From a candidate division KSB1 bacterium (lineage in GTDB: Bacteria; Zhuqueibacterota; Zhuqueibacteria; Residuimicrobiales; Krinioviventaceae): a DNA stretch of 64,000 bases. Positions 1 to 64,000 of this stretch are shown here, in pieces (the stretch's first letter is position 1; each line of letters starts with the position of its first letter). The stretch lies in the NCBI GenBank assembly GCA_034521575.1, contig JAXHMJ010000005.1:2356001-2420000 (forward strand), read 5' to 3'. A program made the position numbers and the translations under genes. The notes beneath the pieces were generated by a model that did no database searches, had not been told where the DNA came from, and saw only the letters and a program-made list of their open reading frames with translations.

Positions 1-243
1 CCGCGCCAGATCAAAACTGTGCACGAGGTGTTCCGGCCGTCCCGGGACGAGATTGACCGGGCGCAGGCGGCGCTGCGCGCCTATGATCAGGGCGTGGCCC
101 AGGGCACGGGCGTGACCGCAGTCGATTCAAAAATGGTCGATGCGCCGATCGTGAAAAGCGCGCAGAAAATCGTCGATCTGGCGGTCAAACTGGGACTGCT
201 GGATGCGGATTGGCGAACCCGTGATAACCGGTCGAGGACGTGA
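1..243 (+). CDS. citE: Citrate lyase beta subunit, C-terminal part (runs off the window start)
   Basis: The frame is open from the first base and gives 80 residues to the TGA. CitE is the citryl-CoA lyase subunit, which splits citryl-CoA into acetyl-CoA and oxaloacetate in the cytoplasm. The fragment starts PRQIKTVHEVFRPS and continues through TAVDSKMVDAPIVKSAQKI, which is the usual C-terminal end of the CitE/HpcH-aldolase-like family (the 'HPxQI..VN..F.PS' and 'DGKMVDAPV' region). The active site lies upstream, outside the window. The citF start follows at once, so the two are one transcription unit. A related malyl-CoA or citramalyl-CoA lyase could look similar here, but the citF neighbour favours citrate lyase. 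Confidence 0.88.
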   Translation, partial: PRQIKTVHEVFRPSRDEIDRAQAALRAYDQGVAQGTGVTAVDSKMVDAPIVKSAQKIVDLAVKLGLLDADWRTRDNRSRT

Positions 244-245
244 TT

Positions 246-1820
246 ATGAACCCAAAACCCGTAAACTGGATTGAAAACGCGGCCGGCCGCAGGGTGCCGG
301 ACCGGGTCAACGGCGAACCGGTCGTGCCGTTTCAGGGCGTCGGAAAATACAAGCCGCAAGGCCGCACCGCGGGCCGACCGATCCGCGTCTGTCAGGACTA
401 TCCCGGTGACGGCGACAAACGCGCCCCGGATCTCAAAACAGCCTTGCAGCGCTGCGGTCTGAAAGACGGCATGACGATTTCGACGCATCATCATTTCCGC
501 GACGGCGATCTGATCGCCAATCAGGTGTTTGATATCTGTGCGGACCTGGGTCTGCGCGATCTGCGCTGGTTTCCGAGCGCCGCGTTTCCCTGTCACGCGC
601 CGCTGATCCGGCATCTGGACTCGGGCGTGATCCATCACATCGAAGGCAGCATGAACGGTCCGCTGGGTGATTACTGTTCCCGGGGCCATATGAATGGCGC
701 CGCGGTGTTGCGTTCGCACGGCGGCCGCTGGCAGGCGCTGCAGGACGGCGAGGTGCACATCGACGTGGCGGTGCTGGCCGCGCCGTGCGCCGACGCGTTC
801 GGCAACTGCAATGGCAGCGACGGACCCTCGGCCTGCGGTCCCCTGGGATACGCGGAAGCGGACGCGCAGTTTGCCGATCACGTGATTGTGGTCACCGATC
901 ATCCGGTGCCGTTTCCGTGCACGCCCTGGCAGATTCCCGGTCAGTTGGTGGATTACGTGGTGGTGACGGACCGCATCGGGATTCCGGAAAAGATTTTGTC
1001 CGGCACCACGCAGCTGACCAAGAGTCCGGACCGGCTGCGCACCGCCGAGCTGATCGTGCGTTTTGCAGAGGCGGCCGGACTGATCCGGGACGGATTTTCC
1101 TTTCAGACCGGCGCCGGCGGCACATCTCTGGCGGTAGCGCATGATCTGTCTGCCATGATGAAAGAAAAACAGATCACCGCCTCGTTTTATCTGGGCGGCA
1201 GCCATGCGCTGCCGGTGCAGATGATGCAGGAGGGATTGATCCGCGCTATCATTGATATTCAGGCCTTTGATCTGGAGGCCGTACGTTCGGCGCGCGACAA
1301 CCGCAATCATATTTCCTGCGGACCCTTTATCACCTACAATGACCACGGCAAAGGCAATCTGAACAGCCTGACCGACATTGCCGTGCTCGGCGCCACCGAA
1401 GTGGATGTAGAGTTCAACGCCAATGTGGTCACGCACTCGGACGGCCGTCTGATGCACGGCATCGGCGGCTGGCAGAACTGTGTGCACGCCAAAACCACGG
1501 TGCTGGCCGTGCCGTCGTTCCGAGACCGCATGCCGGTGATCGTGGATCGGGTGACCACACTGAGCGGTCCCGGCGAGCTCATTGATGTGGTGGCCACCGA
1601 ACGCGGCCTCTGCATCAATCCGCGGCGCACGGATCTGCTGCAGGCGGTCAAGGGCAGCGGCCTGCCGGTGATCGATATTCATGATCTGCACCGAACCGTG
1701 CTCGAAATCTGCGGCGGTCCGCCGGACCCGCCCAAACTGACCGATCAGCTGATCGCGGTGGTGAAATGGGTGGACGGCACGGTATTGGATAGTGTGTTTG
1801 GAATCAGTCGGAAAGTCTGA
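246..1820 (+). CDS. citF: Citrate lyase alpha subunit (citrate CoA-transferase)
   Basis: CitF moves the acyl-carrier thioester from acetate to citrate, giving the citryl-ACP that CitE cleaves. The 524-residue product has the family's usual length and shows the NAAGRRVPD start, the VPFQGV segment, the H-H-H-F segment near residue 80 and the glycine-rich GAGGTSLAVA segment near residue 290. I chose the ATG at 246 because GAGG lies 8 bases upstream. A GTG at 240 overlaps the citE stop but has no room for a ribosome site. No citD, citC, citG or citX follows. citD, the acyl carrier, is expected upstream of the window. Confidence 0.93.
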   Translation: MNPKPVNWIENAAGRRVPDRVNGEPVVPFQGVGKYKPQGRTAGRPIRVCQDYPGDGDKRAPDLKTALQRCGLKDGMTISTHHHFRDGDLIANQVFDICADLGLRDLRWFPSAAFPCHAPLIRHLDSGVIHHIEGSMNGPLGDYCSRGHMNGAAVLRSHGGRWQALQDGEVHIDVAVLAAPCADAFGNCNGSDGPSACGPLGYAEADAQFADHVIVVTDHPVPFPCTPWQIPGQLVDYVVVTDRIGIPEKILSGTTQLTKSPDRLRTAELIVRFAEAAGLIRDGFSFQTGAGGTSLAVAHDLSAMMKEKQITASFYLGGSHALPVQMMQEGLIRAIIDIQAFDLEAVRSARDNRNHISCGPFITYNDHGKGNLNSLTDIAVLGATEVDVEFNANVVTHSDGRLMHGIGGWQNCVHAKTTVLAVPSFRDRMPVIVDRVTTLSGPGELIDVVATERGLCINPRRTDLLQAVKGSGLPVIDIHDLHRTVLEICGGPPDPPKLTDQLIAVVKWVDGTVLDSVFGISRKV

Positions 1821-2605
1821 AGGTCAAAAAGTCAAGGGTAAAAAACTGGCACGCCGAGAAGCAGAGGGCAAAGTCGAAAGGTAAAAACAGGACAGGGTTG
1901 CAGGTGATAGGCAGGATCTAATACAAGAATAGGGGGCTTTAGCCCACTTTCGTTACATTATTACTTTTCAGATCGTCCCGGATATCTATCCGAGGTATAA
2001 AATAACACGAGACCAGGCGGCGTCGCTACAAAAGGCTGCGACTTGCCGCACAACTGAAAAGTAGTACGACAAAGGATTGATTCCGGCAGCTGCGGCTTTC
2101 GGCACATTTTGAAAACAGAGGGGGGAGCGGAAGACAGGCAGCCGAGTGGCCGGCGGGGGTGTGAGCATTGCAAATCGCATTATCTGCTGCGTGAGCGCAT
2201 CATGCAGCTGTTGTGATGCCGGTTTAGCGAGGCGGCGCCCGCCCCGCAGGTACCGGACTATCGGCAACATCATCAAGGGTGGGCAGCCTGGCTGCAGCGA
2301 GGGGAAGCCTCCCCCTCCTCATGAACACGATTAAAATCAAATATCGCAACAGCTGCCGCAGGGGACACAATTGTAAATCCTGTTGCAGAACGTACTATAG
2401 TATGTACTGTGTGCAAGGTGTTTAGAGTGATCAGCAGTTGAGCATTGTAACACAGGTTCGACACTTTTAACTTTACAATAAACCGTCAGGTCTTTGTTAC
2501 AAGGGATTTGTAAAAATTATTCCATTGTAAACAATGAACTTAAAGGGCCAAAACAAGAAACAATTGTCGAACTTGATCATGGGGGGTATCGGATTGCGGC
2601 AGCGG
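1821..2605. other. Long intergenic region with repeat elements, no credible gene
   Basis: Short open frames occur on both strands but none has a ribosome site, a recognisable motif or a coding-like composition. The region starts with A/G-rich spacer text, holds a GGGCTTTAGCCC palindrome at 1934-1945 and a degenerate element at about 1970-2092 that recurs near 45115-45232, and ends in AT-rich sequence before the convergent peptidase gene. Confidence 0.6.
1970..2092. repeat. Dispersed intergenic repeat, copy 1
   Basis: Three segments occur in the same order here and at 45115-45232: a CCCGGA stretch, then ATAAAATAA...CCAGGC, then GCACAAC...GTACGACAAA followed by GATT.C.GGCGG-like text. The copy is degenerate, about 120 bp long, and has ACTTTTCAG (1963-1971) and CTGAAAAGT (2054-2062) in inverted orientation. 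No open frame spans it, so it looks like a small non-autonomous element or REP-like sequence. Confidence 0.45.
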
Positions 2606-3511
2606 TCAAGCGACGGCGTTCAGGATACCGGCGGCCACGGTTTCCGCGGCAAAGGCACCGATGACGGAGACGTCCGCCTGCCGGGTGCCGCAGGAAAGGA
2701 CAAAAACAATATCACCGTCCCAGAGGGTGTGGGCGGGACGGATGGTTCGCGCCAGACCGTCCTGGGCCATTTGCGCGACTTTGACCGCTTGTTCGCGGTT
2801 CAATGTGGCGTTGGTGGCGACCACCGCCAGGGTGGTGTTGCCGGCCGGGGGGTGCGCCAGGCCCTGTTTCAGAACGGAAAGTGTGGGGATGAATGCGTCC
2901 CGGGTTTCATTTTGAATGCCGGCGACAATTTCTCCGGTTTCCGGATGGATGATCTCGCCGAGGGGATTGACAGCGATCAGGGCGCCGATGACAATATCGC
3001 CGGGCAGGGTCACGGAACTGGTACCCATGCCGCCGCGGCTGGCGGACGCCATGCCCGCGGCTTTACCCGCCGTGGCGCCGCAGCCGGCGCTGGCCGCGGT
3101 ATCATGATCATAGTGATCTGAAGCGTTCAGACATGCGTTGTATCCCATCTGCGCGTCCGGCCAGGCGTCTGCTCGGCCGACACCCAGATCAAACAGCACG
3201 GCCCCGGGCACGATGGGGACGCGGCGTACGCCGGTGTCGAATCCGCGGTTCTGTTCCGCCAGGTAGCGGTGCATGCCGGAGATTGCATCGAGTCCAAAGG
3301 CGCTGCCGCCGCAGAGTCCGACCGCGTCCACACGCTGAACCAGACGCACGGGATGCAGCAATTCGACTTCGCGCGTGCCGGGCGCGGACCCGCGCACGTC
3401 CACGCCGCCGACCGCCGGAGCATCCGGCAGTACGACGCTGCACCCGGTGCGGGCGTCGGGATCACTCTGATGACCGACGCGAATCCCGGGGACGTCGCAA
3501 ATCGAGAGCAT
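2606..3511 (-). CDS. P1 family (DmpA/BapA-type, S58) aminopeptidase
   Basis: The 301-residue protein is in the P1/S58 family of self-processing peptidases, which release N-terminal residues from small peptides, amides or beta-peptides. It has the N-terminal VPGIRVGH motif, the LCGGSAFGLDA segment near residue 66, the ATAGKAAGMAS segment near 147 and GNTTLAVVATNA at 224-235. In characterised relatives the chain cuts itself just before a Ser or Thr that then becomes the nucleophile. Here the likely cut is Asn225/Thr226. There is no signal peptide, so it is probably cytoplasmic. The start lies two bases after the stop of the upstream ATPase gene, so the two are probably co-transcribed. The natural substrate cannot be told from the sequence. 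Confidence 0.88.
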   Translation of the reverse strand: MLSICDVPGIRVGHQSDPDARTGCSVVLPDAPAVGGVDVRGSAPGTREVELLHPVRLVQRVDAVGLCGGSAFGLDAISGMHRYLAEQNRGFDTGVRRVPIVPGAVLFDLGVGRADAWPDAQMGYNACLNASDHYDHDTAASAGCGATAGKAAGMASASRGGMGTSSVTLPGDIVIGALIAVNPLGEIIHPETGEIVAGIQNETRDAFIPTLSVLKQGLAHPPAGNTTLAVVATNATLNREQAVKVAQMAQDGLARTIRPAHTLWDGDIVFVLSCGTRQADVSVIGAFAAETVAAGILNAVA

Positions 3512-3513
3512 GC

Positions 3514-4653
3514 TTAATCCTGATCGGCCTTGAACTTGTTCAACAAACCGAATTTTTTCTTGGTGGGAACTTGTAGTATGAGGCTGTCGTCATTAAAAAA
3601 GAACAGATCGCTGATCGTCAAACCGACCTGCTTGCGCAGGGGTTTCCAGTTTTCCCGGAACGAATTGGTGTCCACGGCTGTACCGGACTTGTCTTTGATG
3701 ACCAGCAGCACCCGGTCGGGGTGGTCCCGGTTGATGAGGAACGGCGAGTGCGTGGTGTACAGCACCTGATTTTTCAAAGACAGGTCTTCCAGCACCTTGA
3801 TCAGGTCTTTTTGTCCGGCCGGATGCAGATGAATGCCGGGTTCATCAATGAGAAAGATAAATTCGTTGGTGCGGTTTTCAAAGGTTTGGGCGATAAAATT
3901 AACGTAAAAAGAGAGATACCAGCGAAATCCCAGACTGCGGCTTTCCGGCGTGTCCAGGACCGTGGTGGAATCCGCAAAGTCAATATAAAGAACGCGTCCG
4001 TTGATGTGCAGCTTAACTTCGATGGATTCTTCCTGGGTCCAGACCCGGCGCAGATGCTGGGTGATAATGCGCCCGGCCTCTTCGGCCATGCGGCGTCCGC
4101 GGGAACTGTCTTCAAACAGGATATCATAATCGTCGATATTGCCGATGCGCAGCAGATTGCGTTCGGTCAGGAATGCGGAACTGCTGGACAACAGGCTGTC
4201 GTAATCCACTTTGTTCTTTAGCAGCGGGATATTGCTGAAATAAAAGATTTTCGGCAATACCTTGAGCAGCTGACTTGTATCCACATTTTCGACGGGCTGC
4301 TCCTCGATGAACAGCTGATAATCGCTGATATTGGGGCCTTTGCGGCAGATCTGGAAATTTTCGATCTCCTTGAACACCTCGGAGATTTTTAGCAATTTCT
4401 GCCGGTTGTCTTTGGTGATGCCGCTGAATTCCAGGGTGACTTCGGGGCATTTGCCCAGATAATAGTTGTTGGAATACTGGCAGGTCAGACTGCTGTCGTA
4501 CATAATATCACTTCGAAAAGACTCGATGGATCTGAGGATATTGGTTTTGCCGCTTTCATTGGCTCCGATGATCACATTGATTTTCGGATTGACCGGAAGT
4601 TCCAGTTCATAAATCGACTTGAATGCTTTGATATGCGTTTTTGATATGATCAT
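3514..4653 (-). CDS. OLD-like AAA/ABC-type ATPase lacking a Toprim nuclease domain
   Basis: The 379-residue protein begins with a RecF/SMC-like ATPase fold: strand IKAFKSI, Walker A GANESGKT (residues 30-37), and late in the chain FLIDEPGIHLHP as signature/Walker B plus TTHSPFLI as the switch histidine. This layout is that of overcoming-lysogenization-defect (OLD) ATPases. Those normally continue into a Toprim nuclease starting with an LVEG motif right after an 'FF.D..L' strand. Here the chain reaches ISDLFFFNDDSLIL and ends about 24 residues later with no Toprim. I found no simple frame change that restores it. It is probably co-transcribed with the downstream P1 peptidase. Function is unknown: DNA repair, phage defence or housekeeping are all possible. 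Confidence 0.75.
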   Translation of the reverse strand: MIISKTHIKAFKSIYELELPVNPKINVIIGANESGKTNILRSIESFRSDIMYDSSLTCQYSNNYYLGKCPEVTLEFSGITKDNRQKLLKISEVFKEIENFQICRKGPNISDYQLFIEEQPVENVDTSQLLKVLPKIFYFSNIPLLKNKVDYDSLLSSSSAFLTERNLLRIGNIDDYDILFEDSSRGRRMAEEAGRIITQHLRRVWTQEESIEVKLHINGRVLYIDFADSTTVLDTPESRSLGFRWYLSFYVNFIAQTFENRTNEFIFLIDEPGIHLHPAGQKDLIKVLEDLSLKNQVLYTTHSPFLINRDHPDRVLLVIKDKSGTAVDTNSFRENWKPLRKQVGLTISDLFFFNDDSLILQVPTKKKFGLLNKFKADQD

Positions 4654-4731
4654 TAGCTTGAATCCTGTTTAATTTCTTTAGTAAAGCCTCTAAAATATAT
4701 GAACAATGGCTTTTCAAAGCAAGAAATAAAT

Positions 4732-4772
4732 ATCCTGAACAACATCAGGCTGGTTTGATGCTGTTCAGGGAT
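4732..4772 (-). terminator. Hairpin terminator after the parvulin gene
   Basis: On the minus strand a 14-pair stem (CCTGAACAGCATCA paired with TGATGTTGTTCAGG, one G-U pair) with an 8-base loop lies three bases past the parvulin stop. It is followed by a T-rich run (ATATTTATTTC). It separates the regulator/ACT-like/parvulin unit from the ATPase-peptidase unit. Confidence 0.7.
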
Positions 4773-4775
4773 GAA

Positions 4776-5618
4776 TCAGTCATCGCTGATTTCAATATCA
4801 ACTTTTTCTTTCTGTTCGTCGACCCATTTTGCGATCAGGTCATCCCCGGCGTTGGTTTTCAAGGTGTCTATGATCTCGTCACGGCAGTCTTTTAACGGTT
4901 TGGGCTCTGCCGGTTTTTTGTCATAGACTTTGGCAATGTGGTAACCGAATTGAGTTAAAAAAACAGGAGAAATTTCACCGACGTTCAGAGAAAACACAAT
5001 GGTGTCAAATTCTTCGACCATTTTGCCCCGGGAAAAATATCCCAGATCCCCGCCCTGATCCTGACAAGAGGAATGCTCGTCCGCCATTTCGGCAAAGTCG
5101 GCGCCGTCCAGCAGGGACTGACGCAGATTTTTCATTTCCTCATACGAGGTTTTCGGATTGGCCGGATTCGGCTGCATCACGATATGCGCGGCGTGTACTG
5201 TTTCAGGAATGCTAAAGTGATCTGAATGCTCATTGTAATAGGTTTCGATTTCCTGTTCCGACGGTTCTGGAATATCGCTGGTCATGTTTTTCAAAAATTG
5301 ATTGATCTTTATATTTTGCAAGAGATCCTGTTTGACTTTGGGAATGTCTTGATCTTTGAGGTTATAGCGTTTCTTAAACTGTTCTTCACCGTCGTTCTGC
5401 TCAATGAGTTTGGAATACTCGTTTTCAACCAGCGCCGAGGGTACGGTCTCGATTGTTTTTTCCGCATTCTGCCGGATGATGGTCCAGTCGATGATGCTTT
5501 GCCGGGCCATTTTTTTGATTTGTTCGTCAGATAATCCGGAATGCTCGCGTTTTTTGTTGAGTATTTCTCTGTCGCAGATCTCTTGTCCGATCGTTTCGCC
5601 GTTCACTGTGATTTTCAT
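4776..5618 (-). CDS. Parvulin-type peptidyl-prolyl isomerase without signal peptide
   Basis: The 280-residue protein has a helical, charged N-terminal arm (about residues 1-130) followed by one rotamase domain (about 135-235). That domain holds the AAHIVM strand, the GGDLGYFSRGKMVEEF motif and the FGYHIAKV strand typical of SurA/PrsA/NifM parvulins, which speed cis-trans turning of X-Pro bonds and aid folding. Unlike SurA or PrsA it begins directly with MKITVNGETIG and has no signal peptide or lipobox, so it should act in the cytoplasm, as NifM does. It is the third gene of a tight unit (13 bases after the ACT-like gene) led by a response regulator. The client protein is unknown. Confidence 0.85.
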   Translation of the reverse strand: MKITVNGETIGQEICDREILNKKREHSGLSDEQIKKMARQSIIDWTIIRQNAEKTIETVPSALVENEYSKLIEQNDGEEQFKKRYNLKDQDIPKVKQDLLQNIKINQFLKNMTSDIPEPSEQEIETYYNEHSDHFSIPETVHAAHIVMQPNPANPKTSYEEMKNLRQSLLDGADFAEMADEHSSCQDQGGDLGYFSRGKMVEEFDTIVFSLNVGEISPVFLTQFGYHIAKVYDKKPAEPKPLKDCRDEIIDTLKTNAGDDLIAKWVDEQKEKVDIEISDD

Positions 5619-5631
5619 TGTGTTTCCTTTT

Positions 5632-5889
5632 TTAGCTTATTTCCATATTAACCAGTTTTGCCTGAACCCCCTGAACGAGTTCAAGTTTGCGCTGCAATTC
5701 TTTGTGCTTTTCCGGGTCGCCCACAAGTTCCAGAAAGATCAATCCGCTCTCCGAGCAATTGTCGAGAACGTCCTGGTGCAATCCCAGACGCGTTTTAATC
5801 AGACATCCCCACTCGGTGAGAATTTTTTGCACGGTTGTTGCTGATTCTTTACGGGTGCTGACCAATACAAGCAGAATATCGCGTTTCAT
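5632..5889 (-). CDS. Small ACT-like (TM1266/iron-hydrogenase-regulator-like) protein
   Basis: The 85-residue product reads as a ferredoxin-like beta-alpha-beta repeat: strand ILLVLVSTR, helix TTVQKILTEWG, a CLIKTRLGL strand, then SGLIFLELVGD, a helix and the closing strand VQAKLVNMEI. This order, with 'G..I..R.G' in the middle and 'L..V.GV..K' near the end, matches the short ACT/NikR-C-like family often annotated as the putative regulator of iron-only hydrogenase systems. No hydrogenase gene is visible here. A ribosome site (GGAGG region) lies before the ATG, and the gene sits between the response regulator and the parvulin, so it may bind a small ligand and modulate that unit. Family assignment is from pattern only. 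Confidence 0.6.
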   Translation of the reverse strand: MKRDILLVLVSTRKESATTVQKILTEWGCLIKTRLGLHQDVLDNCSESGLIFLELVGDPEKHKELQRKLELVQGVQAKLVNMEIS

Positions 5890-5912
5890 AACAGCCTCCT
5901 GTTCAAGGTGAA

Positions 5913-6977
5913 TCAGATTTTTTCAATGATATCTATACAATTTGCATATTTTTCGGATAATGTTGTCAAACAATTGCCCATAAACTGAACCATGACTTTG
6001 CGGTTGGTGACCAGGTATTTCATCAATTGTTTTCTCGAGATCAACAGGATTTTGGAATCCTGATCAGCCCGGAGTTTCAGATAGAGAGAGACATTTTTGA
6101 ACGGGAATAAAATGGTTTCGCCCATAATATCGCCGACCTGCATTTTGAAAATCGGTGTTTCGTGGGCCAGGCAGGTCACAACCCCCTGTTTGAGGATAAA
6201 AAAGTTCGAGCTGATATCAACATCAACGATAGAGCCTTTGAACAGTTCCCGGGTTCTCCCCAGATTGATAATTTCATCCTGGGTTTGTTTGGACATGGCC
6301 CGGAATATCAAGAACGGGCGTCGCGGTTCGGGGCTTTCCTGTTTTTCCGGTTTCGGTTTGGGTTCCGGGACGGGTTCCGGTTTTTTTTCAAAAATCGGAG
6401 GCGGCGGTTCCGCCGGGGCTTGCTGTTCCGGTTCTTTTTTTGTTTCGCTTTCGAAATCGAAATCAAAATCAAAGGGTGATCCTGACGATTCCGGTTCCGG
6501 TTCTTCTATGGGTTCCGGTTGTTTGGGTTCGGGTTCCGGTTTGGATTCAGGCGGCGGCTGCGATTCGAAGGCAGGCGGTGTGAATGCCGGCTGCCGCGGT
6601 TCTTCCGGTTTTTTTTCAATACCCAAATATTCATTCACTTTATCCAGCAGGTACTGGGGTTTGACCGGCTTGACCATAAATTCATCAGCGCCCAGACTCA
6701 TGGCTTTTCTTTGATGGCTCTGTTTGCCGTGACCGGTTATGGCGAATATAACGATTTTTGAGGATACAGACTTTGTTTTGGAGATCAGTTTAAAACCGTT
6801 CAACAACCCGGGTAACAGAATATCCAGAATCGCCATGTCGTATTTTTCGTTTTCAATCATGGAAACGGCTTTTGCCCCATCCACTGCCACCTGAACCGTA
6901 TGTCCCGCGCGTGTGAGTGTTTTTTCGACGATGGTTCTTACAACCTTGTCGTCATCAACAACAATTATTTTAGCCAT
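5913..6977 (-). CDS. Response regulator: REC domain, Pro/Glu-rich linker, cyclic-nucleotide-binding-like domain
   Basis: The 354-residue protein starts MAKIIVVDDD. I chose this start because TGGAGG lies 8 bases before it, and an upstream in-frame ATG lacks such a site. Residues 2-120 form a complete receiver domain: acidic pocket D8-D10, phospho-acceptor D52 in AILDILLPG, T81 and K103. Residues 121-228 are a low-complexity linker made mostly of P, E, K and S with a DFDFDFE patch. Residues about 235-345 match a cyclic-nucleotide-binding (CAP effector) fold, with the ELFKGSIVDVD start, FFILKQGVV and the GDIMGETILFPF phosphate-cassette-like turn. There is no DNA-binding domain. The output is therefore probably a protein or ligand interaction, not direct gene control. 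It leads the unit with the ACT-like and parvulin genes. Confidence 0.85.
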   Translation of the reverse strand: MAKIIVVDDDKVVRTIVEKTLTRAGHTVQVAVDGAKAVSMIENEKYDMAILDILLPGLLNGFKLISKTKSVSSKIVIFAITGHGKQSHQRKAMSLGADEFMVKPVKPQYLLDKVNEYLGIEKKPEEPRQPAFTPPAFESQPPPESKPEPEPKQPEPIEEPEPESSGSPFDFDFDFESETKKEPEQQAPAEPPPPIFEKKPEPVPEPKPKPEKQESPEPRRPFLIFRAMSKQTQDEIINLGRTRELFKGSIVDVDISSNFFILKQGVVTCLAHETPIFKMQVGDIMGETILFPFKNVSLYLKLRADQDSKILLISRKQLMKYLVTNRKVMVQFMGNCLTTLSEKYANCIDIIEKI

Positions 6978-7272
6978 TCTCGAGCCTCCATTTAGGATTT
7001 TCCGGCCGGGAAAAATGGTCACCCCTATTGTGACCCTTTAATGTCCCAATATTGAAAAGTATGGTTAAAATTCAGGGGAAACCCTAAGCGCACCACTTTT
7101 TAATTTTTCACAAGTTGAATAGTTACAATGCAATCTGCAAATGACAAAAAATCACCATTTTTTCATCTTACAATTTACAATAATTAAGGAAATAGTCAAA
7201 TATCTTTCATTGAATTGTGCAAATTATGTGCCGGGAGGGAGAACGGGGTCGGGATTGGTTGCATTCAGTGCG

Positions 7273-7917
7273 TCAGCTGATGGGGCCCAGATCGTCTGCC
7301 AGGCGTTTGGTCAATATGGCCAGGCTGGAATAGATATCAGCGCGTTGAACAATAATGTCCTCCGGTACGTGCAGGGCGGTGGGTGCGAAATTCCAGATGG
7401 CTTTGATTCCACCCTCTACCATGAGATCGGCTATGGTTTGCGCGGCGTCGGCCGGAGCGGTAATAATACCGATATGGATGTGTTTGCGGCGCGTTAGTTC
7501 CGGCAGTTTGGCGATATGCAGAATCTGTTTGCCGTGAATTTTGTGCCCCAGTTTATCGCGGTCATTGTCAAAAGCCGCAACAATGCTGATTCCGTAATTT
7601 TTCATCCGGTTGTATCCCAGCAGCGCGGCGCCCAGGCTGCCGGCGCCGACCAACAGCGCATCTGTGGCGTTCTGCCAGTTGAGAAAGCGGATGATCGCAT
7701 CGATCAGTTCCTGAATTTGATAACCGATCCGCGGTTTTCCGTGCACCTGCGTGACGGACAGATCCTTGCGGACCTGGGTGGGGTCCAGATTCAAGTCATG
7801 GGCGATGAACGTGGTCGATACTGTTTCTGTGCCGTTTTCCTGCATTTTTTTCAGCAAATGCAGATACTGAGGCAGGCGGCGCAGGGTGGCTTCGGAAACG
7901 GATTGCAATTTAACCAT
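7273..7917 (-). CDS. rex: Redox-sensing transcriptional repressor Rex
   Basis: The 214-residue protein has the two parts of Rex: an N-terminal winged helix (LRRLPQYLHLL, then DLNLDPTQVRKDLS, with the GYQI strand closing the wing) and a Rossmann domain with the GAGSLGAALL dinucleotide loop near residue 91. The C-terminal VPEDIIVQRADIYSSLAIL helix swaps between subunits in known dimers. Rex represses respiratory and fermentative genes when NADH is low and leaves DNA when NADH rises. It is a single gene here, divergent from the M64 peptidase. I could not find a convincing Rex operator in either flanking gap. Confidence 0.95.
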   Translation of the reverse strand: MVKLQSVSEATLRRLPQYLHLLKKMQENGTETVSTTFIAHDLNLDPTQVRKDLSVTQVHGKPRIGYQIQELIDAIIRFLNWQNATDALLVGAGSLGAALLGYNRMKNYGISIVAAFDNDRDKLGHKIHGKQILHIAKLPELTRRKHIHIGIITAPADAAQTIADLMVEGGIKAIWNFAPTALHVPEDIIVQRADIYSSLAILTKRLADDLGPIS

Positions 7918-8056
7918 TTTGTTTTATGAATTAGAGAATTATTTCTTTAAATATATCTTTTTTTATTCAGATTGTCAATACTAAAGTTTATTTCTATCTT
8001 GCTATTGATTTGATAAAGTCATATTTTATTTAAATTTTAATGTTGAGGATTACCCT

Positions 8057-9451
8057 ATGCTCTGTTCACGTGTTGTTACATTGCTGTGCCTGCTGGGTGT
8101 TGTCTCTGTACAGGCAACGGATTTTTTCGATTTTACTCATACATTGCGTCTGGATGTTTATCATACCGGTACGGCTCAGGCAGAAGCCTATAGTATAGAT
8201 CAAATCTATCTGCAGGATGACTGGCCGGGGTCACGTGTCAATCTGATTGACACCTTGAATCTGGGCATTTACCAGATGCGCGTTTACAAGCAGGATACCG
8301 ATTCATTGATGTATTCGTACGGCTATTGCTGTGTTTTTCAGGAATGGCAGACCACCCGACTTGCCGCTGAACAGCGCGGCGCCTTTCATGAGACCCTGAG
8401 GTTTCCGTGTCCGGTGTCACCTGTAGATGTTGTGATTGTCCGGCGTCAAGGGGGGGTCTTTTCCGATACCGTGTTTACGGCCGGCATTGATCCGGACTCT
8501 CGTTTTGTCAACAGAGAGGGGAATCGCTATGATTTCAAAGTGCGCAAAATTCAGAAAAACGGCAAGCCGGAACACAAAGTGGATCTGGTGATTGTCGGCG
8601 ACGGCTATACGCGAAAAGAACTGTCTCTGTTTCACGAACATGTGGACCGCTATACACGCGCCCTGTTCGAGACGCAGCCGTTTTCAGATCACAAGAATGA
8701 TTTTAACGTGTGGGCGGTGGACGTAATTTCCAGAGATTCCGGTATTGATGAACCGCGCAAGGACAAGTGGAAGCGCACACCAATCGGCGCCGGCTATAAT
8801 TCCCTGGATCTGCCCCGTTATGTACTGGCTCACAATAACAAAGCATTGCATGATATCGCGGCATTGGTTCCGTATGATCATATTTATGTGCTGGTCCATT
8901 CGGACCGGTATGGCGGCGGCGGAATTTTTCACAGCATGGCGGTTTCTTATACCGGACATTGTGACAATCAACCGGAGTGGTGGTCGGAATATGTGTTTGT
9001 GCATGAATTTGGTCATTCGTTTGCGGGATTGGCGGACGAGTATTACAGTTCCCGGGTCGCTTATGAAAATTTTTACACCCCGGGTGTAGAACCCTGGGAA
9101 CCGAATATCACCGCGCTGCTAAACCGGAAGCAACCCAAGTGGGGACATTTGATTGAAAAGGATGTGCGGGTGCCGACACCCTGGAGAAAGTCCGAGTTTG
9201 ATCGTTTAATGCGTCTTTCCCGGGAAAACCGGTGGATGTCGGAGGGACAAACCTATCTGGATCAGGCCTCTGATCTGCTGGCAGCAGAATACCGACAGGC
9301 TTTGGTCGGCTGTTATGAAGGAGCCGGTTATGTATCGAAAGGTCTTTACAGATCGTTTATCGATTGCCGTATGTTTTCAAAATCCCTGGTTCCGTTTTGT
9401 CCGGTCTGTCAGCAAGCCATTGCCCGAAAGATTCGTTTTGAAATAAAATGA
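8057..9451 (+). CDS. Secreted M64 family metallopeptidase (IgA peptidase family)
   Basis: The 464-residue protein begins with a signal peptide (hydrophobic residues 4-20, likely cut after VQA). Residues about 175-420 are an M64 catalytic domain: DLVIVGDGYT strand, the SDRYGGGG stretch, and HEFGHSFAGLADEYY near residue 316, which supplies two zinc histidines, the catalytic Glu and the family's trailing LADEY. The N-terminal part looks like the beta-rich propeptide-like domain seen in this family. It lacks the T9SS tail that other secreted proteins here carry, so it may stay in the periplasm or leave by another route. The gene is alone, with an AT-rich upstream region and GAGGAT before the ATG. 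Confidence 0.9.
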   Translation: MLCSRVVTLLCLLGVVSVQATDFFDFTHTLRLDVYHTGTAQAEAYSIDQIYLQDDWPGSRVNLIDTLNLGIYQMRVYKQDTDSLMYSYGYCCVFQEWQTTRLAAEQRGAFHETLRFPCPVSPVDVVIVRRQGGVFSDTVFTAGIDPDSRFVNREGNRYDFKVRKIQKNGKPEHKVDLVIVGDGYTRKELSLFHEHVDRYTRALFETQPFSDHKNDFNVWAVDVISRDSGIDEPRKDKWKRTPIGAGYNSLDLPRYVLAHNNKALHDIAALVPYDHIYVLVHSDRYGGGGIFHSMAVSYTGHCDNQPEWWSEYVFVHEFGHSFAGLADEYYSSRVAYENFYTPGVEPWEPNITALLNRKQPKWGHLIEKDVRVPTPWRKSEFDRLMRLSRENRWMSEGQTYLDQASDLLAAEYRQALVGCYEGAGYVSKGLYRSFIDCRMFSKSLVPFCPVCQQAIARKIRFEIK

Positions 9452-9478
9452 GGTTTGCACCTGTTTGAAGAAATACAT

Positions 9479-10084
9479 ATGAATTCGTTGAGACAGTTAT
9501 ATCGAATCGGGTACGGCCCATTTAGCAGTCACACCATGGGGCCGCGGCGGGCGGCGGAAAAGGCGGTGAAAAAAGCGCCGCAGGCTGCTGGATTTAAAGT
9601 TGAACTCTATGGCAGTCTGGAAGCCACCGGCAAAGGCCATTTGACGCGTGAGGCCATCAATCAGGTGCTGGGAGACCGTCTGATTAACCTGGTCTGGAAA
9701 GCGGATGAGACTCTGCCGGTACACCCGAACGGCATGCGGTTCCGGGCCTTGGATTCTGAAGAAAACGCAGCCGGTGGCGAGGTTGTCACCGCGCCCACGT
9801 GCGGGGCGAGCGGTGTGCTGCCGGAGGTACTCTATTATTTAATTGAACGCAATGCTCACGCGGCAATCCGGGCCATGGGCTGTTGTCACATGGCGCTGTT
9901 GTCGGACGGGCTGCATAAAATATCGTTCGACGAGGTGGTACAAGTCAGTCTGGAAACCGGGCATGCCCTGCCCAGTCTTTATCGGGAAACGGCCCAAGGC
10001 GGACTGGCCCGGATGTACCGTGATCGAAAATATAAGAAAGGAATACCATGTACTATTTTTCTGATGAACGTTATGAAACTATGA
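9479..10084 (+). pseudogene. sdaA: L-serine dehydratase with two large in-frame internal deletions
   Basis: Intact one-chain iron-sulfur L-serine ammonia-lyases run about 400 residues or more and turn serine into pyruvate and ammonia. This frame gives only 201. It keeps the N-terminal LYRIGYGPFSSHTMGPRRAAE and YGSLEATGKGHLT segments up to HPNGMRFRALDS. It then jumps to EENAAGGEVVTAPTCGASG, and after VLYYL jumps again to IERNAHAAIRAM, ending SLYRETAQGGLARMY. The first jump removes the end of the beta domain and the start of the alpha domain. The second removes the block with the cluster cysteines (GAEVGCQGEVG and TCDP in relatives). Both junctions keep the frame. The tail runs 37 bases into the next gene. 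Without the Fe-S ligands it cannot be a normal dehydratase. Confidence 0.75.
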
Positions 10085-11043
10085 TTTACAATCGATGTGG
10101 AACCAGCGGACTGAAACTACCGGCGCTGTCTCTGGGATTCTGGCATAATTTCGGCGGAGTTGATGCGCGTGAAAACGGCCGGGCGATTGCCAGAAAAGCG
10201 TTTGATCTCGGCATGACTCATTTTGATCTGGCGAATAATTACGGTCCGCCCGCCGGTTCTGCAGAAGAATTTGTCGGAGAACTGATGAAAACCGATTTCC
10301 ACGGCTTGCGCGATGAGCTGGTGATTTCCAGCAAGGCCGGATATTATATGTGGCCGGGTCCTTACGGCGACGGCGGGTCGAGAAAATACCTCATATCCAG
10401 TCTGGACGCCAGTCTGGTGCGTATGGGACTGGATTATGTGGATATCTTTTATCATCATCGGCCGGACCCGCACACACCGCTGGAAGAAACCATGCGAGCG
10501 CTTGATGCCGTGGTGCGTCAGGGCAAGGCTTTGTACGTCGGGGTTTCCAATTACCCGCCGGAACTGACCCGGCAGGCAGTACGTATTTTGAACGACATGG
10601 GGACACCGTTTATCATTCATCAGCCCAAATACTCCATGCTGGACCGCTGGATTGAAGACGGGCTTTTGGATGTGCTGAAAGAATCCGGGCTGGGCTGTAT
10701 CACCTTTTCTCCGCTGGCTCAGGGCCTTTTGACGGACCGCTATCTCAACGGTATCCCGATTGATTCCCGGGCCGCCAAGGAACACGGGTTTTTGAGTCAG
10801 GATGACATTACCGAGACATTGCTGGGCAAGATTCGGGCGCTGAACGAACTTGCGGACCGGCGCGGACAGTCTCTGGCGCAAATGGCGCTGGTCTGGAATC
10901 TACGCCATGAACAGGTCACATCCGTGCTGGTGGGGGCGAGCCGCGTCGAACAATTGCAGAGCAATGTGAAAGCGTTGGAAAATGCTGAATTCACCGATGA
11001 AGAACTCGAAAAAATTAATCAAATTCTGGAGGATGAGGAATAG
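10048..11043 (+). CDS. Aldo/keto reductase, YghZ/GAP-reductase-like
   Basis: The 331-residue protein resembles E. coli YghZ (L-glyceraldehyde-3-phosphate reductase) and the Kv-beta branch of the aldo/keto reductases along its whole length. It has LPALSLGFWHNFG, FDLANNYGPPAGSAEE with the catalytic Asp and Tyr, the SSKAGYYMWPGPYGDGGSRKYL stretch with the catalytic Lys, the FYHHRPD strand and the NADP-binding VLVGASRVEQL end. It is probably a cytoplasmic NADPH-dependent aldehyde reductase. AAAGGA lies ahead of the ATG at 10048. Its start overlaps the tail of the damaged serine dehydratase frame, and its stop touches the next ATG, so it forms an operon with the HAD gene. Confidence 0.9.
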   Translation: MYYFSDERYETMIYNRCGTSGLKLPALSLGFWHNFGGVDARENGRAIARKAFDLGMTHFDLANNYGPPAGSAEEFVGELMKTDFHGLRDELVISSKAGYYMWPGPYGDGGSRKYLISSLDASLVRMGLDYVDIFYHHRPDPHTPLEETMRALDAVVRQGKALYVGVSNYPPELTRQAVRILNDMGTPFIIHQPKYSMLDRWIEDGLLDVLKESGLGCITFSPLAQGLLTDRYLNGIPIDSRAAKEHGFLSQDDITETLLGKIRALNELADRRGQSLAQMALVWNLRHEQVTSVLVGASRVEQLQSNVKALENAEFTDEELEKINQILEDEE

Positions 11044-11805
11044 ATGCGCGCCTTTGAACGCCAAACAGATTTGCTGATGCTTGATTTTGACGGAGTGATC
11101 ACCCAGAGTATCGATGAGTGCCTGGTATCCGGTCACAATGCGTATGCCGATTACCGGGGAGGCTCCCGGGTGGAACGCATTGCAGACCTGGACCGCGAGT
11201 GGGTGGATACAGCCAGATACCTGCGGAGTTTTATCCGCAATGGAGAGGATTATGTCTATATCGCACATGCCCTGGCCTCCGGGGAGAAGGTGAACGATCA
11301 GGATGATTTTGATGCGTTCAAACAAAGCAATATTGACCTCAAAGATACATTTTTTGACCGGTTTGTCCAGGCCCGTCATTCGTTCGCGCGATCCCGGCCG
11401 GAGCAATGGTGTGAGCTCAGTCCATTGTATCCGGGAATGGCCGGATTTTTAAAAGACTATGAACCCGGGAACAATCTTTATATCATCACCACCAAACTAT
11501 TGGTTTTTGTCAGAGAAATACTGTCCTTTCATAACATTGATCTGCAGCAGGAAAATCTCTTTGACACCCGTGACGGGCGGTCAAAATCACAGATTATCAC
11601 AGATATTCTTGCAAATCGGCAAATTTCCAAAAAACAGTGTTATTTTCTGGATGATCAAGTGGATACGGTAATCAAAGTGTATCCGACCGGGATTCACGCG
11701 ATTCTGGCGTTATGGGGATACAACAATCCGGAACAGGTGGAAACGGCCCGCAGCCGCAATATTGAAACCATGACGAGGCAAGCGTTTTTTCAGTTTTTTG
11801 CCTGA
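11044..11805 (+). CDS. HAD-superfamily hydrolase (phosphatase-like)
   Basis: The 253-residue protein has the haloacid-dehalogenase motifs: LMLDFDGVITQS near residue 12 (nucleophile and acid Asp), a helical cap, YIITTK as motif II, a conserved Lys region around DGRSKSQII and CYFLDDQVDTV as the acidic motif IV. These enzymes mostly remove phosphate from small metabolites. The start codon follows the reductase stop with no gap, so translation is coupled. A reductase next to a phosphatase suggests handling of a phosphorylated sugar or aldehyde, but the substrate is not shown by the sequence. Confidence 0.82.
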   Translation: MRAFERQTDLLMLDFDGVITQSIDECLVSGHNAYADYRGGSRVERIADLDREWVDTARYLRSFIRNGEDYVYIAHALASGEKVNDQDDFDAFKQSNIDLKDTFFDRFVQARHSFARSRPEQWCELSPLYPGMAGFLKDYEPGNNLYIITTKLLVFVREILSFHNIDLQQENLFDTRDGRSKSQIITDILANRQISKKQCYFLDDQVDTVIKVYPTGIHAILALWGYNNPEQVETARSRNIETMTRQAFFQFFA

Positions 11806-12140
11806 CGCAGGGTTTTTTGCTCCGGTTTGTTTCCGGGGGCTAAATATAAAAGTTGACTTTTTGGTATAGATACCTTAAGTTATTGTTTAATTTACCCATC
11901 CCATCTCTATAGCGTTTTACATGTAGAGTCTTTGCATTTCAAGCTGTTTTCAGGTGTAAAATAATAATATTAACGGTTAGCCCTTGATGTTGCGATCTTC
12001 TGGCACAATGTTTGTTCGTATACATAGAACATGTAGTGAAATCTTTTATTTTCAAAGATTTTCTATACCAAAGTGAAACATATAAAGGATCATGTACTGT
12101 TATGAAACAAAATGATATTCCTATTCGGAGGTTATGGACA
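11806..12140. other. AT-rich upstream region of the giant surface protein
   Basis: There is no gene in these 335 bases. A short perfect palindrome, GGTATAGATACC, lies at about 11861-11872. An ORF start could be placed further upstream in the same frame as the surface protein, but the extra residues are not signal-like. The region presumably holds the promoter, but I cannot point to a clear -10/-35 pair or riboswitch. Confidence 0.45.
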
Positions 12141-15100
12141 ATGAAGGGGAATCTTATGTGGAGATATATACTAGGTGTTATTATTCTCTCGTTGACCGCT
12201 TCAGCCTGGGCAACGACAGACAACTTTGAGAGAACCGGTCCATCGCTGGGCGTTAACTGGGCGGCGCATTCTGACCTGATTATTCAGAATGGTCGTTTGC
12301 ACAACCAGTCTTCAACGGCGGGATGGAACACGTTTCTGGCTGTATTTAATGAAACCGGCAACAATCGTGCAGCCATTCAATGGCCGGATGCGGGAAACGG
12401 CGTGGATGCCACGGGTTCTGAACTGGGCGGCATCGCCATTGTCGATGCGTTTTCCGCCGCCTCGGACGGCTATTTTGTGTATCTTTACAGCGGTGAATTG
12501 CGGCTGTATGAGATCGCGGATGGTCAGCCGTCAGTACAGATCCAAACGAAGAATACGCAACAGTCCGTGTCTCCCGGTGACCAGTTTAAGGTACAATGGG
12601 ACGCGCAGGACCATGAATTCAAAGTTTATATTAACGATACCTTGGTTGAAACGCTGGTTGACGCTTCGGCGCGCATTGCCCTGGGTAATGCCTATGCCGG
12701 GGTGATGTTGTTCGGCGGCGATGCTTATCAGAATGATGTGGAAGCGTTTAGTGTGGATTTTGTCCAGCCTGTCGTGGACAATACAGCGCCTTCGGCAATC
12801 GGTGATCTTGATGCAACCACCATGGGAGCCAATTCAATTCTGTTAAGCTGGACGGCGTCCGGTGATGACGGCAATTCGGGAACCGCCTCACTTTATGATA
12901 TTCGCTATTCAACCCAGTCTATTTTGACGGATACCGATTTTGAGAATGCCAATCAGGTCGTGGGTGTTTCGTCTCCCAAGCAGGCGGGACAAAGCGAAAG
13001 CAAACTGGTTGACGGACTCGATCCGTCCACCACCTATTTTTTCGCCGTCAAAGTGCGCGATGAAGAGGATAACTGGTCGGCGTTGTCCAATGAAGCGTCC
13101 GCCACCACAGACGAAGACGGCGGCGGAGGCGGCGGCGGGGATGATCCCGCACCGGTGATCGGCGCCTGTACCACCGACGAGTTCGACCGGGTGGATCTGG
13201 GTTCATTCTGGGCCACGACCGGCAATCAGGTCATTGAAAGCGGTGAGCTGACCCTGGCATCCCCCACCGGCGGCTGGAGCAACGTGATGCTCTATCAGAA
13301 AAGTGGCGCCCTGTCGGTTTCGGCCATGTTCAGCGCAACCAATTCAGAACTGTATGACAATCGATATATTCCCGCCGGATTGATTATTCTGGCGGATAAT
13401 GCTGATCCGAACGTTGCCAATTCATATCTTTTGCTGCGTCAGGAAGACGGAGTTGCCGTTTACACCATGGCTCCCGGCGCCAATCCCAACCGGGTCCAGT
13501 TTGTAAATGGCAGTCAAGCCAAGCCGCTCCCCGGCGACGTGATCAGAGCGGATATTCAAGATAACGGTTTGACCAAAACCGTGACATTCTATATCAACGG
13601 TGATCAGGACGCTCAATTTGATATCAACAACGGCCAGCCTCTGGCTGATATGTATGCCGGGGTCAGTCAGCACGGTTCTTATCAAAATAATTTTGATTTT
13701 ATCAAAGTCTGTTTCGAAGGCGGAGACGGTCCGATTATGCTGGAAACTCTGGCCGGCAACAACCAGAGCGGGCCTATCCAGTCACAGCTTCCCGAGCCCC
13801 TTCAGGTGCGGGTGACCACAGCTCAGGGAGAACCGTACGAGGGCGCTCTGCTGGATTTTCAGGTGGTTAACGGCGAAGCTGTTCTGAATGATATCGAAAA
13901 TTTTCAATTTGACGGCCGGGTCTGGGTTGAAGTAGAAGACGGCCGTATAAAGATTCCCATTGCCTCGGTGGAGGATGACGGAGACGCCTCGAGCGGCCAG
14001 TACGTCACCAGTTCCTGGACGCCCGGCTACCGGTATGAACGGGCGGTTGAAATCCCGTTTTACGTGCCGGAACGCGCCAATTATGATGTGTATTTGCGCT
14101 ACCGGTCTCCGGATGACGGACCCGATGAAGGCGGAGCGCCGGATGGAGCCTATATCAGCGTGGACAATCTCGATTCGACGTATTTTGAAGTTGCCACGCC
14201 GCAAGCCAACTGGAGTTGGCATGAAGCGGAAAATTATACACTGGACCGAGGCAGCCACACGTTGAATTTGATTATTTATGAACCCAGCTGGGACTGGGAT
14301 AAGCTATTGATTCAGAAATCATCGCTGGGACCCCCTTCCGGCATGGGCGGCACAGGTCCGCAGTTTCCGAACATGACGGATGCAGAAGGCATTGCGGAAA
14401 CGCGTGTGACATTTGGAACCAATGCCGATGATAATGTGATTGTTGAGGTCCGCGGTAATAAGCAAGATGGATCGCCGCTGGAAGGCTCGCCTGCCAGCTT
14501 TACTCTGGATCCCCTGGCCGGTCCGGCTGTGTCTATGGAGCGGGATCCGGATATGCCCCAGGATCCGATTTCCGCTGTTCCGGGACTTGAATCTCCTGCC
14601 CTCAGAGTATTGGTCAAAGACACGTATGGCAACCGCAAAGCCGGAACCATGATCAACTGGGAAATCACCCAGGGTGAAGGAACGCTTGCTTCTGATCAGG
14701 TCGAGTCGGATCAATTCGGTGTGGCCTCAAACACGCTCACACTCGGGTACCAGGCGGAGAACTATATCATTCAGGCGTATTTGGCTGAATTGAGCGGTTC
14801 ACCGGTCAGTTTTACCATTGAACCGACGGAACCGCCTCATTCGATGCAGCTTGTCAGTCCTACGAAGGTTCAGCAGGCCAACAACCAGACCACGCTGGAC
14901 AGTCTGTTGACCGTACGAATCTTAAAAGAAGATCAAAGTCCGTTCGAAGGATTTCCTGTCAATTTTGTGGTGACCAACGGCGGCGGAAAAATCAGTTCAC
15001 CGGAAGGTGATGAACGTCAGGATTCTCTGAGCATCCTGACGGATGGCACCGGCTATGCCCGTGCCAAATGGACGCTCGGCGCGCCCGGTCTCAATCAGGT

Positions 15101-18100
15101 GGAAGCGCGGGGCAACGGTCTTGAGGGTGCGCCGGCTGTATTTCAGGCCAATGCGATTACAGGCGCACCGGATTCTCTGGTCAAGGTGTCCGGCGATGAA
15201 CAGGACGGCTATGTGGGAATGCCTCTGGCCGAGCCGTTATTGGTCAAGCTTATAGATACTAATGGATTTCCGGTTGCAGAGCAGCAAATCCGATTCGAGA
15301 TCATGAGTCCCACCGCGGTCGCCTATTTTGATCAGCCGGGACAGATTGTCAAAAACATTTATACGGATCAGAACGGAGAAGCGGAAGCGGTGCTGTCCAT
15401 GGGCAGCCAGATCAACCAGGAACATTTGATTCGGGTTGAAGCGCTGGATACGGACATCGACCCCGTCTATTTCAGAGCCATGCCGGTCGGGCGTATCGCA
15501 AACAAGCTTTCGTATTTTTCCGGTAACGGAACCATGGGAAGCTATCAAACCGGCATTGTGACCCAGGAACTTGATAATGCCTTTACCGTCAAGGCCACCG
15601 ATCCATTCGGCAACGCGGTGCCGGGACAGGACATCACGTTCCGGGTCGTCGACGGCGGCGGTTCATTTGACGGATCAGACCGGATTACCGTTCAGACCAA
15701 CAGCGGCGGGCTGGCTTCTGCGACCCTGACACTGGGTCAAGCCTCGGGTGACAGCAACAATGTGGTCCAGGCTTCGGCTTTTCGGGTGGACTTGCCGTCC
15801 GAACCCCTGTCCGGTTCACCGGTGGTGTTCAAGGCATCGGCATTGCCGAAACCGGCGGCTAAAATTATTAAAATTGATTCCACCGATGAACAGCAAGGCG
15901 AGGTCGGTCTGTCACTCGAGTATCCGCTGCAGGTGCGGGTCCTGGACGTTCATGACAATCCCATTCCTGATCATCCGGTGACCTTTAACGTGCAGGGCAG
16001 CGGCGGAAAACTCGAAGATTCCGGCGGCAAGGGAACCAGCAAGGTTATTTTTACAAAGTCCGACGGGTATGCCAGCATTCTTTGGCATATGCCTGAGACA
16101 CCGGGTGTGTATGCCGTGGATGCGGTTTCCCGCAACACCCAGGGCAATCCCTTGTCCGGGAGTCCGATTTCATTTTCGGCACGCGCAAATGTGGGCAAGG
16201 CGTATTCCATGAAACGCATCAATTCCGATTCACTGTTTACCGGCACGGTCGGAACCCTGCTTGACGAAAATATCATTGTACAGATTGTCGATCGGTTTGA
16301 CAATCCCATTATCGGGTATCCGGTCACGTTTAAAGTCAAAGAAGGAAACGGACTGCTGAACGGTCTGTCTCAAGTCACAGTGCCCACTGCGGATTTGGGA
16401 TATGCCGAAATCGAATGGTTGCTGGGCACCGAAGCCGGTGTCAATAACAATGTGGTAGAAGCCAGTGCAGCGGTTGATGAAAGCAACAAGCTGCTGTTTA
16501 CTGCGTCGGCAAATCCCGGTGAGGCGTTCCGCCTGGAAGCGGACTCTGCATTTGTGCATGTCGGCACGGTGGGCTCCACTCTGCCGCAGCCGGCCAGAGT
16601 GCAGGTCGTGGATCAGTACGGCAACGGCGTGTCCGACCGTACGGTGAATTTTAGCCTCGAAGCTGTGAACGGCAATATCGGTTATCTGGGTCAGCCGGGT
16701 GTGACGATCGCAACACGGGTCACGGATGCTGAAGGATATGCGCAGGTCAGCTGGACCATCGGGCCGCGCGTCGGGTCGTTGAACAACCGGTTGTCTGTTT
16801 CTTCCAAGCGCAACAACAAGAATTTGGAAAATTCACCTTATGTGTTTGAAGCGTCCGCATTGGTCGGCCCGCCGCATAAACTGGTGAAAATTACAAATGA
16901 TACCACCAAAGATCTCTCCGGTATTATCAACAATACGCTGTCCGAGTTTTTACGCGTTCAGGTTGTGGATGAGTATAACAATCCGATCTCGAATCATTCG
17001 GTTCGATTTGAAGTGTTGAGCCGCAGACAGGCGGACGGCGGTTCACTGGACGGCAAAGTGGATTCGGTCAAAGTCAAGGAAACCAATTCCAACGGTCTGG
17101 TTTCCGTCCAGTTTACGCTGGGCAAAGAGGCCGGCGTGCGTATCAACCGTGTACAAGTGAGTACGTATGTACCGGGAACCGGGCAGCATCTGGTGAACTC
17201 GCCCCTGCTGTTCGAAATTTCGGGCCGTTCAACCAATGCCACGCAAATGGCAAAAGAAGACGGAGACGGGCAAACCGGCACGGTGGGTAAAAATCTTTCG
17301 CGGCCGATCAAGGTCAAGGCCATGGATCAGCACGGCAATAAAGTGGAAGGTCAGCCTATTAATTTCAGAATAGCGCTGAATAATGGTGATTTGCCCTCTG
17401 AAATCGGCGCTCTGGGGTCCGGTACGACCACGGATACCACTGTGGATACCGACAATGAAGGGATCGCCAGCATTGTCTGGCGCATGGGGCATAAAACAGG
17501 CGAATATACCCTGACGGCCACGTCCACGGATCTTGATGGTTCTCCGGCCACGTTCACAGCCACGGCAGAAGCGGATGTGACCCATCCGGATAGTTCAATT
17601 ATCCTGGTGACACCGTCCAGTCAAATTGTCTCGGAAGGTGAGCAGCGTTCGATGGTTCGGGTCACTCTGATGGATCGGTTTAACAATCCGGTTCAAAACA
17701 AAGCGGTTTCTCTGGAAGCGACGGGCGAATGCCAGGTGGTGCAGCCCAATGGCTCGACTGATGAAAACGGCCAGACGGTCGGTTATATTTACTCTGAAAA
17801 GTCGGGTGTGAAACAGATCACTGCGCGTGACATTAATAACGGCATTACTCTGAATACAAGGGCCAATATCATTTTTTATCCGGGTGAGGCGTCCAATCTG
17901 GTCAAACCCGTTACAGATCACGGCGATGATCAGCAGCACAATGTCGGGACGGTGCTGCCCAAACCCCTGAAAGCCATTGTCACGGATCAATATGAAAATC
18001 GCATTCCGAACATTCCGGTTACGTTTGCTGTAACCAGCGGCGGCGGCTCGGTGGTTGAACCGCAGCCCATTCGTACGGACAGTACAGGAGTGGCCGCGTG

Positions 18101-20324
18101 TCAGGTGCGTCTTGGAGAAGAGGCCGGACCGAATACAGTGACCGCGAGCGCCGCAGGCCTGACGGGATCTCCGTTGCGATATACCGAGGTGGCGGAAGAA
18201 CCGGAACAGGTTGTGCAGCTGCTGAAAATCAGCGGTGATCATCTGATTGCCGCTCCCAATCAGGAACTGGACGAGCGACTCGGTGTGCGGGTGCTGGACG
18301 CCAATGGCTGGCCGGTTTATAATGAAAAAGTGAAATTCGAGGTGCTGCATAACAACGGCAGCATTGTTTCCGGGAACCCGGTGCAGTCCGATATGTACGG
18401 TGAAGCGCATGCCAGAGCTCTGGTCGGCACCCGGGACGGATTGAATATCTACCGGGCCACTCTGACAAATTATCCGCATATTACGGCCACGTTTTACGAT
18501 ACGACGCGCGCAAGCGCCGGATCGGGTGCGGCAAAGATACAGTATGTGTCCGGTGATGACCAGGAAACCACGGTGGGGCAGACCCTGCTTCAGCCGTTTG
18601 TGGTCAAAGTGGTGGATCAGTACGGCAATGCCATCTCTGATGCACGCGTGACTTTTTCCGTGGTCGAGGACAATACCGTGCAATCTTCCGGTACGCTTGA
18701 AGGCGGTGTGTCCGATCTGACGAAATTTACCAACGAACAGGGCCGCGCCTCGGCTTATTATACGGTAGGTATGAATTTTGGTCTGAATCTTGTGAGAGTG
18801 TCTTCACCGAATCTGGAACCCGAATTTATCGAATTCTCGGCGATGGGACTGGGTGATACGCCTTATTCGATGGAGAAACTGAGCGGTGACGGTCAGGTCG
18901 GCGAGATGGGCAAGGTTCTGCTGTATCCGGTCAAAGTGCGGATTTACGACCGGCACGGCAATCCGTCGCGGGGCGGTCAGGTGTCTTTTTATGTGACCCA
19001 AGGCGGCGGTTCCGTGGTTGAATCTCAGCCTGTCACGTCAAACATCAACGGCATAGCCCAGGTTCACTGGAAACTGGGCCCGAGACCCGGTTCGGTGGAC
19101 AATACTCTGGAAGCTGTTGCTGATCTGGCGGGCGGTTCCTATATCGAGACGTTTACAGCTCAAGGCGATGCCTCTTACTGGCCGGAACTGCAGCTGCCGG
19201 CTGAAAAAACAGTTGTGGAAGGGGACAAAGTCAGTTTCCAGGTGTCCGCAACGGACGGAGACGGTGATGACCTGTTCTACAATGCGCTCGATATTCCCGC
19301 GGACGCCCGGTTCACCAACAACAATGATGATACCCATACATTCGAGTGGACGCCGGGTAATGATGTGGTGGAGAGTCCAGAGACCAAGAAAACCATATAT
19401 ACTGTCTTTGAAGTGACCGATATTCGCGGCGGCAAAGACATTGATTCGGTCAAGATCACGGTTAAAGACTACAACCAGGCGCCCATGATCACCAACTTTT
19501 GGCCGACGGACCTTTTTCTGAAACCGGACCTGGAGAATGTGAATCAGCTGGAATTTGGAATCCAGGCCACAGACCCGGACGGTGATGTGATTACCACAAC
19601 CTGGTATGTGGATGATGAATTTTACACCTATGGCCAGGTCTGCCGAATCAATCTGAATGAGCTGGAATTCGGTCAACGTTTTGAAATACGGGTCCGAGTT
19701 TGCGACCAGGGAATGTGTGACGAAAAAAGCTGGACGCTGCTGACCACCCAGGTTGAATTGAGCAATCTGGAAGCTCAGGTCGTCCCTTACAAAGGTGTTC
19801 AGTTGATCTGGGAAACGTCATCAGAATCCGGAAACGCCGGATTCAACGTGCTGCGTTCCAACCGGTTGCAAGGCGATTATAAAAAGATCAACACAAACCT
19901 GATACAGTCCTCTCCCAACGGCAAGTATGAATTTGTCGATGAAAGCGTGGAGGCCGGACATACGGTGTATTATAAACTGCAGGACGTCACTGTCGACGGC
20001 TTTAAAAATCTGCACGGACCGGTCAAAGCGGAAACTCCGCTCCCGGATGCGTTTAATCTGCAGCAGAATTTCCCGAATCCGTTCAATCCGATCACGACGA
20101 TCCGCTATGAACTGCCCAAGCCGGTACGGGTGCGGATTAATATATACAATGTGCTCGGTCAAAAAGTAAAGACACTGGTGGACCGGGAGATGCGGGCCGG
20201 GTTCCATTCGATTCTTTGGAATGCAGAGTCGGATGCCGGAGTGCAGGTGGCTTCCGGTATCTATTACTTTCGTATGGTAGCCGGGAATTACAGCAAAGTG
20301 AGAAAGATGGTCGTTTTGAAATAA
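12141..20324 (+). CDS. Giant T9SS-exported surface protein with about 15 Ig-like (Big_1/invasin-type) repeats
   Basis: The 2727-residue product starts at the ATG with CGGAGG nine bases upstream and has a signal peptide ending SAWA. Domain order by nucleotide position: a LamG/concanavalin-like domain (12220-12770), a fibronectin III domain (12785-13110), a glycine/aspartate linker (13119-13145), a second LamG-like domain (13170-13715), and a first Ig-like repeat interrupted by a CBM6-like insert (13735-14510). An array of Ig-like repeats every 105-115 residues follows to about 19170. Each repeat reads 'G..Q.G.VG..L..P..V.V.D.YGNP...PV.F.V..GGG'. Then come a cadherin-like Ig (19185-19760), a fibronectin-like domain and a T9SS sorting tail (20050-20324, FPNPFNPITTIRYELP). 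No catalytic site is visible. A stalk-like adhesin or S-layer-like role is likely. Confidence 0.85.
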   Translation: MKGNLMWRYILGVIILSLTASAWATTDNFERTGPSLGVNWAAHSDLIIQNGRLHNQSSTAGWNTFLAVFNETGNNRAAIQWPDAGNGVDATGSELGGIAIVDAFSAASDGYFVYLYSGELRLYEIADGQPSVQIQTKNTQQSVSPGDQFKVQWDAQDHEFKVYINDTLVETLVDASARIALGNAYAGVMLFGGDAYQNDVEAFSVDFVQPVVDNTAPSAIGDLDATTMGANSILLSWTASGDDGNSGTASLYDIRYSTQSILTDTDFENANQVVGVSSPKQAGQSESKLVDGLDPSTTYFFAVKVRDEEDNWSALSNEASATTDEDGGGGGGGDDPAPVIGACTTDEFDRVDLGSFWATTGNQVIESGELTLASPTGGWSNVMLYQKSGALSVSAMFSATNSELYDNRYIPAGLIILADNADPNVANSYLLLRQEDGVAVYTMAPGANPNRVQFVNGSQAKPLPGDVIRADIQDNGLTKTVTFYINGDQDAQFDINNGQPLADMYAGVSQHGSYQNNFDFIKVCFEGGDGPIMLETLAGNNQSGPIQSQLPEPLQVRVTTAQGEPYEGALLDFQVVNGEAVLNDIENFQFDGRVWVEVEDGRIKIPIASVEDDGDASSGQYVTSSWTPGYRYERAVEIPFYVPERANYDVYLRYRSPDDGPDEGGAPDGAYISVDNLDSTYFEVATPQANWSWHEAENYTLDRGSHTLNLIIYEPSWDWDKLLIQKSSLGPPSGMGGTGPQFPNMTDAEGIAETRVTFGTNADDNVIVEVRGNKQDGSPLEGSPASFTLDPLAGPAVSMERDPDMPQDPISAVPGLESPALRVLVKDTYGNRKAGTMINWEITQGEGTLASDQVESDQFGVASNTLTLGYQAENYIIQAYLAELSGSPVSFTIEPTEPPHSMQLVSPTKVQQANNQTTLDSLLTVRILKEDQSPFEGFPVNFVVTNGGGKISSPEGDERQDSLSILTDGTGYARAKWTLGAPGLNQVEARGNGLEGAPAVFQANAITGAPDSLVKVSGDEQDGYVGMPLAEPLLVKLIDTNGFPVAEQQIRFEIMSPTAVAYFDQPGQIVKNIYTDQNGEAEAVLSMGSQINQEHLIRVEALDTDIDPVYFRAMPVGRIANKLSYFSGNGTMGSYQTGIVTQELDNAFTVKATDPFGNAVPGQDITFRVVDGGGSFDGSDRITVQTNSGGLASATLTLGQASGDSNNVVQASAFRVDLPSEPLSGSPVVFKASALPKPAAKIIKIDSTDEQQGEVGLSLEYPLQVRVLDVHDNPIPDHPVTFNVQGSGGKLEDSGGKGTSKVIFTKSDGYASILWHMPETPGVYAVDAVSRNTQGNPLSGSPISFSARANVGKAYSMKRINSDSLFTGTVGTLLDENIIVQIVDRFDNPIIGYPVTFKVKEGNGLLNGLSQVTVPTADLGYAEIEWLLGTEAGVNNNVVEASAAVDESNKLLFTASANPGEAFRLEADSAFVHVGTVGSTLPQPARVQVVDQYGNGVSDRTVNFSLEAVNGNIGYLGQPGVTIATRVTDAEGYAQVSWTIGPRVGSLNNRLSVSSKRNNKNLENSPYVFEASALVGPPHKLVKITNDTTKDLSGIINNTLSEFLRVQVVDEYNNPISNHSVRFEVLSRRQADGGSLDGKVDSVKVKETNSNGLVSVQFTLGKEAGVRINRVQVSTYVPGTGQHLVNSPLLFEISGRSTNATQMAKEDGDGQTGTVGKNLSRPIKVKAMDQHGNKVEGQPINFRIALNNGDLPSEIGALGSGTTTDTTVDTDNEGIASIVWRMGHKTGEYTLTATSTDLDGSPATFTATAEADVTHPDSSIILVTPSSQIVSEGEQRSMVRVTLMDRFNNPVQNKAVSLEATGECQVVQPNGSTDENGQTVGYIYSEKSGVKQITARDINNGITLNTRANIIFYPGEASNLVKPVTDHGDDQQHNVGTVLPKPLKAIVTDQYENRIPNIPVTFAVTSGGGSVVEPQPIRTDSTGVAACQVRLGEEAGPNTVTASAAGLTGSPLRYTEVAEEPEQVVQLLKISGDHLIAAPNQELDERLGVRVLDANGWPVYNEKVKFEVLHNNGSIVSGNPVQSDMYGEAHARALVGTRDGLNIYRATLTNYPHITATFYDTTRASAGSGAAKIQYVSGDDQETTVGQTLLQPFVVKVVDQYGNAISDARVTFSVVEDNTVQSSGTLEGGVSDLTKFTNEQGRASAYYTVGMNFGLNLVRVSSPNLEPEFIEFSAMGLGDTPYSMEKLSGDGQVGEMGKVLLYPVKVRIYDRHGNPSRGGQVSFYVTQGGGSVVESQPVTSNINGIAQVHWKLGPRPGSVDNTLEAVADLAGGSYIETFTAQGDASYWPELQLPAEKTVVEGDKVSFQVSATDGDGDDLFYNALDIPADARFTNNNDDTHTFEWTPGNDVVESPETKKTIYTVFEVTDIRGGKDIDSVKITVKDYNQAPMITNFWPTDLFLKPDLENVNQLEFGIQATDPDGDVITTTWYVDDEFYTYGQVCRINLNELEFGQRFEIRVRVCDQGMCDEKSWTLLTTQVELSNLEAQVVPYKGVQLIWETSSESGNAGFNVLRSNRLQGDYKKINTNLIQSSPNGKYEFVDESVEAGHTVYYKLQDVTVDGFKNLHGPVKAETPLPDAFNLQQNFPNPFNPITTIRYELPKPVRVRINIYNVLGQKVKTLVDREMRAGFHSILWNAESDAGVQVASGIYYFRMVAGNYSKVRKMVVLK

Positions 20325-20340
20325 AGGATCACTGATTGTA

Positions 20341-20374
20341 AAAAAGCGCCCTGTGTTGACAGGGCGCTTTTTTT
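20341..20374 (+). terminator. Rho-independent terminator after the giant surface protein
   Basis: An 11-pair stem (AAAGCGCCCTG with CAGGGCGCTTT, 6-base loop) is followed by a run of seven T's, starting 17 bases past the stop codon. It should end the surface-protein transcript before the membrane-protein genes. Confidence 0.92.
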
Positions 20375-20486
20375 GCCTGAATGGCAGCCGGGAGGCTGAT
20401 CTGCCTGGTTCTGTATTTTCATATTGCAATTTGGAAAATAATTATTTAAACTGTTATAAATGGATTTTTTATCAAAAGGGGTTGTA

Positions 20487-20855
20487 ATGAATGTTGTGAT
20501 AGAAATCGGACACCGGATTCTGGCCGTGGTATTGATGATCGGCTATGCCGTACTCGCGTTTCGATTTTTCCGGGCTGGTGAGCGCGTCCCGACGTTTTTT
20601 GAAACCATGCTGGCGCAAATCGTCCGATTTTCACTTTTACTGGAATTTGTAACCGGAATTTTATTGAGCCTGAATTATAAAATCCAGGTCAGTTCCTGGC
20701 ATCACTGGGCCTGCATTATTCCGGTTCTGACCCTGGCGGTTTATCAGATTATCCGTATGACCCGCAGCGTTTCTTTAAAGAATTATGCGCGTGTTTTCCT
20801 GATCATGTGTGCGGCAGTTCTGCTTATCAGTTTGATTCCGTTTATCGACTCTTAA
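20487..20855 (+). CDS. Small four-helix inner-membrane protein, unknown function
   Basis: The 122-residue product has four hydrophobic segments: HRILAVVLMIGYAVLAF, IVRFSLLLEFVTGILL, WACIIPVLTLAVYQII and VFLIMCAAVLLISLIPF. I start it at the ATG at 20487 because AAAAGGGG lies just upstream. An ATG 27 bases earlier lacks a ribosome site. I recognise no motif. It lies 64 bases before the TIGR03546-like gene in the same direction, so it may belong to that envelope unit. Confidence 0.65.
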   Translation: MNVVIEIGHRILAVVLMIGYAVLAFRFFRAGERVPTFFETMLAQIVRFSLLLEFVTGILLSLNYKIQVSSWHHWACIIPVLTLAVYQIIRMTRSVSLKNYARVFLIMCAAVLLISLIPFIDS

Positions 20856-20919
20856 TCTCGCACACTTTACGGTTCCGCGACTCGGTTTGAACCTTTGAAC
20901 TTTTGTAAGGAATGGATTC

Positions 20920-21444
20920 ATGATCGTTTTAAAGCTGATTTCCAAATTGATCAAGGCGCTGCGTTCCAATGCAACGCCGGTCCAGCTGTCCTGGGGATTT
21001 GTCCTTGGGATGTTTCCTGGACTCACTCCCCCGTGGAATGCTCATAATCTACTGATCGCCGTGCTGATTATTATTCTGAACGTTAACATTTCAATGGCAA
21101 TACTGGCATTCCTGTTTTTCAGTTTGTTTGCCTATCTTTTAGATCCTTTGTTTCATGAACTCGGTTATTTCCTTCTTGTTGAGGTTTCCTTTTTAGAATC
21201 TGTCTGGCTGTTTGTCAGCCAGGCGCCGGTAATGGCTTATTTTAACTTGAACAATACTGTTGTGCTGGGGAGTCTGCTGGTTTGCATACTGCTGATCGTT
21301 CCTGTTTTTCTGTTGATGAAACGGTTTGTGGTGTATTACAGAGAACGTCTCGAAGAGCGCATCAAAAAACTAAAGATCGTCCAGGCTTTGATGGGAAGCA
21401 AACTCTATTCCTGGTTTGAACGGTTGCAAAAATTGGGAGAATAA
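20920..21444 (+). CDS. TIGR03546-family membrane protein
   Basis: The 174-residue protein has a short N-terminal amphipathic part, the motif 'SWGFVLGMFPGLTPPWN' near residue 24 and three or four hydrophobic helices, then a charged C-terminal helix. The GxFPGxTP-type motif recalls DUF2062. The arrangement, and especially the 608-residue gene three bases downstream, matches the uncharacterised pair TIGR03546/TIGR03545 as I remember it. TAAGGA precedes the ATG. It is probably an inner-membrane partner of the following AsmA-like protein. No biochemical role is known to me. Confidence 0.75.
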   Translation: MIVLKLISKLIKALRSNATPVQLSWGFVLGMFPGLTPPWNAHNLLIAVLIIILNVNISMAILAFLFFSLFAYLLDPLFHELGYFLLVEVSFLESVWLFVSQAPVMAYFNLNNTVVLGSLLVCILLIVPVFLLMKRFVVYYRERLEERIKKLKIVQALMGSKLYSWFERLQKLGE

Positions 21445-21447
21445 ATC

Positions 21448-23274
21448 GTGCGCTGGAAAGGTATTATTTTTCTCATTGTCACTGTTGTTATTGTTCTGGT
21501 GTTGGGGTTGATTTTCAGTGATGAGTGGTTTGAAGCCAGACTGGAAGCACTCGGAAATGCTGCTGTGGGGGCCCGCGTTGAAATTGACAATCTTGATTTG
21601 TCATTACTGGGATTGCATGTCCGCTGGGACAGCCTTCAGGTCACCCATCCCAGACAAACCATGGAGAACATATTGACCACCGGGGCAACCGAGTTTAAGA
21701 TGCAGCTTGTCCCGTTGTTCTCCAAAAATATCATCATAGAGAACGTCCAGGTCATCAACATCACGTCGGGCACGCCGCGGACCACGGACGGCAAACTGGC
21801 GAAAAAGAAAGGCGATAAAAAACCGACCTTTGTTTCCAAAACTATGGACCGGCTGCAGGAACAGGCCGGGCAGGCGCCCGCCTGGAATCTGGATGCAATG
21901 ACAAAATCAGTCAATGTCGACAGCATTTTGAAATTACTGGATCTTCAAACGCCGCAGCGGATTGATTCATTATCCGATGAACTTGAGCATCTGTACAGCA
22001 AATGGGATTCCACACTCACCTCGGATGCCTGGCAATCCGAATATGCGCAGATCGACAACAAGGTGCAGTCTATACAACCGGATAAAATCAAAACAGTTGT
22101 ACAACTTGAGAAAACAGCCGAAACCCTTAAACAGGTTTATGATAAAATTGATTCCTTAAAGTCGTTTACTCTCGAGGCTGCGGATTCTCTACAGCAGGAT
22201 CTTTCCATGACTCAGAGGCAGGTGGGTCGGGTGGATGACTGGATTTCCCGGGATATGGCCCGGGCCCTGGACAAGGCCAAACTGCCCTCGATCAGCAAAG
22301 AGAATATTGGATTGTTTTTATTCGGTCCGGAGATTGTTAAAAAGGTCAATTCGGTGCTGCAGATCACCGGTCAGGTGCGGCATTACAGCGCGAAACTCAA
22401 ATCCGATCAACCCAAAAAAGAAAAACCGCCCCGATTCAAGGGGCAGACGATACATTTTACAGCCCGCCAGGTTGATCCGAGTCTATGGATCAAACGGGTC
22501 AAAATCTCGGGCACCGCGGCAAACGGACTTTTGCTGGACGGTCAGGTCAATCATATCGTATCCCGTCAGTCCCTGATCGGTGAACCCATGACTCTGTCCC
22601 TCCAGGGACGGCGTGCAGACAAGGCGGCTTTGACGTTTAGCGGTGAATTTAATTATCTCAATGAACCGCGTGAATCGATTAGCGTAAATGTGATGGAAAT
22701 GCCGTTTGCCGGCGTAGTCTTGAGTGATTCCAAATGGCTGCCGCAAAACGTGACAAAGGGCAAAGGTCAAGTGTCGGCGCGGCTGGTGATGCAGGAACAG
22801 CGAATAGAGGGTTCCCTTGATTTTGCCGGCCGCAATATGGCGTTTGGGTTTGATCAAGCCGCCCGGGACAGCTGGAGTGAACTTTTACAGTCCGTATTTG
22901 TGTCAGCTGACAATATTGATATCCATGCAAATCTGGTCAGTGATGATGCGTCTACAGAGTTTAAAGTCCGGTCCAATATAGATGATTTTGTTGTGCAGCA
23001 AGTTCGGGATCGGGTGGGAGATCAGGTGATGCAGGCGCGGCAAGAAATCGAGCGGGAAATTACCTCGCGTGTCGATCAAGAGAGAACAAAACTCAATGCC
23101 ATGGTGGATCGACAAACCCGGAACCTGAGTTCACAGATGCAGACCTATACGCAAGAAGTGGAGCGACTCGAGTCCCGGCTCGAGGAAAAGCGGGCGCAGG
23201 TTCTAAAACGGCTCGAGTCTGAAAAAAGAAAACAGACTGACAAGGTAAAGGATAAAGTTAAAGATTTATTCTAA
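21448..23274 (+). CDS. TIGR03545-family AsmA-like membrane-anchored protein
   Basis: The 608-residue protein starts at GTG three bases after the previous stop. It has one N-terminal transmembrane helix (IIFLIVTVVIVLVLGLIF), then an AsmA-like beginning (WFEARLEALGNAAVGARVEIDNLDLSLLGLHVRWDSLQV) typical of envelope proteins that span the periplasm. The middle carries helical, heptad-rich segments (about residues 175-265) and a second beta-rich part (about 315-490). The last 100 residues are a long charged coiled coil (QEIEREITSRVDQERTKL to EKRKQTDKVKDKVKDLF). This is the usual partner of the TIGR03546 protein. By analogy to AsmA and TamB relatives it could help move lipid or keep the envelope in order, but that is inference. 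The stop overlaps the convergent ccmE stop by four bases. Confidence 0.75.
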   Translation: MRWKGIIFLIVTVVIVLVLGLIFSDEWFEARLEALGNAAVGARVEIDNLDLSLLGLHVRWDSLQVTHPRQTMENILTTGATEFKMQLVPLFSKNIIIENVQVINITSGTPRTTDGKLAKKKGDKKPTFVSKTMDRLQEQAGQAPAWNLDAMTKSVNVDSILKLLDLQTPQRIDSLSDELEHLYSKWDSTLTSDAWQSEYAQIDNKVQSIQPDKIKTVVQLEKTAETLKQVYDKIDSLKSFTLEAADSLQQDLSMTQRQVGRVDDWISRDMARALDKAKLPSISKENIGLFLFGPEIVKKVNSVLQITGQVRHYSAKLKSDQPKKEKPPRFKGQTIHFTARQVDPSLWIKRVKISGTAANGLLLDGQVNHIVSRQSLIGEPMTLSLQGRRADKAALTFSGEFNYLNEPRESISVNVMEMPFAGVVLSDSKWLPQNVTKGKGQVSARLVMQEQRIEGSLDFAGRNMAFGFDQAARDSWSELLQSVFVSADNIDIHANLVSDDASTEFKVRSNIDDFVVQQVRDRVGDQVMQARQEIEREITSRVDQERTKLNAMVDRQTRNLSSQMQTYTQEVERLESRLEEKRAQVLKRLESEKRKQTDKVKDKVKDLF

Positions 23275-23678
23275 GGTGTGCCGGCATTAAAATGCTCTGT
23301 GGACGATTTTTGTTCGTATTTTGACGGACATTTTAAAAGCAGTTTTGATGCCTTGAAATTGTGTCCATTCAGGCGTCCTTCTGCGACCACGACCTGAGCC
23401 GTGCTCAGTTGGTCGGGAATGGCCCCGTGATAATAGACCTCAAGGGTGTCGTCATTCTCGGTCAATTTGAAATACAGCTCCAGACTGTCCGGCTGCCAGC
23501 GGATGGATGACGGATCAATGGTTCCGCTGACCCGGATTCCGCGTTCGTCAGGCATGTCTTTTGCCTTGAGTTCGGAGATGGTGGTATAATAGACAAAGGT
23601 GTCCCGCACCCCGCTGAAAATCAGGAACGATGCGGCGCCGATAATAATGATCAATCCGATGAAAATTTTGAGATTCAT
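23271..23678 (-). CDS. ccmE: CcmE-like heme chaperone of the CXXXY type
   Basis: CcmE carries heme across the periplasm for cytochrome c maturation (System I). The 135-residue product has one N-terminal membrane anchor (IFIGLIIIIGAASFLIF) and the beta-barrel motifs IRVSGTIDP, ELYFKLTEND, EVYYHGAIPDQL and VVVAEGRL. In most bacteria a histidine in a HxxxY motif binds heme. Here the same spot reads C117-P-S-K-Y121. That is the CXXXY form known from archaea and some sulfate reducers. The start was set at the ATG with AAAGGAG upstream. No other ccm gene is in the window. Confidence 0.82.
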   Translation of the reverse strand: MNLKIFIGLIIIIGAASFLIFSGVRDTFVYYTTISELKAKDMPDERGIRVSGTIDPSSIRWQPDSLELYFKLTENDDTLEVYYHGAIPDQLSTAQVVVAEGRLNGHNFKASKLLLKCPSKYEQKSSTEHFNAGTP

Positions 23679-23743
23679 GGCAAACTCCTTTTTAAAAGAT
23701 AGCATTCTTGAATGATAAATCCAAAACATAATTAAAGACATCC

Positions 23744-24022
23744 ATGATGCAGAAAACTTTACTGAAACTGGCCTTGTCAAGTCTTGTGCTGCTGGTGGTT
23801 ATTACCGTTGCGGCTGATTCGCTGTATCCGCTTTATGCACTGTTTGGCGACGCGTCTATAGTGCACACCTTTATTTTTCAAACGCTTGTTGTTATTCTGG
23901 CGGGCTCTGTGGCGTTTGTGCTGATTCGTACGCTGCTGGGTATTTTGTTTGTTGTTTTGACTGTGGCGCTGCTGGTCTATTTGTTTTATACCGGAATATT
24001 GTCCCTGTCCTGGCTTTTATGA
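23744..24022 (+). CDS. Small hydrophobic membrane protein, unknown function
   Basis: The 92-residue product has three hydrophobic helices (LALSSLVLLVVITVAA, TFIFQTLVVILAGSVAFVLI, LGILFVVLTVALLVYLFY) and no motif I recognise. An ATG one codon later is an equal start choice. Its stop overlaps the start of the glycosyltransferase gene in an ATGA junction, so the two are translated together. It may anchor or help the transferase at the membrane. Confidence 0.6.
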   Translation: MMQKTLLKLALSSLVLLVVITVAADSLYPLYALFGDASIVHTFIFQTLVVILAGSVAFVLIRTLLGILFVVLTVALLVYLFYTGILSLSWLL

Positions 24023-24666
24023 AAAACACGTTGAAAATATCCATTATACTACCCGTATACAATCGACGGCATTTGATCAGCCGGGCTATTGATTCTGTGC
24101 AAAGGCAGACGTTTGAAAACTGGGAATTGTTGATCATTGATGACGGCAGCACGGACGGCGTCAAAGAGGATATTCTGCCGTTAACTGAAATAGATAACCG
24201 TATCCGGTTCTTGTCACAACGGCGGACAGGTCCGGCCGAAACCCGGAACCGCGGGATCAGGAAAGGCTCAGGATTTTATATTACGTTTATCGATTCGGAT
24301 GATCAGTATCATCGAGATCATTTACAGGTGCGATATGAATTTATGCAAACACATCCGCATGTGGACGTGATCCACGGCGGCGTGGCGCTGATTGGTCCCG
24401 AGGAAAAGCAGTGGGTCGTGGACGCCAATGATCCCGGTCGGAAGATTCATTTAAGTGAATGCTATATGGCGGCCACGCTGTTTGGAAAACGGGATGTTTT
24501 TATACAAAGCGGCGGTTTCAAACCGCTGCGTTATTCCGCCGAGTCGGAATTTATCCCGCGGCTTGAGGAGAATTTTCAGGTTGAGGTGGTCCCGTTTCCA
24601 ACTTATTGTTACCATATCGGATTATCGGACAGTATATGCGCCATCAAAGCGAATGAAACGAATTGA
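24019..24666 (+). CDS. Family 2 glycosyltransferase
   Basis: The 215-residue protein has the GT-A fold marks: ISIILPVYNRRHLISRAIDSVQ at the N-terminus, WELLIIDDGSTDG, AETRNRGI and the DxD motif FIDSDDQYHRDHL near residue 95. Such enzymes add a sugar from a nucleotide sugar, here probably to an envelope glycan or lipid. It is shorter than many GT2 enzymes but has all catalytic marks. It overlaps the small membrane protein by four bases and lies 14 bases before alr, which suggests an envelope-building transcript. Confidence 0.87.
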   Translation: MKNTLKISIILPVYNRRHLISRAIDSVQRQTFENWELLIIDDGSTDGVKEDILPLTEIDNRIRFLSQRRTGPAETRNRGIRKGSGFYITFIDSDDQYHRDHLQVRYEFMQTHPHVDVIHGGVALIGPEEKQWVVDANDPGRKIHLSECYMAATLFGKRDVFIQSGGFKPLRYSAESEFIPRLEENFQVEVVPFPTYCYHIGLSDSICAIKANETN

Positions 24667-24680
24667 GAGAGGATTAAACT

Positions 24681-25838
24681 ATGGACAAGATGTACCGGCC
24701 TGCCTGGATTGATGTGGACCTGGATGCCCTGGAATTGAATATAAAGGCAATCCAAACGTATCTGGAAGATACACGTTTGCTGGCTGTGGTCAAAGCCGAC
24801 GCCTATGGGCTGGGCGCTGTGCCGGTGGCCCGACTGTATGAACAGCTCGGGGTGGATTATCTGGGGGTGGTCACACTGGATGAGGCGGTTGAATTGCGGG
24901 ACGCCGGGATCCGATGCCCTGTTCTGAATATGGGACCGATTTTTCCGGATCAGGCAGAGGTGGTGATTCGTTATTCGATTGAACAGATGGTTTACCGGGA
25001 AACAGTGGCAAAGGCGCTTTCAGATGCCGCTTCCGAAAAAGCGGTTATCCATGTCAAAGTGGATACCGGTATGAGCCGCTACGGCGTGCCGTTTGATTCT
25101 GCTCCTGATTTTATTCGAAAATGCGCTGCCCTGCCTGGACTTCAGCTCCGGGGTGTGTTTTCGCATCTGGCCATGTCCGATGCCCTTGATAAAAGTTTTG
25201 CTCATCTGCAGATCGAACGGCTGGAGCAGGTGCGGAGAAATCTTGATTTGAATATTCCGATCTGGCATATGGTAAACAGCGGCGGCGCACTGGATCTGCC
25301 GCAGGCGCATTATGATATGGTGCGTGTGGGACTGATGACCTATGGTTATTTCCCTTCCGACCATGTGCGTCGGCCGTTTACGTTGAAACCGGCCATGCAT
25401 GTGCGGACACGCATTGCCTCTGTGCGCGAGATTCACCGCGGTGATAGCGTGGGCTATGGCCGAAAGTATATGGCGGAGAATGACGAAACCATCGCTGTAC
25501 TGCCTGTCGGCTATGCCGATGGATACTCGCGCAATTTGAGCAAGATTGGACAGGTCCTTTGCCGGGGCAAATTGCTGCCGGTCATAGGCGGATTGTGTAT
25601 GGATGCGGGATTTGTCAAAATTACCGAACTGCCGGATGTTGAAGTCGGTGAGGTGATAACGCTGATGGGGGTTGATCACGACATGGAAATTTCTCCGCAC
25701 TTTATCGCTGATTTGAGCGGAACCGTCTCTTATGAAGTCATGTCAACATTCGGACGCCGTCTGCCGCGCGTCTATGTCAAAGACGGGAAACCGGTTGATA
25801 TCGTCAATTATCTGAGACAAGGCGGCAACGAAGAATAA
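24681..25838 (+). CDS. alr: Alanine racemase (intact copy)
   Basis: The 385-residue enzyme makes D-alanine for peptidoglycan using pyridoxal phosphate. The PLP lysine is K38 in AVVKADAYGLGA. The second catalytic residue, Tyr, is in SVGYGRKYMAEN, and the C-terminal half has LPVGYADGYSR, GGLCMDAGFV and the closing RLPRVYV strand. GAGAGGATT lies before the ATG. A second racemase gene at 33921-35103 is frameshifted, so this copy is probably the working one. It is convergent with cdaA, with only 17 bases between them. Confidence 0.95.
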   Translation: MDKMYRPAWIDVDLDALELNIKAIQTYLEDTRLLAVVKADAYGLGAVPVARLYEQLGVDYLGVVTLDEAVELRDAGIRCPVLNMGPIFPDQAEVVIRYSIEQMVYRETVAKALSDAASEKAVIHVKVDTGMSRYGVPFDSAPDFIRKCAALPGLQLRGVFSHLAMSDALDKSFAHLQIERLEQVRRNLDLNIPIWHMVNSGGALDLPQAHYDMVRVGLMTYGYFPSDHVRRPFTLKPAMHVRTRIASVREIHRGDSVGYGRKYMAENDETIAVLPVGYADGYSRNLSKIGQVLCRGKLLPVIGGLCMDAGFVKITELPDVEVGEVITLMGVDHDMEISPHFIADLSGTVSYEVMSTFGRRLPRVYVKDGKPVDIVNYLRQGGNEE

Positions 25839-25855
25839 ACAAGGATGGAAACTGA

Positions 25856-26641
25856 TTATTTGACCTTGGTGTCGCCGTAGCGGAATCCTTCCACCAGCAC
25901 TTTTTTCAGTTCAGCTGTCGACAAATCAATCTGCAGTTCTCCGCCGATCGCGATGGAAATTTGTCCGCGTTCTTCTGATACCACGATAATCATGGTATCG
26001 GAATCCTGGGACAGGGTGAGGGCTGCTTTATGCCGGGTGCCGAATTCCAGGTCGCCGTATTCTTCTTCAGAGATCGGCAGCAGACATTTAGCCGCTTCAA
26101 TCAAGTCATTTTGAATGATGACGGCGCCGTCGTGCAGGGGGGATCGGGGATTGAAAATGGAGATCAGCAAAGGTGTGGTGACTTCGGCCTGAATGCGCGT
26201 GCCGCTTTCGATAATACTGCGGATACCGGTTTCGCGCACCAGAACAATCAGGGCGCCGTAGCCTCGGTCCTGCAGCGCAACCGTGGCATCCACGACCTGA
26301 TCGATAATCCGGCTTTCGCTGATTTGTACAAAGGTTCGAACCAGTCGGCTTTGTCCGATATAGATCAACAATCTCCGGATTTCGGGCTGAAATAAAATTA
26401 CAAATGCCAAAAGCCACACCGTACGCAGGTTTTCAAAAATCCAGCCCAGGCCTTTGAGCTGCAAAAGCGGCGCCAGTGCCGAGGCCACAATCAGGATGAT
26501 CAGTCCTACCATCATCTGTACGCCGCGCGTCCCTCTGAGAAAGCGATAGAGTCGATAAATTATAAACGACATCAAGGTGATATCGACGATATCCATGATG
26601 GTGACGGGGAGAAAACCGATTTGAAACAGAGTGAATCTCAT
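25856..26641 (-). CDS. cdaA: Membrane diadenylate cyclase CdaA
   Basis: CdaA makes cyclic di-AMP from two ATP and helps control osmotic balance and wall growth. The 261-residue protein has the three N-terminal membrane helices of the YbbP/CdaA type (to about residue 85, with the FQPEIRRLL turn) and a DisA_N cyclase domain with DGA at 171-173 and GTRHKAA at 201-207. The last motif is normally RHR, and here the third residue is Lys. The first ATG matches the family N-terminus and overlaps the folP stop by four bases. The folP-cdaA order fits coupled expression. No c-di-AMP receptor is visible nearby. Confidence 0.93.
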   Translation of the reverse strand: MRFTLFQIGFLPVTIMDIVDITLMSFIIYRLYRFLRGTRGVQMMVGLIILIVASALAPLLQLKGLGWIFENLRTVWLLAFVILFQPEIRRLLIYIGQSRLVRTFVQISESRIIDQVVDATVALQDRGYGALIVLVRETGIRSIIESGTRIQAEVTTPLLISIFNPRSPLHDGAVIIQNDLIEAAKCLLPISEEEYGDLEFGTRHKAALTLSQDSDTMIIVVSEERGQISIAIGGELQIDLSTAELKKVLVEGFRYGDTKVK

Positions 26642-27507
26642 AACTTGTCCACTAATAGTTTTCCGGTTATTGCATCAGTAACCCGTACTGCTCTCTGCAC
26701 GGCCTGGACATCATGTACGCGGAGGATATCTGCGCCGTTCATAATCGCAGCTACAGCTGCGGCAAGGGTACCCTCCAGACGTTCCTGCGGCGGAAGATCG
26801 AGAAGCTTTCCGATAAAGGATTTGCGCGACGGGCCGACCAGAATCGGACGGTCCAGGGTTTTGAATTCGTGCAGTCGGCGCAGTAATTCGTAATTATCTG
26901 CAACGCTTTTACCAAAGCCAATACCCGGATCGACGATCAGCTGATCCGGTTTGATGTGAAGCGCCAGCAGATCATCGATGTGTTTCTGCAGAAGCGCGAT
27001 TATATCATGAACCACGTCCGTGTACTGCGGGTTTTTCTGCATGCTGCGAGGGTCGCCCTGCATATGCATGAGCACCACTCCGGCCCCGGTTTCCGCTGTT
27101 AGAGGAATCATATCCGGATCGAGACGGCAGGCGCTGATGTCATTAATGATATCAGCGCCGGATTGAATGGCTGCTTTTGCCACTGCCGATTTGGTCGTAT
27201 CTATGGAGATCGGACAATCCAGTTTTACGCGCAATGCCCGGATCACCGGAATGGTGCGGTTCAGTTCTTCCGCTTCAGACACCGGCTCCGCGCCGGGACG
27301 GGATGACTCGCCGCCGATATCAATCATATCGGCGCCCCGGGCATGCATATCAAGGGCATGCTGAACAGCACGGTCAATGTTGGCATAGGCGCCGCCGTCG
27401 GAAAAACTGTCCGGTGTGACGTTCAGCACCCCCATAATCAGGGTGCGCGTCCCGATGCTGATGGATCGGGACGCGCAGGACCAGGTATATGTAGAGGTGC
27501 GTGTCAT
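26638..27507 (-). CDS. folP: Dihydropteroate synthase
   Basis: FolP joins dihydropterin pyrophosphate to p-aminobenzoate in folate synthesis. The 289-residue protein has the family marks in order: LIMGVLNVTPDSFSDGG, DIGGESSRPGA, ISIDTTKSAVA, DIINDIS, LMHMQG, VDPGIGFGKS, LVGPSRKSFIG and the closing RVHDVQAVQRA. The start ATG shares a base with the ftsH stop (TAATG). It is the fourth gene in the tilS-hpt-ftsH-folP-cdaA run, an order common in many bacteria. Confidence 0.96.
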   Translation of the reverse strand: MTRTSTYTWSCASRSISIGTRTLIMGVLNVTPDSFSDGGAYANIDRAVQHALDMHARGADMIDIGGESSRPGAEPVSEAEELNRTIPVIRALRVKLDCPISIDTTKSAVAKAAIQSGADIINDISACRLDPDMIPLTAETGAGVVLMHMQGDPRSMQKNPQYTDVVHDIIALLQKHIDDLLALHIKPDQLIVDPGIGFGKSVADNYELLRRLHEFKTLDRPILVGPSRKSFIGKLLDLPPQERLEGTLAAAVAAIMNGADILRVHDVQAVQRAVRVTDAITGKLLVDKL

Positions 27508-29548
27508 TAATCCGTTTTATCAGACTTTTGGGAATCCGTGTTTTTTGTTTTTGGGGAAGCGGTTGATGCTTTAGCGCCGGTTTTTTTCTGTTTGCGTTTT
27601 GTGGATTTGTTGTTTTTGACCGGCGGCAGTTTTTCTCCGGCCAGGATTTTATCGATTTCTTCACCGTTCAGATACTCGCGTTCGAGCAGTTCTTTGGTGA
27701 GTCGGTGCAACGTATTGAGATTATCATCGAGTAATTTAATGACATCTTTTTCCGCTTCATCAATGAGTTTGCGCACTTCTTTGTCGATGATTTGTGCAGT
27801 GGCTTCGGAATAATCGCGGTGCTGGGAGATTTCCCGGCCCGAAAGATCTCTTCCTGTTTTTCGCCATAGGTGAGGGGACCCATCACATCGCTCATGCCCC
27901 ATTCGCACACCATTTTACGCGAGAGCTCTGTGGCTTTGCGGATATCATCGCCGGCGCCGGTGGTCATTTCGTTGAATACGATTTTTTCAGCGCCGCGGCC
28001 GCCGAGGAGCTGCCGGAGCATGGCCAGGCAATAGGTTTTTGAATAATTGTGTTTCTCGTCTATCGGCAGGGTCATGGTGGCCCCGAGCGCGCGGCCGCGC
28101 GGGATAATCGTGACTTTGTGGATGGGGTCCGCGCCCGGCGTCAGCTTGGCAACCAGTACATGTCCGGCTTCGTGATATGCCGTGCTCTCTTTTTCTTTTT
28201 CACTGATCAGCATGCTGCGCCGTTCCGTGCCCATGACCACTTTATCTTTGGCCTCTTCGAAATCGACCATATACACTTTTTTCTTGTTTTTCCGCGCTGC
28301 GAGCAAGGCGGCTTCGTTCACCATATTGGCCAGGTCCGCTCCGGAAAATCCGGGGGTGGCCTTGGCCAGCACCTTGAGATCGAGATTTTTGGCGACCGGT
28401 ATGTTTTGAGTGTGGACACGCAAAACACCTTCGCGTCCGCGTACATCGGGACGATCCACAACGATCTGCCGGTCAAAGCGTCCCGGCCGCAGCAGCGCGG
28501 AATCCAGAACGTCCGGCCGGTTGGTGGCTGCAATGAGAATAACCCCTTCATTGGACTCGAATCCGTCCATTTCAGTCAGCAGCTGATTCAGAGTTTGCTC
28601 GCGTTCATCATGACCGCCGCCGAGTCCGGCGCCGCGGTGCCGGCCCACTGCATCCAGTTCGTCGATGAAAATAATGCAGGGTGCATTGCGTTTGCCCTGT
28701 TCGAACAAATCGCGCACACGCGAGGCGCCGACTCCGACAAACATTTCGACAAAATCCGCTCCCGACATGCTGAAAAACGGCACACCGGCTTCACCGGCGA
28801 TGGCTTTGGCGAGCAGAGTTTTCCCGGTTCCGGGAGGTCCGAGCAGCAGCGCGCCTTTGGGGATTTTGCCGCCCAGTTTCTGAAATTTTTCCGGTTCTTT
28901 TAAGAAATCAATGATCTCGCCCAGTTCGGTCTTGGCCTCGTCGGCGCCGGCTACATTTTCAAATGTGACTTTGGGATAATTCTCGTTAAACAGTTTGGCG
29001 CGTGATTTTCCGAAATTGAAAATGCCTTTCTGACCGCCTCCGCCGGCATTCATGCGCCGGATCAGATAAACCCAAAAGCCGATGAGAAGGATCCAGGGCA
29101 GAGCGGTGAGCAAATAATTCCAGACGCCGGGATTATCTTCTTTGATATTGATTTCTACATTATAATCAGTGCGCCAGCTCTCCAGCGTCGAATACTCCGG
29201 CGCTGTGGTTAAAACCACTTTGAACTGCTGTGCTGCTGCCTCCTCCTGTGTTTCTGACGGCGGGGTATCTGTGGTTTGTTGAGCGGCAGGCTGTACCGTC
29301 TGGCCGGTGATGACGTTGTTTTTAATATCTATTTTTCGAATATCACCGGATTCCATGAGGTTCATGAATTGATTATAGGTCAGATCCTCCTGTCTGCCCC
29401 GGTTGTCGCTGAACTGCTGAGAAATCAGCAGCGCTACAATGAATAAACCGATCCAGAACAGCAGTGAACGCGAGGCTTTGCCCCATTGGGGGCCTTGCGG
29501 CTTTTGATTCTGATTTTTAGAGTCTTTTTTCTGATTGGGTTGAAGCAT
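27507..29548 (-). CDS. ftsH: ATP-dependent zinc metalloprotease FtsH, with a one-base frameshift
   Basis: FtsH is a membrane-bound AAA protease that unfolds and degrades misfolded or short-lived proteins. From the ATG at 29548 (MLQPNQKK; the longer upstream reading is not family-like) there are two membrane helices, Walker A GPPGTGKT, Walker [12 protein letters not shown], the second region of homology [21 protein letters not shown] and the zinc site HEAGH. After [10 protein letters not shown] the frame is lost. The rest ([22 protein letters not shown] to the end) lies in another frame. Adding one T between 27840 and 27841 (complement strand) restores EIFLGREIS exactly. Because ftsH is usually essential, a sequencing or assembly error is the simplest reading. 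The C-terminal tail is lysine-rich. Confidence 0.9.
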
Positions 29549-29567
29549 AATAGTGATCCAGTTTTTA

Positions 29568-30119
29568 TTAATCCATAACATAAATATCCGGCAGATTACG
29601 CAGTATCTGCTTGTGATCCAGTCCAAAGCCCACGACAAAATCGTTGGGTATTTCAAAACCGACATAATCCACATTAAAGTCCAGTTTGGCCACCTCTTTT
29701 TTGAACAGCAGAGAGGCAAACTTTATGGATGCCGGCTGCCTTTCGGACAGATGCTTTTTTAAAAAGGTGACTGAAAGACCTGTATCGACGATATCTTCCA
29801 CGATCAGAACATCTCTGCCTTTGAGGTCGGCATTGATATCCTTGATCATCTGCACGTCACCGGATGAAATTTTTTCATCCCCATAGCTGGAAATTTTTAA
29901 AAAATCAATCTCAACGTCCAGCTCAATGTTACGCACCAGGTCGGCAATAAAAATAAAACTGCCGTTCAGTATACCAATGATAATGGGTATTGTTCCCCGG
30001 TAATCCCGGGTGATTTCCCGGCCGAGTTCTCGGGTACGTTTTTGAATGTCCTCGTGAGACAGCAGACAGCGAAATGATTGATCGTGGACAACTTTTTCAA
30101 ATTCAGATTTTTCGTTCAA
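29568..30119 (-). CDS. hpt: Hypoxanthine phosphoribosyltransferase
   Basis: The 183-residue purine-salvage enzyme joins hypoxanthine or guanine to PRPP. It has the N-terminal [14 protein letters not shown] segment, the [13 protein letters not shown] strand-loop, [12 protein letters not shown] as the flexible loop and [13 protein letters not shown] as the PRPP-binding motif, then the [16 protein letters not shown] end. Its start overlaps the tilS stop by 17 bases and ftsH follows after 19 bases. The tilS-hpt-ftsH order is widely conserved. Confidence 0.95.
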
Positions 30120-31494
30120 TGTCGAGTTCCAGTTTTAAATACAAAGTGGTTGACGGCGTGACTTTGTACCGATCATCCAGTCGGTATCCGCAAATCCATA
30201 CAATGCCGGTTTTGCATTCGAGGATCGGAATGAAAGACCGCTCGTACCGGTTTACTTTTTCATCAATAAAAAAATCCGATATTGATTTTGATCCGCTTCC
30301 ATTAACCGGATAAAAACGATCGGACGGCTTGTACGATCTTACCTGCACCGGCGCCAAAAACGAATCTGCATCGATATATTCTATCAAATTGTTGGAATGA
30401 TGCCAATCCGGGGTATCCTTAACTTTACTGATGTGCAGAGTATATCCATTCCATAGAGAAAAACAGCCTGTGGCAGCCGGCAGGGTCATATGATGGTATG
30501 TCGTATCCAGATGACCCACAATAAGAGTCTTGGCGGTTTTGTAAAACGAAATATCGCTGATTTTCAGTCGGCCGCTGCTGTGTTTCGACACGATAAATTG
30601 TTCAATTGATGTGAGGTTTCGTTGGTTGAGCAGATTCGGATTGTACCCCAGTTCAATCAAACAATAACGCAACATAATTTTTTGTAAAGATTTAAGATAC
30701 GTTAAAAATTGCTTAATATCAAGAATAATTTTGTCAGGTTCCCGGCGCACGATACATGTTTTCAGGGCGTTTTCGGCCTCTTTATCGAGATATGTTGTGG
30801 TTTCCGCGGCATGACCGGCCAAGTTCGCGAGCGCCGTAATCACGCCGGGATTGAATTCTTTTTGCAGCAGGGGTAACAGCACGTGCCTTGTTTTGTTTCG
30901 TTTAAATGTGATATCGCGGTTGCTGTGATCCGTTCTGTATAGAATATTTTGTTGTTTTGCAAATCGTTCAATCTCATTGCGTTCCGCAAAGAGTAATGGG
31001 CGAATGTAGCGATCGCGGTGAACCGGGATCCCGCATAATCCGCGGATTCCGGTTCCCCGGCATATCCGGTCCAACAGGGTTTCGGCCTGATCGTTTACAT
31101 TATGAGCGGTGGCGATTTTGTTGGCATTCAGCTGGTTTGCGGTTTTTTCAAAAAACGCGTAACGGCATTCGCGGGCTGCGGTTTCCAGCGACTGACCGCT
31201 GTTTTGTGCATAGTGGTTCACATCAACACGCTCCGTTGCCAACGGAATCGCATGGCGTTCGCATAGGTCCCGCACCCATTGTTCGTCGGCATCCGAGTCT
31301 GCGCCGCGCAATTGATGATTCAAATGCAGCACGGATAGCTGTAAATTCCATTTTACGCGAGATTGGAGAAAAAGTTCGAAAAGAACCATTGAATCCACAC
31401 CGCCGGATACCGCAATCAGGATGTGATCGTCCTGTGTTATCAGGTCGTATGTGTGAATAAATTGTTGGAACTGATCCAATAATGAATGACTCAT
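30103..31494 (-). CDS. tilS: tRNA(Ile)-lysidine synthase
   Basis: TilS changes the wobble cytidine of the minor isoleucine tRNA to lysidine, so the tRNA reads AUA. The 463-residue protein has the PP-loop ATP site ILIAVSGGVDSMVL near residue 27, the HLNHQLRG segment, ATAHNVNDQAETLL, RGTGIRGLCGIP and the RPLLFAERNEIERF stretch. Its C-terminal part has the two beta-rich domains of the long TilS form (YKPSDRFYPVNGSGSKSISDFF). It is the first gene of the operon and diverges from rfaE2. Confidence 0.95.
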   Translation of the reverse strand: MSHSLLDQFQQFIHTYDLITQDDHILIAVSGGVDSMVLFELFLQSRVKWNLQLSVLHLNHQLRGADSDADEQWVRDLCERHAIPLATERVDVNHYAQNSGQSLETAARECRYAFFEKTANQLNANKIATAHNVNDQAETLLDRICRGTGIRGLCGIPVHRDRYIRPLLFAERNEIERFAKQQNILYRTDHSNRDITFKRNKTRHVLLPLLQKEFNPGVITALANLAGHAAETTTYLDKEAENALKTCIVRREPDKIILDIKQFLTYLKSLQKIMLRYCLIELGYNPNLLNQRNLTSIEQFIVSKHSSGRLKISDISFYKTAKTLIVGHLDTTYHHMTLPAATGCFSLWNGYTLHISKVKDTPDWHHSNNLIEYIDADSFLAPVQVRSYKPSDRFYPVNGSGSKSISDFFIDEKVNRYERSFIPILECKTGIVWICGYRLDDRYKVTPSTTLYLKLELDIERKI

Positions 31495-31621
31495 AATCGA
31501 TTGTTAAACACCCATGCAGACAGAATATTTCCCATATTTCTGAAATAAAATGTGTAAATTCATTTTGATCTCTAGCAAACTTTATTAACTTAATAAAAAT
31601 TCATTTCATTATCAAACAAGA

Positions 31622-32119
31622 ATGATAAAGATGACGTCTGTATCCTCCAAGATTAAAACTTTGGACGAGTTATTAAAGATTCGCAGCGAACTGAAAAAAA
31701 ACAAACTCAGAATGGTGTGGACCAACGGCTGTTACGATATTTTGCATGCCGGACATGTTTTGTATCTGCAGCAGGCTCGCGCAGCGGGTGAGGCATTGGT
31801 GGTGGGCCTGAATTCCGACGAATCGATTCGGAGAGTCAAGGGGCCGCAGCGGCCGATACTGCCGGAGGATCAGCGCGCCATTGTTCTCGCCGCGTTAGAG
31901 TGTGTGGATTATATTATTATTTTTCCGGAAGCGTCCCCGCTGGATATTATTTCAAAACTTGAACCGGATATTTATGCCAAGGGCGGAGATTACACAGTGG
32001 ATACGGTCAATCAGCCGGAGCGACGGTTAATTGAGTCCTATGGCGGCGACATCCTGCTGATACCGGGGGTTGAGGGCCTGTCCACAACTGAAATTATTCG
32101 TCGGATTCGGGAAAGTTGA
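31622..32119 (+). CDS. rfaE2: D-glycero-beta-D-manno-heptose 1-phosphate adenylyltransferase (RfaE domain II)
   Basis: The 165-residue nucleotidyltransferase makes ADP-heptose for the LPS inner core. It has the HxGH-type motif in TNGCYDILHAGHVLYLQQAR, the VVGLNSDESIRRVKGPQRPI strand and loop, and the ISTTEI-like end LSTTEIIRRIRE. E. coli fuses this part to the kinase domain (HldE). Here it stands alone, so the kinase must be elsewhere. An ATG nine bases downstream is an alternative start. It is ten bases upstream of dnaG. The gene implies a heptose-containing LPS. Confidence 0.92.
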   Translation: MIKMTSVSSKIKTLDELLKIRSELKKNKLRMVWTNGCYDILHAGHVLYLQQARAAGEALVVGLNSDESIRRVKGPQRPILPEDQRAIVLAALECVDYIIIFPEASPLDIISKLEPDIYAKGGDYTVDTVNQPERRLIESYGGDILLIPGVEGLSTTEIIRRIRES

Positions 32120-32128
32120 GGTGACAGG

Positions 32129-33916
32129 GTGAACCGGATTCCTTCTGAAATAGTCGATCAGGTGCGCACAGCCACGGATATCGTGCATGTGGTGTCCGGT
32201 TATCTGGCGTTGCGGCAGCGCGGACGCAATTATTTCGGCCTGTGTCCGTTTCACAAGGAAAAAACGCCGTCCTTCAGCGTCAATCCGGATTTGCAAATTT
32301 TTCATTGTTTCGGCTGCGGCGCCGGCGGCAATGTGTTCACATTTTTGATGAAAATGGAGGGGGTCACCTTTCCAGAGGCCGTCAAACAGCTGGCCCGGGA
32401 TGCCGGAGTCAGTCTCCCGGAAGAGGCGGACGACTTTCGGGAATACCGTGAAAAAGAAGCGCTTTTTTATGTACTGAATATGGCTGCCGATTATTTTAAA
32501 CAGAGCATCCGGGAAGACAAGGGGGCCACGGCCCGGGATTATCTGGAAAAGCGCGGCATTACCCCTGAGGATTTTGAGACATTTTCCATCGGATACGCCC
32601 CGCAGGGCTGGGACAATCTGATTAAACGGGCGGCACAGCGCTCTTTGAAAACAGAGCTTTTGGAAAAGGCGGGATTGGTGGTGCGCAACAAAGAAGGACG
32701 TTACTATGACCGATTTCGCGGCCGCATTACCTTTGCTATCAAATCCCTGAGCGGACAGGTTCTGGGATTCGGGGCGCGCCGCCTGAGCGAGGACAATTCC
32801 CCAAAGTATATCAATTCTCCGGAAAGTGAGATTTATCAAAAACGCTATATCCTTTACGGTTTGTATATGGCGCGCTCCGAGATTCGCCAGCAGGACGAAG
32901 TGGTGATCGTGGAGGGTTATACAGATTTTACCAGTCTGTGGAAATCAGGGGTCCGCAATGTTGTGGCGACCTCCGGCACAGCCCTGACTGAAGATCACGC
33001 GGTTCTGTTGCGCCGCTACACCACCAATGCGGTGATGCTGTATGATTCGGATCAGGCCGGCGCCAGCGCTGCGTTGCGCGGCGGCGATATCCTGCTGGAA
33101 AACGGTCTGGACGTCAAAGTCTGCAGCATTCCGCAGGATATGGATCCGGATGACTTTGTGCGTCAAAGCACGCCCGACGCGGTCAAGCGCACCATCAGTG
33201 AAGCCGTGCCGCTGCTGGAATTCAAGATTGCCACTCTGGAGCACAAGGGCAAGCACGGAAGCGCCACGGAGCGCGCCAATGCCACCCGGCAGATTCTGAC
33301 ATCAGTGTCTCGGGTTCATGATCCGATCCGCCGGGCGTTTTTGGTGCGGGATTTATCCGAACGCCTCAACATCGAAGAGGTTTCGTTGTGGAGCGAGATC
33401 AAAAAACTGGATCAGCAGCGCCGCGTCCGTGTGCGGCAGACGGATGAAACGCCGGAAACGGATGATTATTTTTTCAGAAAACGCGGATTGGCTGAACTGG
33501 GACTGCTGGAAGCGGTACTCAAGGATCCGGAGCTGATTCCGAAAATTATGCGCAATATCAATTTGGAGCATATTCGACACACAGAGATACGCGCTATTCT
33601 GGCCGGGCTGATGCAGGAGGATATCGATCCGCTGACGTTTCAGCCGGAACAGGTGCTGGCCCGGGTGGAAACCCCGGTCATTGCCAAACGCCTCACCCAG
33701 GTGATGATGCAGGAGGACTCCCATCCCCGGGTTTGGGAGTTTACCCGCGATTGCATTGTCGAGCTGCAGCAGGCGATTGTGGAGGAAGAACTGGAGGACC
33801 TGGAAACAAAACTGCGTTCGACGTCCGGCGAGGATATGGCCGATATGAAAAATAAACTGGGTTATCTGGTGAATGAACGCCAAAAAATCATGAACGGAGA
33901 CTATATCACGGATTGA
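32129..33916 (+). CDS. dnaG: DNA primase
   Basis: DnaG makes the RNA primers for replication. The 595-residue protein has the CHC2 zinc finger (LCPFHKEKTPSF with FHCFGCGAGGNVF), the catalytic core starting VRNKEGRYYDRFRGRITF, the Toprim stretch VVIVEGYTDFTSLWKSG with the later LMYDSDQAGASAA acidic site, and a C-terminal helicase-binding region. The start is GTG with GAGGTGACAGG upstream. It sits between rfaE2 and the second alanine racemase, within five bases of the latter. No rpoD follows. Confidence 0.96.
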   Translation: MNRIPSEIVDQVRTATDIVHVVSGYLALRQRGRNYFGLCPFHKEKTPSFSVNPDLQIFHCFGCGAGGNVFTFLMKMEGVTFPEAVKQLARDAGVSLPEEADDFREYREKEALFYVLNMAADYFKQSIREDKGATARDYLEKRGITPEDFETFSIGYAPQGWDNLIKRAAQRSLKTELLEKAGLVVRNKEGRYYDRFRGRITFAIKSLSGQVLGFGARRLSEDNSPKYINSPESEIYQKRYILYGLYMARSEIRQQDEVVIVEGYTDFTSLWKSGVRNVVATSGTALTEDHAVLLRRYTTNAVMLYDSDQAGASAALRGGDILLENGLDVKVCSIPQDMDPDDFVRQSTPDAVKRTISEAVPLLEFKIATLEHKGKHGSATERANATRQILTSVSRVHDPIRRAFLVRDLSERLNIEEVSLWSEIKKLDQQRRVRVRQTDETPETDDYFFRKRGLAELGLLEAVLKDPELIPKIMRNINLEHIRHTEIRAILAGLMQEDIDPLTFQPEQVLARVETPVIAKRLTQVMMQEDSHPRVWEFTRDCIVELQQAIVEEELEDLETKLRSTSGEDMADMKNKLGYLVNERQKIMNGDYITD

Positions 33917-33920
33917 CAGC

Positions 33921-35103
33921 ATGAGTCAGGATGACAAACCTTTAAAATATCCGATTCATACACCGACCATTTATGAGCATGATGATATCGTGCGACCGAC
34001 GCTGGTCGAGGTGGATTTGAGCAAATTGCGGCATAATTTCAATGCCATCAAACAGCATGTGCGCCCGGCGAAAATGATGCCGGTATTAAAAGCCAATGCC
34101 TACGGACATGGTCTGGTACGGGTGGCCCGGCTGATGCAGGAGCTGGGAGCCGATGCGCTGGGCGTCGCGTTTCTGGAAGAGGGAGTGCTGCTGCGCAAAA
34201 AAGGTGTGACGTTGCCGATTCTGGTGATGGGCGGAGTGCTCGGCAATCAGGTGCCGTATTTTATCGAGCATGATCTGATGATCACCGCATCCTCGATCAC
34301 CAAGCTGAAACAGATTGATCAGGCGGCTGAGCGTTTGCAAAAAACAGCCAACGTGCATTTGATCATCTGACACCGGTATGGAGCGGATCGGCGTGCATTA
34401 TTATAACGCCGAAACGTTTATTGAAACCGCTTTGAATTGCCGTACTATTCACATTAACGGCGTGTTTACGCATTTTGCCAATGCGGATGATCAGGATTTG
34501 ACACATACGCGACTGCAGCTTGAGCGTTTTAACAAGGCCCTGTCCGTTTTCGAATCGTTCGGCGCCCCGATGCCCACGCGGCATGCCGCCAATTCCGGCG
34601 CCGTGCTGCACTTGCCCGAGGCGCAGTTTGACATGATCCGTCCCGGATTGACGTTGTACGGCGTGTATCCGTCCGGGGAGGCGCGCAAGACCGTGGATGT
34701 GAAACCCGCCCTGACCTGGAAATCACGGGTGGTTTATTTCAAAGTGATCAAGCCGGGACATCCGGTGGGATACGGATCTGCCTGGCAAAGTGATCATATG
34801 GTTCGAGCAGTTACGGTACCTGTCGGTTACGGTGACGGATATTTCCGCTCCATGTCCGGACAGGCAGAGGTGCTGATCAACGGCAAGCGCTATCCGGTGG
34901 TGGGCCGCATTTCCATGGATCAGATTGTGGTGAATCTGGAATGGGACAGCGCTTATAATGGTGATGAGGTGGTGCTGCTGGGTGAAATGAACGGACAGAC
35001 ATTGAGAGCGGAGGAACTGGCCGAGTGGGCCGGCACGATCCCTTATGAGATATTGACCAATATCAACACGCGGGTGCCGCGGGTTTATATTAATGAAGAA
35101 TAG
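33921..35103 (+). pseudogene. alr: Second alanine racemase, frameshifted
   Basis: The first part (149 codons) has the PLP lysine in MPVLKANAYGHG and ends at NVHLII followed by TGA. From 34378 another frame continues MERIGVHYYN, then HAANSGAVLHLP, HPVGYGSAWQ with the catalytic Tyr, VPVGYGDGYFR, GRISMDQIVV and a closing RVPRVYI. Removing the T at 34368 joins the halves as VHLIIDTGMERIGV, the normal racemase loop, so one extra base explains the break. The two alr genes in this window are clearly different in sequence, so this is an old paralogue, not a recent copy. Either real decay or a sequencing error is possible. Confidence 0.85.
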
Positions 35104-35105
35104 AG

Positions 35106-35180
35106 TCTTTTCGTGTGATTCGTGTATTTCGTGGTTGGTGCCCGCGAAACACGCGAAATACTCAAATAAACGAAAATAAA
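35106..35180. repeat. TTCGTG-rich spacer repeat between alr and kdgF
   Basis: The text CTTTTCGTGTGATTCGTG followed by TATTTCGTGG recurs with small changes near 45333-45358 (TTTTTCGTGTGTTTCGCG, TATTTCGTGG). A partly inverted copy (GCGAAACACGCGAAATAC) follows here. It looks like a dispersed intergenic repeat that could fold into a weak hairpin. Confidence 0.4.
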
Positions 35181-35201
35181 CTATAATACAGGAGGGGAAT
35201 C

Positions 35202-35252
35202 ATGGAGATATTTTATGAGCAGGAAAGTTATTTAATCATCTTTGGAGGTTAA
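35202..35252 (+). CDS. Possible leader peptide upstream of kdgF
   Basis: A 16-codon frame, MEIFYEQESYLIIFGG, begins at an ATG preceded by the strong ribosome site AGGAGGGG with good spacing. It ends with GGAGGTTAA, and that GGAGG is also the ribosome site of kdgF, whose ATG lies four bases past this stop. The layout suggests that translating the short frame affects kdgF translation. The peptide has no run of a single amino acid typical of attenuators. It may also be a chance frame. Confidence 0.4.
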   Translation: MEIFYEQESYLIIFGG

Positions 35253-35256
35253 ATCC

Positions 35257-35589
35257 ATGCAAAAATTTATTAAAGGCGCCACTGTAATGGTGGAGGAGTT
35301 GGGGCAGGGTGTGTCCCGGAAAATACTGGGTCATGATTCTGATCTGATGCTGGTCAAGGTTTATTTTGAAAAAGATGCTGTGGGCGCCCCGCATCAGCAT
35401 CCGCATCAACAGGTTTCGCATGTTCTTGAGGGTGAGTTTGAGGTAGCCATAGAAGGTGAAAAAGAGATATTACGTCAGGGGGACGGTTTTGTGGTTCCCT
35501 CGAATGCCAGACACGGCGTGGTTTGCCGGGAAAAAGGCATACTGCTGGATGCCTTTTCACCGATGCGTACGGATTTTATTAAAGGATGA
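35257..35589 (+). CDS. kdgF: KdgF-like cupin, unsaturated uronate ketonisation
   Basis: The 110-residue cupin matches the pectin-degradation protein KdgF over its whole length: LGQGVSRKILG, DLMLVKVYFEKDAVGAPHQHPHQQ with the metal histidines, VLEGEFEVAIEGE, GDGFVVPSNARHGV and LLDAFSPMRTDF. KdgF speeds conversion of the 4,5-unsaturated uronate monomer from pectin or alginate to its linear keto form. I chose the ATG at 35257 because GGAGG lies 8 bases upstream; a TTG 15 bases earlier has none. It precedes kdgK, which acts later in the same route. Confidence 0.9.
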   Translation: MQKFIKGATVMVEELGQGVSRKILGHDSDLMLVKVYFEKDAVGAPHQHPHQQVSHVLEGEFEVAIEGEKEILRQGDGFVVPSNARHGVVCREKGILLDAFSPMRTDFIKG

Positions 35590-35647
35590 AATTAAAGGGC
35601 AAGCGATGTTATATCAATAAACAATTGAACCAAAAACAGGGATAAAT

Positions 35648-36673
35648 ATGAGCGCAAAGATTGTAACGTTGGGTGAAATCATGTTAAGACTGGCGCCCTA
35701 TCATTATGAGCGCATTGTACAGGCCGGTCAATTTCAGGCCACTTATGGCGGCGGCGAGGGTAATGTTGCGGTGTCTCTGGCACAACTGGGCAATCACGCC
35801 TGGTTTGTCACGCGGTTACCGGAGAATCCGGTGGGAGACGCGGCGCTGGACACGCTGCGCCGTTATGGCGTTGATACCGAATATGTGCTGCGCGGCGGCA
35901 CGCGCCTGGGCATTTATTTTCTGGAGCACGGCGCTTCGATCCGGCCGTCGAATGTGACCTATGACCGCGCGCATTCCGCGATTTCTGAAATACAACCCGG
36001 CATGGTGGACTGGCCGGCGGTGTTCCGGGACAAGGACTGGTTTCATGTGACCGGTATTACACCGGCGATTTCCGAGAGCGCCTCCAAAGTCAGTCTGGAG
36101 GCCGTTCAAGTCGCCAAAAAAGCAGGACTAAAAGTCAGTTGTGACCTGAACTACCGCAAGAAACTCTGGACCCGCGACCAGGCACGCGCAGTGATGACAG
36201 AACTGGTTCAATACGTGGACGTAATCATTGCCAATGAGGAAGATGCGGCGGATGTATTCGGGATTCATGCTGAAGAAACCGATGTCACCCGCGGAAAATT
36301 GGATACCGGGATTTATCAATCCGTGGCGCGTCAATTGATGGACCAGGGCGGCGCTGAACTGGTGGCGATTACTTTGCGCGAAAGCCTGTCCGCATCGGAC
36401 AACAACTGGTCGGCTATGCTGTATGACGGCGATCATTTTTATTCCAGCCGCAAATATCACATTCATTTGGTCGATCGGGTCGGCGGCGGTGACTCGTTCG
36501 GAGCCGGTCTCATTCATGCGATTCTGGCTGGTATGGACAGGCAAACGGCTCTGGAATTTGCCGTAGCGGCGTCCGGCATGAAGCAAACCATTCCCGGCGA
36601 TATGAATCTGATGAAAGAGTCAGAAGTGCTCAAAGTGGTGCAAGGTGATATATCGGGCCGGGTTCAGCGGTAG
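35648..36673 (+). CDS. kdgK: 2-keto-3-deoxygluconate kinase (PfkB family)
   Basis: The 341-residue PfkB kinase phosphorylates 2-keto-3-deoxygluconate, the common product of uronate breakdown. It has the N-terminal TLGEIMLRLAP, the GGGEGNVAVSLAQLG substrate loop, CDLNYRKKLW, IIANEEDAADVFG and the C-terminal DRVGGGDSFGAGL anion hole with the catalytic Asp. The second glycine-rich loop has GGG in place of the usual GAG. With kdgF 58 bases upstream, it suggests growth on pectin or alginate. No lyase, isomerase or aldolase of the route is in the window. Confidence 0.9.
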   Translation: MSAKIVTLGEIMLRLAPYHYERIVQAGQFQATYGGGEGNVAVSLAQLGNHAWFVTRLPENPVGDAALDTLRRYGVDTEYVLRGGTRLGIYFLEHGASIRPSNVTYDRAHSAISEIQPGMVDWPAVFRDKDWFHVTGITPAISESASKVSLEAVQVAKKAGLKVSCDLNYRKKLWTRDQARAVMTELVQYVDVIIANEEDAADVFGIHAEETDVTRGKLDTGIYQSVARQLMDQGGAELVAITLRESLSASDNNWSAMLYDGDHFYSSRKYHIHLVDRVGGGDSFGAGLIHAILAGMDRQTALEFAVAASGMKQTIPGDMNLMKESEVLKVVQGDISGRVQR

Positions 36674-36813
36674 ACGTCAAGACCCGAGCGCAAAGCGCCC
36701 GAGATCTGTATGAACTCGTGAAACGGTTTGCGAAAATATTTTATTTGCATTTTTCTTTATTTATGAGTATGCTGAACCGTTAAGCGTTTACAATCGTTAA
36801 AAAGGAGTTTGAG

Positions 36814-37956
36814 ATGAAAAGAAATAATATTTCCAGACGATCGTTCATTAAACGTAGCGCACAGGGAGCTTTGACGGTCACTGTGGCCGGGGAGCTGGTG
36901 CGACAACCGTTATGGGCAATGGATAATGAAAAAATTGTTCCGCAATACCGGACATTGGGAAAAACCGGGCTTTCCTTTACAACTTTGGGGTTTGGTTGTA
37001 TGCGCACCTCGGATCCGGCTGTGATCCGCGCCGCTTTTGACCGGGGAGTGAATAATTTTGATACAGCGCGCGTTTATATGGGAGGAGACAATGAAGAGAT
37101 TGTGGGCAAAGCCCTGAAAGATGTGCGTAAAGATGCATTCATTACCACAAAAGTCAAAGTCAGTACGATTGAACAGATGCGGAAGGATGTGCAAAAAAGC
37201 CTAAAAGCGCTGCAGACCGATTATGTGGATATCCTGCTGCTGCACGGAAGAAGTGATATCGCTGATCTGGAGCGCAACGACCTGCGTGAGTTTTTGGCGA
37301 GTATGAAAGAACAGGGCAAGACCCGTTTTGTCGGGTTTTCCACGCATAGCAATATGGCGGAATTGCTGAATTATACTGCGGAAAACGGATTTTACGATGT
37401 GGTGTTGACTGCTTATAATTTTAAATCAGATGAAAATCTGCAAAATGCCGTAAAGACCGCCAGGGAGGCGGGGATTGGAGTTATTGCCATGAAAACCCAG
37501 GCCGGCGGTTATCAGGACGGCGCTACAGAAACGTTGTCCGCGCACCAGGCGGCGCTGAAATGGGCGCTGTCTGATTCCAATGTGACTTCGGCAATACCGG
37601 CAATCCAAACCTTTGATCATTTGAATGAAAACATCAAAGTTATGGGGTCCAAAATGGGGTTTTTGGACCGAAAATCACTGCACCGTTACGGCAATATAAT
37701 TGATCACAAACTGTGTCGCATGTGCGGGGCCTGCAAGGGTCAATGTCCGTCCGGTGTGTCCCTGGCCGATCTGAACCGCTGTGTCATGTACGCCGACGGA
37801 TACAAAGATTACCAGCTGGCTCTGGAAAATTATCAACAACTCGGCGCGCGCCGGAATGTGTCTCAATGCGAAACCTGTGACGAGTGTGTGATCGAATGTC
37901 CCAATCATCTCGATCCGGTGCAAACGATACGCCGCGCCAGTCAACTGTTCACCTGA
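36814..37956 (+). CDS. Tat-exported aldo/keto reductase with two [4Fe-4S] cluster motifs
   Basis: The 380-residue protein starts with a twin-arginine signal (ISRRSFIKRS then a hydrophobic stretch), so it is folded and cofactor-loaded before export. Residues about 45-290 are an aldo/keto reductase barrel (RTLGKTGLSFTTLGFGCMR, FDTARVY, TTKVKVS, LLLHGRSD). The C-terminal part carries two ferredoxin motifs, CRMCGACKGQCP and CETCDECVIECP, for two [4Fe-4S] clusters. This mix is common in anaerobes and suggests electron transfer to or from a carbonyl substrate. AAAAAGGAG precedes the ATG. The next gene, 15 bases on, is a secreted DUF6599-like protein, probably a partner. Confidence 0.88.
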   Translation: MKRNNISRRSFIKRSAQGALTVTVAGELVRQPLWAMDNEKIVPQYRTLGKTGLSFTTLGFGCMRTSDPAVIRAAFDRGVNNFDTARVYMGGDNEEIVGKALKDVRKDAFITTKVKVSTIEQMRKDVQKSLKALQTDYVDILLLHGRSDIADLERNDLREFLASMKEQGKTRFVGFSTHSNMAELLNYTAENGFYDVVLTAYNFKSDENLQNAVKTAREAGIGVIAMKTQAGGYQDGATETLSAHQAALKWALSDSNVTSAIPAIQTFDHLNENIKVMGSKMGFLDRKSLHRYGNIIDHKLCRMCGACKGQCPSGVSLADLNRCVMYADGYKDYQLALENYQQLGARRNVSQCETCDECVIECPNHLDPVQTIRRASQLFT

Positions 37957-37971
37957 TCTGCGGAGGCTGTC

Positions 37972-38838
37972 ATGCGATTTTTATTTTTATTATTATGCGT
38001 CGGAACCACAGTCTTTGCCGGAGATTCGGATATTGTGTCTTTTTTGCCGGATGCCGATTTTTCACCGGGATGGAGCTATGATTTTGAACCCGAGGTGTAT
38101 GGGCCGGATAACCTGTTTGAATATATCAACGGCGAAGCTGAGCTGTACAAGGATTACGAATTCAACATCATGGCTACGGCTTCTTATATGCTGGATTCAA
38201 ACCCGGCTCTGTCATTTACAGTTGATGTGTACGATATGGGCACTGCCCTGAACGCGTTCGGTGTGTACAGCAGCTATCGTAAACCCAACTTGAGGTTTGC
38301 CGATATCGGAACACAAGCAACACTCTCCGAAATGACTATCCGGTTTTACAAAGGAAAATATTTTGTCCAATTGAACGCCGGCAGTCTGGAGGATACCGTC
38401 AAGACGGTCATGCGCGAAACGGCAGCGGCCATTGCCGATAAACTCCCGGATTTGCCATTGCCGGAAAAATTAACCTGGTTGCCGGATACCCTGCGTGTGG
38501 AGCATTCTCTAACCTATGTGACACGGGGATTTCTCGGACAAGGCGCCTTTGGACAGGTGCTGCACGCGCAATATACATTGAAAGGTCAGACCTGTAGTGG
38601 ATTTGCGGCCTTGTTTGAATCGCCCGACCAGGCGATTTATGCACTGAATCAGTTCAAACAGAGTCTAAAGCAACGGGAAATCGAGGTCTCGGATTCGGGC
38701 GATCGCATCGCTGCCAGTTTGCCGTATCAAGGGCATGTTGTTATGCGACCATCCGGCAACAGGCTGATCGGAGCCTTTAAGGCGAAAGACAGAGAACTCG
38801 CCGATACCGTTATGCAATTGATCAGAAACCATTTATAG
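37972..38838 (+). CDS. Secreted DUF6599-like protein
   Basis: The 288-residue product has a signal peptide (MRFLFLLLCVGTTVFAG) and the motif NLFEYINGEAELYKDYEF, typical of the DUF6599 family, followed by VDVYDMGTALNAFGVYSSYR and two further alpha/beta segments. Its function is not known. The same-strand aldo/keto reductase with iron-sulfur motifs lies 15 bases upstream and the T9SS protein 13 bases downstream. Co-export of the first two into the periplasm is a reasonable guess. GGAGG lies before the ATG. Confidence 0.7.
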   Translation: MRFLFLLLCVGTTVFAGDSDIVSFLPDADFSPGWSYDFEPEVYGPDNLFEYINGEAELYKDYEFNIMATASYMLDSNPALSFTVDVYDMGTALNAFGVYSSYRKPNLRFADIGTQATLSEMTIRFYKGKYFVQLNAGSLEDTVKTVMRETAAAIADKLPDLPLPEKLTWLPDTLRVEHSLTYVTRGFLGQGAFGQVLHAQYTLKGQTCSGFAALFESPDQAIYALNQFKQSLKQREIEVSDSGDRIAASLPYQGHVVMRPSGNRLIGAFKAKDRELADTVMQLIRNHL

Positions 38839-38851
38839 AAAGGGTTTTAGT

Positions 38852-41323
38852 ATGAGATACAAACTGCACCTGATTGTTATTTTGTTGATCGGATTTGGGG
38901 CTATGGGGCTATTCATGCCGGAGAACGCACTTGCCGATGAAAATACAACAAATCGGGAAGAACGTTGGGATAGGTATTTAAATAACAAAGCGCTGGGTGG
39001 ACCTGAGGCCTTGGATGAAATGAGCAGTGAATTCAATGCGCCGCTTGTGAATGGAGGGGTTATCAATGTCAATCTGGTCTACTATCCCCAGACTTTTTTG
39101 ATTTTTTGGGGTCCGTTGCAAGTGGGTGAAAAAAGCACAAAAACATTTAATTTTATCAATGCCAGTCAGGACACTTTTTTAATGGCGGGGTGTCTGCTCG
39201 CGAGTGATGATGGAGTTTTTCCGAAAAACGGATTTAATATAACATCCGGGTATTTTGATAATGTGAAAACCGGAGCAGAGTTTGATACGTTGTTCCCGGG
39301 CGAATCGCATACCGCTACGGTGGTTTTTTCACCGAAAAGTGTTGGTATGAAATATGATATATTGGGATGTTTTTCGCATTTGCATGATAATGAACTTGAG
39401 TATCGGGGTGGTATGGTCCAATTTATCGGAGCTGCAGTTGATGTTGACTTTTCCGCCACGCCCACCAGCGGTTATCCGCGACTCGGTGTGCAGTTTACAA
39501 ATGAGACCCGGTTGCCTGATGGGGGACCCCCTCCGATAATACTCGGATCCGCAAATAATAATCAAAACAATGTTCCCAACCAGCAAACTCCGTTCACATT
39601 TTTATGGGAGTTCAGTGACGGCCGGACTTCAACGGCGCCGAATCCCACAATGGTCTTTACGGAACCGGGGTATTATTCGGCTTCTCTAACCATGTTTGTA
39701 CCGGACTATAACTACATACCGCCGATAGGGCCACTCAATAACAGTAATACGACAAACGCGACTAACGATGTTGGGGTTATACCTTTAACAACACACAAAA
39801 AAGACCTTATTCACGTTTTAGGGGACGAGCCGATGGCCTGTTATCCTCTGAGTCTGATCGATAACAGTTCGGCGTTTGTCAAGCAGGGCTGGGAGAACGC
39901 GATTGACAATGACGTGAGCGGCTGGGACGGCACGGTCACGACCAAAGCGGATCCGCCGTACGCGGTGTTTGAGTTTTTCGACGGCAGCATCCAGACCATT
40001 ACCCATTTTAAATTCATGACCGATACCGATGTGGGATACAACAACCGCTGGGTACATGATTTCCGCGTGCTGGTGTCCACGACCGGTTTGTCGGATACCG
40101 ATTTCAGCGAGGTTCTGGATGCGCATCAGAAGGGCGGCGATTGGCAGAGATATCCGGTAGCGCCGGTTGAGGCGCGTTATGTCAAGCTTGTCCTGGACAC
40201 TCCGACAGCGGGCTGGCGTCAGGTCGGCGAGTTTCAAGTCTGCGTGGACGGACCGGTGGTGAATGCCGGGAACAGCAGCCTGACCGCGACGAGTCCGCAT
40301 GTGGGCAACGGCGTGGATCAGTCGATCATGACGGCGACCGTGAATGATTCGGACGGCAACCCGATCACGGGCATATCGCCGGACGAGTTTCACCGCTTTT
40401 ACTGGAACAACTGGGGGCATATCGTCGACACAGCGTTTGAAGAGACGGATACCCCGGGTGTCTATGAGAGCAAGATAGCCTGCATGATCGAAAGCGCGCC
40501 GACGGCGGTTGTTTTTGTGCGCGGTTTAAAGCTGGGACAGGCGAAAATCGAGTTTAAATCAACGGGTTACCAGCCACTTGATTTGTCGGTTGTGGAGGGC
40601 AGTGAAACGTTCCAGGATCAGACCTGGGACAAGTCGATCGACGGCGACACAGAGGGCTGGGACGGCGTGACCACGACGCGCGGCCAGACGGTTTACGCGG
40701 TGTACGAGTTCACCGACGGTCTGGTGCATCCGGTCCAGGGCCTGCGTCTGTTGAGCGACGCGAACACACCGAAACGCTACCCGAACCGGTTTGTGAAGCG
40801 GTTTCAGGTGCAGGTGTCCACGTCCGGTTTATCGGAGAGTGATTTTACAACGGTGTATACCGGCACGCAGGACACGTGGGACTGGAAGACGCATTTGTTT
40901 TCGGTGGTGAACGCCAAATATGTGCGCCTGGTGGTGGATTATCCGGATCACGGCTGGGTGCAGATTGCCGAACTGGAGGTTCTGGGTATGGATGCCGTGG
41001 GATCGGCGCGCCTGACGGATGTTGAAGAACGAGCCGGTGTCCCGACTGCCTTTAAGGTATATGATAATGCGCCGAATCCGTTCAACCCGTCGACGCAGAT
41101 CCGCTATGATCTGCCGAACGCGATGGCTGTGACGGTGGAGGTGTACAATGCAGTGGGACAACAGGTTCGCACCTTGTACGACGGTATGGCCTCGGCGGGC
41201 CGTCATCAATTGACCTGGAACGGCCGGGATGATGCGGGTCGTTCGGTCTCGAGCGGTGTGTTTCTGCTGCGGGTGCGCGCGGGCTCGGAGCAGACGGTCA
41301 AGCGTATGCTGTTGATCAAATAG
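38852..41323 (+). CDS. T9SS cargo with ASH-like, PKD and two discoidin (F5/8 type C) domains
   Basis: The 823-residue protein has a signal peptide ending ENALA and no catalytic motif. In order: an ASH/hydin-like beta domain (about 39060-39440, FGPLQVGEKSTKTFNF type), a PKD domain with an asparagine-rich insert (39445-39820), a discoidin-like domain (39845-40250), an Ig-like linker (40260-40590), a second discoidin-like domain (40595-40990) and the sorting tail (41055-41323, NAPNPFNPSTQIRYDLP). The two discoidin domains share 'IDxDxxGWDGxxTT' and 'YxVxEFxDG' text, so they arose by duplication. They usually bind sugars or lipids. Third-base GC rises from about 39840 onward, so the gene may be a mosaic. 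Confidence 0.8.
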   Translation: MRYKLHLIVILLIGFGAMGLFMPENALADENTTNREERWDRYLNNKALGGPEALDEMSSEFNAPLVNGGVINVNLVYYPQTFLIFWGPLQVGEKSTKTFNFINASQDTFLMAGCLLASDDGVFPKNGFNITSGYFDNVKTGAEFDTLFPGESHTATVVFSPKSVGMKYDILGCFSHLHDNELEYRGGMVQFIGAAVDVDFSATPTSGYPRLGVQFTNETRLPDGGPPPIILGSANNNQNNVPNQQTPFTFLWEFSDGRTSTAPNPTMVFTEPGYYSASLTMFVPDYNYIPPIGPLNNSNTTNATNDVGVIPLTTHKKDLIHVLGDEPMACYPLSLIDNSSAFVKQGWENAIDNDVSGWDGTVTTKADPPYAVFEFFDGSIQTITHFKFMTDTDVGYNNRWVHDFRVLVSTTGLSDTDFSEVLDAHQKGGDWQRYPVAPVEARYVKLVLDTPTAGWRQVGEFQVCVDGPVVNAGNSSLTATSPHVGNGVDQSIMTATVNDSDGNPITGISPDEFHRFYWNNWGHIVDTAFEETDTPGVYESKIACMIESAPTAVVFVRGLKLGQAKIEFKSTGYQPLDLSVVEGSETFQDQTWDKSIDGDTEGWDGVTTTRGQTVYAVYEFTDGLVHPVQGLRLLSDANTPKRYPNRFVKRFQVQVSTSGLSESDFTTVYTGTQDTWDWKTHLFSVVNAKYVRLVVDYPDHGWVQIAELEVLGMDAVGSARLTDVEERAGVPTAFKVYDNAPNPFNPSTQIRYDLPNAMAVTVEVYNAVGQQVRTLYDGMASAGRHQLTWNGRDDAGRSVSSGVFLLRVRAGSEQTVKRMLLIK

Positions 41324-41331
41324 AATAGATC

Positions 41332-41371
41332 AACCGGTCCGGCTAATTGGAATAGTCGGACCGGTTTTTTT
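41332..41371 (+). terminator. Rho-independent terminator
   Basis: A 10-pair perfect stem (AACCGGTCCG with CGGACCGGTT) with a 15-base loop and a run of T's begins eight bases after the stop of the discoidin protein. It closes the transcript that may start at the Tat reductase. Confidence 0.92.
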
Positions 41372-41538
41372 ATACATAGGGGTGCAGTATTGTCCTGATG
41401 AATATTTATTTGCATCTGCGTCATAAACTGCTATATTATAAAAGCTATGAAATTTAAAACATACGAATGGCTGCCCCATGCTGCATTTTACTCTATTAAC
41501 CGGATTTGCGCGTTCAATCATTTAAAAGGAATTTTATC

Positions 41539-44500
41539 GTGATATATCGTTATTTGCTGTTGGTTTGTCTCATTGCTGTACAGGGTCTGTTTGCGCTGCA
41601 AGTTGCTGAATCTGAAAAACTGGATGCAATCGAGAACACCTGGCCGTTTCTGAAACATCATATTCGTCTGGCACACACACAGGACCGACCTTCCGGAGAG
41701 TATGGAGCATTGCTTTCGGGTTATCAGCAGCGTTTGATGAATCGAAACACGATATCCGACTTTCAATTGAGAAAAACAGTTCAGAATTCCGAATTGCTGC
41801 AACAAATCAGTCAAAGCGACAGTTTTTGTTCGCATGCCCGACTGGCGATATCGCGGCAGGCCGGAAGAGTACTCGTTGTCTGGCAGGATGAACGCAACGG
41901 TCAGCTGAATCCTGATGTTTATGCACAGATTTGCGATATGAATATGAATCCGCTTGGGGATAATTTCAAAGTGCATGCGGCAGACCCCAACGCGCAGATT
42001 TCGCCCGAGGTTGCGGCGGTTTCGAATAATCAATTCTGTGTGGTGTGGGAGGATTATCGCGACGGAGATCCCAAAATATTTTATTCATGCGTTGACCGTG
42101 ATGGAGCGATTGTAAAAGAGGACACTGCGCTGTCGGCGTCAACCGCTGCGCAGCTGTCCCCGGCGGTGTCGGCCTCGGATTCCGGTCAAATCGTAGCGGC
42201 ATGGATAGAGGATGCGTCGCCACATTACAGTGTCTCTTATACGAGTCTGGATCCGGATTTCAAGACCGTCTTTCGGGGAACGGTCGGCAATGCTTCCACT
42301 GATCATCAGTGGTCGCCGGATATTGCGGTGTTGCCGGATGGGCAGAGTATGGTGATCTGGGAGGAGGCCCGCTATGAATCATCCGATATTTACGCGCAAA
42401 GTCTGAAAACCGACGGCACGAAACGCGGGCAAAGCCGCAGAGTCAATGAACAGCGCGACAGTCAGTTGCAATGGAAACCCTCGCTTGCTGCAGCCCATGA
42501 CCGATTTTTTGCTGTCTGGCAGGATCACGGACAGACGCAGCCGGATGTCCATGCTGTATGGCTGAACACCTATGTGATGTCACAGACACCGGAGATCACG
42601 CTCGATGAAACTGCAGGGGTGAATCCGGTTGCAGCGGTACGCGATGATACCACGGGTTTTGCGGCCTGGAAGGGTCAATCTGATCCGGGGTTGATCAATC
42701 TCAGAGCTTGTCGAAGAGACGGTGAGCTGTCCATTTTGACCCGGATTGATGCAACGGAAACCGCCTATCGGCCGCAGTTTGAAACCGCCGGCGATTCGCT
42801 GTTGTTTTGCTGGATTGGTGAAAGCGGGGAAATATCTGCGGTTTACGCGTCGGCTTTTTCCTGGCAGCAGTTAACTTTGAATCGTGCTCCGCAAATTCCT
42901 GATACACCGCAGGGATTAAATGAACTGACCGTTTTGGATAGCGCGTATTATTCGCTGTCCAGTCTCGATCCGGAAGGCGATTCGGTGTATTACGAGATCG
43001 ACTGGGGAGACGGAAGCCGCACAGGCTGGCAGGGCGCCTTTGCCAGCGGCAGTGAACAGACGTTTGTCCATAGATGGGAGCAAGCGGGCAGCTATACAGT
43101 CAGAGGACGCGCCAAAGACACGAATGATAACACATCAGAATGGAGTGAGGGATGGGTTGTAAGCGTGAATCCGGCCCTGAAAGATACCAGTGTTTTATCT
43201 TTTTCCGCTGCTGCGGGCGAGCCCGGCGATACCCTAAATGTGAATCTGCTTCTAAACAATCGCGAGCCTGTCATGCGCGCGCAGCTAACGCTGCTGTTTG
43301 ATCCGCAGCTCCTTTCACCTCTTGATGCAGAGTTAACCGCGCGTACCGCCGATTTTGATGTGGCAGTCGAGGTGGATTCCAATGAACTGCATATTGATTT
43401 GAATGCCGGATTTGGTCAGGCATTGACCGCGGACAGCGGTGCGGTGCTGCATATTCCTGTAAAAATATCATCCACGATAATGACGGATACGGTCACCCGG
43501 ATCGAGTATTCCCGGGCCCGGCTCACCGGTTCGCAATCCGATAGCTTGCCGGTACTCACCGCCGCCGGAGTAATATCGATCAACTTGCCTGTAAATCGGC
43601 CGCCGGAGCAGCCGGCGGCCCCTGCCGGACCGGATGAATTGCAGGTGTCAGAGTCCGGTGAATTTATAGTACAAACGGTTGATCCGGAAGGCGATTCGCT
43701 GTATTACAAGATGGACTGGGGAGACAGCTCTTTTGCAGACTGGCAGGGTCCGTACACCGGCGGCAGCGAACAGCGTTTTGAGCACAGCTGGTCGACATCC
43801 GGAACCTATGCCGTTCGGGTTCGGGCCAGAGATGCGCAGGATCATCTTTCGGAATGGAGTGAAGTAAAGTCGGTGCAGGTGAATTCAGTCTTTCGTCGAC
43901 AGTTTTTAATGCTCGGGGATGTTGCAGCTCAGCCGGGTGACAGTGTGCCGCTGCCGGTCACTTTGATCAATACCAGAACGGTTGCTGCTGTCCGGATGAT
44001 TTTAGAGTATGATCCGGATTTATTAACTCCCGGCGCAGCGCAACTGACGCCGCGGACCACGGATTTTACGGTTTCGACAGTCGTGGATTCCGGTGAACTG
44101 CAAATCAATCTTGATTCCGATACGCAGGCGCTGCTGACTGCCGACAGCACAGCCCTGTTGACTTTGCCCGTTTATATCGAATCCGGAATTGCCCGGGATA
44201 CACTGGCCCGTTTTACATTCAAGACCGCAATTTTAGTTGATGCAAACGGTGATACGCTTCCTGTATGGACAAAGTCGGGCAGCGTGGTCATTCGTGTGAC
44301 TGAAAATTTACCGCCGGTCGTTTATTCTGCACCTGTTGGCTTACAGGAGCTGCAGGTTGCGGAAATGGCCGTGTTCACCCTAACTGCCGAGGATCCGGAA
44401 GGGGATTCACTGTATTATTTTATATCCTGGGGTGACAGCAGTGTTACGGGCTGGCAGGGTCCGTATGCCGGTGCTGTTGAAAAACGCTTTGGACACAGCT

Positions 44501-44910
44501 GGAGCGAACCGGGCGATTATGCGGTGGTGGCGCGGGCTCGGGACATGTACGAGCATGTTTCGGAGTGGAGTGATACGCTGTGGGTGAACGTGACCTATGC
44601 GTCGGATGTTAATGAGAATGGTCATAGCATCACCCAGTTTTCGCTCCTGCAAAACTATCCCAACCCGTTTAATCCCTCAACGCGTATTTCGTATGAGGTT
44701 CCGCAAGATGCGCATATCCGGATTAAGGTGTTCGATGTCCGCGGCGCCTGCATCCGAACCCTGGTGGACCGGGAAAAAACAACCGGACGCTATACGCTCA
44801 CCTGGAACGGGCGCGATGAGCGGGGAAACCGCGTACCCAGCGGGGTTTATATCTACCGGCTGGTGACACCGGAACAAACTCTGGCGAGAAAGATGGTTTT
44901 GGTGGAATAG
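41539..44910 (+). CDS. T9SS cargo: propeller-like region then alternating PKD-like and cohesin-like domains
   Basis: The 1123-residue protein starts at GTG with AAAGGA eight bases upstream; an in-frame TTG further up has no site. A signal peptide (YRYLLLVCLIAVQGLFA) is followed by about 370 residues of short repeats built on 'VVW(Q/E)D.R.GD..IYAQ', which suggests a beta-propeller. Then three PKD-like domains (near 42900, 43610 and 44320, 'DPEGDSVYYxIDWGDGS...GWQG') alternate with two cohesin-like domains (near 43190 and 43900, 'GEPGDTLNVNLLL...' and 'AQPGDSVPLPVTLIN'). The sorting tail NYPNPFNPSTRISYEVP is last. No enzyme site is visible. Binding to a surface or a dockerin partner is plausible. 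Confidence 0.82.
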   Translation: MIYRYLLLVCLIAVQGLFALQVAESEKLDAIENTWPFLKHHIRLAHTQDRPSGEYGALLSGYQQRLMNRNTISDFQLRKTVQNSELLQQISQSDSFCSHARLAISRQAGRVLVVWQDERNGQLNPDVYAQICDMNMNPLGDNFKVHAADPNAQISPEVAAVSNNQFCVVWEDYRDGDPKIFYSCVDRDGAIVKEDTALSASTAAQLSPAVSASDSGQIVAAWIEDASPHYSVSYTSLDPDFKTVFRGTVGNASTDHQWSPDIAVLPDGQSMVIWEEARYESSDIYAQSLKTDGTKRGQSRRVNEQRDSQLQWKPSLAAAHDRFFAVWQDHGQTQPDVHAVWLNTYVMSQTPEITLDETAGVNPVAAVRDDTTGFAAWKGQSDPGLINLRACRRDGELSILTRIDATETAYRPQFETAGDSLLFCWIGESGEISAVYASAFSWQQLTLNRAPQIPDTPQGLNELTVLDSAYYSLSSLDPEGDSVYYEIDWGDGSRTGWQGAFASGSEQTFVHRWEQAGSYTVRGRAKDTNDNTSEWSEGWVVSVNPALKDTSVLSFSAAAGEPGDTLNVNLLLNNREPVMRAQLTLLFDPQLLSPLDAELTARTADFDVAVEVDSNELHIDLNAGFGQALTADSGAVLHIPVKISSTIMTDTVTRIEYSRARLTGSQSDSLPVLTAAGVISINLPVNRPPEQPAAPAGPDELQVSESGEFIVQTVDPEGDSLYYKMDWGDSSFADWQGPYTGGSEQRFEHSWSTSGTYAVRVRARDAQDHLSEWSEVKSVQVNSVFRRQFLMLGDVAAQPGDSVPLPVTLINTRTVAAVRMILEYDPDLLTPGAAQLTPRTTDFTVSTVVDSGELQINLDSDTQALLTADSTALLTLPVYIESGIARDTLARFTFKTAILVDANGDTLPVWTKSGSVVIRVTENLPPVVYSAPVGLQELQVAEMAVFTLTAEDPEGDSLYYFISWGDSSVTGWQGPYAGAVEKRFGHSWSEPGDYAVVARARDMYEHVSEWSDTLWVNVTYASDVNENGHSITQFSLLQNYPNPFNPSTRISYEVPQDAHIRIKVFDVRGACIRTLVDREKTTGRYTLTWNGRDERGNRVPSGVYIYRLVTPEQTLARKMVLVE

Positions 44911-45418
44911 GAATTGTGGAATGTTCGATGAAAATAAATTGTCCCAATAAGCTATATGGGGGATATGGCATTCAGTTTATTTTGTCCTTGTCTTTTCTTG
45001 CGTCTATGCAGGGATAGTTATACGTAGAGTCTTGATCTGATTATACGTATAGTTTCAACTGTCTCGTCCCCAGCCTCGCGGATGCTGCACTCCAAAATTC
45101 GCCCTCATCGTACGGCTCCCGGACGTGCGATGAGTGGTCGCGGCACAATAAAATAAAAGGCACCAGGCCATGCCCCTTTCATTTGTCGCACAACAAAAAC
45201 AGTTGTACGACAAATGACGGATTCTGGCGGAAACCTAACTCCCAATCTACATCCTGCACGGCAGTCTCGCGGATATTTCTCTCTAAAATACCCTTTCATC
45301 TCAGTGTGCAACCATGCAGGAGTTGCAGTTTTTCGTGTGTTTCGCGTATTTCGTGGTATGATTTTCAATCCCCGTTAATTTATATTGACAATAGGCACAC
45401 ATTTTACTATATTGAAAC
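44911..45418. other. Intergenic region with several repeats
   Basis: No gene is supported in these 508 bases. The region holds two near-identical 15-base direct repeats (AGTTATACGTAGAGT at 45016 and GATTATACGTATAGT at 45039), the second copy of the dispersed repeat (about 45115-45232) with a strong inverted repeat inside it, and a TTCGTG-rich stretch at 45333-45358 that resembles 35106-35140. Confidence 0.6.
45115..45232. repeat. Dispersed intergenic repeat, copy 2, with a strong inverted repeat
   Basis: The same ordered segments as at 1970-2092 (CCCGGA, ATAAAATAA...CCAGGC, GCACAAC...GTACGACAAA, GATT.TGGCGG). Within it CATTTGTCGCACAAC at 45180 pairs with GTTGTACGACAAATG ending at 45216 (one mismatch, 7-base loop), which makes a 15-pair hairpin. 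The stem is more complete here than in copy 1. Confidence 0.5.
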
Positions 45419-45688
45419 ATGATTTTTTATGATTGGAACAATGTCAAGAATGAACAATTAAAAAAGATTAGAGGAATATCCTTTGAACAAATCACGACTC
45501 AAATCGAGACCGGATTTTTACTGGATATTGTCGGGCATCCCAATCAGGAAAAGTATTTGAACCAGCGGATCTATATTGTCGAATATGAAAATTACGCCTA
45601 TTTGGTGCCCTTTGTTCAAAATAAGAACAGTATTTTTTTGAAAACGATTTATCCCAGCAGAAAAGCGACAATAAAGTATTTGAGGTGA
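45419..45688 (+). CDS. BrnT-like ribonuclease toxin of a toxin-antitoxin pair
   Basis: The 89-residue product begins IFYDWNNVKNEQLKKIRGISFEQI and has the DIVGHPNQEKYLNQRIYIVEYE and FLKTIYPSRKATIKYL segments. This follows the BrnT/DUF4258-like small toxin pattern ('W...KN..L....GISFE', a central strand pair and a basic end), thought to be RelE-fold ribonucleases. The toxin gene comes first and the antitoxin follows six bases later, as in brnT-brnA. The region is AT-rich relative to its neighbours. Confidence 0.72.
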   Translation: MIFYDWNNVKNEQLKKIRGISFEQITTQIETGFLLDIVGHPNQEKYLNQRIYIVEYENYAYLVPFVQNKNSIFLKTIYPSRKATIKYLR

Positions 45689-45694
45689 GTTATT

Positions 45695-45979
45695 GTGAAT
45701 AATAATAAATATCTGGACGCTGAAGAAAAAGAATATATTGAATCTTATGAAAATGACGAATGGCAGTCCGTAGATGATTTAGAAAGAGAAAAAAAAGCGC
45801 ACGCACAATATGCGAAAAATTCATCAATTAAAAACAAACGCATCAATATTCGCATGACCGAGCGAGATTTATTAAATTTGAAAGCCGAATCAAAAATACA
45901 GGGGCTCCCTTATCAGTCTTTGATCTCGAGTGTTTTACACAAGTATATAAACGGCACACTGGTGGAAAAAGAGTCATAA
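45695..45979 (+). CDS. CopG-like (BrnA-type) antitoxin
   Basis: The 94-residue product has an acidic N-terminal half (EEKEYIESYENDEW) that could cover the toxin and a C-terminal ribbon-helix-helix: NKRINIRMTERDLLNLKAESKIQGLPYQSLISSVLHKYI. It probably binds its own promoter and neutralises the upstream toxin. Start at GTG, six bases after the toxin stop. Confidence 0.75.
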   Translation: MNNNKYLDAEEKEYIESYENDEWQSVDDLEREKKAHAQYAKNSSIKNKRINIRMTERDLLNLKAESKIQGLPYQSLISSVLHKYINGTLVEKES

Positions 45980-46231
45980 TCGCTATGAGATTTTATCTTG
46001 GCCGGTATATTATCAACTGATATATCAATAATTTGTTCAATTACAAGCGCTATCTAAAGAGTTTTTATCTTGAAAGTAGAGGAATTCAAATACAAACTAT
46101 TTATTGAAATGAGTTTGTGAGTCTTGAAACATCAAAAAAAAGTTGCATTTCAGCAAAGATTTGCGTTTTATATAAGCAGTTCAGATAGCCGGCACCCGCC
46201 GGGTATCCCCTGTTTTTTGAATGAGGTTGGT

Positions 46232-49101
46232 ATGAAATGCAGATCAGTTCTGGTTCTCCTGTTGTGGGGGTGTCTGTTGTCAGGCGCCTCTGCCGTCTAC
46301 GCTGCAGATGTATCTGTCAATGCACGGTTCAGGCAGCTTTACAGTCGTATCGACAGCCTGAAATTATCCTACACCGTCGAATTAACCCCGCAATTCGCCG
46401 CCCGCATTACAGATCCCGACCTTGGGTTCAGCGGACTGGTCATTCCGGAGCCGGTCAAATCCTATTGGCAAACCCACAGCCCGGCGCCTCCGGTCAAACC
46501 GGGCCGGCTTCTGCCCGATCGCTATGTGTTATCCGGATTTTCCCCGGTCAAGGATCAGGGATATTGCGGCGCCTGCTGGGCGTTTGCGGCGTCCGCTTTG
46601 ATCGAGTATCATGCCGACAGCAGTGCAGATGTCTCGGAAAAGGAAATGATTGAATGCATCCCGGCAGTGATTGTCAGGAGGGGTGGTACGGATCCGCGTT
46701 AAAGTATGCAGAGGTCTACGGGGTGGTGCCGGAGGACTGTTTTCGTTATGATCAGGATGATGACGATGACTGCGGCGATAACTGCACTGATCCGCCGTGG
46801 AGAGCCCATGTATCCGGAACGGATTTTTTCGGACGCTGGGCTGTTTCTGATGGCTCCACGGTGGTCCGTTTGAAAAATCTGATTTACGATTACGGTCCGG
46901 CGGCGGTGACGATGCAGATTCCGGAGGACGGAACATTTTATGCTTATTCGAGCGGTGTCTATCATCATCCCGGATCCGCCTGGGCGTATACGAGTCATGC
47001 GGTGGTTGCGGTGGGATGGGATGATCAAATGGGGGATCACGGTGCGTTCCGGGTGCGCAACAGCTGGGGGACTCGTTGGGGCAAAGACGGTTATTTCTGG
47101 ATTTCCTATAAAGATGTGACGACCAATGTACAATTCGGCAGTTATGCCTGCAAAGCGCTCACCGGCCGCATCAAATATGAGAATCAGAACACAGCACCGC
47201 AGATCACTGATATTACTGTATCTGACAATCCGGTTTCGCTCTACGATGATCTTGATATAAGCGTAACGGCGGTTGATCCGGATGATCAACAGATCGCGCT
47301 GCAGCTTGATTTCGGTGATGGTACCCCGATTGGTGAATACAGCCGCCTGCAGTCGAGCGGCAGTACATGGCGGTTCAAATATGCCTATCAAACAGAGGGT
47401 GTGTTTGAGCTGCGCGCCAGAGCCCGGGATGAAACCGGTCTGGCTGGAGAATGGTCCAACCCTGTATCGGCGCAGGTTCAAAAAGACCGCTATATCCGAT
47501 TGCTTTATCCCGTCGGCGGTGAAACTCTGACTGCTGCGGCCTATTACGAGCTGCAGTGGGAATCCCTGCTGGCCGATCAGTTTAATCTGTATGTTTCCAC
47601 GGATTCGTTGAACTGGATAGAGATCGATACAGAATATGATACGCTCTCCGGCCATGCCGATGATCGAATGCCCCGTCCCGATCTGTATACGGCCAACTGG
47701 CATGTTCCTCAGATCGATGTGGAACAAGGCTGGATCAAGGTCGAAAATGCAGGGGATGCATCTCACTTTGATGTCAGTGATTATGCGTTTCGGATTCAGG
47801 ATCCGGGTGTCCGGGTTGAATTGTGCATGTCGGACCGCATTGGTTTACCTGGCACTATGGTTTATGTTGATATCAACATGGACAATTCATACAGCGATAG
47901 CGCAGCGGTCGGCGACCTGTTTGTGATTCTTGAACAGAGCAATCTAAAAGGGTTCAGCATTGGAGCCGCAGAGACAACCAGCCGCTCCTCCGGATATTCG
48001 ATTCAGACCGAGATTGATTCCTTACACATTCTCATTTCTTTATTATCGGGAAACGAACATATCATGGTTTCCGATACCGGATCGATTTGCCGTCTGCCGG
48101 TACTCATTGCTGAATCGGCCGCAAGCGGTGAGTGCTCAGTTTTGAACGTCTCCGCTATAATGTTGTATGACGAGTCCGGTGATCCGCTGCCGGTGAACCG
48201 TCCGGACAGTGCGCGCGTTTGCGCCTCGCCCTGCAGGTTGTGCGATGCCGATGCGGACGGTGAGATTTCGGACCTGGATATTTCGCATATTGTGAATTGC
48301 GTTCTCAAACAGGATAGCTGCTATGACTGTGCGGATTATAATGGTGATTTCAGTATAAATGTTCTGGATGTGGTCGGCTGTCTGAATAAAATGGCCGATT
48401 CCGGTCGGACCTCCGGACAAAATGCGCAGGATACGGTTGTGGTTGTCCCCGAACTCTACAGTGCTGACGGAAAGGATTACATCCGTCTCACCCTGTCTTC
48501 CGGTGAAGATATTCAGGGATGTGAATTCATATTGACGGGTGATGTTACCAATTTATCTGCCGGAACACATTCGGATTCCGCTGCTGTCCGGTTTTATGCG
48601 GCACCGTCTGCGGAAGGTCTGCACGTGATCGGTTTCACAGATATTCAGCGCAGCGAATTGGTACATCAGAAAAGCATTTGGGTTCCGGTGCAGGGTTTGG
48701 AGACCGCGGGATCCCTTTATCTGGACGGTTTGGTTTTGGCTGATGTGGAAGCCCGGTCCATCGCCTGTACACTTGAGGTCAATCAGCCGGTATGGCCCAC
48801 GGGAATGAATAGACAGGAGCAGGAAAAATCCGTCATCTTGTCAAACTATCCCAATCCGGCCAATCCGGGGACACATATCCAGTATAGCCTGAACGAACTG
48901 TCAAATATAAAACTGGTGATCTATAATTCGACGGGGCAGGTGGTCCGTCTTTTGGATTCAGGTGTCAAAATGCCCGGTACCCATAAAGTATACTGGGACA
49001 CCCGCAACAACACCGGACAACCGGTTGCCAACGGCGTGTATTTTTATACCCTGATCAAAGATGCAAAACGAATAACCCGCAAACTGATCGTATTGCAATG
49101 A
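46232..49101 (+). CDS. T9SS papain-like peptidase with PKD, cohesin-like and dockerin-like modules (one-base frameshift)
   Basis: The ATG with GAGG upstream opens a signal peptide ending SAVYA. The C1 domain has the Cys site VKDQGYCGACWAFAAS (near 46550), the His site SHAVVAVGWD (near 46994) and the Asn site RNSWGTRWGKDGYF (near 47056). Frame is lost near 46658: the first part ends SEKEMIEC and the second picks up PGSDCQEGWYGSAL. Adding one base restores 'EC.PGSDCQEG'. Then follow a PKD-like domain (47200-47490), an Ig-like domain (47500-47790), a cohesin-like domain (47810-48230), a type I dockerin-like pair of calcium loops (48240-48400, CDADADGEISDLD and CADYNGDFSINVLD) and the sorting tail NYPNPANPGTHIQYSL. 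It is probably a secreted protease held at the surface. Confidence 0.82.
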
Positions 49102-49401
49102 TTTGCTATGGTTTGTTTCCGGGAAAGCTTTTGACCGTCTGTCCGCTTTGGGGGTATGGATATTTGCAATTCCTGGATGTGCTGCAAAATCTGCTTCAAT
49201 ATCCCCTGCTGCTTACTATTTACTCTTTACTATCTACTATTTATTTCCCTGCATTTCACGCAAAAATTCCGTATTTTAAAAGCTTGTTTAGACCGGATAA
49301 CTGGATCAAACGGATCAACAGGATTGTTATCTGATTAGATTCCGGCTGGAACATTTATTTCTGTATCATGTTAGAGATCTGTGCTTATTTAAGGAGACAA
49401 T
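49102..49401. other. Intergenic region upstream of typA
   Basis: These 300 bases hold no supported gene. At about 49208-49243 there is an imperfect tandem run of TTTACTATTTACTC-like units, and before typA a ribosome site TTAAGGAGA. No clear promoter was found. Confidence 0.5.
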
Positions 49402-51234
49402 GTGCAACGCAAACAAAGCATTCGAAATATAGCCATTATCGCGCACGTGGATCACGGAAAGACCACGCTGGTGGACGGTATGCTGCGGCAGAGCGGCATT
49501 TTCCGTGAGAATCAGCAGGTGGAGGAGCGGGTCATGGATTCCATGGACCTGGAGCGTGAGCGCGGTATTACGATCATGGCGAAAAATACCGCGGTTCTGT
49601 ATCAGGACTGCAAGATCAATATTGTGGACACGCCGGGACACGCTGATTTTGGCGGCGAGGTGGAGCGCAGTCTGAATCTGGTGGACGGCGCCATTCTGCT
49701 GGTGGATGCCAGTGAAGGTCCGCTGCCGCAGACGCGTTTTGTGGTGAGAAAGGCGCTGGCCAAAAAACTGCCCATGATTCTGGTGATCAACAAGATCGAC
49801 CGTCAGGATGAACGCATCGAAGAGGTGCTGAATTATGTGTACGATCTGTTTATCGATCTGGATGCCTCGGACGAGCAGATCGAGTTTCCGGTGCTGTATA
49901 CCAATGCCAGAGACGGCGTGGCGCACCGTGAACTGGACGACGGATCGACGAATTTGAAACCGCTGTTCGAGACGCTCATGCGGCATATTCCCGGACCGGT
50001 GGCGGATGATGCGAAAAAACCGCAGTTTCTGGTCACAAATCTGGATTACGATTCTTATGTGGGCCAGGTGGCGGTCGGGCGTCTGTTTAACGGCACGCTG
50101 GCCATGAATCAGATGTACAGTCTGTGTGCTGAAAACGGCGTGGTGCCGAATGTGTCGTTTTCAGCGCTCTATACGTTTGAGAATCTCAAACGCAAACAGG
50201 TGGATCGGGTGTTCGCCGGAGATATCATTGCGTTGTCCGGAGTGGAGGATGTGAAAATCGGAGATACCATCTCGTCGCTTGAAGATCCGGAGCCGCTGCC
50301 GCGCATTTCCGTGGATCAGCCGACCCTGTCCATGCTGTTTTACGTCAATGACAGTCCGTTTGCCGGCACGGACGGCACCTATCTGACCTCGCGGCATCTC
50401 AAGGAACGCCTGGACCGTGAACAGCTGGGCAACGTGGCCATTGAGATCAAACCCACACCGCGTCCCGACGCCTTTGAAGTCTGCGGCCGCGGCGAGCTGC
50501 AGATGGCGGTGCTGATTGAGACCATGCGGCGCGAAGGATACGAGTTTATGGTGTCCAAGCCGCAGGTGATCACTCGAGACATCGACGGCAAGACGCACGA
50601 GCCGGTGGAGCATGTGTACATTGATGTGCCGGAAGAGTTTGTCGGCGCGGTCACGGAAAAATTGTCGGTGCGCAAAGGCCGCATGACCAATCTGGTCAAT
50701 CACGGTCACGGTCGGGTGAATCTCGAATTCAGCATTCCGTCGCGCGGACTCATCGGATTCCGCAGTCATTTCCTCACTGATACCAAGGGCTCCGGAGTGA
50801 TGAATTCCATCTTTGACGGCTATCAGGTGTGGTTTGGTCCGATCCCGCAGCGCACCTCCGGGGCGCTGGTGGCGGACCGACCGGGCCGGGTGAATCAGTA
50901 CGCCAGTTTGTCCATGGTGGACCGCGGCGAACTGTTTCTGGAAGTGGGCACCGAGGTGTACGAGGGGATGATCATCGGTGAGCGCAACCGCTCCGGCGAC
51001 CTGGATGTGAACATCACCAAAGAGAAAAAACTCACCAATATGCGCAGTTCCACGGCCGAAGCCACGGTCACCCTGCGGCCGCCGCGCATGCTGTCCCTGG
51101 ACCAGTCTATCGAGTTTATCGCCGAGGATGAAGTCGTGGAGGTGACGCCGAAAAACATTCGTCTGGCCAAAATGGAGCGCAGCAAACAGAAACGCGCGGC
51201 GCAGCAGAAAAAAGAAAAATGGGGCAAGGCGTAG
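49402..51234 (+). CDS. typA: Translational GTPase TypA/BipA
   Basis: TypA is a ribosome-binding GTPase related to EF-G that helps 50S assembly and cold or stress growth. The 610-residue protein has G1 [15 protein letters not shown], switch [17 protein letters not shown]4 NKIDR, and the C-terminal domains of the family ([36 protein letters not shown], the KKLTNMRSS end). The start is GTG with AAGGAGA ahead. It is not in an operon with the PIN system downstream, which is on the other strand. Confidence 0.96.
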
Positions 51235-51299
51235 GGCTGTATTAAAAATAAATGAATCAAGTCCGAGCTGTGTTTTGGGCAGCGTATCATTTCATGACT

Positions 51300-51360
51300 G
51301 GGGCTAAAGGCCCCTCATGGGTGTTGGATAATATTGAGGTCCACGCGCTAAAGCGCGTGG
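51300..51360. repeat. Two short hairpins with TAAAG-type loops
   Basis: GGGGCTAAAGGCCCC lies at 51300-51314 and CCACGCGCTAAAGCGCGTGG at 51341-51360. Both are inverted repeats whose centre reads CTAAAG. GGGCTTTAGCCC at 1934-1945 is the same kind on the other strand. They lie in a gene-free stretch between typA and the PIN antitoxin and look like REP-type dispersed palindromes. Confidence 0.5.
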
Positions 51361-51506
51361 CTATGAAACGGTCAGTACGTTGTGGCTTTTCTCTAGCCGC
51401 GAGTTTCAGCTTGGGAAATGAAATTCCCCATTCAACCCTTTCTTTTTCGGTGACTGGAATGTAACTATTTGTGATGTGAGTAGAACAGCAAATCAGTTAC
51501 ATGATA

Positions 51507-51701
51507 TCAACGTTTGTACGATTTACTGGCACCCTTACTTATATCCTTGACGCTTCGATGGCTCCATAATTTTTTTTGCCATTCTGTATAATCGAATGGA
51601 GACTTTATAATCAAAGAGATGAATCTTTCAGCATCAACATCTCCCAGTTCTGCAATAAGAGCTTCCAGCCCCTTTATTTTCAGTTCTTCATCGGTTTTCA
51701 T
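51507..51701 (-). CDS. Putative antitoxin partner of the PIN toxin
   Basis: The 64-residue product is not similar to a family I can name. It begins with an acidic helix (TDEELKIKGLEALIAELGDVDAERF) and ends with a basic segment (WSHRSVKDISKGASKSYKR). Its start overlaps the stop of the PIN-domain gene in an ATGA junction, so the toxin is translated first and the antitoxin is coupled to it. It is the reverse order of classical vapBC. Confidence 0.55.
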   Translation of the reverse strand: MKTDEELKIKGLEALIAELGDVDAERFISLIIKSPFDYTEWQKKLWSHRSVKDISKGASKSYKR

Positions 51702-52132
51702 GATACAATATTCCTCACAAAATTTATAGGATCAATGATTTTGATTTCATCATGATTTTTTATTTTATTCAATATATCATCATCTGTAGTTATGAAATAG
51801 TCGCACGATCCATATATAGAACAAGCAATGTGTAAAGCATCTTTGCTTTTAACGCCATTTTTTGTTATCTCTTCTGCTTTTTGTATAATAGAGTCGGTTT
51901 CAGAAATATTGATAACAGCATGTTTTCGCCATAACTGGATTGAACGTTGCCGTTCTCGAAAAGGATTCACTGAATTTTCATACTCCAGTATATAGGACCA
52001 CACGAACTCTAAATTACTGTTAATGATCCTGTTTTGAATAAATAATTTTGCTTCTGTTTCTAATCTAATTCTTGTTTGTTTCTGATCGTCAAAAGGACGA
52101 TTAAAACAGCAATTGTCAAGGTATATTCGCAT
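51698..52132 (-). CDS. PIN-domain ribonuclease toxin
   Basis: The 144-residue protein has the four acidic residues of the PIN fold: D6 in IYLDNCCFNRPFDD, the Glu of SYILEYEN, the Asp of SKDALHIACS and those of ITTDDDIL. VapC-like PIN proteins cut tRNA or rRNA in toxin-antitoxin systems, and this one is paired by overlap with a small acidic/basic gene. The YLDNCCFNRPFDDQ beginning is typical of a common PIN subgroup. AT-rich, flanked by repeats, so it may be mobile. Confidence 0.75.
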   Translation of the reverse strand: MRIYLDNCCFNRPFDDQKQTRIRLETEAKLFIQNRIINSNLEFVWSYILEYENSVNPFRERQRSIQLWRKHAVINISETDSIIQKAEEITKNGVKSKDALHIACSIYGSCDYFITTDDDILNKIKNHDEIKIIDPINFVRNIVS

Positions 52133-52367
52133 ATTTTGCTCTGGATTTCAGAATTTATACTTTAATATACAGAATACTTTATACTCGGTCAATATTTTAT
52201 TAGCAGATTGGATTTAGAGACTTTTTACTCTGGTATTTTCTATTATTTCAAAGGAATATTGTTTTTATCCCCCTGTTATTGTATATTGAAAACTGCAAAC
52301 AACCGGCTGCAGCGCCTGTTTTTTGATCGGCGTGCGCCGGAGATTTTCATAAATTCACGGAGGACCT

Positions 52368-53822
52368 ATGTCTGAACTCACTGCATTGCAGCCCCAGCGG
52401 CTCTGGAAATTTTTCGACGACCTGCGTCAGATCCCGCGGCCGTCCGGCCAGGAGGAAAAAGTGGCCGATTATCTGGTCAAATTTGCCAAGGATCACAATC
52501 TGGATTATAAAAAAGACGACGTGGGCAATGTGCTCATCACACATCCCGGATCCAAAGGTTACGAATCGTCGCCAACTGTGGTTTTGCAGGCACATACGGA
52601 TATGGTGTGTGAAAAAAACTCGGATGTCGACTTTGATTTTGACAAGGATCCCATCAAGGTCAAGATTGAGGACAACTGGGTGACGGCGGACGGCACCACA
52701 CTGGGCGCGGACAACGGCATCGGCGTGGCTGCGGCGCTGGCGATCCTGGAGGATGATTCGCTGACGCATGGTCCGCTGGAAGCTCTGTTCACTGTGGATG
52801 AAGAACGCGGTCTGATCGGTGCGGTAAGCGTGCCCACGGACTGGCTCAAAGGCCGCAAACTGATCAATCTGGACAGTGAGGATATCGGACTGTTCTCCAT
52901 CGGCTGCGCCGGGGGCGCGGACAGTCACGTCACCCTGCCGGTCAAACGCCGGGCGCCCAAAGGCAGTCAGGCGCTCAAAGTGCACGTGTCCGGTCTGCGC
53001 GGCGGTCATTCCGGTATCGACATTCATGAAGGCCGCGGCAATGCGGTCAAGATTCTCAACCGATTGCTGTATCAGCTGAACAAAGATATTGATCTCGAAC
53101 TGGCGTCTCTAAACGGCGGCGACAAGCACAATGCTATCCCGAGGGAAGCGGTGGCGCATATTGTGGTGGCGGACCAGGATGCGGATTCGGCGACCGAAAA
53201 GCTCAACGCTGCGATCGAAGAGATCAAAACAGAATTTCATCCGGTGGAAGAACATATCAATCTGACTGTAGAACCGGTCAACACCGGTCTGCAGGTTCTG
53301 GACCCAGAGTCGCAGGACGTGCTGATGGCCCTGATCTTTGCCTATCCGCACGGGGTGCTGGCTATGAGCCGCACCATTGACGGTCTGGTGGAAACCTCCA
53401 ACAATGTGGCGTCGGTAAAAACCTCGGATCAAGAGGTCAAACTGCATCTGTCCGCACGTTCCTCCAATGACGCAGCCCTGCAGGCGACTCTGGACAAATT
53501 TGTTGCGATTACCAAACTTGCAAATGCAGAGATTGAACAGCCCGAGGGCTATCCCGGCTGGATGCCGGATGTCGATTCCGAGATTCTGAAAATCGCTATG
53601 GATACCTATAAACAGGTCACCGGTGAAAACGCTCAGTACGAAGCCATTCACGCCGGACTCGAATGCGGGCTCATCGGCGAGAAATTCGACGGCATGGACA
53701 TGATTTCGGTCGGTCCGACCCTGAAACACCCGCACTCGCCGGATGAGCGTGTGGATATTGAGACGGTGGATGTGTTTTACAAACATGTGCTGAGGATGCT
53801 TGAAGTATTGGCTTCGCAGTAG
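52368..53822 (+). CDS. pepD: Aminoacyl-histidine dipeptidase (M20C, PepD family)
   Basis: The 484-residue cytosolic dipeptidase splits Xaa-His and many other dipeptides. It shows the family's beginning PQRLWKFFDDLRQIPRPSGQE and the zinc ligands and neighbours LQAHTDMV, GTTLGADNGIGVAAALAI, FTVDEERGLIGA, DSEDIGLFSIGCAGG and the GLRGGHSG lid domain, ending with a His ligand in HAGLECG and PHSPDERV. A ribosome site GGAGG lies before the ATG. It is a single gene, probably serving peptide use along with the secreted proteases. Confidence 0.95.
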   Translation: MSELTALQPQRLWKFFDDLRQIPRPSGQEEKVADYLVKFAKDHNLDYKKDDVGNVLITHPGSKGYESSPTVVLQAHTDMVCEKNSDVDFDFDKDPIKVKIEDNWVTADGTTLGADNGIGVAAALAILEDDSLTHGPLEALFTVDEERGLIGAVSVPTDWLKGRKLINLDSEDIGLFSIGCAGGADSHVTLPVKRRAPKGSQALKVHVSGLRGGHSGIDIHEGRGNAVKILNRLLYQLNKDIDLELASLNGGDKHNAIPREAVAHIVVADQDADSATEKLNAAIEEIKTEFHPVEEHINLTVEPVNTGLQVLDPESQDVLMALIFAYPHGVLAMSRTIDGLVETSNNVASVKTSDQEVKLHLSARSSNDAALQATLDKFVAITKLANAEIEQPEGYPGWMPDVDSEILKIAMDTYKQVTGENAQYEAIHAGLECGLIGEKFDGMDMISVGPTLKHPHSPDERVDIETVDVFYKHVLRMLEVLASQ

Positions 53823-53860
53823 GTAGTAAACAGAATATAAAAAACCTGGATTGTTGAACT

Positions 53861-53900
53861 GTTGAAGCGTTGAATGGTATAAGCTTTTCAACGCTTTAAC
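53861..53900. repeat. Hairpin between pepD and uvrA
   Basis: GTTGAAGCGTTGAA pairs with TTCAACGCTTTAAC (one mismatch, 12-base loop). There is no T run after it, so it is not a strong terminator. It may be a dispersed palindrome or help RNA stability. Confidence 0.55.
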
Positions 53901-53949
53901 GTTTAGACGATTTAATATTGTAAATAACTCACAGCAAGAAATTAGATTC

Positions 53950-56775
53950 ATGCCTGTCAACGATTCTATTGTCATTCGCGGGGCGCGGGAACATAATCTG
54001 AAAAATATCACCCTGGAGCTGCCGCGCAATAAATTTATAGTTATTACCGGCTTGTCCGGTTCGGGAAAATCCTCACTGGCGTTTGATACCATCTATGCCG
54101 AGGGGCAGCGCCGCTACGTCGAGTCTCTTTCCGCGTACGCGCGCCAGTTTCTCGGATTGATGGAAAAACCGGATGTGGATTACATCGAAGGATTGTCCCC
54201 GGCGATCTCGATCGAACAGAAAACCACGGCCAAAAATCCGCGTTCCACGGTCGGAACTGTGACCGAGATTTACGATTATCTGCGCCTGCTGTTCAGCCGC
54301 ATCGGTACGCCGTACTGTTACAACTGCGGCAAAAAGATCGAGCGTCAGACCGTGCAGCAGATCGTGGATTCGATTATGCATCTGGATGACGGCTCGCGCA
54401 TTCAGGTGCTGGCGCCGATCGTGCGCGGCCGCAAGGGCGAATACAAGGAGGCGTTTGCCGAGGCCAGGCGTGACGGATTCGTTCGTGTACGCGTGGACGG
54501 CGAGGTGCGCGATCTGGATTCCGAGATTCAACTGGACAAACAGAAAAAGCATAATATCGAAATTGTGGTTGACCGCCTGGTCATCAAACCGGATATTAAA
54601 ACCCGTCTCACCGATTCGGTCGAGACGGCGATAAATCTGGCCTCCGGGATTATACTCATCGATGTGCAGGGCGGCACAGAACAGCTGTACAGTGAAAATT
54701 TCGCCTGCATCGACTGCGGAATTTCCTACGAAGAGCTGGCGCCGCGTATGTTCTCGTTCAACACGCCGTTCGGCGCCTGTCCCACCTGCGACGGACTGGG
54801 CACGAAAATGGAAATCGATCCGGATATGGTCATCCCGGACCGCACCAAATCTCTGAACCAGGGCGCGGTGACGCCCTGGGGCAACCTCAAGGACGGCTGG
54901 TACATTGCTCTGGCGCGCGGTGTTTGCGAGTATTTCGGCGAGAGTCTGGATACCCCGGTTCAGGATCTGAGTCCTGAATGTCAGCACGCATTGATGTACG
55001 GCACGGATGAGGAACTGGAGTTCAACTATGCGTCCAAATCGCGGCGCCACACCGGCACATTCCGGACAACGTATGAAGGCATTGTCGGTAATCTGGAACG
55101 CCGCTATCGCCAGACCAACTCGCAGCATATCCGCGACTGGATCGAGGGATTTATGAACCTGATCAACTGTCCGGACTGCGGCGGCGCGCGTTTGCGCCAG
55201 GAAACCCTCGCGGTGCGTATCCGTGACAAGAACATTCATGACGTGACGGAAATGTCGATTAAACATTCCGCTGATTTTTTTCAAACTTTGGATCTGAATG
55301 AGCGAGAACAGCACATCGCCAAACAGATCCTCAAAGAACTGCGCGAGCGGCTGGGATTTCTGAAAAACGTGGGATTGGATTATCTGACCCTGTCGCGTTC
55401 CTCCGGCACATTGTCCGGCGGCGAGGCGCAGCGCATCCGGCTGGCCACGCAGATCGGATCGCAGCTGGTGGGCGTGCTGTATATTTTGGACGAGCCGTCC
55501 ATCGGACTGCATCAGCGCGATAATGTGCGCCTGATCCGCACCCTGGAGACCCTGCGCGATCTGGGCAACACGGTGGTGGTGGTGGAACACGATCAGGAGA
55601 CTATCGAAAAAGCTGATTTTCTCGTGGATCTGGGTCCGGGCGCCGGCGAGCACGGCGGCGAGATCGTGGCCATGGGCACCCCGGACGAGGTGTCGCAGCA
55701 TCCGGATTCCATCACCGGCGCGTATTTGTCCGGACGCAACAGCATTCCCGTGCCGGAAAAACGCCGTCCCGGTACCGGTCATTCGTTCTGTCTCTGTGGC
55801 GCCACAGGTAATAATCTGAAAAATCTGGACGTCAGCATCTCGCTGGGTAAATTCATCTGTGTTACCGGAGTCAGCGGCAGCGGCAAGAGCACGCTGATCA
55901 ATGAAACCCTGTATCGGATTCTTGCCAAGCATTTCTATCGCAGCCGACAATCGCCGCTGGGCTACAGTCATATCGAGGGCATGCAGCACGTGGACAAGGT
56001 GATCGACATCGACCAGTCGCCCATCGGCCGCACACCGCGTTCGAATCCGGCTACGTACACAGGTGTGTTCACGCCGATTCGCGATCTGTTTTCGCAGCTG
56101 CCGGAATCCAAGCTGCGCGGTTACAAACCGGGACGATTCAGTTTTAACGTCAAGGGCGGCCGCTGCGAGGCCTGCGAGGGCGACGGCATTATCAAGATCG
56201 AAATGCATTTTCTGCCGGATGTGTATGTCACCTGCGAAGTGTGCAAGGGCAAACGCTACAATCGAGAGACCCTGGAGGTGCAGTACAAGGGCAAATCTAT
56301 TGCCGATATCCTGGACATGACCGTGTCTCAGGCGCTGGAGTTTTTCGCCAAGATCCCGGTTGTCCAGCGTAAACTCAAGACGCTGTACGATGTGGGACTC
56401 GGGTACATCAAACTGGGGCAGCAGGCCACCACGCTTTCCGGGGGTGAGGCGCAGCGCGTCAAGCTGGCCACCGAGCTGTCCAAACGCAGCACCGGCAAGA
56501 CTGTGTACATTCTGGATGAGCCGACCACCGGTCTGCATTTCGAGGATATCAAGATGCTACTGACCGTGCTCAACCGGTTGGTGGACCGCGGCAATACCGT
56601 GATCGTCATCGAACACCAGCTGGATGTCATCAAATCCGCGGATCATATCATTGATCTGGGACCCGAAGGCGGCGACCAGGGCGGGGAGATCATTGCGACC
56701 GGCACGCCGGAAGAGGTGGCGCAGATTCGGGAATCGTATACCGGGCAGTTTTTAAAACAAGAGTTGGGATTGTGA
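53950..56775 (+). CDS. uvrA: Excinuclease ABC subunit A
   Basis: UvrA finds bulky DNA lesions and loads UvrB in nucleotide excision repair. The 941-residue protein has two ABC modules: Walker [13 protein letters not shown] and [11 protein letters not shown], signatures [11 protein letters not shown] and [11 protein letters not shown], and Walker [11 protein letters not shown] and [10 protein letters not shown]. It has the expected zinc fingers (CYNCGKK with CIDCG and [23 protein letters not shown] with CEVCKGKRY). The size is normal. It is a monocistronic gene. Confidence 0.97.
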
Positions 56776-57289
56776 GGGGTGAATTGTGAATCGGGAGTTG
56801 TAAAAGGGGGATCGATTATTTTTACGTTGATAGAGGATTTTGTTTGTATTTAATAATATTGATGGCTATTATTATTAATAAACGGCCTAAAGCTTTAATA
56901 AGAGAAGATTAATTAAAGAAAAGGCCATTTTTATAAAGAAAATACAATGAAATATTACAAATTGGGGCAATATATTGCTCAAAAATAAAAAGTAAAAATT
57001 GACCAATAAATAATCTCAACTCATTGATAGCATAATATGGATTAACTTTTTATTTTTTTGCGATTTTTGCTTCTTTGCGTGAATTGGTTGTTTAAAGCAG
57101 ATGCACGCTAGAGGCAAAGATATACAGAGAAATCTGAATATTGGCTTTATAATTATCTTTACGTCTTTCGTTTAAAAATTTTCCCAATCGGTTCGTGATA
57201 GATTCAAAATAGATATGATCGAAAGATATTGACAACTATATCGTTAATTCGGCAAGCGGGTGAACGCGGATAAAAACAGGAGGCTTGTT
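56776..57289. other. AT-rich intergenic region
   Basis: I see no gene, RNA or strong repeat in this 514-base AT-rich stretch. A weak complementary pair, GGCCT near 56883 and AAGGCC near 56920, may fold. A ribosome site AGGAGG lies just before the next start. Confidence 0.5.
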
Positions 57290-59086
57290 ATGAAGCGTTT
57301 AAAGCTTTTGGTTCTGCTATGGGGGATGTTGTTCTGTTGTGTTACAATGGCGCAATTGCCGCTGTCATCCAGTCCTGTTCAGACTCCGCATCCGATTGCC
57401 GATCCCGAGATTTCGCTGATCGGCGAGACCTGCATCATGCTCGAATACGAATCCGTGTATGACGTGCACACCGAACCCGATCCTGTGAATTATCCGAATA
57501 TGCGCAGTCAGCCGGCCCAGTTTGACTGGTCGCGGATTTTATCGGATCTGGAGACGGTGGTAAATCCCGTCAACTATGATTTTGTGCTGCTCTATACCCT
57601 GCGCGAGGTGCCGGGCTGGATCAAGAACGGCTATAAACGCTATGTGGCTGCTCAGAATATCGGACTGCCCAACGCCGGATACGGCGCACCGATGTTCCCG
57701 GCCTGGACCCGCCTGCGCTCTATTTGTCACATGAATTCAGTGGATTTTCTCGATCGCGACAATCCGTCGTTTCCGGATCTGCCGCGCTACGGCAGCAGTC
57801 TGGTGGCCATCCATGAAATGGGACATTTTTGGCTGGTGTACATCACCCGCAATCTCATGACCGGACATGCCGGTTGGGACCTGTACCTGTATCCGCTCGG
57901 ATACCTGGCGTCCTATGTGCCGCACTGGATGGGAATCTGGGAAGGAGACGGCCTGCCGGGCCTCATGCTGACCGGGCCGAACGGGGTTGAGTTCAATGCC
58001 TGGGATTTGTATCTGATGGGACTGATGGGATACGACCAAGCCGTTGCGTACGAATACAGCATCAAACACGACGGCACTGTGTATAATATCGATCTGGACG
58101 ACCTGATCGGCGCTTTGTCTGAGGCCGCTCCGGATTATTACAGCGGCGACGGCCGCCGGGCGCCGGATATTGATCCAGAGTCCGACAGTCTGCAGACGCT
58201 GATCGCCATGATCAAGGGTCGGGATGATACGCTCACGACCCGGCGCCGTGATCTGGCGCTAAATCTGGCCATGCATCTGCCGCCGGACTGGCGCACCGCT
58301 ACCTGGGGCCGCTCCGAGATGACAGTCGGTATTGATCTGGCCGGGGCGCATATGAACGACCAGACGCAGGCGGGGCACGCCTACGGGTACTGGTTTGAAA
58401 AAGATGTCTGGCGCTGGCAGGAATTTGCGCCGCAGCTGTCGGTGTTGACCGGACTGGATATTTACATCTGCCGGAACGGGAATCCCGGCAATCTTGTATG
58501 CGAGATTCGCACTTTAAGCGATTCCGTGCTCATGCGGAAGGTTATTGACAAAGGCTGCACTCCGGTTCAAGACTGGATGCATGTATTTCTCGGCGACAGC
58601 ATTCGGCTGAATCCCGGGGATATTTACCGCATCTATGTGTCGGCGGATTCCGCGTCCGGGTCACCGTCAAATCGCTATTTCTGGAGGGGCAGCAATGAAT
58701 CTGATTACAATTCCGGATGCCGAACCAGTGTCTCGGAAACACATCCGGATTTTGATTTTGCGTTCCGCACCTACGGTCGTCCGGCGCCGATGCAGGTCGA
58801 GGCCGATCCGGCCCGGAAACCCGCACAGGTGGTTTTGCACGACAATTACCCCAATCCGTTCAATCCAGTGACCCGTATCCGCTACCGGTTGAACCGTGCG
58901 AGTCCGGTACGTCTGCAAGTGTTTGACATCCGCGGACGCCGGGTGGCGTTGTTGGTGGACGCTGTACAGTCGGCCGGAGCGCATGAAATCGAATTCGACG
59001 GCCGCGGACAGGCCAGCGGCGTGTATATTTACCGCCTGCAAACGCCCAGGACGGTCCGGACGGGCAAGATGGTGTTGGCAAGGTGA
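57290..59086 (+). CDS. T9SS cargo with a zinc-metalloprotease HEMGH motif
   Basis: The 598-residue protein begins at the ATG with AGGAGG nine bases before it and has a signal peptide ending TMAQ. HEMGHFWLVYI at about 57812 is an HExxH zinc site, followed about 30 residues later by HWMGIWEGDG, which could give a third ligand. The region between is not similar to a family I can name; a gluzincin-like fold is likely. Near 58440-58780 there is a beta-rich binding-like domain (YICRNGNPGNLVCEIRTLSDS, SDSIRLNPGDIYRIYVSAD type). The tail NYPNPFNPVTRIRYRLN to the end is the T9SS sorting domain. The likely role is protein breakdown outside the cell. Confidence 0.72.
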   Translation: MKRLKLLVLLWGMLFCCVTMAQLPLSSSPVQTPHPIADPEISLIGETCIMLEYESVYDVHTEPDPVNYPNMRSQPAQFDWSRILSDLETVVNPVNYDFVLLYTLREVPGWIKNGYKRYVAAQNIGLPNAGYGAPMFPAWTRLRSICHMNSVDFLDRDNPSFPDLPRYGSSLVAIHEMGHFWLVYITRNLMTGHAGWDLYLYPLGYLASYVPHWMGIWEGDGLPGLMLTGPNGVEFNAWDLYLMGLMGYDQAVAYEYSIKHDGTVYNIDLDDLIGALSEAAPDYYSGDGRRAPDIDPESDSLQTLIAMIKGRDDTLTTRRRDLALNLAMHLPPDWRTATWGRSEMTVGIDLAGAHMNDQTQAGHAYGYWFEKDVWRWQEFAPQLSVLTGLDIYICRNGNPGNLVCEIRTLSDSVLMRKVIDKGCTPVQDWMHVFLGDSIRLNPGDIYRIYVSADSASGSPSNRYFWRGSNESDYNSGCRTSVSETHPDFDFAFRTYGRPAPMQVEADPARKPAQVVLHDNYPNPFNPVTRIRYRLNRASPVRLQVFDIRGRRVALLVDAVQSAGAHEIEFDGRGQASGVYIYRLQTPRTVRTGKMVLAR

Positions 59087-59749
59087 GCAAAACGTAAGAA
59101 AAAGGGTTGTGATGGTGTTGTAGCATGAACAGTGGCCCTGGCTGTCCTGTGCTGACCCCCTGATCCCGATAAATCGGGATCTGTCTCCCTTGAAAAAGAG
59201 GAATAAAAAATATAAGCGCAGGTCTCGTCTCAGGGGGGATACACTCAATTTTCCTGCATAAACAGTCCGGGTCATTTTTCTCTCTTTATTCAAGGAGGGG
59301 TAAATTCGGCAGGTGGGTACTGCCGCTGCATTCTGCGCTGATCGACGATTTCCGAGTCCCCCATCATTTTCTTTCTTTTTCTATAAGAACTAACTAACAC
59401 TTTAAACATTTATTACTTGCATCTTTAACAAAAATTCAATAAGATTCAAAAAGCATAAAACGCGGAGTAGCGTATGGGGTTGTACAGGAACAAAAGCAGG
59501 AAGCATCCGTGTCGGGTGAGCGATGAGCGGCAGGGTTTATGTCGCTGGCCGGCGTCAAACTGCGCCCGCCTGTCTTTTAATGTTGATATATTCTGCCGGC
59601 TTGAGACAGTGAACCCGTCGATTTAATTGAATGGATATCAAGACGTTGATAAATTGAGAAAAATATAGCAGCAAAATACCAACAAAGCGAAATAGTCCAT
59701 AGCTGTTTGCCAATAAATAAAACATGTTCAATTAAAAATAAGAATCATT
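59087..59749. other. Intergenic region with a perfect palindrome
   Basis: There is no supported gene. GATCCCGATAAATCGGGATC at 59162-59181 is a perfect palindrome with a nine-pair stem and a two-base loop. From about 59340 the sequence becomes AT-rich. A GC-rich stretch at about 59480-59580 could be the remains of an old gene but shows no readable frame. Confidence 0.5.
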
Positions 59750-61456
59750 ATGAAACCTTTAAATTTGTCTGTAACTATAATACTTTTTTTGGGTATTATT
59801 TCGTATGGGTCTGGTCAACACCATGAATTTGATCCGGAACAATATTGTCGGAAACATCGTAAAGCCATCCAGCTCATTGTTGATGGCGAAATTGAAGAGG
59901 CAATTGAGTTGGCCGACTCATTTGTTGATGAGAATTCAAAAGATATTGAAGCTGTTTATGTAATGGCCGTTGCCCATGCCCAAAAAGGTGAGATAAAAAA
60001 AGCCATGGATTATGTCGAAAAGTCACTGGAACTGGGCATTCCCTTTTCACGATATTTAGCCGGCCCAAGGGATTTGCTCAGGCCACTCATTAACAGCAAG
60101 CCCTTCCGGCAACGTGTGAAAGACAATGGTTTCTATCTGCTTCATGGTCCCATGCTGAGTAACGTAACAGACTCCCGGGCTGAGTTTTGGGTGCGGACAT
60201 TCAGGGAATATCCCGTCTCTGTTTTGGTAAAGGAACCGGGTACAGAAAAGATCATACGATCCGAAACAGTGAAAACGGATGCTTCCCGGGATTACACGGC
60301 AATCATTCCGGTTACAGGGTTGAAAGCAAACACGGAATATCGATACCTCATTATTGTCGGGGGCAAAGAATTTGGAAACAAAGCCACGGATAAACGATGG
60401 GTTTTCCGAACCTATCCGCCAACAGGAGAGCCTGGCCAAGTAGCGGTTGGATTCGGTGGAGGCGCCGGATATACCCCGTTTTACAACCACATGTGGAATA
60501 CGCTTTCGGCAAACTGGCTGCCGGCATTCCTTTTCCTGGGCGATAACGTGTATATTGATCATCCCAAATATCCCCAGGTGCAGGATTATTGCTATTACAG
60601 GAGACAATCCTCTGAGGAGTATAAAGAATTTGTTTCAAGAACCTCTATTTATGCCATATGGGATGATCATGATTTTGGCGAGAATGATTCCTGGGGTACC
60701 CCCTCTAAAGACCAGCCCGAATGGAAGATTCCGGTGTGGAAGAAATACAAGGACAACTGGAACAATCCCTATTACGGAGGAGGAGAAGAAATCCCCGGTG
60801 TCTGGACCGATTTTTCCATCGGAGATGTCGATTTTTTTATGCTTGACGGCAGGTACTACCGGTCTTCTCCGACATTGGAGCATCCGGATATGTTAGGTGG
60901 AGCTCAGAAAGAATGGCTGTTTGAGAAGCTCAAACAATCCGGGGCAACCTTTAAAGTTATAGCCTCTCCCGTACCCTGGTCTTTTGGTGTAAAAGGCGGA
61001 ACTCAAACTGTTTACGGACCTTCGGGCACAGTGAAACCCAATGATTCGGAATCCAGTCAGTTTCCTCCGTATGAAGCAACTCAAGTACCCCGGACATCTG
61101 ATACCTGGGAAGGTTATGCCGAAGAACGGGAAAAAATATTTTCCTTCATCGAAGAAAATAACATTGAAGGGGTGGTGTTGATTTCCGCAGATCGCCACCG
61201 CTCCGATGCATGGAAGATTACCCGGGAAGATGGATACGATTTTTATGAGTTTGAAAGCTCAAAGCTGACCAATGTGCATACACATCCTGTTTTTCCAGAA
61301 TCCATCTTTGGGTACAATGAAAACTGTTCTTTCGGGCTTTTGGAATTCAATACTGAAAAACGAGACCCCGAAGTGACCTATAAGATCATAAGCATCGACA
61401 ATGAGGTGATGAATCAGATCACATTAAGACGTTCCCAACTGGAATTTAATCGGTAG
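59750..61456 (+). CDS. Secreted PhoD-like phosphoesterase with an N-terminal TPR-like region
   Basis: The 568-residue protein has a signal peptide (residues 1-22), then a helical TPR-like segment (about residues 30-115, IEEAIELADSFVDENSKDIEAVYVMAVAHAQKG type), a fibronectin-like domain (about 120-225) and the PhoD metallophosphatase: LFLGDNVYIDH, AIWDDHDFGEND, MLDGRYYR and ISADRHRSDAW. PhoD enzymes release phosphate from diesters or teichoic-acid-like polymers. It lacks a T9SS tail. No Pho box was found. The TPR-like start is not usual for PhoD. Confidence 0.88.
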   Translation: MKPLNLSVTIILFLGIISYGSGQHHEFDPEQYCRKHRKAIQLIVDGEIEEAIELADSFVDENSKDIEAVYVMAVAHAQKGEIKKAMDYVEKSLELGIPFSRYLAGPRDLLRPLINSKPFRQRVKDNGFYLLHGPMLSNVTDSRAEFWVRTFREYPVSVLVKEPGTEKIIRSETVKTDASRDYTAIIPVTGLKANTEYRYLIIVGGKEFGNKATDKRWVFRTYPPTGEPGQVAVGFGGGAGYTPFYNHMWNTLSANWLPAFLFLGDNVYIDHPKYPQVQDYCYYRRQSSEEYKEFVSRTSIYAIWDDHDFGENDSWGTPSKDQPEWKIPVWKKYKDNWNNPYYGGGEEIPGVWTDFSIGDVDFFMLDGRYYRSSPTLEHPDMLGGAQKEWLFEKLKQSGATFKVIASPVPWSFGVKGGTQTVYGPSGTVKPNDSESSQFPPYEATQVPRTSDTWEGYAEEREKIFSFIEENNIEGVVLISADRHRSDAWKITREDGYDFYEFESSKLTNVHTHPVFPESIFGYNENCSFGLLEFNTEKRDPEVTYKIISIDNEVMNQITLRRSQLEFNR

Positions 61457-61500
61457 TTTTTGTTATTGATTGATGTTTAAAACCAGGGTTTTGTTGGAAA

Positions 61501-61735
61501 TCAACCCTTGTTGGCGAAAATCCGCTTGCCGCTGTCCGGCAAATGCACTTGAACCGAATCTGTTTTTCGTGCTGCATGCATCCCTGCATCGATGATGCGG
61601 GCATAAAGGGGATCGCCTGGGATATGGCAGGACTGTCAAGGATCAGGGTGGTCAGATACCCGGCCATACCTTCATTGACGAGTTCCCGGACCAGGGTCAG
61701 CGGCTCGTCCGGACGGCGCTGAAAATGCAAATGAC
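61501..61735 (-). pseudogene. Remnant of an unidentified gene (5' end missing, frameshifted)
   Basis: On the minus strand one frame reads HFQRRPDEPLTLVREL, then NEGMAGYLTTLILDSPAIS. Near 61615-61625 the coding-like text moves to another frame: GDPLYARIIDAGMHAARK, then TDSVQVHLPDSGKRIFANKG and TGA at 61503-61501. Both pieces look like real protein and join with one base change. Stops lie just upstream of the first piece, so the gene's start is gone. I cannot name the family. GC is higher than in the surrounding AT-rich DNA. Confidence 0.4.
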
Positions 61736-62037
61736 GCTATGGCTAATCCGGACTGTGCAAGTTATTTAATTTTATACATTATTTTTTCACAGTTCGTTCA
61801 GAGCAGCAAAGCCAGAGATCAGCTAAATTTAATGGCGTTTGACCTGTGGAACAACCATCGGGTCTATGTTTTGCATTGACGTTTTCAGGTGGAGCTTGAA
61901 TGATGGGATTGATTTTTTCTGATACTGGAAAATTTAAAGAGCTCTGAATTTTTCTGATAATAGAAAATATTTTCCGATAGTCGAAAAAAACTTGTGTTCC
62001 AATAAATATATTAAATTTAGCAAAGAAAAGGGGTTAG
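61736..62037. other. AT-rich gene-free region
   Basis: No supported gene or structured repeat. Two TTTTTCTGATA-type stretches and a third TTTTCCGATAG stretch (61915-61985) are similar to each other, each followed by GAAAA, which may be a short tandem motif. Base composition begins to shift toward that of the AT-rich right end. Confidence 0.4.
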
Positions 62038-62136
62038 TTTTTTATTAAAACTGAAGAGGAGAAATGGAAATGTAAGAATTGTGGTTCGGGTTTGAGTGTA
62101 CATAGAGATAATTGTTTAAATTGTGATTACAAATAG
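62038..62136 (+). pseudogene. C-terminal zinc-ribbon fragment, DUF3795-like
   Basis: The frame opens after a TAG at 62035 and has no ATG. Its 32 codons read FFIKTEEEKWKCKNCGSGLS, then VHRDNCLNCDYK and TAG. 'EEKWKCxxCG....H...C..C' is the zinc-ribbon tail of the DUF3795 family, whose main domain is missing. It ends 12 bases before the first inverted-repeat site, so it may be the last piece of a lost neighbour cassette. Confidence 0.45.
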
Positions 62137-62147
62137 AGATAAAAAAC

Positions 62148-62281
62148 GCACGGTAACAAATGGTATAGTGCATGCGGATTTCAGCGGTTTGCGAAGGTAT
62201 GGTGCTCGTAAAAAAAGCCGGGGTAAACTGCCAGGTTTTCGCTTTGTAATCCCGCACGACACATATTGCCAACCGTTATGT
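62148..62281 (+). repeat. Long imperfect inverted repeat, attC-like site A
   Basis: A left arm (62150-62180, ACGGTAACAAATGG then TATAGTGCATGCGGATT) is roughly complementary to a right arm (62249-62278, AATCCCGCACGACACAT then ATTGCCAACCGTTA). About 65 bases of partly self-complementary sequence lie between. The right arm ends with CCGCA...CCAACCGTTATG, which recurs in site B. It lies 30 bases upstream of the hydrolase gene. The layout (long imperfect hairpin with conserved outer boxes, between unrelated genes) is that of an integron attC recombination site, but the outer boxes fit the classic GTTRRRY consensus only in part. Confidence 0.5.
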
Positions 62282-62310
62282 CACATTAAATAGACGAATT
62301 GCAGATAATT

Positions 62311-63339
62311 ATGGATATGAAAAAAATATTTAAAATTGCAGGAAAGCTTTTATTAGGATTTTTGATTCTATTGATTTTGTTGTCACTAACATTGTTTTTG
62401 ATAACTAGAGGTGATTATTCTGTGCCCTATACCGTTGAAAAGGATACTACAATTCCGCATATCGAAATAGACAATGTTATTTTCCATGCTGAAACATTTG
62501 GAAATGATACCAATAAAACAGTGATAGTAATTCACGGAGGTCCCGGGAACGATTACAGATATCTTCTTCCGCTAAAAGAATTGTCAAAAAAATACTTTGT
62601 AGTTTTTTATGATCAGCGAGGAACCGGTTTATCTCCAAGAGTAGATGCCGGTGAACACTCTTTAGATAATTCATTGAAAGACTTGGGCAATATCATTAAT
62701 TATTACGCGCCCAATGATAAAGTCAATATTATTGGGCATTCGTGGGGAGCCATGCTTGCCACAGGCTATATAGCTCAATACCCTGAGCGGGTCAGCAAGG
62801 CCATCATTGCCGAACCCGGCATGCTAACCAGCGAAAAAGGAAAAGAATACATGCAAAAGTTCAAGATTGACTTTGGTTGGAATGTTTTAAAATCAATGAC
62901 ATTAATTGTCTTTGAAAGTCTTCACCTGAAAAACACCGACAAGCAAAGTCGTATAGATTATATTTTTGGCAAAATAGGCACTTTGGATGTTAAAGGCAAC
63001 CCTATGCGAAAGTATTTTTGTAATAAAGATATAACCAACGGTTATTTACCATTTTGGAGGTTAAGTGGTGTTGCGTCGCAATCAATAATAAAGAAAGCAA
63101 TGGATGAGAACGGAAACATACAAATAGATTTGGTGTCCGGATTAGAAAATTACACAAATAAAGTATTGTTTATCGTTGGAGAATGCAACCAAATTATTGG
63201 TGAAGAGTTTCAGCAAGGACACATAAAATACTTTCCTAATGCTAAAATGATAGTTGTAAAAGATGCGGGCCATACGATGTTTGGAGAAAAACCCGAGGAA
63301 TGCATTGAGATAATAGAAAAATATTTTGATACAGAATAA
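62311..63339 (+). CDS. Membrane-anchored alpha/beta hydrolase, proline-iminopeptidase-like
   Basis: The 342-residue protein has an N-terminal membrane helix (LLLGFLILLILLSLTLFLI) and an alpha/beta hydrolase fold: VIVIHGGPGNDYRY as the oxyanion loop, YDQRGTGLSP, the nucleophile elbow GHSWGAM (Ser), and DAGHTMFGEKPEE with the catalytic His near the end. HGGPG and DQRG are marks of the proline iminopeptidase group. The Asp is probably in the segment after VLFIVGE, where a Cys-Asn pair stands at the usual place, so activity is not certain. It is low in GC and codon use differs from the rest of the window. It is flanked by two attC-like sites, so it is probably a captured gene. Confidence 0.82.
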   Translation: MDMKKIFKIAGKLLLGFLILLILLSLTLFLITRGDYSVPYTVEKDTTIPHIEIDNVIFHAETFGNDTNKTVIVIHGGPGNDYRYLLPLKELSKKYFVVFYDQRGTGLSPRVDAGEHSLDNSLKDLGNIINYYAPNDKVNIIGHSWGAMLATGYIAQYPERVSKAIIAEPGMLTSEKGKEYMQKFKIDFGWNVLKSMTLIVFESLHLKNTDKQSRIDYIFGKIGTLDVKGNPMRKYFCNKDITNGYLPFWRLSGVASQSIIKKAMDENGNIQIDLVSGLENYTNKVLFIVGECNQIIGEEFQQGHIKYFPNAKMIVVKDAGHTMFGEKPEECIEIIEKYFDTE

Positions 63340-63472
63340 CGTGGCGTAACACGCGGTCATACACAATGCGGGAGAATATAGTAATTTGAACAAGTGCACA
63401 AAAAGCATAACAACGGTTTGATAGGGGATCGCCCTGAAGCCCGCATTGCGCATCATACCATCAACCGTTGTG
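63340..63472 (+). repeat. Long imperfect inverted repeat, attC-like site B
   Basis: It starts directly at the hydrolase stop. Left arm 63346-63372 (GTAACACGCGGTCATAC then ACAATGCGGG) is complementary with gaps to right arm 63438-63472 (AGCCCGCATTGCGCATC then ATACCATCAACCGTTGTG). The right-arm end, CCGCA...ATACCATCAACCGTTGTG, matches that of site A (CCGCA...CATATTGCCAACCGTTATG). Two such sites, one at each end of a gene in the same orientation, are what a gene cassette needs. Confidence 0.5.
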
Positions 63473-63502
63473 AAAAACCAACCAAATTTGGGAGCAAACT
63501 AT

Positions 63503-64000
63503 ATGAAAAAATTTCAAACCAAACCATTGCTTTATTATGTTATTATTACTTATTGCATAACATGGCTATGTTGGATTACTGCCATTTTAATGGGTTATGA
63601 AGAAATATCATTTTTCAAATTGTTTTCCTGGGACTTTAATAATTCGAAACAAATGATACTTTTTTTTATTTTTAGAATAGGTGTTTACGGACCGTTATTA
63701 GCTTCAGTGTTGGTAACTTTTTGGAGATTTAAACGTGATGGATTGAAAAATCTTTGGAGGCGGATAATAAAATGGAACGTCCCTATAAAGTGGTATTTAT
63801 ATCTATTGCTTATTCCCATTGGTATAAATTTATTTGCTGTGTTGGCAGGCGTTTTAACGGGCTTGTCATTTGATGATTTTTTTCAAAGTGAAATTCCCTG
63901 GTCATTAATTTTGATATACTTTTCTTACCAAATAATTACCAGTGGAATGGAAGAACCCGGCTGGAGAGGGTTTGCACTTGGTCATTTACAAAATAAATAT
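63503..64000 (+). CDS. CPBP-family intramembrane metalloprotease, N-terminal part (runs off the window end)
   Basis: The frame is open to the last base and gives 166 residues. There are four hydrophobic segments (LLYYVIITYCITWLCWITAIL, MILFFIFRIGVYGPLLASVLV, WYLYLLLIPIGINLFAVLAGV, LILIYFSYQIITSGM) and the start of the CPBP (Abi/CAAX) active site, EEPGWRGFALGHLQ, with the paired Glu and the Arg. These proteases cut membrane proteins or process prenylated or peptide substrates and are often linked to self-immunity. GGGAG is 9 bases before the ATG. AT-rich, and it follows attC-like site B by 30 bases, as the second cassette gene. Confidence 0.8.
   Translation, partial: MKKFQTKPLLYYVIITYCITWLCWITAILMGYEEISFFKLFSWDFNNSKQMILFFIFRIGVYGPLLASVLVTFWRFKRDGLKNLWRRIIKWNVPIKWYLYLLLIPIGINLFAVLAGVLTGLSFDDFFQSEIPWSLILIYFSYQIITSGMEEPGWRGFALGHLQNKY

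Follow-up and report, generated by a model that had tools for sequence, protein, structure and literature searches.

Gene cassettes at the end of the window

The window analysed here, a stretch of 64,000 nucleotides, covers C5:2356001-2420000 in a bacterial genome of 5.26 Mb in five contigs. Two genes of the plus strand lie at its end: a single ORF for an alpha/beta hydrolase with an N-terminal membrane segment (62317..63339; Pfam Abhydrolase_1, 5.7e-21), and the 5' part of a gene for a CPBP family (Rce1-like) membrane protease (63503..64000; Pfam PF02517, 6.8e-10), whose complete ORF, likewise single, is L013:1503-2375. An initial annotation of this DNA had proposed that two attC-like sites surround the hydrolase and that both genes are bounded by such sites on one strand, and had suggested a covariance-model search as a check. 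That search bore out both proposals. The model used, R2, was built from 20 sites elsewhere in the genome, with the three sites of the window cluster held out. It recovered site A (62145..62284, plus strand; E=2.1e-15), with the AAC of R'' at 62155-62157 and the crossover GTT at 62275-62277, and site B (63338..63476, plus strand; E=3.7e-10), with the AAC at 63348-63350 and the GTT at 63467-63469; the next-best match in the window had an E-value of 0.26. A third attC (L013:2364-2506, equal to C5:2420364-2420506; E=3.7e-7) lies 0.4 kb beyond the window edge, where the CPBP gene ends. From crossover to crossover, cassette 1, with the hydrolase, occupies 62276..63467, and cassette 2, with the CPBP protease, starts at 63468 and continues beyond position 64000, the window edge, as far as the third attC, both on the plus strand.

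Site A is preceded by what remains of a truncated DUF3795-like cassette gene, the zinc-ribbon tail at its 3' end (about 62047..62136, plus strand), which had been compared to a cut neighbouring cassette. In agreement with that view, its DNA is 79% identical to the 3' end of a complete DUF3795-like ORF in an array on contig C4 (L016:9609-10037, minus strand), which has its own attC directly downstream; the DUF3795 assignment is a weak Pfam match, slightly below the curated cut-off. Since the homology ends abruptly near 62047, the cassette of the zinc-ribbon tail is, by this comparison, one that has lost its upstream part, together with the attI or preceding site.

No integrase was found in the window, as had been stated, the nearest recombinase fragment lying about 74 kb away (C5:2343968), and a pattern scan for the attI motif described below found no copy in the window and none before site A. 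With three sites at C5:2418-2420.5k, and hence at least two attC with no integrase nearby, the cluster corresponds to a CALIN, the category to which the initial annotation had likened it.

Upstream of the cassettes, at 61897-61989, there are at least three palindromes, TTTTCYGATANTNGAAAA, which resemble a repeat cluster on contig C3 (L014:8950-9042, C3:692963) located just 3' of a canonical intI and a small ORF. An apparent pseudogene remnant was seen on the minus strand at 61460-61730, between a phosphatase-like gene and the cassette cluster.

Structure and covariation of the attC sites

Sites were first gathered by eye and with a simple arm-matching script, and 15 aligned sites were used to build a covariance model, R1. 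About 25 strong matches to R1 were found in the genome, mostly in arrays (C1:272-292k, C4:88-94k, C5:325-332k and the window), with some singletons, for example at C5:18.9k, 429.8k and 2179k. Sites A and B share the attC layout of an AAC-bearing left arm, a second arm pair, a variable middle and a right arm of the form ..AACCGTTRTG, and site A is 81% identical to the attC at C5:331.8k. The R' box departs from the classic GTTRRRY, as had been remarked for the window: most copies are GTTRTGN or GTTGGCN and so do not fit it, the GTTR being kept while the remainder tracks the cassette's own R''.

Across 20 sites, 89% of the cells of the proposed stem are paired, against at most 37% in slid controls. 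The covariation score of the same 20 sites was 0.59, against 0.16 when shuffled and at most 0.13 when slid, a comparison that favours the unslid arrangement as the structure was read from one sequence. Plain folding of sites A and B alone was indistinguishable from that of shuffles (z about -0.1 to -1.4), and the case for these two sites therefore rests on class membership and covariation. The bottom strand was the more stable one on folding in 18 of 22 sites. A search of Rfam across 61400-64000 gave no match at E<=1. One attC of only 68 nt (L018:7232-7299, C5:329231-329298), which lies among sites of about 140 nt, had on its bottom strand a stronger fold z-score than any other site.

Complementarity of cassette ends

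The right half of an integron site belongs to the next cassette, so that the start of a cassette should complement the R'' at its own far end and not the preceding R''. For 17 intervals of this genome, 106 of the 153 bases at positions 4-12 were complementary to the interval's own downstream site, compared with 55.7 on average and 85 at most over 20,000 trials in which the partners were permuted. Matches to the own end averaged 6.2 of 9 positions, against 3.1 of 9 within a site. One of the 17 intervals is split by a second attI, which makes the test conservative. The same test gave 68/99 in Tangfeifania diversioriginum (Bacteroidota), where permutation gave 34 on average and 61 at most, and was passed by seven of seven intervals on viral contig L132, with 6-7 of 8 positions each.

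Within the window, the start of cassette 1, GTTATGTCAC, is complementary to the R'' of site B, GTGGCGTAAC, at six of nine variable positions, and to the R'' of site A itself at three of nine. The ends of cassette 2 match weakly (4/9), for which reason this cassette looks decayed or end-exchanged. Taken with the weak folding of sites A and B, the poor complementarity of cassette 2 suggests that the site copies in the window may be decayed.

The 47 cassettes used for a position profile came from this genome, from Tangfeifania and from three viral contigs. Complementarity of own ends was present in 89-100% of cassettes at positions 1-9, in 66% at position 10 and in 55-79% at positions 12-15. At position 11 complementarity was found in none of the 47, the usual pairing being A opposite C or G. 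This mismatch is conserved while its neighbours covary, which makes it a candidate for a recognition feature; canonical integrons have, for this role, extrahelical bases that I2 contacts (PMC4792948).

One interval on contig C1, from L019:16769 to L048:5060 (C1:284.8-292.1k), is 7.3 kb long and has complementary ends, GTTGTATGC and GCATACAAC. It may be either a very large cassette or one in which an inner site has been lost.

attI sequences at the starts of arrays

The attI search used only the reverse complement of the first R'' of each array, which was sought upstream. In four arrays it led to the same attI-like sequence of about 70 nt, which runs up to the start of the cassette: ACAATTGTnnTTATA..GTATAARARCAATnnnATAYACWnACGTT. 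An exact search with this pattern gave four matches in the genome, and its reversed control gave none. The C1 array contains a fifth, slightly diverged attI (L019:14280), and the attI sequence also occurs upstream of attC in two relatives. A loose version of the motif was positive in 17 of 33 loci, against a background of 19 in 660 random windows; as it worked in only these 17, attI was defined by cassette-end complementarity and not by a universal motif.

The C1 array (L019, C1:271-285k) has two attI, at L019:3834 and 14280. Between these lie an IS-like gene and a reverse-transcriptase-like fragment, an arrangement that looks like the joining of two platforms.

A recombinase without I2 adjoins attI

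Remnants of a tyrosine recombinase were found upstream of attI, on the same strand, at four of the five attI in this genome. The C4 remnant is 72% identical to residues 1-233 of P0001, an intact relative from genome G036, and is interrupted by TGA; the remnant at C5:2344k is 85% identical over the last 61 residues, and those at both C1 attI copies are degenerate, with 43-46% identity. No remnant was seen at the C5:333k attI, and no intact cognate integrase without I2 was found in this genome. P0001 itself has 280 aa, and its stop lies about 80 nt before an attI.

P0001 scored 206.8 bits against the canonical IntI model TIGR02249, under the cut-off of 265, with an alignment broken at the place of I2, and 240 bits against the XerA model NF040815, over the cut-off of 220. 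The distance from the catalytic hairpin to HxLRH is diagnostic, at 49-54 residues in the I2-less recombinases (n=34), 43-50 in those of viral contigs (n=80) and 51-53 in archaeal XerA, compared with 90-92 in canonical IntI (n=19) and 92 in 2A3V. The six catalytic residues of tyrosine recombinases, R134, K159, H223, R226, H249 and Y258, were invariant among 21 sequences. In an unrooted tree, all 20 canonical IntI formed one clade (100/100) that excluded the I2-less recombinases, which had no resolved clade of their own. Structure prediction from an alignment of viral-contig recombinases (pLDDT 87.7) gave a Xer fold with no helix inserted at the place of I2. The nearest solved folds were those of XerA, 4A8E and 5HXY; a different placement of the two domains kept the TM-scores of the PDB matches modest (0.4-0.6).

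Distribution in other genomes

The initial annotation had proposed a search for further copies of the site and for an IntI or other tyrosine recombinase, and both kinds of element were found. Besides the copies in this genome, the attC class is present in 7 of 39 relatives and in Bacteroidota. The genome has two intact canonical IntI genes (C3:691616 and C1:497519) and several decayed recombinases.

Relatives of P0001 (E<=1e-60) occur in about a quarter of the Bacteroidota genomes sampled (105/396). At 30 recombinase loci, taken with flanks of 1.5 kb, R1 matches lay downstream on the same strand in 19 and on the other strand in one. The best complement to the nearest R'' fell 40-119 nt past the recombinase stop in 19 of 21 loci, about four being expected from position only (P about 8e-13). 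In Tangfeifania (L204/L205) the recombinase, attI, at least eight attC and the genes are all on one strand, and an intact recombinase with attI and attC is present in genome G087 (L210). If the I2-less recombinase is accepted as an integrase, both would carry a complete putative integron, with integrase, attI and attC array. Chryseobacterium and Persicobacter plasmids also carry the system.

No R2 site was found at E<0.01 at 22 canonical IntI loci or at the two intact IntI of this genome, the models R1 and R2 having been trained on this attC class, so that sites of canonical IntI may be missed. Around the latter two genes (L014:7578-8561 on C3 and L015:9487-10956 on C1) this class was not detected within about 9 kb, and they are either In0-like or served by another attC class. 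An ORF of 123 aa lies 3' of the C3 canonical intI (L014:8567-8938). It has no Pfam match and may share, in a weak local alignment, a W..K..WY.P pattern with an N-terminal extension fused to the I2-less recombinase of Tangfeifania (L204:14660-14950).

Viral contigs

A divergent version of the system is present in IMG/VR viral contigs. Eighty loci from these contigs (L124-L203) with the same type of recombinase gave 236 R1 matches, and in every case match and recombinase were on opposite strands. These loci had been intended as an attC-negative control; with 236 matches found they were dropped from that use, and the canonical IntI loci were taken instead. The cassette start matched the nearest R'' at 6 or more of 8 positions in 32 of the 34 IMG/VR loci tested, and most of these starts sit at the 5' end of the recombinase, after TATATATAATA. 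On L132, the contig through whose gene content the phage nature of the IMG/VR contigs was looked at, eight sites alternate with eight single ORFs (L132:1378-6795). The L132 cassette genes are inverted relative to usual cassettes, running against the attC orientation, and all read with the recombinase.

Discussion

We read the end of the window as a CALIN of two complete cassettes and the tail of a third, with attC sites of a class that is linked elsewhere to attI and to a XerA-like recombinase without I2; on the sequence evidence we put the probability of this at about 85%. The initial annotation had raised an unusual attC class or a different recombinase as options, and the XerA-like, I2-less recombinase adjoining attI lends support to that suggestion. 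As delimited by the covariance models, the attC class spans this phylum, Bacteroidota and viral contigs. The wider class of integrons appears to use an integrase without I2, whose activity we infer. On a broader scale, we consider it reasonably likely that widespread I2-less XerA-like integrases run integrons in Bacteroidota, related phyla and phages, that they use another strand mark, such as the position-11 mismatch, and that they reflect either an I2-free ancestor of canonical integrons or an independent origin of cassette capture.

By analogy with known integrons, the I2-less recombinase would join a folded single-stranded attC, probably the bottom strand, to attI at G^TT, and the excised circle would reunite its own R' and R'' halves. 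In an enzyme without I2, some other asymmetry would have to set strand choice and directionality. A candidate is the R arm, in which 9-10 paired bp are followed by an obligate mismatch at position 11 and by about 4 bp that pair again; the enzyme may read this mismatch in place of the extrahelical bases. The copies in the window are probably remnants left after rearrangement. The genome yielded no intact copy of a cognate integrase, so that the array in the window, unless moved in trans by a canonical IntI, is probably frozen.

Such action in trans could also account for the whole class, if the sites were attC of the ordinary kind, mobilised by a canonical IntI with I2, and the XerA-like gene were a bystander or an accessory factor. 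The two intact canonical IntI of this genome and the one of Tangfeifania would allow for this, and many attC, including one of a Polaribacter phage, are known substrates of IntI1 (PMC9892861). We nevertheless regard it as unlikely: the present attC class was near neither this genome's canonical IntI nor the 22 others, four of the seven relatives with the class have no canonical IntI match at 1e-60, and attI directly follows the I2-less gene in 19 of 21 loci and lies beside its remnants at four of the five attI here. The Xer-like character of the linked recombinase brings to mind pdif modules, in which dif-like flanking sites are moved by the host XerCD. We give this very little credence, since the sites are about 100-140 nt long, with two covarying arms and a variable loop, as opposed to the 28 bp of dif sites, and a dedicated linked recombinase and attI are present.

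Dispersed non-coding repeats (REP, MITE or bidirectional terminators) that flank genes by chance would give long imperfect intergenic hairpins, and some of the copies, at C5:18.9k, 429.8k and 2179k, are indeed singletons. A repeat family does not predict, however, that the sequence after one copy complements the 5' edge of the next copy and not that of its own, or that a conserved attI stands beside a recombinase at the array starts, and near-identical copies without cassette-end complementarity, the mark of REP or MITE elements, were not what was found; this explanation is extremely improbable. Equally hard to credit is an ordinary operon of hydrolase and CPBP genes, with the hairpins as structural elements of its mRNA. 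The two genes do share a strand and are closely spaced. Conservation of the hydrolase-CPBP pair as an operon, which the initial annotation had named as counter-evidence to its proposal, was not seen: of 81 other genomes in the phylum, only 4 have hydrolase homologues (33-37% identity), with neither CPBP nor attC adjacent. Moreover, Rfam gave no match, and the same sites border unrelated genes elsewhere.

The title of Messier and Roy 2001, as cited in PMC2426708, presents the I2 'additional domain' as a necessity for integron integrases. The domain is also used as a criterion for naming a gene intI (PMC2426708, PMC8352920) and is credited with enabling Xer-like enzymes to act on single-stranded attC (PMC7790495). 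Integron surveys in which I2 is a requirement pass over the present class; close relatives of its recombinase occur in 105 of 396 Bacteroidota genomes, with adjacent attC in most of those tested. IntegronFinder 2.0 found complete integrons to be very rare in Bacteroidetes, where only In0 had been known and one new complete integron, in Salinibacter, was reported (PMC9024848). If functional, I2-less attC platforms would be a natural test case for the chicken-egg paradox stated in PMC4792948, and their phage-linked versions bear on the speculation of Escudero et al. on a viral origin. The open-access literature yielded no account in which attC arrays are tied to an integrase without I2; other journals or preprints may contain one.

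Several known systems share features with the one described here. Like CALINs and chromosomal integron arrays, these arrays have the order R''-L''-loop-L'-R', an AAC...GTT core, single-gene cassettes on one strand, cassette ends that are mutually complementary and a bottom strand that is more stable (18/22 sites). They differ in that R' is mostly GTTRTGN and not GTTRRRY, and in that complementarity extends over about 9-10 bp, with a mismatch at position 11 (47/47) and about 4 bp more. Archaeal XerA is a chromosome-dimer resolvase without cassettes. The linked recombinase is like XerA in passing the family cut-off of NF040815 and in its nearest solved folds, and differs in that its gene abuts attI and attC arrays. 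The NCBIfam name of NF040815, 'site-specific tyrosine recombinase/integron integrase', already includes 'integron integrase'. Inverted-orientation integrons, which have a canonical IntI of a particular sub-clade (PMC8352920), also carry recombinase, attI and cassettes on one strand, whereas the recombinase here is without I2 and falls outside the canonical IntI clade. 'Integron-like' simple tyrosine recombinases have been treated in PMC8138268; in the available part of that source the insertion is called essential for integron function and no cassette arrays are tied to insertion-less members, whereas such arrays are linked to them here. Finally, clusters of attC have been described in phages, including a Polaribacter (Bacteroidota) phage (PMC9892861); in contrast to those phage CALINs, the arrays on the IMG/VR contigs are adjoined by an I2-less recombinase and attI.
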